32,187 nucleotides of DNA from an uncultured Alphaproteobacteria bacterium (GTDB taxonomy: Bacteria; Pseudomonadota; Alphaproteobacteria; Geminicoccales; Geminicoccaceae). This document shows positions 1 to 32,187 of the stretch, one piece after another. Each line of letters begins with the position of its first letter. The first letter of the stretch is position 1. The position numbers and the translations under genes are program-made. The stretch spans positions 6,245-38,431 of the forward strand of contig CADEGR010000018.1 in NCBI GenBank assembly GCA_902826935.1, read 5' to 3'. The notes beneath the pieces are model-generated. The model saw nothing but the letters and a program-made list of their open reading frames with translations, did not search any database and was not told the origin of the DNA.

Positions 1-68
1 CGTCCATGGGCAGGATCGCCGAAATGGCTGAAGATCGGGCTAATCAGGCTGCGCGCTGGTCGCCTGAC
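1..68 (+). repeat. Dispersed intergenic repeat, copy A (cut by window edge)
   Basis: This stretch matches two other intergenic places in the window: 18019-18092 read on the minus strand, and 30588-30659 on the plus strand. The block at 4-21 (CCATGGGCAGGATCGCCG) is identical to the minus strand of copy B. A second block, GCTGAAGATCGGGCTAATC at 27-45, differs from copy C only by C/T changes. The tail GCGCGCTGGTCGCCTG (51-66) is again identical to copy B. The left part is missing because the window starts here. It lies just downstream of the Crp/Fnr gene stop. I do not recognise a named family. Confidence 0.75.
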
Positions 69-102
69 CGGTCTTGATCCAGGGCCCCCGGCAACCGCTC
101 GC

Positions 103-837
103 TCAGGCAACCTCGCCATCGGGATCCGCCAGGGCGCGCAAGGCTGCCGGATCGTGGATCAAAAGCGTCCGGCCGCGCCGCTCGATCACGCCGGCATCGA
201 CCACCTGGCCCAGGGCGCGCGCCACGGTCTCGCGGGTGGCGCCGACCTGGCTCGCCAGATCCTGCTGGGTCGGCAAGGGTGCGATCACCAGCCGGCCGGG
301 CTCGGCCGGATCGGCCTCGGCGCGCCGGATCAGCTCGCGATAGACCCGCTGCACCGCGCCCACCGTGCTCAGCTCCGCGATCCGCTGGTCGCTGATCCGG
401 ATGATGCCGGTCAGATGGATCAGGAGATCGACCGCGACGCTGGCATGGTTGCGCAACAGCTCGTTGAACAGCTCGGCCGTGATCGAGGCGATCAGGCAGG
501 GCTCCATCGCGATCACCGACGCCGTGCGGCGCCGGCCATCGAGGGCGGCGAGCTCGCCGACATGGCCGCCGGCCTCGACCACGGCATAGGCGATCTCGCG
601 CCCGCCGGGCGAATAGTTGACCACCCGGACCCGGCCGCCGGTCACGAACAAGACATCCCGGGTCGCGCTGGCGTGATCCAGGATCTGCTCGCCCGCCCCA
701 TAGCGGCGCCAGCTGCAGCGCCGCTCCAGCTGGGTCAGCACCTCGACCGGCAATGAGCTGAGCAGGCGCACGCCGGCCAGGCGGCTGCGCGTGGTAACCG
801 GTGCCGGCGCAGGCTCTGCGCCGCTGTCAATGGCCAT
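103..837 (-). CDS. Crp/Fnr family transcriptional regulator
   Basis: Predicted DNA-binding regulator of 244 residues, normal for the family. An N-terminal cyclic-nucleotide-binding-type beta-roll (about residues 25-145, with GGRVRVVNYSPGGREI and GHVGELAALDG) is followed by the long dimer helix and a C-terminal winged helix. The recognition helix reads GATRETVARAL, which carries the R-E-x-x-x-R pattern of E. coli CRP rather than the FNR pattern. It lacks the N-terminal cysteine cluster needed for an FNR [4Fe-4S] centre, so oxygen sensing by that route is unlikely; the ligand cannot be told. The frame is open to a TTG at 957, but the ATG at 837 is preferred because GGGGGAC lies just upstream and the beta-roll begins soon after. 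ATGs at 858 and 855 are alternatives. It lies 116 bp after the DUF4340 gene and may be the last gene of that operon. Confidence 0.9.
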   Translation of the reverse strand: MAIDSGAEPAPAPVTTRSRLAGVRLLSSLPVEVLTQLERRCSWRRYGAGEQILDHASATRDVLFVTGGRVRVVNYSPGGREIAYAVVEAGGHVGELAALDGRRRTASVIAMEPCLIASITAELFNELLRNHASVAVDLLIHLTGIIRISDQRIAELSTVGAVQRVYRELIRRAEADPAEPGRLVIAPLPTQQDLASQVGATRETVARALGQVVDAGVIERRGRTLLIHDPAALRALADPDGEVA

Positions 838-953
838 GGCGTCCCCCGCCGCCATCATGGCGGGATCCCGCCAGGGCGACAAGTTCCGTGCCAATGGCGA
901 GCCCGGCAAGGTCCGCCCGCAGGCCTCAGCCCAAGGCGTGGCCGCGCTCGGCC

Positions 954-2111
954 TCAAGACGTGCCGTCGGACGCCTTCAGCCAGGACGCCTTGTCCTTGG
1001 TCAGACGCTGGTAGAGCGACTGGTTGACCTGGAACGCCCAGTTGCTGGTCTTTGTCTGGATCGCCTTGACTGCCGCCTCGAGCTTGGCCGGATCGGCCGG
1101 ACTCGCCGCAGCCGGCTGATTGCTGGCAGGCTGGCCCGCTGCGGGCTGGCCGGGCGCCGCCGGCTGGGTCGGGGTGGCTGCGGCAGGTGCCACGGCGGCC
1201 GCCTGGGCCGGCCTCGCCACGGCATCGATGATCGCCCAGGGCTTGTCGTCGATCAGCGCCAGCTGGATGGTCGCCTCCAGCCCGTCGAAGGTGGTCACCT
1301 TGGCGATGTGCCGCGCCGCCGGCAGGGTCAGCTCCTTGCGCGGCTTGACGTCGGCCAGCGTGACCGCGGTGAGGGCGCTCATCAGCTGGTTGAGGTTGGC
1401 CTCCTCGCTCAGCACCTGGTTCGGCGCCAGGCCTTCCAGCACCGGCTGGGCGTCCGGGTTCGGTCGGCTCGCGACATAGGCCTCGCCCTGGGGTGGACGG
1501 ATCTCGACCCGCGCCACCTGGTCGCGGCCGATATCGACGACCTGCTGATCGAGCCAGCTCTCGATCTCGGCGCCCAGCTCCAGGCTGCCCGAGACCAGCC
1601 AGCTTTGCGCCTCGCCCGGCCGCCGCAGATAGGTGCCGGCGGGCTCCGTGCCGGTCAGGCGGGTCCGCCGCTTGCCGACGATCGCCTCGGCGATCGTCTT
1701 GCCGTCGGCCGTCTGCAGGCGGACCAGCCGCGACTTGGCCTGGCCGGGCGTCACGTCCTCGACCTCGAGCCGGGCATAGCGCTCGGGCTTCTCGGTCTTG
1801 GCCTCGATTAGGCGCATGTCGGCCAGCTGGACCACCAGCTCGCGCAGCTTGGCGCCCTCGGCCGGGTAGCTGTAGCGCTCCGGCACGACCCAGCGATCGG
1901 CCGCCTCGCGCTTTAGGGTGATCGTGCCGTCCTTGGTCTGGATGGTGACCATCTGGACCGCATCCGGCTGGTCGCGCAGCGCCGGGAAGGCCGGCTGATC
2001 GACGTAGCGGACGGCGGTCGGCACCTGCCGCTGATAGGCGGTGACCACGGCGGCGGCCGTGACCAGGCCGGTCACGACGGCCAGCGCCATGATCGTCTTC
2101 GGGCTGCTCAT
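954..2111 (-). CDS. DUF4340 domain-containing protein (ABC accessory)
   Basis: A 385-residue protein with one N-terminal membrane segment (about 7-26) and a large periplasmic part. The body has the DUF4340 pattern: repeated beta modules with phrases such as DRWVVPERYSYPAEGAKLRE and VGKRRTRLTGTEPAGTYLRR. In this family the gene sits beside GldG-like and ABC permease genes, as it does here: it starts 10 bp after the GldG gene stops. Between about residues 300 and 345 there is a low-complexity Ala/Pro/Gln insertion that interrupts the last module; the C-terminus resumes with a Trp- and Lys-rich segment. The substrate of the system is unknown. The start at 2111 is the ATG right before the hydrophobic segment, and a GGAGGTCCGCC ribosome site precedes it. 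Confidence 0.88.
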   Translation of the reverse strand: MSSPKTIMALAVVTGLVTAAAVVTAYQRQVPTAVRYVDQPAFPALRDQPDAVQMVTIQTKDGTITLKREAADRWVVPERYSYPAEGAKLRELVVQLADMRLIEAKTEKPERYARLEVEDVTPGQAKSRLVRLQTADGKTIAEAIVGKRRTRLTGTEPAGTYLRRPGEAQSWLVSGSLELGAEIESWLDQQVVDIGRDQVARVEIRPPQGEAYVASRPNPDAQPVLEGLAPNQVLSEEANLNQLMSALTAVTLADVKPRKELTLPAARHIAKVTTFDGLEATIQLALIDDKPWAIIDAVARPAQAAAVAPAAATPTQPAAPGQPAAGQPASNQPAAASPADPAKLEAAVKAIQTKTSNWAFQVNQSLYQRLTKDKASWLKASDGTS

Positions 2112-2121
2112 GGCGGACCTC

Positions 2122-4026
2122 CTAGCCTTCGCTCGGCCGGGCGGCGAAGCGCGCCGCGCGGGTCTGGCGGAAGAACGCGAGCGCCACCGCCACCAGGCCG
2201 ATGATCAGCGGCACCGCCCAGATGTTGAAGAACTTGACCCGGGTCGAGAGCGTCTCGACGTCCTGGCGCAAGGAGCGCTGGACGTCGCGCAGCTGCTGGC
2301 GCAGCCCGATCATCTCGCCGCGGAAGCTCTCGATCTCCTGCTGCTGCTCGGCGGTCAGGATCACGCCGCTTTGCTGCTCCTCGTCCTGCAGCTTGCTGAT
2401 CTTGCCTTGCGCCTCCTGGATCTTGCCGAGCAGCTCCTGCTCCTTGGCGCGATATTTGAACTCGGCGTCCTGGGTCATCGCCTGGACCACGGTGAACGGC
2501 CGGATGCTCAGGCCCCGGCCGCGCAGGCCGATCAGCCCCTCGCTGCCGCTCAAATAGTCCAGGGTGTTGATCGCGAAGTCGCCATTATTGGCGATCGGCA
2601 TCGCCAGGTCTTGGCCGAGCAGGCTCTGCTGGCGCACCCAGTTGCGATCGGCCAAAAAGTCGGAATCGGCGATCAGGATCAGGTTCAAGGGCGACTTCGC
2701 CTCCTTGATCTGCTGCTTGGCCAGCTCCGGATCGGCGTCCTTGGGCGGGCCATCCGGAAACGCGGTCTTGACCGGACCGGTGACCCGGGCTGCCAGGGTA
2801 TAGACCTCGCCGGTCGGCTTGAACGAGGCGATCAGCTTGGCCGGGTCCGGGAACATCCGCAGCGGCTCGGCATCGACCTCCATCGCCTGGTCGGTCGAGG
2901 TCATCAAGGGCTCGATCTTGGTCGTGGCACCTGCCCGCCCATGGATGGCGCCCGCCGTGTTCAGGGTGATCCGCTGCAATTCCGCCGTGATCGGCAGCTG
3001 CTGATCGAGAAACTGCTGATCGAGCGCCAGCCAGGGCAGGTATTGCACGACCGCCTCGCGGCCATTGATCCGGGTCCCGACCCGCTGCGCCAGATTGGCA
3101 TCGCCCACCACCTTGTCCTTGGCGATCTCGACCCCCCAGGCCTTGAACAGGGGCTCGATCGCGGCCAGCGCATCGCCGGCGGGCGGCGGCGCCATCGGAT
3201 TGGCGCCCTGGCTCATGACCTCCGAGAGCGGGTCGACCATCGCCAGCACCCGGCCGCCGCGCATCACGAACTGGTCGATCGCGTACAGGCTGGCCGGATC
3301 CAGGCTCTGCGGCTGAGCCAGCATCAGGACCTGGATCTTGGGATCGATGGTCTTGACCGTGCCGCCCAGGAAGCGGACGTCGAAGGTGTCGTACATCGAG
3401 CTCAGCACCAGCCAGGGCTGACCCTGGTTGAACTGGTCGCCCATCATCGGCAGGTCGCCCAGCACGCCTACCACCGGCTTGTCCGGGTTGGCCAGCTCGT
3501 GGACCATCCGGGTCAGGTCATATTCCAGAAAGTCGGCCCGCTCCGGCGCCAGATAGGCGATCACCTTGTTGTCGTCGGTGCTGTTGCGCCCGGCCAGGCC
3601 GAAATAGGCCTGGGTGCCGTCGTCGCTGACCGGAATGCCGCGCAAGCCCTCGGCGACCGCCAGATCCTCCTCCGGCGAATAGGGCTCGGGATCCAGGAAC
3701 TCGACCCGGATCTTGCCATCCGACAGGCGGACATATTCGTCGATCAGCTCGCGCACCCGGCTGGCGTAGGTGGTGAAATAGGCGCCGCCGACCTCGTTCA
3801 GGCGCTGGCTGTAATAGAGCCGCAGGTCGATCGGCTCGTCGATCGCGCCCGCCACCTCCTTGGTGCCGTCCGAGACCGTGAACAGCCCCTCCTGGGTCAG
3901 ATCGAGGCGGGCCGTGGTGATCAGGTTCTGGGCGAGCAGATTGACCGCGACGAACAGGATGAGCGCGAGGCCGATGCCGAGCGCGGTCCAGCGGCGGCGA
4001 TCGAGGGAGGTCCACAGCTTGCTCAT
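2122..4026 (-). CDS. GldG-family ABC transporter auxiliary protein
   Basis: A 634-residue protein of the GldG/ABC-type uncharacterised transport family. It has an N-terminal membrane helix (about 15-35), then a large periplasmic domain starting with LDLTQEGLFTVSDGTKEV, which is the usual opening of this family. A heptad-rich coiled coil (about 525-595, rich in Gln/Glu) leads to a C-terminal membrane helix (about 600-622). In Bacteroidetes, GldG works with GldA and GldF in gliding. In proteobacteria the related proteins form an uncharacterised ABC exporter, and no other gliding genes are seen here. The gene is flanked by the ABC permease (10 bp upstream) and the DUF4340 gene (10 bp downstream), so the three are almost surely cotranscribed. 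Confidence 0.9.
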   Translation of the reverse strand: MSKLWTSLDRRRWTALGIGLALILFVAVNLLAQNLITTARLDLTQEGLFTVSDGTKEVAGAIDEPIDLRLYYSQRLNEVGGAYFTTYASRVRELIDEYVRLSDGKIRVEFLDPEPYSPEEDLAVAEGLRGIPVSDDGTQAYFGLAGRNSTDDNKVIAYLAPERADFLEYDLTRMVHELANPDKPVVGVLGDLPMMGDQFNQGQPWLVLSSMYDTFDVRFLGGTVKTIDPKIQVLMLAQPQSLDPASLYAIDQFVMRGGRVLAMVDPLSEVMSQGANPMAPPPAGDALAAIEPLFKAWGVEIAKDKVVGDANLAQRVGTRINGREAVVQYLPWLALDQQFLDQQLPITAELQRITLNTAGAIHGRAGATTKIEPLMTSTDQAMEVDAEPLRMFPDPAKLIASFKPTGEVYTLAARVTGPVKTAFPDGPPKDADPELAKQQIKEAKSPLNLILIADSDFLADRNWVRQQSLLGQDLAMPIANNGDFAINTLDYLSGSEGLIGLRGRGLSIRPFTVVQAMTQDAEFKYRAKEQELLGKIQEAQGKISKLQDEEQQSGVILTAEQQQEIESFRGEMIGLRQQLRDVQRSLRQDVETLSTRVKFFNIWAVPLIIGLVAVALAFFRQTRAARFAARPSEG

Positions 4027-4036
4027 GGCGATGACG

Positions 4037-4771
4037 TCACGCCCCCTTCTTCAGCTCGACCACGGCGACGTTGATGAACAGGCTGGTGACGATCAGCGAG
4101 CCGAACAGGATCAGGTAGCGCAGATCGATCACGCCCTCGGCGATCTGGTTGAAGGTGGTGAGCAGGCTGAGATCGGCGATCGTGCGCGCCAGAACTTCCG
4201 GCGCCCAGCTGCTGAAGATCGCCTGGACCATCTCGATGCCGCTCATCAGGAACCCGAAGCAGGCGGCCGCGGCCAGCACGAAGGCGATCACCTGGTTCTT
4301 GGTCAGCGCCGAGACTGCGGCGCTGATCGCCAGCATCGCGCCCGCCACCAGCCAGCTGCCGAGGTAGCTCGCCAGGATCACGCCATTGTCCGGATCGCCC
4401 AGGTAGTTGACCGTGAGCCACATCGGGAAGGTCAGGAGCAAGGCGCTGCCGATGAACAGCCAGCCGGCGATGAACTTGCCGATGACCGCCTGGGCGGTGG
4501 TGATCGGCAGGGTCATCAGGAACTCGAGCGTGCCGGTGCGCCGCTCCTCGGCCCACAGGCGCATGCCGACCGCCGGCACCAGGAACAGATAGAGCCAGGG
4601 ATGCCAGTTGAAGAAGCCCTGCAGATCGGCCCGGCCGCGCTCCAGCCAGCCGCCCAGGAAGAAGGTCATGCTGCCGGCGAGCGCCAGGAAGATCACGATG
4701 AACACGTAAGCGAGCGGCGAGCCGAAATAGGCGGCAAGCTCGCGCCGGATGATGGCCACGATGGCGCGCAT
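4037..4771 (-). CDS. ABC transporter permease (GldF/NosY-type)
   Basis: A 244-residue integral membrane protein with about six hydrophobic helices. It starts with MRAIVAIIRRELAAYFGSPL, the typical amphipathic N-terminus of ABC-2 permeases, in which a cytoplasmic helix precedes the first membrane span. The segment LWAEERRTGTLEFLMTLPI is the conserved ABC-2/GldF loop that touches the ATPase. It should form the membrane channel for the ATPase encoded 13 bp upstream, together with the GldG and DUF4340 proteins downstream. The transported substrate cannot be read from the sequence. Length and layout are normal for the family. Confidence 0.9.
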   Translation of the reverse strand: MRAIVAIIRRELAAYFGSPLAYVFIVIFLALAGSMTFFLGGWLERGRADLQGFFNWHPWLYLFLVPAVGMRLWAEERRTGTLEFLMTLPITTAQAVIGKFIAGWLFIGSALLLTFPMWLTVNYLGDPDNGVILASYLGSWLVAGAMLAISAAVSALTKNQVIAFVLAAAACFGFLMSGIEMVQAIFSSWAPEVLARTIADLSLLTTFNQIAEGVIDLRYLILFGSLIVTSLFINVAVVELKKGA

Positions 4772-4784
4772 GGCGAACGCTCCC

Positions 4785-5729
4785 CTAGGCCGCCTTGGTG
4801 AGGTCGCGGAAGACCTCGTCCAGGCGGCCGCGCTCGATGAAGATCTCGTCGACCTGGAGCTGGTTGGCAGCCAGCGTCTGGCGGACCCGGTCCAGCAGCT
4901 CGACCCCGGCCTTGGGCAGCAGGATCAGCTCAGCCCGATCGGCCGCGGTGGCGCGCTCCTCGATCCCGGCCACGCCGTCCAGCCCGGCCAGCAGCCGGCG
5001 GGCGCCGGCCAGGCTGGCGCCGGCCAGCCGCAAGGTGACCGCATGGTGGTGGGCGGAATGGACCAAGAGCTCGCTCGGGCCGGCATCGGCCACGATCCGG
5101 CCGCGCGCGATGATGATCGCCCGCGAGCAGATCGCCTCGACCTCCTCCAGGATATGGGTCGAGATGATGATCGCCTTGCCGGCGGACAGCTCGCCCAGGA
5201 GCGTGCGCACCTGGTGCTTCTGATTGGGATCGAGGCCGTCGGTCGGCTCGTCCAGGATCAGGACCTCGGGATCGTGCAGCAGGGCCAGCGCCAGGCCGAC
5301 CCGGCGCTTGAAGCCCTTGGACAAGGTGTCGATCGGCTGGCCGAGCACGCCCGCCAGATCGAGCCGCTCGACCATGGCGCCGATCCGCTGCTTGCGCGCC
5401 TCGGCATCCAGGCCGCGCACCTCGGCGACGAAGCGCATGATCCCCGCCGGGGTCATGTCGCCATAGGCCGGCGCGCCCTCGGGCAGGTAGCCCAGCCGCT
5501 GGCGCACCGCGATCGGGTCCTGGGCGACATCGAAGCCGCAGACCTGGACGGTGCCGGCGGTCGGCGCCAGATAGCCGGCGATCATCCGCATGGTGGTCGA
5601 TTTGCCGGCGCCGTTGGGCCCCAGGAAGCCCAGGACCTCGCCGCGGCCGACCTTGAAGCTGACCCCGTCAACCGCAGCGATCGCGCCAAAGCGCTTGCTC
5701 AAGGCCTCGATGGCCAGCAGCGTATCCAT
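4785..5729 (-). CDS. ABC transporter ATP-binding protein (GldA-like)
   Basis: The 314-residue ATPase of the exporter. The Walker A motif GPNGAGKST lies near residues 42-50. The signature reads LSKGFKRRVGLA, a variant of LSGGQ common in the NodI/GldA-like subfamily, and Walker B plus D-loop reads VLILDEPTDGLDPNQ, followed by the switch histidine in ISTHILEEVE. About 100 residues after the ATPase core form the C-terminal extension usual in this subfamily. The frame is open to 5765, but the ATG at 5729 (MDTLLAIEALSKRFG) fits the family N-terminus and has a GAGAGGGCAAGAG ribosome site. It is the first gene of the operon that runs down to about 954 or 103. A good promoter lies about 80 bp upstream. 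Confidence 0.92.
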   Translation of the reverse strand: MDTLLAIEALSKRFGAIAAVDGVSFKVGRGEVLGFLGPNGAGKSTTMRMIAGYLAPTAGTVQVCGFDVAQDPIAVRQRLGYLPEGAPAYGDMTPAGIMRFVAEVRGLDAEARKQRIGAMVERLDLAGVLGQPIDTLSKGFKRRVGLALALLHDPEVLILDEPTDGLDPNQKHQVRTLLGELSAGKAIIISTHILEEVEAICSRAIIIARGRIVADAGPSELLVHSAHHHAVTLRLAGASLAGARRLLAGLDGVAGIEERATAADRAELILLPKAGVELLDRVRQTLAANQLQVDEIFIERGRLDEVFRDLTKAA

Positions 5730-5807
5730 CTCGCTCTTGCCCTCTCGCACTCCGGCGTGGCGCAAGCCGCGTCGCCGGATCCCGCCAGCGTGGCGATTCG
5801 GCGCCTG

Positions 5808-5835
5808 GATTTACGCTAGCGGCTTGATCTGTCAA
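5808..5835 (-). promoter_or_regulatory. Candidate sigma-70 promoter for the ABC/GldG operon
   Basis: On the minus strand a perfect TTGACA (5830-5835) is followed after 16 bp by TAAATC (5808-5813). It lies about 80 bp before the ATPase start. The -35 box overlaps a CTTGA-N4-TCAAG inverted repeat (5823-5836) that could bind a regulator. The spacing of that repeat is 2 bp too short for a standard FNR/FixK box. Confidence 0.5.
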
Positions 5836-5897
5836 GAGCTTCGCGGCGAGCGGCAGATGAAGCTTCGTTCATGTCGAGGGCCGCGGGCCTGCCCCGC

Positions 5898-6707
5898 CTA
5901 GGGCTTGGTCTTTTCCATCAGCACCATGCCGGCGGCATCAACCAGCACCACGCCCGCCGGCCCGCCATCGGCCTTCGCGGCCGCCCACTGGTCGAGCAAG
6001 GTGTTGAGATAGCTGCGCTGGCCGGTCGGCGGCACCTTGGCCCAGGCCTCGGTGGTGCTGACCTGGACGGTGCCGGCACCGACCGGCGCCACCTGGTCGA
6101 ACAGCTCGATGCCAGCCACCGTGAGTGCCCGCTGGTTCAAGAACGCCAGGGTCTTGCGGAAGTTCTCGACCCGCGCGGGGTCGACGGCGCCGGCAGCGCC
6201 CGCCGCGACCGGGACTGCGATCTCGGCCTCTGCCGGCAGCGCCTTCGGATCGAACGCGGGCTGATCATCCGCGGCGGCGGGCGCCGGCTCGACCGCCGCC
6301 GGCAATGGCGCTGGCGCTGGTGCTGGCGCCTCGGGCGCCGCCGCCGGCGCCGGCGCGTCATCAGCCGCGACCGGCGGCTTGGCGTCGGCCGCGATCACCA
6401 CCGGGGTCGGCGCCAGCGGCTGCAGGCGCGAGCTGTGGATCCAGCCCTGACGGCCCGCTCCGCCGTCGATCGCGACCAGCAGCCAGGCGCCCTGCCGGGT
6501 CTGCTCGACCACCGTCTGGTCCTGCTGGACCCGGCCCAGCACCGGCGCGGTCAGGCCGGGCTCGGCGCGCAGATTGACATTGCTGCCGATCACCCGCAGC
6601 CGGGCGCCCTCGCCGGCCACGGCGGCGCCCCCCGCCAGCAGGTTCGCCGCCAGCAGGCCGGCCATCAGGCCCAGCCCCAAGCTCCCGTTCGCTCTGCGCC
6701 CGATCAT
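5898..6707 (-). CDS. Exported SH3b-domain protein
   Basis: A 269-residue secreted or periplasmic protein. With the ATG at 6707 it begins MIGRRANGSLGLGLMAGLLA, a clear signal peptide, followed by a bacterial SH3 domain (about residues 35-100: LRVIGSNVNLRAEPGLTAPV through QGWIHSSRLQPL). Such domains usually bind cell-wall peptides. A long Ala/Pro linker (about 105-170) leads to a C-terminal domain of about 90 residues with the phrase VPPTGQRSYLNTLLDQWAAA, which I do not recognise. The frame is open to 6773 (MIIKLNN), but that start has no ribosome site and would spoil the signal peptide. GGACGGA lies before 6707. It is a single gene. Confidence 0.75.
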   Translation of the reverse strand: MIGRRANGSLGLGLMAGLLAANLLAGGAAVAGEGARLRVIGSNVNLRAEPGLTAPVLGRVQQDQTVVEQTRQGAWLLVAIDGGAGRQGWIHSSRLQPLAPTPVVIAADAKPPVAADDAPAPAAAPEAPAPAPAPLPAAVEPAPAAADDQPAFDPKALPAEAEIAVPVAAGAAGAVDPARVENFRKTLAFLNQRALTVAGIELFDQVAPVGAGTVQVSTTEAWAKVPPTGQRSYLNTLLDQWAAAKADGGPAGVVLVDAAGMVLMEKTKP

Positions 6708-6770
6708 CGCCAAGTCCGTCCACATCCCAGCCAGGAAGTGATCTGCATGCAAGTTATTCAACTTTATGAT

Positions 6771-6799
6771 CATTTAGCGGCAGCTCAGCGCAAACTCAA
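6771..6799 (-). promoter_or_regulatory. Weak candidate promoter for the SH3b gene
   Basis: Minus-strand TTGAGT (6794-6799) and TAAATG (6771-6776) are 17 bp apart. A transcript from here would begin near 6765, after the upstream ATG at 6773, which supports the shorter protein start. The -10 match is poor. The rest of the 6708-6901 gap is locally AT-rich near 6748-6776 and shows no gene. Confidence 0.3.
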
Positions 6800-6901
6800 C
6801 CTTAAATTGAGGAGCACCCGTGCTGGACCCGGCCGCCGCCTGGTCGCTACGATCGGTTGCAAGCGCCGCTTGTGCCGGCGCGCCAAGGGGGGCGGTGCGC
6901 G

Positions 6902-7627
6902 ATGGCTGTGACCTTCGACTGCAGCGGCCAGACGGTCCTGGTGACCGGCGGCTCCAGCGGCATCGGCCGGGCGATCGCCGAAGCGTTCCGCACCGCCGGC
7001 GCCGACGTCTGGATCACCGGCACCGCGGCCTCGATCGGCGACTATCCGCCGGGCCTGGCGGACCTCCACTACCGCCAGCTCGATCTGGCCGATGGCGCCG
7101 CGATCGAGCGCCTTGCGGCGGAGCTGCCGAGGCTCGACGTGCTGGTCAACGCCGCCGGCGTGATCGTGCGCGATGCCGCCGCCTACGCGCCCGCCCAGGT
7201 CGCGGCGGTGCTCGAGGTCAACCTGCTCGGCAGCTACCGCATGACCTGGGCGGTCCGGCCGCAGCTCGCGGCGGCGCGGGGCGCGGTCGTCAACATCGCC
7301 TCGATGACCAGCTATTTCGCGAGCCCGGGCGCACCGGGCTATGGCGCCAGCAAAGCCGCCCTCCTGCAGCTGACCAAGACCCTGGCGGCCGCCTGGGCCG
7401 CCGACGGCATCCGGGTCAACGGCATCGCACCCGGCTGGATCGCGACCAAGCTCACCGAGTACTGGCGCGCCGAGGGTCGTGACCGGGCGCTGCTGGCGCG
7501 CACGCCGCTGGGCCGCTGGGGCCGGCCGGAGGAGATCGCGAGCGCCGCCTTGTTCCTCGCCTCGCCGGCCGCGAGCTTCATCACCGGCACGACCTTGCCG
7601 GTCGACGGCGGCTACAGCGCGGTCTGA
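6902..7627 (+). CDS. SDR family oxidoreductase
   Basis: A classical short-chain dehydrogenase/reductase of 241 residues. The cofactor motif TGGSSGIG lies near residues 15-22, the NAAG motif is at VLVNAAGVIV, and the catalytic set is Ser in NIASMTSY with Tyr and Lys in YGASK. The C-terminus ends in ITGTTLPVDGGYSAV, the usual closing motif. It should use NAD(P)H to reduce or oxidise a small carbonyl or alcohol; the substrate cannot be predicted. The ATG at 6902 was chosen over the upstream in-frame start at 6857 because AAGGGGGGCGG lies at the right distance and the family fold begins right after it. It stands alone, divergent from the SH3b gene. Confidence 0.92.
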   Translation: MAVTFDCSGQTVLVTGGSSGIGRAIAEAFRTAGADVWITGTAASIGDYPPGLADLHYRQLDLADGAAIERLAAELPRLDVLVNAAGVIVRDAAAYAPAQVAAVLEVNLLGSYRMTWAVRPQLAAARGAVVNIASMTSYFASPGAPGYGASKAALLQLTKTLAAAWAADGIRVNGIAPGWIATKLTEYWRAEGRDRALLARTPLGRWGRPEEIASAALFLASPAASFITGTTLPVDGGYSAV

Positions 7628-7851
7628 GCGGACCGCCCGAGTTCGGCCGCTGGCGAAAGGTCGCAGCGGAATCTTTCATCTATAGATGGAATATCCACGC
7701 GAAATTTGCATTTATCATTCGACCGGACTGTGCGGCCGCGACCCGACGCGGCGGCGGCGATGTGCCGTGAGCGGTCCGTCAAGCGAGGTCCGGCACCCCG
7801 CCATCGGGGTGCTGCGGGCCGGATCCCATTGATCAGACTGGTCTGGCGGCC
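7628..7851. other. Intergenic region with palindrome and hairpin
   Basis: This 224-bp gap holds an AT-rich patch (about 7670-7725) in an otherwise GC-rich setting. In it lies a perfect 12-bp palindrome, CATCTATAGATG (7677-7688), which could be an operator. Further on, GCACCCC (7793-7799) and GGGGTGC (7806-7812) form a perfect 7-bp stem with a 6-nt loop, about 40 bp before the next start. No T-run follows, so it is more likely a 5'-UTR structure than a terminator. No gene was seen. Confidence 0.5.
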
Positions 7852-8643
7852 ATGGCGCAGAACAAGATGTCTTCCGGGGACGGGCTGACGGATGCGTTCC
7901 GCTCGCTGCAGTGGACGATCCGCGACCTGAACAGCACGGTCGATCAGCTCGGCCAGTCCTATGAGGGGGTCAAGCGCTCGCAGGGCGTGTTCGGCTGGGC
8001 CGGCGCGATCATGTCGGTGCTGCTGCTGACCGCCCTGGTCTGGATGGCCAACGACATCGTCCAGCTGCGCAACCAGCTGGACAAGACCGCGAACCGCTTC
8101 GACGTGCTCGACGCCCAGATCGTGGCGCTCAACAGCCAGCTCGCCAATGTCGACATCAAGCTGTCGTCGGTCGGCGCCGACATCGCCGCCGCCAAGGCCG
8201 GCCTGGGCGCGGGCGGCAACGCCCCCCAGCCAGCGGGCGTGGTCCAGGCCGCCCTGCGGCCGGGCGACGTCGGCGCGGCACCGGCTGGCGACGAGGCCCA
8301 AGGCGGCGCCATCCCGACCGCGGATGGCAACTGGCTGGTGGCACCCTCGCCGACCGCGCCGCGCGAGCAGCTGAGCCCGGACGAGCGCAGCGCCAGCACC
8401 GAGACCGTCACCGAGCCAGAGCCGGCGGCGGCCGAGCCGGCAGCCGAAGCGCCGGCCGAGGTGGCCGCGGTCGAGCCGACCGAGGTGCCGGCCGCCGCCG
8501 AGGAAGCCGCGCCGCCGAAGAAGAAGGCCAAGGCCAGCGGCGGCGGCAAGCTCTCCGATAGCGCGCTGCTCGCCTATGACGACGCCGAGATCGACAGCAG
8601 CGACGAGCTGCTGCTGCTCGACGAGAACGGCCAGCCGAAATAG
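7852..8643 (+). CDS. Uncharacterised single-pass membrane protein with coiled coil
   Basis: A 263-residue protein I do not recognise. Residues 1-45 are cytoplasmic and helical (LTDAFRSLQWTIRDLNSTVD). One membrane helix follows (about 48-67, WAGAIMSVLLLTALVWMAND), then a heptad-like stretch (about 68-120) with LRNQLDKTANRFDVLDAQIV. The second half is a low-complexity Ala/Glu/Pro linker (about 125-230) with a PPKKKAKASGGGK basic patch. The acidic end reads ALLAYDDAEIDSSDELLLLD. The layout suggests an envelope scaffold with a periplasmic coiled coil, but the codon bias is the only firm support that it is a gene. It stands alone between an SDR and convergent ndk. The first ATG has only a weak ribosome site. 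Confidence 0.7.
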   Translation: MAQNKMSSGDGLTDAFRSLQWTIRDLNSTVDQLGQSYEGVKRSQGVFGWAGAIMSVLLLTALVWMANDIVQLRNQLDKTANRFDVLDAQIVALNSQLANVDIKLSSVGADIAAAKAGLGAGGNAPQPAGVVQAALRPGDVGAAPAGDEAQGGAIPTADGNWLVAPSPTAPREQLSPDERSASTETVTEPEPAAAEPAAEAPAEVAAVEPTEVPAAAEEAAPPKKKAKASGGGKLSDSALLAYDDAEIDSSDELLLLDENGQPK

Positions 8644-8645
8644 CC

Positions 8646-8659
8646 CGGCGCGCGCGCCG
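8646..8659. other. GC palindrome between convergent genes
   Basis: CGGCGCGCGCGCCG is a perfect 14-bp palindrome in the 28-bp gap between the membrane protein stop and the ndk stop. It could stop transcription from both sides or slow it, but there is no T-run on either strand. Confidence 0.3.
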
Positions 8660-8671
8660 CGGCCGCCGGCG

Positions 8672-9094
8672 TCAGCCGACGATGTCGAGGCCGGCGAAGA
8701 AGTAGGCGATCTCCTGGGCCGCGGTCTCGGGCGCATCCGAGCCATGCACCGAATTGGCCTCGATCGACTCGGCGAAGTCCTTGCGGATCGTGCCGGGCTC
8801 GGCATTGGCGGGATTGGTCGCGCCCATGACCGAGCGGTTCTTGGCGATCGCGTCCGCGCCCTCCAGGACCTGCACGACCACCGGCCCGGAGGTCATGAAG
8901 CTGCACAAGCCATCGAAGAACGGCCGCTCCTTGTGGACCGCGTAGAACGCCTCGGCCTGGGCGCGCGACAGCTGGATCCGGCGCTGGGCGACGATCCGCA
9001 AGCCCGCCTGCTCGAAGCGCGCATTGATCTGGCCGGTCAGGTTGCGGCGCGTGGCGTCGGGCTTGATGATCGACAGGGTCCGTTCGATGGCCAT
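8672..9094 (-). CDS. ndk: Nucleoside diphosphate kinase
   Basis: Transfers the gamma phosphate from ATP to other nucleoside diphosphates through a phosphohistidine. The protein has 140 residues, the normal bacterial length. It opens with [14 protein letters not shown] (lysine at 11), carries [18 protein letters not shown] near residues 87-104, and has the catalytic histidine at 117 in [13 protein letters not shown] lies 8 nt before the ATG. It follows holC by 91 bp on the same strand, but it probably has its own promoter in that gap. Confidence 0.98.
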
Positions 9095-9138
9095 CCGGGG
9101 CTCCTTGGGGCGACTGCAGGGGTTGCGGTTCTGGCCGG

Positions 9139-9167
9139 CTTATAGCCAGCCGGGCGCGGCCTTGGAA
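9139..9167 (-). promoter_or_regulatory. Candidate ndk promoter
   Basis: On the minus strand TATAAG (9139-9144) is a 5/6 match to the -10 box. TTCCAA (9162-9167) sits 17 bp upstream as a weak -35. The predicted transcript would have a leader of about 40 nt before ndk. Confidence 0.4.
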
Positions 9168-9185
9168 GACGTGGCAGGGGCGCGC

Positions 9186-9653
9186 TCAGCCGTCCGCGGC
9201 CGCGACCGAATCGGCTTGGCGCCAGCCACGCTCCGCCTGCTGCCAGTAGACCAGGCCGGCGCCGGCCGCGCGCCAGCGCTGCCAGAGCTGGCGCGCTTGG
9301 CCAAGGGCCGCCTCGTCGCCGCCGTCGAACAGCACCAGGACCCGCTCGATCTCGGGCGGCGGCTCGGCCTCGGCGCCATCGACCAGGACCAGGACCGAGG
9401 CGCCGTTGCGAAAGTCCGGCTGGTGGCTGAGCAGGATCGGCTGCGCCTCGACCGGCCCGTCCGCGGCCGTGCCATGGGGCAGGAAGCTGTCCGGCACCAG
9501 GGTCCAGAGCGCCCGGCTCAGCGCCTCCACCCGTTCGGCCGAGGATGCCAGCACCAGCGCCCGCTGGCCGCTCGCCAGCGCCTTCTCGAGCAGCTGGAAC
9601 AAGGCCGGCTCGAGCGGCGTGCGGGTCAGGTGGTAGAAGCCGAACTGGGCCAT
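9186..9653 (-). CDS. holC: DNA polymerase III chi subunit
   Basis: A 155-residue chi subunit, part of the clamp-loader complex, which links it to single-strand-binding protein. It shows the family pattern MAQFGFYHLTRTPLEPALFQ at the start, then ALVLASSAERVEALSRALW and a LPHG motif near residue 58, and ends with LWQRWRAAGAGLVYWQQ. It starts 13 bp after the pepA stop, the same pepA-holC order as in E. coli and many proteobacteria, which supports the call. It is expected to be cytoplasmic and cotranscribed with pepA. Confidence 0.93.
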   Translation of the reverse strand: MAQFGFYHLTRTPLEPALFQLLEKALASGQRALVLASSAERVEALSRALWTLVPDSFLPHGTAADGPVEAQPILLSHQPDFRNGASVLVLVDGAEAEPPPEIERVLVLFDGGDEAALGQARQLWQRWRAAGAGLVYWQQAERGWRQADSVAAADG

Positions 9654-9666
9654 GCCGGCCAGACGC

Positions 9667-11172
9667 TCAGGCCTCGTAATGGTCGGCGATCAGCCGGTCG
9701 AGCAGCCGGATCCCGAAGCCGGTCGCCCCCTTGCCGGCGAGCGGCAGGTCGCGCTTCGACCAGGCGACCCCGGCGATGTCGAGATGGGCCCAAGGCACGT
9801 CGCCGACGAAGCGCTGCAGGAACACCGCCCCCGCCGTGGCGCCGGCCTCGCGGGCCCGGCCGGTGTTCTTGATGTCGGCGATCTCGGACTTGATGTGCTT
9901 GGCGTAGTCGTCGCCGAGCGGCATCCGCCAGAGGCGCTCGCCGACCGCCTTGCCGGCCGCCTCGAGCTTCTGCGCAAGCTCGTCGTTCGGGGTGAACAGG
10001 CCGGCCTGCTCATGGCCCAGCGCCACGATGATGGCGCCGGTCAGGGTCGCCAGATCGATCATCGCCTTGGGCTTGAAGCGCTCGCGGGTGTAGTGCAGCA
10101 CATCGGCCAGGACCAGGCGGCCTTCGGCGTCGGTGTTGATCACCTCGATCGTGGTGCCGGACATCGCGGTGACCACGTCGCCCGGCCGCTGCGCATTGCC
10201 GGACGGCATGTTCTCGACCAGCCCCAGCACGCCCACGACATTCGCCTTGGCCTTGCGTCCGGCCAGCGCCAGCATCGCGCCGAACACGGCGGCCGCCCCG
10301 CCCATGTCCCACTTCATGTCCTCCATGCCGGCGGCCGGCTTGATCGAGATGCCGCCGGTGTCGAAGCAGACACCCTTGCCGATCAGCGCCACCGGCGGCT
10401 CGCCGCGCGCCCCGCCCTGCCATTGCAGCACCGCGACATAGGGCGGCTGATGGCTGCCCTGGGCCACGCCCAGCAGGGCCCGCATGCCGAGATGCTCGAG
10501 CGCCGCCTGGTCCAGGATATCGACGGCGAGGCCGACCTTGCCGCCGGCCTCGCGGCAGATATCGGCAAACGCCGCCGGGGTCAGCACATTGGCGGGCTCG
10601 CTCACCAGATCGCGCCCCTGGAGCACGCCCGCCGCAATCGCGCTGGCCGCCGGCCAGGCGGCCGTGGCCGCCCCCGGCTCGGCCAGATGGACCGTCAGCT
10701 TCGCGATCTCGGCGCCATCCTCCTCGGCCTCGTCCTCGCGCCGGGTGTGGTATTTGCTGAAGCGATAGGCGCGCAAGGCCGCGCCCTGGGCGAGCCGGAC
10801 GGCCAGCTCGGCGGTGTTGGTCCGGCTGCCCGGCAAGGGCTCGACCACCAAGGCGGCAGCGCGCAGGCCGAGCGCCCCCAGGCGCGCTGCCAGCCGGCCG
10901 CCGACCGCTTCGAGATCGAGCGCGCTGGCCGCCGCCGGATCGTCGAGCGCCATGATCAGGAGCCGGTCGAGGCCGAGGCCGGCCGGGCAGATCAGATCGA
11001 TGCTGCCGCGCTTGAACTTGTCGCCGGCCAGGCCGATCGCCCGCTTGACGGCGCCGCTGGTCTGCCGGTCGAGCTGCTCGCCTTTGGCGCCGAGCCCGCC
11101 CTCGCCGGTCGCCAGCAGGACGACGCAGCCGGTCGTGGGAAGGGCCTCGAGGGCGGCAAAATCGATGTGCAT
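9667..11172 (-). CDS. pepA: Leucyl aminopeptidase (M17, PepA)
   Basis: Cytoplasmic zinc/manganese aminopeptidase that removes N-terminal residues from peptides. The protein has 501 residues, the usual length. The metal and catalytic residues are all present: Lys266 and Asp271 in GKGVCFDTGG, Lys278, Asp289, and Asp348, Glu350 and Arg352 in NTDAEGRL. These line up with the E. coli PepA set at a constant offset of 4. An N-terminal macro-like domain (about 1-170) precedes the catalytic domain. In some bacteria PepA also binds DNA; nothing here tests that. It is transcribed away from lptF, an arrangement also known in E. coli. Confidence 0.97.
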   Translation of the reverse strand: MHIDFAALEALPTTGCVVLLATGEGGLGAKGEQLDRQTSGAVKRAIGLAGDKFKRGSIDLICPAGLGLDRLLIMALDDPAAASALDLEAVGGRLAARLGALGLRAAALVVEPLPGSRTNTAELAVRLAQGAALRAYRFSKYHTRREDEAEEDGAEIAKLTVHLAEPGAATAAWPAASAIAAGVLQGRDLVSEPANVLTPAAFADICREAGGKVGLAVDILDQAALEHLGMRALLGVAQGSHQPPYVAVLQWQGGARGEPPVALIGKGVCFDTGGISIKPAAGMEDMKWDMGGAAAVFGAMLALAGRKAKANVVGVLGLVENMPSGNAQRPGDVVTAMSGTTIEVINTDAEGRLVLADVLHYTRERFKPKAMIDLATLTGAIIVALGHEQAGLFTPNDELAQKLEAAGKAVGERLWRMPLGDDYAKHIKSEIADIKNTGRAREAGATAGAVFLQRFVGDVPWAHLDIAGVAWSKRDLPLAGKGATGFGIRLLDRLIADHYEA

Positions 11173-11267
11173 GTCAGGGGGGCTCCGAATCGCAGCTGGA
11201 CTATGAGGCGCACCGCGGATCGCTGCCGGCGCTGCTGGTTTATGCGTGTATGCCGGCCACCTCTCTG

Positions 11268-11273
11268 TATGAT
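11268..11273 (+). promoter_or_regulatory. Candidate -10 box directly before lptF
   Basis: TATGAT ends 8 bp before the lptF ATG, and there is no ribosome site between them (ATAGCCGCCG). If this is the -10 box, the transcript would begin at or next to the ATG and be leaderless. No good -35 box is seen near 11245-11250. Confidence 0.35.
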
Positions 11274-11281
11274 AGCCGCCG

Positions 11282-12412
11282 ATGAAAATCTATCTGCGAT
11301 ATCTGCTCTGGCAGCTGACCCTGCCCACGCTGTTCGCCACCCTCGCCTTCTCGGGCGCGGTCTGGCTGTCGCAGTCGCTGCGCTTCGTCGATCTGATCGT
11401 CAACAAGGGCCTGCCGCTCGCCACCTTCCTCTATCTGACCGTCCTCCTGTTCCCCTCGCTGCTCCTGGTGATCCTGCCTTGCGCCGTGTTCTGCGCGGTG
11501 CTGTTCGCCTATTACCGGCTGACCCAGGAAAGCGAGCTGGTGGTCATGCAGGCGGTCGGCCTCTCCAATATCCAGCTGGCCTTGCCGGGCCTGGTCCTGG
11601 CCCTGGTGGTGACCGGCATCGGCTATGCCAACAGCCTGTATCTGGTGCCGACGGCGTTTCGCCAGTTCCGCGATCTGCAATACCAGATCCAGCGCGACTT
11701 CTCGCATGTGCTGCTGCAGCCGGGCGTGTTCAACACGCCGGCACCGGGGCTCACCGTCTATGTCCGCGATCAGCAGGCGGGCGGCGAGCTCTCGGGCATT
11801 CTGGTGCATGACGAGCGCAAGCAGGACCGGCCGGTCACCATGATGGCCGAGCGCGGCATGCTGCTGCAGGGCGACAATGGGCCGTTGATCGTGCTCGAGC
11901 GCGGCAGCCAGCAGGAGCTCGATCTGCAGGCCCAGGCGCGGCGCAGCCTGTCGATTCTGTATTTCGAGCGCTACACTTTGGACCTCGCGGCGGCGACCTC
12001 GCCGCCGACCGACCGCCAGCGCAAGCCGCAGGAGCTGTATCTGAACGAGCTGCTCAATCCGGATGATCCGACCATCGACGAGGAGCGGCGGCGCGAGCTG
12101 ATCGCGGAAGCCCATCAGCGCCTGACCATGCCGCTCGCGGCGACCGCCTTCGCGCTGATCGGCATCACGATCCTGCTGACCCGCGCCTTCGATCGGCGCG
12201 GCCCTGGGCGCGGCATCCTGACCGCGGTGCTGCTGGCGATCGGGATCCAGGCCGCGAGCATGGCGGCCGGCAACCTCGCCGAGCGCAATCTCGCCTTCGT
12301 GCCGATGCTTTATGTCGCCGCGCTCGGACCGATCCTGATCTGCCTGCTGCGCCTGGCCGGCTACCGGCTGCTGCCGCGGCCGCGGCGCCGCGCGCCGCTG
12401 GCGCCTGCCTAG
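11282..12412 (+). CDS. lptF: LPS export permease LptF
   Basis: Inner-membrane subunit of the LptB2FGC machine that pulls lipopolysaccharide out of the membrane and passes it towards LptA and LptD. The 376 residues have the YjgP/YjgQ fold. It begins with MKIYLRYLLWQLTLPTLFAT. Three helices (about 10-120, with the conserved YYRLTQESELVVMQAVGLSN loop) are followed by a periplasmic beta-jellyroll (about 125-270) and three more helices. The C-terminus is basic (LLPRPRRRAPLAPA). The lptG gene follows after 10 bp. LptB is not in this window. Confidence 0.95.
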   Translation: MKIYLRYLLWQLTLPTLFATLAFSGAVWLSQSLRFVDLIVNKGLPLATFLYLTVLLFPSLLLVILPCAVFCAVLFAYYRLTQESELVVMQAVGLSNIQLALPGLVLALVVTGIGYANSLYLVPTAFRQFRDLQYQIQRDFSHVLLQPGVFNTPAPGLTVYVRDQQAGGELSGILVHDERKQDRPVTMMAERGMLLQGDNGPLIVLERGSQQELDLQAQARRSLSILYFERYTLDLAAATSPPTDRQRKPQELYLNELLNPDDPTIDEERRRELIAEAHQRLTMPLAATAFALIGITILLTRAFDRRGPGRGILTAVLLAIGIQAASMAAGNLAERNLAFVPMLYVAALGPILICLLRLAGYRLLPRPRRRAPLAPA

Positions 12413-12422
12413 GCGGCCGGGC

Positions 12423-13571
12423 TTGGCACGCTTCGGAGCACTCGGGTTCGAGGACGCGCGGCGGGATCGCCGCGGCGTCAGCCTGTCGCCCACCCTCTCG
12501 CTCTACATCGCCCGTCAGGTCCTGGCCGGGATCTGCGTCGCCTGGCTGGGGCTGAGCCTGGTGGCGCTGGTGGTCGATCTGATCGAGCTGTTGCGCCGGG
12601 CCGGCTCGCGCGCCGATGTCGGGCTCGACATCGTGGTCGTCATGGCCCTGCTGCACGCGCCCTTCCTGATGCAAAAGCTGATGCCGTTCTCGGTCCTGTT
12701 CGGCACCATGTTCAGCTTCCAGCGCCTGACCCGGAGCCAGGAGCTGGTGGCGGCGCGCTCGGTCGGCGTCTCGGTCTGGCAGTTCCTGACGCCGGCCCTG
12801 CTGGTCGTGTTCGGCCTTGGCGTGTTCATGGTGGCCGCCTTCAATCCGCTCGCGGCCAGCCTGTTCGCCCGCCATGAGAAGCTTGACCACGACTACTTCT
12901 CCAACACCGCGAGCCTGGTCGCGGTGTCGCAAGGGGGTCTCTGGCTGCGCCAGGAGACCGGCCAGGACCAGGAGCTGCTGGTCCATGCCCGGCAGATGAC
13001 CCGCGACCCGCCGGTCCTGGTCCGGGTGGTGGTGTTCTTCTACGAGAACCAGCGCTTCGTCGCCCGCGCCGATGCCGCCTCGGCGGTGCTCGAGCCCGGC
13101 CATTGGCGCCTGGTCAAGCCGATCTATTCCAGGCCCGACGGCAGCAGCGAGCTGCGGCCGGAGCTGCTGATCCCGACGGATCTCACCCAGGATCGCATCC
13201 AGGACACCTATGCCTCGCCCGAGACCACCTCGTTCTGGGACCTGCCGAACTTCATCAGCACCCTCGAGGCGGTCGGCCTCTCGGCGCGCGAGCACCGGCT
13301 CTACTGGAATGGCCTCCTGGCCCTGCCGATGCTGCTCTGCGCGATGCTGCTGATCGGCACCACCTTCTCGCTCCGCCTCGCCCGCCGCGGTGGCACCGGT
13401 CTGCTGATCACGGGCGGGTTGCTTGCCGGCTTCGCTTTCTACATCTTGTCCGACGTGGTCTTCGCGATCGGTTTGTCGGGCCGTCTGCCGCCGGTCCTGG
13501 CAGCCTGGACTCCAGCCGGCGTCGCCATCCTGCTCGGCGTCACCACGCTGCTCCATCTCGAAGACGGCTAG
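12423..13571 (+). CDS. lptG: LPS export permease LptG
   Basis: The partner of LptF in the LPS transporter. The 382-residue protein has the same layout: SPTLSLYIARQVLAGICVAW opens the first helix, FQRLTRSQELVAARSVGVSV is the conserved coupling loop, and three helices close the protein (about 295-378). No ATG is available near the fold start. The only in-frame start between the previous stop and the first helix is TTG at 12423, which gives about 20 extra charged residues before the usual SPTLSLY beginning. The reading frame and spacing (10 bp after lptF, 10 bp before lptD) fit an operon. Confidence 0.93.
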   Translation: MARFGALGFEDARRDRRGVSLSPTLSLYIARQVLAGICVAWLGLSLVALVVDLIELLRRAGSRADVGLDIVVVMALLHAPFLMQKLMPFSVLFGTMFSFQRLTRSQELVAARSVGVSVWQFLTPALLVVFGLGVFMVAAFNPLAASLFARHEKLDHDYFSNTASLVAVSQGGLWLRQETGQDQELLVHARQMTRDPPVLVRVVVFFYENQRFVARADAASAVLEPGHWRLVKPIYSRPDGSSELRPELLIPTDLTQDRIQDTYASPETTSFWDLPNFISTLEAVGLSAREHRLYWNGLLALPMLLCAMLLIGTTFSLRLARRGGTGLLITGGLLAGFAFYILSDVVFAIGLSGRLPPVLAAWTPAGVAILLGVTTLLHLEDG

Positions 13572-13581
13572 CGTCTGGAGG

Positions 13582-15813
13582 ATGGCTCTGCGCGATTGTC
13601 TTGGCCGGCCTGCCGGCTTGCGCGCCACGGGGCGCGGCCGCCGCTGGCGCCAGCTCTGCGGGCTGGCGCTGCTGCCGGTGGCGCTGCTGCTGGCCGATGG
13701 CCGCGCCGGCGCGGTCGAGCTGGGCGAGGGGCCGGCGCTGCTGGTCGCCGACGACGTCCAGGTCGACGACCGGACCAAGGTGATCACCGCCACCGGCCGG
13801 GTCGACATCACCCGCGGCGAGCGCCGCCTCCTGGCCGATCAGGTCCGCTACGACCAGACCGCCGATCAGATCGAGGCGATCGGCAACGTCACCCTGCTGG
13901 AGCCGAGCGGCGAGGCGGTGTTCGCCGACCGGGTGACGCTCTCGGGCGATCTCAAGAATGCGGTGGCCGAGCGGCTGCGGGCGCGGATCGATGCCACCTC
14001 GCGCTTCGCCGCCGCGCGCGGCCGGCGGATCGACGGCACGCGCACCGAGATGGACCGCGCGGTCTATTCGCCCTGCCCGCTGTGCGCCGATTCGAAGCGG
14101 CCGCCGCTCTGGCAGATCAGCGCGCGCAAGATCAGCCATGACGAGGCCGCCAAGGAGGTCCGCTACCGCGACGCCTTCTTCGAGCTGTTCGGCTTCCCGG
14201 TCTTCTACACGCCCTATTTCGCCCATCCGGATCCGACCGTGAAGCGCAAGTCCGGGCTGCTCTCGCCGACCTTCGGCAATGACAGCAATCTCGGCCTGAC
14301 CGCGGAGATCCCCTATTATTTCGCGCTCGCGCCCAACTACGACCTGACCCTGGCGCCGATCATCACGACCCAGGAGGGTCTGGTCCTGACCGGCGAGTAT
14401 CGCCAGCGGGTGCGGCGCGGCCGCTTCGATCTCGGCGGCAGCATCACCTATGGCAGCGAATCCGAGGACGATGCCGACGATCAGGCCGAGAACAGCGCGG
14501 CGCGCGGCCATGTGGTCGGCGATGGCCGGTTCGGGCTGGGCAATGGCTGGGGCTGGGGCTACGATCTGTTCGTCGCCTCGGACGACACCTATCTCGACCG
14601 CTATGGCTTCAGTGATCAGAACATCCTGACCAACCGCCTGTTCACCGAGCGGCTGTTCGGCCGCAGCTATGCTGCCTTGAGCGGCTATGGCTTCCAGGGT
14701 CTGCGCGAGGATGACGACCAGGGCCTGATCCCGGTCGTGCTGCCGCTTGCCGAAACCGAGCTGCAGAGCGATCCCTTGATGTTCGGCGCGCGCACCTTCC
14801 TGAACAGCAGCGTGCTGGCGCTGACCCGGACCTCCGGCCTCGACACCCGCCGCTTCTCGACCACCGCCGGCGTGACGGTGCCCTGGCTGGGCCTGCTTGG
14901 CGACCAGTTCGACCTGACCACGAGCCTGCGCGGCGACTACTACAACATCGACGGCGACCCGATCACCTTCGAGGATGACGGCCAGCAGTCGGAAGCCCGG
15001 CTGATTCCGTCCGCCTCGCTGTCCTGGCGCTGGCCCTGGATCGGCGACAGCTTCGGCTACAGCTCGGTGATCGAGCCGATCACGGTCTTGAACGTGCTGC
15101 CGACCGGGACCAACAGCGACGACATCCCGAACGAGGACAGCCTGGACCTGGAGTTCGACGACACCAATTTGTTCGAGCCCAGCCGGTTTCCCGGGCTCGA
15201 CCGGGTCGAGGAAGGGACCAGCGTCAGCTATGGCCTGCGCTACAGCGTGTTCGGCGACCAGGGCGAGATCTTCAACGCGCTGTTCGGCCAGATCTACCGC
15301 CTGCAGCCGGACGAGCAGTTCGACGCCAATAGCGGCCTGGACGGCCATTTCTCCAACTATGTCGGCCGGGTCGAGACCACGCCGACCGACTGGTTCTCGG
15401 CCCGCTACCGCTTCCGCCTGGATCGCGACCAGCTGACGCCGGTGCGCAACGAGGTCCGCGCCGTGCTCGGGCCGCAGTTCTTCCGGGCCGATGCGACCTA
15501 TCTCTCGCTCGAGGACGATCCGTCGGTCGCCGAGGAGTTCCAGGCGCGCGAGGAGCTGACCACCGGCATCCTGATCGGCCTTGGCCCGGAATTCGCCGTG
15601 CGCGCCCAGACCCGGCGCGATCTCGAGACCGCGAACACCATCGCCAACACCTTCGGCTTGATCTATCGCAACGCGTGCCTGCTCCTGATCGGCGGACTTG
15701 AACAGGATTTCACGAAGGACCGCGATGCCGGCGGTGGCACCACATTCTCGTTTCGCGTTACCTTCCAAAATCTCGGCGAGATCGGCGGCGAGGGCTCGGT
15801 GCCGGGCTTCTAG
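13582..15813 (+). CDS. lptD: LPS-assembly outer membrane protein LptD
   Basis: Outer-membrane barrel that inserts LPS into the outer leaflet. From the ATG at 13582 it has 743 residues: a signal peptide (about 1-44), an N-terminal OstA/jellyroll domain (about 50-160, with VDDRTKVITATGRVDITRGE) and then the barrel. A CPLC motif lies at residues 165-168. LLSPTFGNDSNLGLTAEIPY is the highly conserved barrel entry. The protein ends in GGEGSVPGF with a terminal Phe, as expected for BAM-assembled barrels. The frame is open back into lptG, but TCTGGAGG precedes the ATG at 13582. LptE was not seen nearby, as is common in alphaproteobacteria. Confidence 0.96.
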   Translation: MALRDCLGRPAGLRATGRGRRWRQLCGLALLPVALLLADGRAGAVELGEGPALLVADDVQVDDRTKVITATGRVDITRGERRLLADQVRYDQTADQIEAIGNVTLLEPSGEAVFADRVTLSGDLKNAVAERLRARIDATSRFAAARGRRIDGTRTEMDRAVYSPCPLCADSKRPPLWQISARKISHDEAAKEVRYRDAFFELFGFPVFYTPYFAHPDPTVKRKSGLLSPTFGNDSNLGLTAEIPYYFALAPNYDLTLAPIITTQEGLVLTGEYRQRVRRGRFDLGGSITYGSESEDDADDQAENSAARGHVVGDGRFGLGNGWGWGYDLFVASDDTYLDRYGFSDQNILTNRLFTERLFGRSYAALSGYGFQGLREDDDQGLIPVVLPLAETELQSDPLMFGARTFLNSSVLALTRTSGLDTRRFSTTAGVTVPWLGLLGDQFDLTTSLRGDYYNIDGDPITFEDDGQQSEARLIPSASLSWRWPWIGDSFGYSSVIEPITVLNVLPTGTNSDDIPNEDSLDLEFDDTNLFEPSRFPGLDRVEEGTSVSYGLRYSVFGDQGEIFNALFGQIYRLQPDEQFDANSGLDGHFSNYVGRVETTPTDWFSARYRFRLDRDQLTPVRNEVRAVLGPQFFRADATYLSLEDDPSVAEEFQAREELTTGILIGLGPEFAVRAQTRRDLETANTIANTFGLIYRNACLLLIGGLEQDFTKDRDAGGGTTFSFRVTFQNLGEIGGEGSVPGF

Positions 15814-15841
15814 GCCGCCCGCCGGGGAACGGGATGACCTG

Positions 15842-17098
15842 ATGACTGCAGTTTCGCGCTTCTGGGCCGCTCTGTGGCTCTGCCTGATCGCCGCCACCAG
15901 CGGCCATGCGGCCGACATGCGGATCGCCGCGGTGGTCAATGACGACGTGATCAGCGTCAAGGATCTGAGCGAGCGGCTGCGGCTGGTCATGCTGACCAGC
16001 CAGATCCCCGACAGCGAGGAGGCGCGCGCCCGGCTCGCGCCGCAGGTGCTGCGCGGCCTGATCGAGGAGACCCTGCAGGTCGCCGAGGCCAAGCGGCTGT
16101 CGCTCGACGTCAGCCAGGCCGAGGTCGACCAGGCGCTCGCCAGCATCGCCGAGCGCAACAAGATGTCGGTGCCGCAGATGCAGGAGTTCATGGCCAAGAA
16201 CCAGGTCGATCTCAAGACCCTGCAGGATCAGCTGCGCGCCCAGATCGCCTGGCTGAAGGTGGTCGCGCGCGAGATCCGGCCCAAGGTCACGGTCAGCGTC
16301 GACCAGCTCGATCTGGCGGTCCAGGAGGCGCGCGGCAGCCAGGGCCAGCCGGAATATCTCCTGTCCGAGATCGTGCTGCCGGCCGACAATCCCGGCCAGG
16401 AGGCGACCGTCGCCAAGGATGCCGGGCGCCTTTACCAGACGCTGCGCGAGGGGGCCAGCTTCGAGGCCCTGGCGCGCCAGGTCTCGGCCGCCGCCAGCGC
16501 CAGCAATGGCGGCGATCTCGGCTGGGTCAAGGGCTCCAGCATCCCGCCGGAGCTGGTTGGCGCCCTCGAGCGGCTGCGGCCGGGCGAGGTCTCGGAGCCG
16601 CTGCGCTCCTCGGTCGGCTTCCACCTGTTCCTGGTGCGCGACCGGCGGATCGGGCAATCGACCAAGGCGCGCAGCGACGAGGTCCGGCTCGCCCAGATCC
16701 TGTTCCCGGCCGAAGTGGCCAGCGCCAGCGAGCTGGCCGCGCTGGGCGAGAAGGCCAATGGCCTGCGCGACCGGCTGAGCGATTGCGGGGCGGTGGCCCA
16801 GGTCGCGGCCGAGCTGGACGCGCCGGCCTCGGGCGATCTCGGCTGGCTCAAGCTCGGCGATCTGCCAGCCGGCTTGAGCGAGGCGGTCGCGACCTTGCCG
16901 GCCGGCGAGATCAGCCAGCCGCTGCGCGGCCCGGCCGGCATCCATCTCCTGATGGTCTGCGAGCGCCGGACCCCCGATGGACCCGCGGTCGACCGCGAGC
17001 AGCTGACCAAGCGGCTGGAGCAGGAGCGGATCGAGCGGCTGGCGCGGCGCTATCTGCGCGACCTGCGCAAGGACGCCTTCGTCGACGTCCGGCTGTGA
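15842..17098 (+). CDS. surA: Periplasmic peptidyl-prolyl isomerase/chaperone SurA
   Basis: A periplasmic chaperone that escorts outer-membrane barrels such as LptD to the BAM complex. It has 418 residues with a signal peptide (about 1-26, ending SGHAADM), a SurA N-domain (about 27-160, AAVVNDDVISVKDLSERLRL) and two parvulin domains (about 170-275 and 285-390). Both parvulin domains show the GDLGW motif (GGDLGWVKGSSIPPEL and SGDLGWLKLGDLPAGL). The frame is open to 15698 inside lptD, but the ATG at 15842 begins the signal peptide. It follows lptD by 28 bp. Cotranscription of lptD and surA matches the E. coli arrangement. Confidence 0.95.
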   Translation: MTAVSRFWAALWLCLIAATSGHAADMRIAAVVNDDVISVKDLSERLRLVMLTSQIPDSEEARARLAPQVLRGLIEETLQVAEAKRLSLDVSQAEVDQALASIAERNKMSVPQMQEFMAKNQVDLKTLQDQLRAQIAWLKVVAREIRPKVTVSVDQLDLAVQEARGSQGQPEYLLSEIVLPADNPGQEATVAKDAGRLYQTLREGASFEALARQVSAAASASNGGDLGWVKGSSIPPELVGALERLRPGEVSEPLRSSVGFHLFLVRDRRIGQSTKARSDEVRLAQILFPAEVASASELAALGEKANGLRDRLSDCGAVAQVAAELDAPASGDLGWLKLGDLPAGLSEAVATLPAGEISQPLRGPAGIHLLMVCERRTPDGPAVDREQLTKRLEQERIERLARRYLRDLRKDAFVDVRL

Positions 17099-17117
17099 GC
17101 AGGCCGCTGCCAAGGCC

Positions 17118-17969
17118 ATGACGGCGCCGGATGCCGAGCCACCGCTGGCCCCGTTGCGCGCGGTGCTGGACGAGTTCGGCCTGCGCGCCGACAAGCGCCT
17201 CGGCCAGCATTTCCTGCTCGACACCAACATCCTGGCCCGGATCGCCGCCGCGGCCGGCCCGCTCGCCGGCAAGACCGTGCTCGAGGTCGGCCCAGGCCCG
17301 GGCGGCCTGACCCGCGCCTTGCTCGCGACCGCAGCCGCCGAGGTGATCGCGATCGAGCGGGACCCCCGCTGCATCGAGGCGCTGGCGCCGCTGGTGGCGC
17401 ACGCCGCCGGCCGGCTGCGGCTGATCACGGGCGACGCGATGAGGCAGCCCCTGGCCGAGCTGGCCCATTCCGGCCGCCTCGTGATCGTCGCCAACCTGCC
17501 CTACAATGTCGGCACGCCGCTCCTGATCGGCTGGCTCGACCAGCTGGAGCACATCGAGCAGATGGTCCTGATGTTCCAGCGCGAGGTCGCCGACCGGCTG
17601 CTCGCCGGCCCCGGCAGCCGGACCTATGGCCGCCTCTCGGTCCTGGTGCAGTGGCTCTGCCAGGTCGAGCGGATCATGCATCTGCCGGCCGCCGCCTTCG
17701 TGCCGCCGCCCAAGGTCGCCTCGTCCCTGCTCCGCCTGCGGCCGCGCCCCCAGCCTTTGGCGCCGGCCGACCGCCGGGCGCTGGGCCAGGTCCTGGCCGC
17801 CGCCTTCAACCAGCGCCGCAAGATGCTGCGCACCAGCCTGAAAGCCCTGGTGCCAGCGCCCGAGCCCCTGCTCGCCGCCGCCGCCGTCCCGCCCACCGCC
17901 CGCGCCGAGACCATCGACATCGCCGGCTTCTGCCGCCTGGCCCAGGCCTACCAGGCTCAGCAGCCCTAG
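17118..17969 (+). CDS. rsmA: 16S rRNA dimethyladenosine transferase (KsgA)
   Basis: Dimethylates two adjacent adenosines near the 3' end of 16S rRNA using S-adenosylmethionine, a late check in small-subunit assembly. The 283-residue protein begins the fold with RADKRLGQHFLLDTNIL, carries SAM motif I as VLEVGPGPGGLT (residues 54-65) and has the catalytic NLPYN at 126-130. A C-terminal helical domain follows (FNQRRKMLRTSLKAL). The ATG at 17118 follows surA by 19 bp. In most proteobacteria pdxA lies between surA and this gene; it is absent here. Confidence 0.96.
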   Translation: MTAPDAEPPLAPLRAVLDEFGLRADKRLGQHFLLDTNILARIAAAAGPLAGKTVLEVGPGPGGLTRALLATAAAEVIAIERDPRCIEALAPLVAHAAGRLRLITGDAMRQPLAELAHSGRLVIVANLPYNVGTPLLIGWLDQLEHIEQMVLMFQREVADRLLAGPGSRTYGRLSVLVQWLCQVERIMHLPAAAFVPPPKVASSLLRLRPRPQPLAPADRRALGQVLAAAFNQRRKMLRTSLKALVPAPEPLLAAAAVPPTARAETIDIAGFCRLAQAYQAQQP

Positions 17970-17994
17970 TCCAAGTCCCCAACCCAGCAATCAG

Positions 17995-18018
17995 ACGACC
18001 AGGCGACCAGGCGACCAG
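17995..18018 (+). repeat. Tandem 8-bp repeat, three copies
   Basis: ACGACCAG, GCGACCAG and GCGACCAG lie head to tail after the rsmA stop and run into the end of repeat copy B. Copy A (51-66) has only one such unit, so the array looks like a local expansion of the repeat end. Confidence 0.8.
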
Positions 18019-18092
18019 CGCGCACCCTGCTTAACCCAATCTGCAGCGGCTCCGGCGATCCTGCCCATGGTCCGGGCGATCCTGGGAGTCCG
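18019..18092 (-). repeat. Dispersed intergenic repeat, copy B (inverted)
   Basis: Read on the minus strand from 18092 down, this matches copy C (30588-30659) over about 72 bp with few differences, and matches copy A (1-68) over their shared part. It contains two direct copies of CAGGATCGCC. The hairpin segment reads CTGC...GCAG here and CTGA...TCAG in copies A and C. Confidence 0.8.
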
Positions 18093-18146
18093 TCCCGTCG
18101 ATCATTCGATCTATTCTGCGGGCGGACTCCCAGGATCGCATGGACC
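18069..18146. repeat. Inverted repeat, 24-bp arms around a 30-nt centre
   Basis: The arms 18069-18092 and 18123-18146 are reverse complements at 22 of 24 positions, with the inner 15 perfect (CGGACTCCCAGGATC on the right arm). The right arm is identical over all 24 bases to 30588-30611 of copy C. So the gap holds copy B plus the start of another copy in the opposite direction. It could fold as a long hairpin in RNA from either strand. The rest of 17970-18213 shows no gene. Confidence 0.85.
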
Positions 18147-18213
18147 AGCCGCCATCATCGCAGCCACTGGTGAAGCGATCGTTAACGGCGGCGCCGGCCA
18201 GCCACTTCAAGCC

Positions 18214-18660
18214 TCAGTCGTCGCCCAGCCGGCTCGGCATCGAGGGCACCCAGACATAGCCGTCCGGATCGACCAGGCAGCATTCGCGCAAGCCATGCGG
18301 CTTGTCGCGGCAGGGGCTGAGCACGTCATGGCCGGCCGCCCGGGCGCGCGCCTCGGCGGCGTCGGGGTCGAGCTGGTAGAGGCGCAGCTCGATGCCGACG
18401 CCGCGCAGCGCGCCGTCGCCGGTCAGGCTGAGCAGCGGATGGTCGTGGAAGCTGTGATCGGCATGCAGCATCCATTGCTGGCCGCCATGGCGCAGGACCG
18501 CGAAATCGCCATCGGCATAGACCGTCTCGACCGCGAGCACGCCGGTCTGGAAGGCCAGGCTGCGGCCGACGTCCCGGACCAGGAGATTGACGCCGAAGCC
18601 GGTCAGCGAGCGGCCAAAGACCGGGGCCGGCAGCCAGGGCTCGCTCGTGCGGATCTTCAT
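18214..18660 (-). CDS. VOC family (glyoxalase/bleomycin resistance-like) protein
   Basis: A 148-residue single-domain protein of the vicinal oxygen chelate superfamily. It shows the paired beta-alpha-beta pattern: TGFGVNLLVRDVGRSLAFQT opens the first module, and GVGIELRLYQLDPDAAEARA and ECCLVDPDGYVWVPS make the second. Members include glyoxalases, dioxygenases and resistance proteins; the substrate is unclear. The frame is open to 19107 but overlaps the LivK gene there. The ATG at 18660 has an excellent AAGGAGG ribosome site 6 nt upstream. It is divergent from livK-like, with 178 bp between them and no other gene in that gap. Confidence 0.85.
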   Translation of the reverse strand: MKIRTSEPWLPAPVFGRSLTGFGVNLLVRDVGRSLAFQTGVLAVETVYADGDFAVLRHGGQQWMLHADHSFHDHPLLSLTGDGALRGVGIELRLYQLDPDAAEARARAAGHDVLSPCRDKPHGLRECCLVDPDGYVWVPSMPSRLGDD

Positions 18661-18838
18661 CGCAACCTCCTTCGCCACGCGCCGCGCACCACCGCGCATC
18701 GGCCGCAAGCTGCTAAAACACTTGCAAAAAAGCCCTGCCTCCACAACAAGAAGAGCAGTCCCGCCGGCTCTGGCTGGCGGCTTGAACCGGAACTCACCTG
18801 GTCGCTTTCGGCGACGCACCAAAAGGGAGTAGGGCGCA

Positions 18839-19945
<1,107 letters not shown>

Positions 19946-19973
19946 GCCGCCTCTTCCTGCCGTTGAAGCACGC

Positions 19974-20004
19974 AACCGGGCCGCTCGCGGCCCGGTTCTT
20001 TTTT
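19974..20004 (+). terminator. Rho-independent terminator after the LivK-type gene
   Basis: AACCGGGCCG and CGGCCCGGTT form a perfect 10-bp stem with a CTCG loop, followed by CTTTTTT. It lies 28 bp after the stop codon. This is the clearest intrinsic terminator in the window. Confidence 0.93.
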
Positions 20005-20051
20005 GTGGCCCGCCGCTCCGCTATGGTGAACCGGCAGCGCTGGAGGGCACC

Positions 20052-21224
20052 ATGGCCATCATCAACCGGATCGCCGATTTCCACGACGAGATGACGGCCT
20101 GGCGGCGGGATCTGCACGCCCATCCGGAGATTGCCTTCCAGGAGCACCGCACCGCGGCGCTGGTCGCCGAGAAGCTGCGGGCGTTCGGCGTCGACGAGGT
20201 CCATACCGGCCTGGCCACGACCGGCGTGGTCGGCGTGCTGCGCGGCCGGCCGGGCGACGGCGCGATCGGCCTGCGCGCCGACATGGACGCCTTGCCGATC
20301 CAGGAGCAGACCGGCCTCGCCCACGCCTCGACCAGTCCCGGCCGGATGCACGCCTGCGGCCATGACGGCCACACCACGATGCTCCTGGGTGCCGCCAGGT
20401 ACCTGGCCGAAACCCGCAACTTCGCCGGCACGGTCTATCTGATCTTCCAGCCCGCCGAGGAGAACGACGGCGGCGGCCGGGTCATGGTCGAGGAAGGCCT
20501 GTTCGAGCGCTTTCCGGCCAGCCAGGTCTACGGCATGCATAACTGGCCGCGCCGGCCGGTCGGCAGCTTCGCCATGCGACCCGGCCCGATCATGGCGGCG
20601 GCCGACCGCTGGACCATCGAGCTCCTGGGCCGAGGTGGCCATGCCGCGACCCCGCATCTCTGCCAGGACGGCATCGTCGCCGGCGCGGCGATCGTGAGCG
20701 CCTTGCAGACCATCGTCGCGCGCAATTGCGACCCGATCGAGCAGGCGGTGGTCTCGGTCACCCAGTTCCATGCCGGCGACGCCTTCAACGTGATCCCGGA
20801 GACGGTCCAGCTGGTCGGCACCGCCCGCTCCTTCAGCCCGACCGTGCGCCAGCTCCTGGCGGCCCGGATCGGCCAGCTGGCCGAAGGCATCGCGGCCGCC
20901 CACGGGGTCACGGCCACCTACCGCTTCATCGAGGGCTATCCGCCGACCGTGAACAGCGCGGCCGAGACCGAGCGGGCCGCCGAGGTCGCCGCCGAGATCG
21001 TCGGCGCCGAGCGGGTCGATCCGGCGACCCCGCCGGTCATGGGCGCGGAGGACTTCGCCTTCATGTTGCAGCGCCGGCCCGGCAGCTACATCTTCATCGG
21101 CAATGGCGGCGGCGAGGACGCGCCGATGCTGCACAACCCCAACTACGATTTTAACGACGAGATATTGCCGATCGGCGCGAGCTACTGGGCGCGCCTGGCG
21201 GAGCGGCTCTTGCCGGTCGGTTGA
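20052..21224 (+). CDS. M20 family amidohydrolase (hippurate hydrolase-like)
   Basis: A metal-dependent hydrolase of 390 residues that would cut amide bonds of N-acyl amino acids or related compounds. Family motifs are in order: WRRDLHAHPEIAFQE (about 18-32), GLRADMDALPIQEQTG (about 73-88), MHACGHDGHTTMLLGAA with the metal ligands (about 99-115), FQPAEENDGGGRVMVEEG and YGMHNWP, and the dimerisation-domain motif GRGGHAATPH. The C-terminal MGAEDFAFMLQRRPG and LHNPNYDFND are also typical. GGAGGG precedes the ATG. It lies after the terminator of the binding-protein gene and so is probably expressed separately. Related names include amaA, hipO and ilvD-type aminoacylases; the exact substrate is not readable. 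Confidence 0.93.
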   Translation: MAIINRIADFHDEMTAWRRDLHAHPEIAFQEHRTAALVAEKLRAFGVDEVHTGLATTGVVGVLRGRPGDGAIGLRADMDALPIQEQTGLAHASTSPGRMHACGHDGHTTMLLGAARYLAETRNFAGTVYLIFQPAEENDGGGRVMVEEGLFERFPASQVYGMHNWPRRPVGSFAMRPGPIMAAADRWTIELLGRGGHAATPHLCQDGIVAGAAIVSALQTIVARNCDPIEQAVVSVTQFHAGDAFNVIPETVQLVGTARSFSPTVRQLLAARIGQLAEGIAAAHGVTATYRFIEGYPPTVNSAAETERAAEVAAEIVGAERVDPATPPVMGAEDFAFMLQRRPGSYIFIGNGGGEDAPMLHNPNYDFNDEILPIGASYWARLAERLLPVG

Positions 21225-21341
21225 ATAAGGGCAACATTCGATCAGATTTCGGTTAACGCACCCTCAAGGATGGCAGGGGGTGCCGTTTCCTGATTGTGGC
21301 GGGCCGCGATACTAATTAAAACTTCCTTTAAATCCGTAACA
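21225..21341. other. AT-rich intergenic stretch
   Basis: The part at 21308-21340 (ACTAATTAAAACTTCC and on) is among the most AT-rich in the window and probably holds the promoter of the next gene. I could not choose a convincing -35/-10 pair. Confidence 0.3.
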
Positions 21342-21947
21342 ATGCGGCAGATGACGATGCCAGGCGAACGCTATGTCGGGGAGCGACGAGCACTCCGCCA
21401 CTTCCTCACCGAGCTGCGACCCTTGGTCACCGCAGCCCTTGGCGAGAACGCCCTGCTGCGCTTTCGAATCGAGCGCGCCCTCAAGGTCGGCGATCTCGAT
21501 TCGCTCCGGGCCGCCAGGGAGGCCTTCCACAATCAGCCCGACGATCTCAAGCGCCGCCTGATGCGCGGCATCTTCGAGGGGCCGGCCGAGCGGCCGGAGC
21601 CGCCCGCGACCGTGCGCGGCAGCGGCCTCCAGGCCAAGCCCAAGACCCCCTTCGTGCGCTTCGAGGCCCTGCCGGCCGCGCGCGCCGAGGATGTCATGCT
21701 CCGGGTCGAGCTGGAGCCGCAGCCCAATGCCGGCGCGCCGCTCCGGGTGATGGTCCGGCCGGGCACCCTGCCCAGCACCGCCGCCCGGGCGCTGCGCGAG
21801 ATCGCGAAGTGGATCGAGCAGGACCGGCGGTTGCTGTCGATCCGCCATTGGCAGGACAAGATGGACGCGGTCGACAGCCGGGTCGGCGCCGATCTGGCGG
21901 TCGCGAGCGAGCCGGACCACCCCGGCGACAACGCCGATCAAGCCTGA
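21342..21947 (+). CDS. Hypothetical protein
   Basis: A 201-residue soluble protein I do not recognise. The N-terminal half is helical and charged (GERRALRHFLTELRPLVTAA, then LKVGDLDSLRAAREAFHNQP). A Pro-rich linker (about 95-110) leads to a more beta-like part (VMLRVELEPQPNAGAPLRVM) and a final helix (REIAKWIEQDRRLLSIRHWQ). It has no signal peptide or membrane span. Three close ATGs (21342, 21351 and 21357) are possible starts and none has a good ribosome site; the upstream TTG at 21294 lies in the AT-rich promoter-like stretch and is unlikely. The lipoprotein gene follows after 4 bp, so the two are probably cotranscribed. Confidence 0.7.
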   Translation: MRQMTMPGERYVGERRALRHFLTELRPLVTAALGENALLRFRIERALKVGDLDSLRAAREAFHNQPDDLKRRLMRGIFEGPAERPEPPATVRGSGLQAKPKTPFVRFEALPAARAEDVMLRVELEPQPNAGAPLRVMVRPGTLPSTAARALREIAKWIEQDRRLLSIRHWQDKMDAVDSRVGADLAVASEPDHPGDNADQA

Positions 21948-21951
21948 GGGC

Positions 21952-22554
21952 ATGGCGCCCATCGCAAGGTTGCTCCGGACCGCCGTCGCGGCGGGCCTGC
22001 TGCTGGCGCTGGCCGCCTGCGGGCCGCGCATCAGCGTCGGCCCGATCGGCGATGCCGGCGCCGCCCGGAGCGCCCTCCTGGCGGCCAGCGCTGGCGACAC
22101 CCCGGTATTCGCGGAAGTCTACGGCAATCCCTACGGCCTCGACCCGGCCCGGCGCGACAGCCTGGTCGTCAGCAATCTGGCGGAGGGCGTGGTCGGCCAC
22201 GAGGTCCGCTTCACCACCGACCGGGCGCAAGCGCCGCAGCCGGAGCCGCGCCTGATCGCGCTGCTCAACCCGCTGGGCGACCCGTCCGGCGACATCATCT
22301 GCACATCGCCGCGCCAGATCCACACCGGTGCCGCCAGCGGCGAGCTGCTGGTGATCGCCGCGTTCTGCAACCAGACCAAGCTGATCAACATGGCGCGCGG
22401 CCAGGACAGCATCAGCGGCCCGACCGACCGCCATATCAAGCGGCTGCTCTGGCGGGTCGGCGGGGCGTTGTTCCCGGACGACTACGAGAACAGCTACGGC
22501 TTCAACTGGATTCCCTGGCTGGACATCGGCATCGGCGGCAGCTTCGGCTTCTGA
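21952..22554 (+). CDS. Hypothetical lipoprotein
   Basis: A 200-residue protein with a signal peptide and lipobox (LLLALAAC, Cys near 23), so it is expected to be lipid-anchored in the envelope. The mature part has no motif I know. It contains two further cysteines (DIICTS and AAFCNQTK) that could pair, and it ends in a Trp/Tyr- and Gly-rich tail (NSYGFNWIPWLDIGIGGSFG). The gene starts 4 bp after the preceding unknown gene, which suggests one transcript and perhaps a shared role. Convergent with the TrcR-like gene, 40 bp away. Confidence 0.78.
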   Translation: MAPIARLLRTAVAAGLLLALAACGPRISVGPIGDAGAARSALLAASAGDTPVFAEVYGNPYGLDPARRDSLVVSNLAEGVVGHEVRFTTDRAQAPQPEPRLIALLNPLGDPSGDIICTSPRQIHTGAASGELLVIAAFCNQTKLINMARGQDSISGPTDRHIKRLLWRVGGALFPDDYENSYGFNWIPWLDIGIGGSFGF

Positions 22555-22594
22555 CCGGGCTCAGCCACCCGCGCTGGGCGCGTCCAGGCCGGCC

Positions 22595-23185
22595 TCACTC
22601 GTCCGAATAGGCATCCTCGAAGCGCGGCGCCGGCGCCTCATGCAGCTGGGCAGGGTCCTTGCTGGCAGCGCGCGCCGCGATCACCGCCGAGTCCAGCTCG
22701 AGCTGGCCGCACAGGCCCAGCAGCACCGGATCGCGCGGCCGGATTTCCGAGCTCTTCCAATGGGTCCGGTCGCGCACCGCGTTGACCGTGTTCTTGGTGG
22801 TGCCGAGCAGCTTGCAGATCTGCTGGTCGCTCAGCTCCGGATGGTGGCGCAGCAGCCAGGCGATCCCGTCCGGCCGGTCCTGGCGCTTGGACAAGGGCGT
22901 GTAGCGCGGCTCCTTGCGCTTGGGCTGCTTGATGTCGGCGGAGGCCGGGCGGGCCAGCTTCAGCCGCGCCTTGGTGTCCTTCTGGCAGCGCTCCAGCTCG
23001 CTCCGCTCCAGCTGGCCGCTCGCGACCGGATCCAGGCCCCGGATGCCAGCGCCCACCTCGCCATCGGCAATGCCCTTGACCTCCAGCGCGTGCAGGCCGC
23101 AGAACTCGGCGATCTGGTCGAAGGTCAGGCTGGTGTTCTCCACCAGCCAGACGGCGGTGGCCTTGGGCATCAGCGGTCGGTCCAT
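22595..23185 (-). CDS. trcR: DUF1013 family, TrcR-like cell cycle transcriptional regulator
   Basis: A 196-residue protein matching the alphaproteobacterial DUF1013 family, whose members are annotated as the cell cycle regulator TrcR. It shows the family start MPKATAVWLVENTSLTFDQI (from residue 6), then EFCGLHALEVKGIADGEV and GIRGLDPVASGQL, and the helix-turn-helix-like block GIAWLLRHHPELSDQQICKL followed by GTTKNTVNAVRDRTHW. The C-terminal 30 residues are variable and acidic. It has no membrane segment. AAGGAG lies 8 nt before the ATG at 23185. It follows the SDR gene on the same strand after 108 bp. The family call is firm; the regulatory target is not known here. Confidence 0.9.
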   Translation of the reverse strand: MDRPLMPKATAVWLVENTSLTFDQIAEFCGLHALEVKGIADGEVGAGIRGLDPVASGQLERSELERCQKDTKARLKLARPASADIKQPKRKEPRYTPLSKRQDRPDGIAWLLRHHPELSDQQICKLLGTTKNTVNAVRDRTHWKSSEIRPRDPVLLGLCGQLELDSAVIAARAASKDPAQLHEAPAPRFEDAYSDE

Positions 23186-23293
23186 AATTCAACTCCTTGG
23201 GCACAACGCGAAAAGCAGCGCGATGCACCATGCGCAGTTTCTCGAGCTTTGGCCTTAGATGGGCAGGCGGTCAGGGCAAGCCAACGGCGGCGC

Positions 23294-24070
23294 CTACTTA
23301 TCGGGCACCGGCACCGTATAGTTCAAGGCCAAACGACCGCCATCGGGATAAATGCACTGGCCCGTTAGATAGCTGGCATCCTCGCTGGCCAGAAAAAGAG
23401 CGACCTTCGCGACCTCCTCGGGCTCGCCGCAGCGGCCCATCGGCGTGCGCGACAGGATCCGGCCGCGCGCCGCCTCGTCATGCATCACGACCTTCAGCAG
23501 GTCGGTCATGATCGAGCCCGGCCCGACCGCATTGACCCGGATGCCCTTGTCGGCCAGCGCCAGCGCCATGACCTTGGTCAGCTGGTTGAGCGCGCCCTTG
23601 CTGACCACGTATGGCACCTGGTTGGGGATCGCGAGCACGGCATTGGCCGAGGACATGTTGACGATCGCCCCCTTGCCCGCCTGGACCATCACCCGCGCCG
23701 CCGCTTGCCCGACCAGGAAGGCGCCCTTCAGATTGACCCGCAGCACGGCGTCGAAATCGGCCTCGCTGATGGTCAGGAAGTCGGCCGTCTTGATGATCCC
23801 GGCATTGTTGACCAGCACGTCGAGCCGGCCATAGGCGGCCAGCGTCGCGTCGACCAGCGCCTGCGCCTGGCCGGCATCGCCGACGTCGGTCCGGACGAAG
23901 CGGGCGCGCCCGCCCGCCTGCTCGATCGCCGCCACCACCTCGGCGGCCGGCCCCTCGGCGATGTCGGCCACCACCACCGCCGCCCCCTCGCGGGCGAACA
24001 GCAGGGCGCAGGCCCGGCCGATGCCCTGGGCGCCGCCGGTGACGATCGCGACCTGCTCGGCAAGCTTCAT
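23294..24070 (-). CDS. SDR family oxidoreductase (FabG-like)
   Basis: A classical short-chain dehydrogenase of 258 residues. The cofactor motif TGGAQGIG lies near residues 11-18, NNAG near 86, the catalytic serine is in IVNMSSANAV, and Tyr/Lys are in VPYVVSKGAL. The C-terminus reads YLTGQCIYPDGGRLALNYTV, as in FabG-like and sugar/polyol dehydrogenases. The substrate is not predictable. The frame is open to 24100, but the ATG at 24070 (MKLAEQVAIVTGG) has AGGAGA 8 nt upstream. It follows leuA by 88 bp on the same strand; a functional link to leucine synthesis is not evident. Confidence 0.92.
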   Translation of the reverse strand: MKLAEQVAIVTGGAQGIGRACALLFAREGAAVVVADIAEGPAAEVVAAIEQAGGRARFVRTDVGDAGQAQALVDATLAAYGRLDVLVNNAGIIKTADFLTISEADFDAVLRVNLKGAFLVGQAAARVMVQAGKGAIVNMSSANAVLAIPNQVPYVVSKGALNQLTKVMALALADKGIRVNAVGPGSIMTDLLKVVMHDEAARGRILSRTPMGRCGEPEEVAKVALFLASEDASYLTGQCIYPDGGRLALNYTVPVPDK

Positions 24071-24158
24071 GCGGCTATTCTCCTGCTGAATTCGGGCCAT
24101 CTAGCACGAGCGGCAGCGCCACGGCGCGCAGCCGCGGCCCCGCCGCCCATGCCGGGCC

Positions 24159-25754
<1,596 letters not shown>

Positions 25755-25808
25755 GGCCCGGTTCCCTTCTTGGCGGATGGTTGCGGCTTGGCTGGCTTTC
25801 GCCCCGGT

Positions 25809-25909
25809 CCCCTGAACACGCCTGCCAACCCTTGGGCTGACCGGCTGCTGCGCTCAGGGGCAGCTAAGTCGAAGCTCCGCAAGAAGCAGGGCGTGGCCGA
25901 AGGTCAGCC
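25809..25909 (-). promoter_or_regulatory. Inverted repeats in the leuA leader
   Basis: Two perfect inverted repeats compete for the leader RNA. CCCCTGA at the leader stop (25854-25860) can pair with TCAGGGG (25809-25815). GGCTGACC inside the leader frame (25902-25909) can pair with GGTCAGCC (25835-25842), which lies in the loop of the first. Such nested pairings suit an attenuation switch, but no T-run follows, so an intrinsic terminator is not evident. Confidence 0.4.
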
Positions 25910-25961
25910 GGTGATCGCACCGGCTCAGCCGTGACAGCATGGCAAGATCGCCCCGCTTCAT
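25854..25961 (-). CDS. Candidate leucine leader peptide (leuL-like)
   Basis: A 35-codon frame lies between the leuA promoter and leuA. It starts at ATG 25961 with GGAG 5 nt upstream. Nine of 35 residues are leucine. The end reads ALLLAELRLSCP, with codons CTG CTT CTT GCG GAG CTT CGA CTT. CTT is uncommon in the surrounding genes, where CTG and CTC dominate. Runs of rare Leu codons are the hallmark of leucine attenuator peptides such as E. coli leuL. The stop codon lies within a stem-forming sequence, and the leuA start follows 100 bp later. I infer that ribosome stalling at these codons when leucyl-tRNA is short controls leuA. The frame is too short for coding statistics to confirm it. Confidence 0.6.
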   Translation of the reverse strand: MKRGDLAMLSRLSRCDHRLTFGHALLLAELRLSCP

Positions 25962-26032
25962 GACGGCTCCGACAGGGCGGGTTCGCCCTTCTCCTTCAAC
26001 CAGCAAGGCCGCCAGAGCGGCCGACCGCCTAA

Positions 26033-26062
26033 ATTAGAAACCGATCATCAGCGCTTTGTAAA
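26033..26062 (-). promoter_or_regulatory. Candidate leuA promoter
   Basis: On the minus strand TTTACA (26057-26062) and TCTAAT (26033-26038) are each 5/6 matches to the sigma-70 boxes and lie 18 bp apart. The transcript would begin near 26026, giving a leader of about 270 nt before leuA. A GGCCGC-TCTG-GCGGCC hairpin (26007-26022) would sit at its 5' end. This leader length fits a regulated leader. Confidence 0.6.
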
Positions 26063-26113
26063 CCCCGTTGATGGCGGCAGCACCGGCCATGCCGCCATCA
26101 CCAGGAGCAGCGC

Positions 26114-26353
26114 CTACCAGCGGTCGCGACCATGATGCCAGCCGCCACCACGGTGCCAGCCACGATGCCCGCGCCAGCCGCGGTCATGGCGCCAGTCGTC
26201 CCGATAGCCGTCGCGGTAGCCCTCGGCATAGCCAAACCGCCGGCCATGGTGGTCAGGCCCGTCCGGCACGATCACGCAGCCGGCGAGCAAAGGCAGCAGG
26301 GCCACCGCTGCCAGGCCAAGCGGGCGCAGCAGGCGGCGGGGGTCGAGCGACAT
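26114..26353 (-). CDS. Small His/Gly/Arg-rich lipoprotein
   Basis: A 79-residue protein with a signal peptide and lipobox (LLPLLAGC, Cys near 26). The mature part is about 50 residues and very unusual in composition: repeated GY-R/E units (FGYAEGYRDGYRDD) and then Trp, His, Gly and Arg (RGWRGHRGWHRGGGWHHG). Histidine-rich tails can bind metal, but this is only inference. The ATG at 26353 was preferred to the upstream in-frame start (26380) because GGAGGAGG lies in front of it. It lies between the universal stress gene and the leuA promoter. I know no named family. Confidence 0.72.
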   Translation of the reverse strand: MSLDPRRLLRPLGLAAVALLPLLAGCVIVPDGPDHHGRRFGYAEGYRDGYRDDWRHDRGWRGHRGWHRGGGWHHGRDRW

Positions 26354-26431
26354 GGGCGGATCCTCCTCCACAAGAACCATTGCGGAGGAGCTTGCGCCCG
26401 CCTGCTTGAACCGCCTCTGACGGCGCCGTTG

Positions 26432-26461
26432 GGCGGCCGTTCAGCTGGCGGCCGTTCAGCT
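26432..26461 (+). repeat. Perfect 15-bp tandem duplication
   Basis: GGCGGCCGTTCAGCT occurs twice head to tail (26432-26446 and 26447-26461), followed by GGCG of a third. It lies 12 bp beyond the stop of the universal stress gene. A recent slippage duplication is the simplest reading. Confidence 0.85.
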
Positions 26462-26472
26462 GGCGAGCGACC

Positions 26473-27306
26473 TTACTGGACCGGCACCACCAGCACCGGG
26501 CAAGGCGCACGGCGGACCACCCGCTCGGTGGTGCTGCCGCGCAGACTGTCGAGCAAGCCCTGGTGGCCGGCCGTGGGCATGGCGATCAGATCGACCTCCA
26601 GCTCCTTGGCGGCCGCCAGGATGCCCTCGACCACATCGCCGCTGCGCAGGCTGAGCCCGCCCGGGAGGTTGTGCACGACCGGCGCGGAATCGCGATCGCC
26701 GACATGGAGCAGATGCACCTCCGGCTCGACGTCGAGCAGCTTGGCCAGCTCGGTCGCCGCGGTGCTGGCGGCTTCCGGGCGCGGCGCGCGGTCGACCGGG
26801 ATCAGGATCCTCTTCAGGCTGAGGCTGCCATTGCCGGAATCGACGAAGCCCTTGGCTCCCTCGGGGATCAACAGAGCGCGCATGTCGCCGCTGCGCACCA
26901 TCGGCTCGGCGACCGAGCCGTGCAGCCAGCGGGACAGGCCCTCGCGACCATGGGTCGCGAGCACCATGAAGTCGCAAAAATGGGCGTTCAGGAAGGCCGC
27001 CATGCCGGCCACCGGGTCGCCGCCCAGCTCGGTCTTGGCGACCTTGATGCCGGCTCGCTTGTCGACTTCCTCGCGCGGCGTGCCAGGCTTGAGCATCTGC
27101 CAGTTGGCGAGCGTCGTGCGCACGCTCGGGAAGGCGCCCCAGTCGGTGCTGGCGCCTTGCTCGCCGGCATGCAGAATGTGCAGCTTGGTCTGGCCGGCCA
27201 GCGCGATCTTGAGCGCATGCACGAAGGCGACCTCGCTCGCCGGGGTCAGATCGGTCGGGTGCAGCACCGAGGTCACCATCGGCCTGGCGGCGGCATCGAG
27301 TTCCAT
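26473..27306 (-). CDS. Universal stress protein, two UspA domains
   Basis: A 277-residue protein with two UspA domains in tandem (about 10-150 and 160-277), as in UspE-like proteins. The first ends in THGREGLSRWLHGSVAEPMV, a canonical nucleotide-site loop. The second begins LSLKRILIPVDRAPRP and ends TAGHQGLLDSLRGSTTERVV then RRAPCPVLVVPVQ. It is expected to be cytoplasmic and to bind ATP or AMP during stress or low oxygen. The open frame continues far upstream (to 27918), but that part is a shadow of the next gene. The ATG at 27306 has AGGAGGAAACG upstream and starts the fold. An FNR/FixK-type box lies 67 bp before it. Confidence 0.9.
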   Translation of the reverse strand: MELDAAARPMVTSVLHPTDLTPASEVAFVHALKIALAGQTKLHILHAGEQGASTDWGAFPSVRTTLANWQMLKPGTPREEVDKRAGIKVAKTELGGDPVAGMAAFLNAHFCDFMVLATHGREGLSRWLHGSVAEPMVRSGDMRALLIPEGAKGFVDSGNGSLSLKRILIPVDRAPRPEAASTAATELAKLLDVEPEVHLLHVGDRDSAPVVHNLPGGLSLRSGDVVEGILAAAKELEVDLIAMPTAGHQGLLDSLRGSTTERVVRRAPCPVLVVPVQ

Positions 27307-27372
27307 CGCTTGCGTTTCCTCCTGGTGGCTGACGCCAGCCTGGTCCATTGGGACCATTGTCGACCGGCGCCT

Positions 27373-27386
27373 TTGATTCTGGTCAA
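27373..27386. promoter_or_regulatory. FNR/FixK-type box upstream of the stress gene
   Basis: TTGATTCTGGTCAA has perfect half-sites TTGA and TCAA separated by 6 bp, the FNR/FixK/Anr spacing. Its centre is 73 bp before the stress gene start. A class II position (-41.5) would put the transcript start near 27338. No strong -10 box was found there. Universal stress genes are frequent FNR-family targets. Confidence 0.55.
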
Positions 27387-27448
27387 GGCAGCCGCTGTTT
27401 CGCGTGCCTTTATCGCTGCCGTTGGCGCATCTTCCAACCGGCTGCTCG

Positions 27449-28000
27449 CTATCGTCGTCGGTTAATCGCCGCGATCGCCGCCTGGCCCAGCAGGGCAAGG
27501 TCGGGATTCTGCCGGGCCGCCGCCTCGATCGCCGCGGCCGCGCCCGGTCCACCCACCTCGCCCAGGCCGCGCACGGCGTTGTTGCGGTAGAGCGCGTCCA
27601 GCCGGCGCAAGGCGTCCTCGACATAAGCGGTCTCATCCTGCGCCAGCCGGCTCTCGGCCGCTTGCGCCGCCAGCGGCTCGTCTGGGTGCCCGGCCAGCCA
27701 GGCCCGCTGCTCGCGGAACCGCGCAGCCGCCCGCTCGGCCGCCGCCTGGCGCCGCTCGGCCGGCACGCCGCCCGCCAGCACCTGGCGCAGCAGCGGCTCC
27801 GCCGCCGGGCCGAGGCGGCCGATCGCCTGGCGGAACCGGTCGATCTCGTCGGCCGCCCCGCATTGCCAGCTGAGCAGCTCGTAGAGCAGCGCCCGCTGGT
27901 CCGCGCCCAGCACCGCATCCGCCGGCTGCGCCCTTAAGGCGCCCGGCAGCCCGGCTGCCGGCAGCGCGAGGAGCGGGATCAGGAACTGGCGCCGTCGCAT
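27449..28000 (-). CDS. Exported HEAT-like helical protein
   Basis: A 183-residue protein of unknown function. From the ATG at 28000 it begins MRRRQFLIPLLALPAAGLPG, with three arginines and a hydrophobic core; this is a signal peptide, perhaps Tat-like because of RRRQF, cleaved near ALRAQ. The rest is Ala/Arg-rich and helical. The last 45 residues (NNAVRGLGEVGGPGAAAAIE and on) look like one or two HEAT-type repeats. A GGAGGCAAGGG ribosome site supports this start over the upstream ones. It starts 13 bp after the metzincin-like gene stops, so the two form an operon and may work together outside the cytoplasm. Confidence 0.72.
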   Translation of the reverse strand: MRRRQFLIPLLALPAAGLPGALRAQPADAVLGADQRALLYELLSWQCGAADEIDRFRQAIGRLGPAAEPLLRQVLAGGVPAERRQAAAERAAARFREQRAWLAGHPDEPLAAQAAESRLAQDETAYVEDALRRLDALYRNNAVRGLGEVGGPGAAAAIEAAARQNPDLALLGQAAIAAINRRR

Positions 28001-28013
28001 CGCCCTTGCCTCC

Positions 28014-28985
28014 TCAATTCGCCGGATAGCCGCCATCGGCCCAGAGCCGCCGCTCCAAGGCCGGGCATTCCGCCGTCTGGCCAGCGCCTTGGCAGCCGGC
28101 GGTCGGCTGGTCGGGCCTGGCGCCATAGAGGCTGTTGATGGTCGAGGCAGGGTTGAAATGGCCGCGGAAGATCTGGCCTTCGGTCAGGAACGCGCGGCTG
28201 TCCGAGCAGGGCCACATCACGTTGGTCGGATCGAACTGCGCGGTGCTGCCGCCGCAGCCTTGGGGATGCTGCAGGCTGAAGGCATGGCCCAGCTCATGCA
28301 CCAAAAGCTCGTCGCCGGTGTCCTTGCCCATCACGATCCGGGCGCCGAAATCCGACCAGCCGGTGGTCGTGCTGCCCTCGACCGTGTTGATCCAGTAGAT
28401 GTTGATGCGCTTGGCATCGAAGCCGATCTTGGTCGAGAAATCGTTCCAGTTGCGATTGTCGCCGCCGGTCGAGTTCAAAAGCGCGTTGTCGATGTCGGGA
28501 TCGGCGGTCGCGTCCTTGATCTGGAAGTCGGTCAGCATCGTGCCCATGCGCTCGCGCGACCAGATCACCACCGCGTTCAAGGCGGCGATGAACGCATGGT
28601 CGCGCTGCGCCGGAAATGGCCCTTGCACGATCCAGACCGTGGCCGGCAGCCGGAGCTGATCGCCCAGCGACAGAAAGAATCGGTCACCGCCGCCGCTGGT
28701 CCAGGGCAGGTCGGCGCGGCGCGGCGCCCGGTTCTGGCCGAAGCCGACCGCTTCGTTGCGGTTCGGCGCGGCCGCACTCGCCAGCCGGCCGACATTCAGC
28801 TCGACCTCGCCGCTGCCCTCGCGCGTCCGGCCGCGATCATTGACGATCGTGCCATCGCTGCTCTCGGCGCCGTCGACCAGGAGGCCGGCATCGAGCGAGA
28901 CATTGCGGGCGGTCACGGTATCGCAGGCCGCCAGCGCCAGCAGCGCCGCGAGGCAGGTGTGAGCGCGCCAAGGCGGGCGAGCCAT
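28014..28985 (-). CDS. Lipoprotein with metzincin-like zinc protease motif
   Basis: A 323-residue protein with a signal peptide and lipobox (ALAAC, Cys21), so it is probably anchored in the envelope. The motif HELGHAFSLQH (residues 230-240) gives three zinc histidines and the catalytic Glu231 in the metzincin spacing HExxHxxxxxH. The usual Gly is Ser237. NVMWPC (Met257), 17 residues on, fits a Met-turn. This points to a matrixin-like metalloprotease; the lower part also has several cysteines (243, 260, 288 and 297) that could form disulfides. The N-terminal 100 residues are polar and unrecognised. Substrate unknown. It is the first gene of a pair with the HEAT-like protein. The catalytic call rests on motif only. 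Confidence 0.72.
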   Translation of the reverse strand: MARPPWRAHTCLAALLALAACDTVTARNVSLDAGLLVDGAESSDGTIVNDRGRTREGSGEVELNVGRLASAAAPNRNEAVGFGQNRAPRRADLPWTSGGGDRFFLSLGDQLRLPATVWIVQGPFPAQRDHAFIAALNAVVIWSRERMGTMLTDFQIKDATADPDIDNALLNSTGGDNRNWNDFSTKIGFDAKRINIYWINTVEGSTTTGWSDFGARIVMGKDTGDELLVHELGHAFSLQHPQGCGGSTAQFDPTNVMWPCSDSRAFLTEGQIFRGHFNPASTINSLYGARPDQPTAGCQGAGQTAECPALERRLWADGGYPAN

Positions 28986-29273
28986 CGGTCAATATCCTTG
29001 CAGCCCGGACCAAGCGGCCCGAGGCATCAATTCAGCGGGTGCGACCTTGCCGCTGCGCAAACGCAGCAATGCAAGGTAGCATGGCGCGGTCGTCCGGGAC
29101 CAGGGCGCCGCCAGCCGGACCAACGGTCGGGCTGCCGGAACCGCAGGAAGCGCTCACCGATTGCCGTGGTCATTGCTATAGGAGCTTCGGGATAGGCTGC
29201 GTCTGGTCCGCACCATCATCATGCCATCGCCTTTGCCGATCGATCCCAAGGCACGCCCGGCCGCGCGCCACCC
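28986..29273. other. Intergenic region between divergent genes
   Basis: This 288-bp gap separates the metzincin-like gene (minus) from the MFS gene (plus). It must hold promoters for both. I found no convincing box pair, repeat or small gene. Confidence 0.3.
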
Positions 29274-30533
29274 ATGGTGAGCCGCCCGCTCGAAGCGCCG
29301 GCTGAGCCTCGGCCGCTGCGCGCCCTGCTGCGCCAGCCGGCCTTCCTGCGCCTGTGGCTCTGCGGCCTGGTCTGCGGCGGCCTGCGCTGGCTCGAGCTGC
29401 TGGCGGTGGGCGTCTATGTCCTGCAGACCACCGGCTCGGCGACCGCCGTCGCGCTCGCCACCTGCGCCCGGATGGCGCCGATGTTCCTGTTCGGCCTGGT
29501 CGCCGGCATGCTGGCCGACCGCTTCGATCGCAAGCGGCTGCTCCAGCTCCAGGTCGGCGCGGTCGGGCTGATCAGCCTCGGCCAGGCGGTGCTCGCCTGG
29601 CAGGGTGCCCTGGCCTACTGGCATGTCGTGCTCGGCGCCTTCGTCAGCGGCACGCTCTGGGCCAGCGATTTCCCGATCCGCCGGACGCTGCTCGGCGAAG
29701 CCTCGGGCCTGGCCCGGATCGGCCAGGCGATGGCGCTGGATTCCGCGACCAGCAACGCCACCCGCATGATGGGCCCGGCCCTGGGCGGCCTGCTGCTGGA
29801 GCAGACCGGCCTTGCCGGCACGCTGCTCCTGGTCGGCGTCTGCTACGGCGGGGCGGTGCTGATCATCTGGCCGCTCGCCGCGGCCCCGGCCGCCCATCGC
29901 ACCCTCGGCCTGCTGGCGCCGCTGATCGAGGGCTGGCACGCGGTCGGCGCCAACCGGGTCATCCAGGCGGTCCTCGCGATCACCGTGATCGTCAATCTCT
30001 GGGGCTTCGCCTACATCTCGATGGTGCCGGTGATCGGCGCCCGCCAGCTGGGCCTCGGCCCGACCGCGATCGGCCTGCTCGCCGCCACCGAGGGCCTGGG
30101 CGCCCTCATCGGCGCCTTCCTGTTCGGCGTCTGGGCCAGGCCCGCCAACTATCTGCGGGTCATCTTCTACGCCTCGGTCCTGTTCCTCGTCGCCCTGCTC
30201 GGCTTCGCGCTCTCGCTCTGGTGGCTGCTGTCCGGCCTGCTCCTCCTGCTCTCCGGCATCACGATCGCGGGCTTCGCGGTCATGCAGGGCACGCTCGCCT
30301 TCCTCGCCGCCCCACCCGCCTTGCGTGCCCGGATGATGGGCCTGGTCAGCGTCGCGATCGGCGCCGCCCCGCTCGGCATGCTCCACGTCGGCGTGCTGGC
30401 CGAATGGTTCGGCGCCGGCCCCGCCGTCGCGATCATCGCCGTCGAGGGCCTGGCGGCCATGATCGCCACCGGGCTCACCTGGCCCGAGCTGCGCCGCCCC
30501 AGCCCGCGTCTGGGCCAGCCCCCACCAACCTAG
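29274..30533 (+). CDS. MFS transporter (EntS/MFS_3-like exporter)
   Basis: A 419-residue membrane protein with about 12 hydrophobic helices. The conserved loop between helices 2 and 3 reads GMLADRFDRKRLLQLQVG, the major-facilitator signature. The phrase ASDFPIRRTLLGEASGLARI near residue 136 and NATRMMGPALGGLLLEQTG near 160 are typical of the MFS_3 (enterobactin exporter-like) group. Export of a small molecule is likely; what it carries is unknown. The first start, ATG 29274, has no clear ribosome site. It is a single gene, followed by a 9-bp-stem hairpin and repeat copy C. Confidence 0.9.
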   Translation: MVSRPLEAPAEPRPLRALLRQPAFLRLWLCGLVCGGLRWLELLAVGVYVLQTTGSATAVALATCARMAPMFLFGLVAGMLADRFDRKRLLQLQVGAVGLISLGQAVLAWQGALAYWHVVLGAFVSGTLWASDFPIRRTLLGEASGLARIGQAMALDSATSNATRMMGPALGGLLLEQTGLAGTLLLVGVCYGGAVLIIWPLAAAPAAHRTLGLLAPLIEGWHAVGANRVIQAVLAITVIVNLWGFAYISMVPVIGARQLGLGPTAIGLLAATEGLGALIGAFLFGVWARPANYLRVIFYASVLFLVALLGFALSLWWLLSGLLLLLSGITIAGFAVMQGTLAFLAAPPALRARMMGLVSVAIGAAPLGMLHVGVLAEWFGAGPAVAIIAVEGLAAMIATGLTWPELRRPSPRLGQPPPT

Positions 30534-30560
30534 CCCGCGGCAATCCGGCCGTGCCCTGCC

Positions 30561-30586
30561 CCGCCGACAAGTCGGCCTGTCGGCGG
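30561..30586 (+). other. Strong hairpin after the MFS gene
   Basis: CCGCCGACA and TGTCGGCGG form a perfect 9-bp stem with an 8-nt loop, 27 bp after the stop. It directly abuts repeat copy C. There is no T-run, so it may be a processing or rho-assisted end rather than an intrinsic terminator. Confidence 0.6.
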
Positions 30587-30587
30587 C

Positions 30588-30659
30588 CGGACTCCCAGGA
30601 TCGCATGGACCATGGTCAGGATCGCCCAACCAGCTGAAGATTGGGTTAATCAGAGCGCG
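30588..30659 (+). repeat. Dispersed intergenic repeat, copy C
   Basis: The first 24 bases (30588-30611) are identical to 18123-18146. The whole stretch aligns with the minus strand of copy B (18092 down to 18019) and its second half with copy A. CAGGATCGC is present twice 12 bp apart around the palindrome GACCATGGTC. CTGAAGATTGGGTTAATCAG gives the small hairpin (stem CTGA/TCAG). Confidence 0.8.
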
Positions 30660-30687
30660 CTTCCTTCCCATGCTCCGGCGTCGAGCC

Positions 30688-30718
30688 TTGACCTTGCCGC
30701 CAGTGGAAGCTTTAGCGT
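30688..30718 (+). promoter_or_regulatory. CueR/MerR-type promoter-operator for the DUF305 gene
   Basis: TTGACC (30688-30693) and TAGCGT (30713-30718) are 19 bp apart, the long spacer that MerR-family activators need. The spacer holds the dyad ACCTTGC-N7-GGAAGCT (30691-30711), close to the ACCTTCC-N7-GGAAGGT site of E. coli CueR at copA. The gene starts about 100 bp downstream. This suggests copper-induced transcription. No cueR gene is in the window. Confidence 0.7.
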
Positions 30719-30816
30719 CCGCCCTCTTCAGCCCGGCAGCGTCGCCGCACCGCCGCGACATCCAGGACAGGCGCCGGATCGCGCCAGGCACGGCCACGCC
30801 TTTCAGGAGTTCGCCC

Positions 30817-31272
30817 ATGCGCCGCATTGTCATCGCCGCCGCCACGCTCGCCGCCCTTGGCGCGGCACCGGTGCTGGCCCAGCACAACCATGGCGGCGGC
30901 ATGGCGACGGCGCCCGATCTGTCGGTCCTGCCAGCGGTCTGCCAGCAGGCTCTGCACGGCGCGGACCTGGCGCCGATGATGCCGGACATGGCCATGGGCG
31001 CGATGCCGATGGGCGACGCCCAGAAGGCGTCCTACGACGCCATGCTCAAGATGACCGGCCCGATGATGGCGACCCACGCGATCGCGGATCCGGACCTCGC
31101 CTTCAATTGCGGCATGATCGCCCATCACCAGGGCGCCATCGACATGGCGAACGCGGTCCTGAGATACGGCAAGGACCCCGCGACCAAGCAGATGGCGGAG
31201 CGGATCGTCGAGGCGCAGCAGGCCGAGATCAAGGAGATGACCGCCCGGGCCGAGCAGCTGGCCGCGCAGTGA
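30817..31272 (+). CDS. DUF305 periplasmic protein, Met/His-rich
   Basis: A 151-residue exported protein with a signal peptide (MRRIVIAAATLAALGAAPVL, cleaved near AQ). Mature residues start HNHGGGM and include APMMPDMAMGAMPMGD, a Met-rich stretch like those that bind Cu(I). The DUF305 signature is clear: FNCGMIAHHQGAIDMANAVL, followed by KQMAERIVEAQQAEIKEM. DUF305 is a four-helix, ferritin-like fold often found near copper-resistance genes. With the CueR-like promoter upstream, a role in periplasmic copper handling is a fair inference. The ATG at 30817 has CAGGAG 8 nt upstream; the in-frame start at 30670 lies upstream of the promoter and is rejected. Confidence 0.88.
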   Translation: MRRIVIAAATLAALGAAPVLAQHNHGGGMATAPDLSVLPAVCQQALHGADLAPMMPDMAMGAMPMGDAQKASYDAMLKMTGPMMATHAIADPDLAFNCGMIAHHQGAIDMANAVLRYGKDPATKQMAERIVEAQQAEIKEMTARAEQLAAQ

Positions 31273-31281
31273 CCGGCGGGG

Positions 31282-32079
31282 CTAGCTGACCGGCGGCTCG
31301 TGCAGGCAGGCGACGATGCCGGCCAGCTCCGGCCGGGGCGGCGGGTAGCGCTCGAGCACCAAGGGATCGTGGCCCGGCACCAGATGATGCTCGCTGTCGG
31401 CCAGGCGCCGGCACAGGCGGTAGCCCTCGAACAGCTCGCCGACATTGAGCACGATCGGATAGGGATTGCCGGTCCGCAGGTTGGCGTAGAAATGGACCGC
31501 GTCGGACGCCACCACCACCCAGCCGCGCCGGGTGCGCACCCGCACGATCTGCAGGCCGTGGCTATGGCCGCCAACCAGATGCAGGGTCAGCCCCGGCGCC
31601 AGCTCGGCGTCGCCGTCATGGAACGCGACCTTGCCCTTGTAGACCTGGCGGACCAGGCCGGTGACCTCCTCGACGTCGAACGGCGCCCGGAGCCGGCCAT
31701 GGGCCATGTAGCGGCCGGTGGCATAGGCCATCTCGCGGTCCTGGAGGTGGAAGGTGGCGCGCGGAAAGGCCGCGAAATTGCCGGCATGGTCGTAGTGCAT
31801 GTGGGTCAGGACGACCTCGCCGACCGCGCCCACGTCGACCCCGATCAAGGCGAGCGCCGCGCCCGTGTCGCGCAGGATCCGCCGCTCTCGCCGGGCACCA
31901 CATTCGGCCGAAAAGCCGGTGTCGATGACCACGGTCCGCTCGGCCGAGCGCGCCACCCGGACATAGTAGGCGAGCGGCATCGGCCCGTCGTGAATGTCCT
32001 GAAAGATGAAATTCTGCCGCGCCGGCCGCGCCAGCTCGGCATATTTCAGCGCGAACAGCTCGTAGACCTGCTCGACCAT
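31282..32079 (-). CDS. MBL-fold metallo-hydrolase (lactonase-like)
   Basis: A 265-residue metallo-beta-lactamase-fold hydrolase. The metal motif HMHYDHAGN (about 92-100) is the HxHxDH signature; further ligands are His in GGHSHG (about 170), Asp in VVASDAVHFY (about 192) and His in LVPGHDP (about 238). The layout and the NxxPxxL-type end resemble N-acyl homoserine lactonases (AttM/AiiB) and related esterases, so ring-opening of a lactone is possible. A substrate cannot be assigned. GGAGACGGCC precedes the ATG. It is convergent with the DUF305 gene (9 bp between stops) and lies downstream of another minus-strand gene cut by the window edge. Confidence 0.88.
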   Translation of the reverse strand: MVEQVYELFALKYAELARPARQNFIFQDIHDGPMPLAYYVRVARSAERTVVIDTGFSAECGARRERRILRDTGAALALIGVDVGAVGEVVLTHMHYDHAGNFAAFPRATFHLQDREMAYATGRYMAHGRLRAPFDVEEVTGLVRQVYKGKVAFHDGDAELAPGLTLHLVGGHSHGLQIVRVRTRRGWVVVASDAVHFYANLRTGNPYPIVLNVGELFEGYRLCRRLADSEHHLVPGHDPLVLERYPPPRPELAGIVACLHEPPVS

Positions 32080-32130
32080 GGCCGTCTCCGGTGGGACCGC
32101 CCAAGGACGCGCGGCGCGGCGCCCCGCCCG

Positions 32131-32187
32131 CTACTCCGCCGCCTGGACCAGCACCTCCTCGGCCGCGTCGTCATCGATCGCGTCATA
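32131..32187 (-). CDS. 3' end of a gene cut by the window edge
   Basis: The last 18 codons of a minus-strand frame, ending at the TAG at 32131-32133, read YDAIDDDAAEEVLVQAAE. The tail is acidic. The gene lies 51 bp upstream of the MBL-fold gene on the same strand, so the two may share a transcript. Too little is present to name it. Confidence 0.5.
   Translation of the reverse strand, partial: YDAIDDDAAEEVLVQAAE

Follow-up and report, generated by a model that had tools for sequence, protein, structure and literature searches.

The leuA locus and its upstream region

The window, by which we mean the whole stretch of 32,187 nucleotides that was analyzed, carries on its minus strand a gene for 2-isopropylmalate synthase, leuA. 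A promoter-like pair of hexamers lies upstream of this gene, and a short leucine-rich reading frame is located between the two. We presume that leuA is the gene regulated by the element described here. The features of this region are as follows:

26062-26057, minus strand: hexamer TTTACA resembling a -35 element, read directly
26038-26033, minus strand: hexamer TCTAAT resembling a -10 element, read directly, with an 18-bp spacer to TTTACA
25961-25854, minus strand: leader peptide frame of 35 codons plus TGA (25856-25854), reading MKRGDLAMLSRLSRCDHRLTFGHALLLAELRLSCP up to the stop
25863..25874, minus strand: control-codon core CTT CGA CTT AGC, within which CGACTTA (25871-25865) is invariant among the version A leaders defined below
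24159..25754, minus strand: leuA, 2-isopropylmalate synthase (TIGR00973 / NF002087), start at 25754, presumed regulated gene

The hexamers and their 18-bp spacing read as the first-pass annotation of this DNA had claimed, and the upstream hexamer recurs in related loci: almost every leuA locus of the family has TTTACA or CTTTACA some 180-220 nt 5' of the leader stop, and the equivalents of the -10 element in relatives are CATAT- or TCTAT-like hexamers at a spacing similar to that in the window. A promoter and terminator scan of the window did not call this promoter. The same scan found no terminator-like site in the window, which bears out the earlier statement that a T-run terminator is lacking, and no Rfam family matches the leader and hairpin element. 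Further upstream of the promoter lies another small frame (26114-26353, minus strand), whose product begins MSLDPRRLLRPLGLAAVALLPLLAGC, continues into a tail rich in Gly, Arg and His, and resembles a small lipoprotein.

The leader frame extends from the ATG at 25961 to the TGA at 25854, as previously annotated, and its product ends in LLLAELRLSCP. Its start is uncertain, because the eighth codon (25940) is also ATG, has a better Shine-Dalgarno score and would give a leader of 28 codons. Nine residues are leucine, five encoded by CTT and four by CTG, in agreement with the annotation. CTT had also been noted as uncommon in neighboring genes, and indeed makes up 2.2% of Leu codons in the genes of the window, such that at least five occurrences among nine codons has a probability of 6e-7. 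CGA accounts for 1.8% of Arg codons in these genes. The Leu content of the window's leader, taken alone, is mildly unusual (P = 0.016).

Conservation of the leader and its hairpin

We compared leuA upstream regions of relatives and of the class, and found a leader block of the form CTT CGA CTT ANN NNN CCC TGA, followed by a hairpin. By the criteria of our script, a leader is present in 103 of 147 sampled alphaproteobacterial leuA upstream regions. These comprise 69 leaders of version A, which have CGACTTA, and 34 of version B, which typically have CTTCTCCTTA; two of the latter (L134 and L150) look spurious and were dropped, leaving 101. In interpreting the statistics that follow, it is important to consider that version A leaders were admitted by an exact match to CGACTTA, with pairing not used as a criterion, and that version B leaders had to pair at 8 or more of the 9 stem positions and were to some extent selected for Leu. 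A conserved, short, Leu-rich frame 5' of leuA, as the first-pass annotation had anticipated, is thus found in relatives together with its stop and hairpin, and relatives that share the promoter have retained both the frame and its Leu codons.

The hairpin, which we call P2, and a second repeat overlapping it are located as follows:

25860-25852, minus strand: 5' strand of P2, CCCCTGAGC, containing the leader stop codon
25817-25809, minus strand: 3' strand of P2, GTTCAGGGG, pairing with CCCCTGAGC over 9 bp, counting G-U
25909-25902 / 25842-25835: 8-bp repeat, GGCTGACC / GGTCAGCC

The stop codon does lie within an inverted repeat, as had been noted, but the stem is 9 bp long when G-U pairs are counted, rather than 7 bp. 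In an alignment of 47 sequences, 8 of the 9 P2 pairs exhibit changes on both sides, so the compensatory changes sought in the repeat at the stop are present. Overall, 97.4% of cells pair, and 30 cells are changed on both sides versus 6.9 in shuffles. When the partner strand is slid by one column, pairing falls to 55-60%. A second count, in which the 3' arm was anchored by sequence consensus rather than by pairing, yielded 34 double-changed cells versus 5.8. A 5-nt spacer separates the last Leu codon from P2, both in the window and in its homologues.

The 8-bp repeat is likewise present, but it had been described as nested with the hairpin and instead crosses it, because its second half sits in the P2 loop. 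The idea that this repeat is a conserved switch arm, or forms a pseudoknot, has at most weak cross-genome support (own versus swapped partners, z = -2.0), and the repeat is not the relevant partner. The second pairing that is supported involves the Leu codons and the leuA Shine-Dalgarno region, and is discussed below.

The reading frame itself appears to be selected. In version A leaders, we considered the ten codons from -6 to -15, which were unused for selection. Leu makes up 34.5% of these codons in frame 0, which is free of stops, versus 8.1% and 3.4% in the other two. Version B frame statistics are alike, though the entry rule partly selected for Leu. AT-rich genomes have short, clean leader frames, e.g., MQKHSTHQALLALRLTIA and a stop in L029, and Gluconobacter leaders read MTFLSILSLRLIGP up to the stop. 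The position of the stop is kept while its letters change: TGA is commonest, TAG occurs in L114, L117, L120 and L132, TAA occurs in L085 and L110, and sphingomonad-type genomes have CCT TAA or CCT TAG at the leader's end. These swaps are matched by changes in the 3' arm of the hairpin. In L043, L053, L312 and L314, the stop within P2 is lost, now being TGG, and the hairpin is kept via G-U pairs, which means that translation would run through the hairpin. Leu enrichment that is specific to frame 0, together with a stop that is kept through three triplets with compensation, is sensible only if the frame is translated.

Distribution across genomes

A scan of 85,000 species genomes with an exact pattern that includes both hairpin arms identified at least 80 loci. 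Among the matches listed, 78 of 80 loci immediately precede leuA, in the same orientation, and the other two reach contig ends; those listed matches whose record name gives a class or genus all belong to Alphaproteobacteria. As a control, the reversed pattern was found in 2 of 385 genomes, versus 48 for the real pattern. A second exact match in one genome (G368) was considered as a leader of another gene, but has no adjoining leuA and no hairpin-leader context, and we took it to be a chance match; every other locus tested in this respect belongs to leuA.

We also built a covariance model, R1, from the leader and hairpin block, using only sequences from Alphaproteobacteria. Its match in the window is the sole site in that genome:

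25807..25880, minus strand: R1 match, E-value 8.3e-10

R1 finds one site per genome in 70 of 299 genomes of the phylum, and all 70 are in the same class. Among 20 sites that we fetched, all precede a LeuA gene, and 9 of these genes encode a non-orthologous LeuA (KYRPFP...LPDRQWP type) that is approximately 26% identical to the LeuA of the window. This type of LeuA is preceded by a CGACTTA leader in the sphingomonad-type loci L308-L313, L322, L326 and L327, mostly with a TAA or TAG stop within CCCTTAAGG/CCTTAAGGG or CCCTTAGGC/GCCTAAGGG. The leader therefore tracks the function of the enzyme across non-orthologous proteins, which is strong evidence of a role in leucine control.

Outside of these sets, we looked for the leader at Streptomyces plasmid copies of leuA and in Pantoea, and did not find it. 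Short frames containing Leu occur at leuA in Burkholderia, Cupriavidus, Acinetobacter and Gemmatirosa, for which we make no claim of a leader; the frame in Gemmatirosa (L344, Gemmatimonadota) contains AVLLLTSA (CTCCTCCTTACCAGC), which resembles the leader core. Two plasmid-borne leuA genes of the KYRPF type, from Rhizobium and Shinella (L341 and L343), have leaders containing LRL(T/S) and CGACTTA, with hairpins of the GGTCGCCGGG type after them. These two leaders are intermediate between the alphaproteobacterial form and the actinobacterial form described below.

Pairing of the Leu codons with the leuA Shine-Dalgarno region

Folding of the window and its relatives suggested a second pairing, P1:

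25886-25877, minus strand: 5' strand of P1, CTTCTTGCGG, formed by leader Leu codons
25776-25766, minus strand: 3' strand of P1, CCGCCAAGAAG (CCGC-C-AAGAAG), overlapping the leuA Shine-Dalgarno sequence, with one bulged C
25771-25763, minus strand: leuA Shine-Dalgarno sequence, AAGAAGGGA

In unconstrained minimum-energy folds of the window and of its nearest relative, P1 encloses P2. This relative (L002) has a perfect 9-bp P1 partner, CGCAAGAAGG, with CTTCTTGCG facing CGCAAGAAG without a bulge. P1 in the window is modest alone, and its longest unbroken helix does not exceed chance expectation. Across genomes, pairs between a leader and its own Shine-Dalgarno region are stronger than those with swapped partners (z = -11.8), a comparison that shared base composition could inflate. 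A shuffle test is unaffected by this issue: against dinucleotide shuffles of the Shine-Dalgarno region, the mean z is -1.35, versus -0.16 and -0.02 for two control regions, and individual genomes reach z < -2 in only 25% of cases. Partition-function folding gave downstream pairing of 0.6-0.8 for leader positions -23 to -12, versus 0.40-0.58 in chimeras (p = 1.6e-6). These results support a complementarity beyond chance between the Leu-codon stretch and the leuA Shine-Dalgarno region, although this evidence is statistical and weaker than that for the hairpin.

We also predicted the accessibility of the Shine-Dalgarno sequence. In the window, the predicted value is 0.36 without a ribosome; it rises to 0.44-0.64 when a ribosome footprint masks the Leu codons, and is 0.36-0.41 for a ribosome at the stop. 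Averaged over genomes, the predicted effect of the footprint is small (0.05-0.10).

Proposed mechanism and alternatives

The first-pass annotation's central proposal, that a leucine leader peptide controls leuA, is strongly supported by the conserved frame, Leu codons, stop and hairpin with its compensatory changes. We propose that the element is a leader-peptide attenuator that senses leucine, with translation of leuA as its most likely target, and assign this reading a probability of roughly 0.68 on the basis of the comparative analysis. When leucine is plentiful, ribosomes would pass the Leu codons, open P2, terminate at the UGA and depart, after which P2 and P1 would form and the leuA Shine-Dalgarno sequence would be hidden. 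If charged Leu-tRNA runs short, a ribosome would instead stall at the CUU codons, its entry channel up against P2; by covering the 5' strand of P1, the stalled ribosome would leave the Shine-Dalgarno sequence free, and LeuA would be made. The direction of this regulation, i.e., that leucine shortage turns leuA on, we infer from the logic of the arrangement. With a CUU codon in the A site, P2 would begin approximately 11 nt from the P-site, and ribosomes unwind mRNA at approximately this distance. We infer that P2 could also act as a brake on the ribosome at the sensing codon. Several observations weigh against this mechanism: P1 reaches z < -2 in only a quarter of genomes and is bulged in the window, the average footprint effect is small, a few leaders lack the stop, and CGACTTA is constrained by more than P1, as described below.

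Earlier annotation had left the choice between Rho and translation as the means of switching. The support for P1 pairing with the Shine-Dalgarno region favors translation, and we retain Rho within a rival explanation. In this rival, leucine is again sensed by the leader, but transcription ends prematurely, either through Rho in the stretch before leuA or at P2, unless a stalled ribosome prevents it. A leader followed by a hairpin matches the classical plan of attenuation, and Rho is favored by long untranslated stretches. However, a T-run after P2 is absent in nearly all homologues, which, like the lack of a terminator-like site in the window, argues against intrinsic termination, and a pure terminator would have no need of an above-chance pairing with the Shine-Dalgarno region. 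We regard control of transcription as unlikely, albeit worth keeping in mind. One AT-rich homologue, L029, has P2 (GCTTAAGCG/CGCTTGAGC) followed by ATTTTTAT, and its lineage may use transcription termination.

A separate question is raised by CGACTTA, which does not vary at any base in version A, including in the sphingomonad-type loci, which were found by R1 and not by exact match. We considered whether downstream pairing explains this invariance, and rejected this idea: the complement, TAAGTC, is found downstream in 2 of 54 cases, or 7 of 54 with wobble, and is not conserved. Since the bases are conserved and their complement is not, CGACTTA must be subject to a constraint beyond P1. A +1 frameshift at CTTA that fuses the leader to leuA was also discarded, as the distance from CGACTTA to leuA occurs in all three phases among relatives. 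The rare CGA and CTT codons fit a sensor, which leaves the fixed A that follows them unexplained.

Invariance beyond the needs of pairing, in a segment between the stems, is what would be expected if the RNA were a switch recognized by a protein or small molecule that binds to a site made up of P1, P2 and CGACUUA, with the frame being incidental. A protein-binding model was in fact put forward for the actinobacterial LEU element, as described in the report on that element (PMC1262725). However, an incidental frame does not account for Leu enrichment in frame 0 only, with varied codons, nor for a stop kept via three triplets with compensation, and we consider such a switch improbable. Least probable is nascent-peptide arrest, in which the conserved L-R-L-x-x-P-stop would stall the ribosome on leucine itself rather than on uncharged tRNA: the short conserved C-terminus, with R-L nearly invariant in version A, has a Pro-stop ending that recalls TnaC-type arrest, but Pro is lost where the hairpin sequence differs (LRLTIA in L029, LRLTWF in L007), residue -2 is free, version B has L in place of R, and conservation is at the level of bases, including wobble positions and the next base.

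Comparison with known systems

Leader-peptide attenuators generally carry an excess of codons for the amino acid whose supply they regulate, and the leader frame does so too. In the leuL attenuator of gammaproteobacteria (RF00512), which inspired the initial annotation, a leader with Leu codons before leuA also senses leucine via stalled ribosomes. However, the window has no Rfam match and lacks a terminator hairpin with a T-run, P2 contains the end of its leader, and the partner of its Leu codons is the leuA Shine-Dalgarno region. The leuL attenuator thus shares the principle of the window's leader, but not its parts; the leader-peptide logic assumed in the annotation stands, and the closest relative lies elsewhere. 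The ilvB-II motif, or ilvBNC uORF, of Corynebacterium (PMC10272879) resembles our element in its conserved uORF rich in branched-chain residues, its hairpins and its occurrence once per genome. It differs in having a terminator and antiterminator, in controlling ilvB and in its mixed Ile, Leu and Val codons (PMC10272879).

The control logic is therefore familiar, but the alphaproteobacterial version appears to be undescribed. We found no description of it in literature on alphaproteobacterial motifs, Sinorhizobium meliloti small proteins and bacterial uORF motifs, although a mention in Vitreschak et al. 2004 is possible. An RNA element missing from Rfam appears to control leucine synthesis in a major class, with named examples in Gluconobacter, Asaia, Tistrella, Skermanella, Methylobacterium, Phaeobacter and Sphingomonas.

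Among known systems, the LEU element of Actinobacteria (Seliverstov et al. 2005) is closest to ours; it has the same logic and, in the sequences we compared, the same 5-nt spacing. According to that report (PMC1262725), a short frame has a run of Leu codons that pairs with the leuA Shine-Dalgarno region, further helices lie between, a pseudoknot and an alternative fold are described, and protein binding is favored. The same report cites work on Streptomyces coelicolor leuA, in which leader mutations reportedly had some effect, inconsistent with classical attenuation; this result counts against our reading of the window as a leader-peptide attenuator. The window's leader is a frame with a Leu run upstream of leuA, as in the LEU element. 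Pairing of this run with the Shine-Dalgarno region holds for the set of homologues, with P1 of the window being bulged and modest alone. For the conserved pseudoknot inside the base stem, the one topology examined here, the P2 loop with the upstream leader, gives z = -2.0. Because the LEU element is known from Actinobacteria, and window-type matches with a named class are from Alphaproteobacteria, we file our element as LEU-element-like and not as a member.

We obtained actinobacterial leuA loci (Nocardia, Tsukamurella, Nonomuraea and Microbacterium) from plasmid-collection records. As in the window, all four have 5 nt between the last Leu codon and a hairpin, and the leaders end in LLL(G/S)(C/R)R plus a few residues. 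In Microbacterium, the hairpin is CCGCGACGAG...CTCGTCGCGG, and codons CTTCTTC face GAAGAAG before leuA. The actinobacterial hairpins are of a CCGCGRCG type with the stop in the loop, in contrast to the window's hairpin, which has its stop in the stem. In an 8-kb search, R1 scores two of the four loci at E-values of 0.0011 and 0.0016, which hints at a common origin with the alphaproteobacterial leader but does not prove it.

Whether translation of the leader matters was a question raised for the LEU element in 2005; stop swaps and frame-specific Leu say that the frame is selected in the present element, and the rigid spacing between control codons and hairpin hints at how the ribosome is placed to sense scarce tRNA. 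A broader proposal, which we advance tentatively and with the odds somewhat against it, is that Alphaproteobacteria, Actinobacteria and perhaps other bacteria share one leucine-sensing translational leader of fixed geometry. This leader would consist of rare CUU codons, 5 nt, a hairpin at the ribosome's entry channel and Leu codons that mask the leuA Shine-Dalgarno sequence. The hairpin would serve as a mechanical brake that sharpens the reading of hungry codons, CGA-CUU-A would be a codon-level sensor, and the module would follow leuA function across non-orthologous enzymes.
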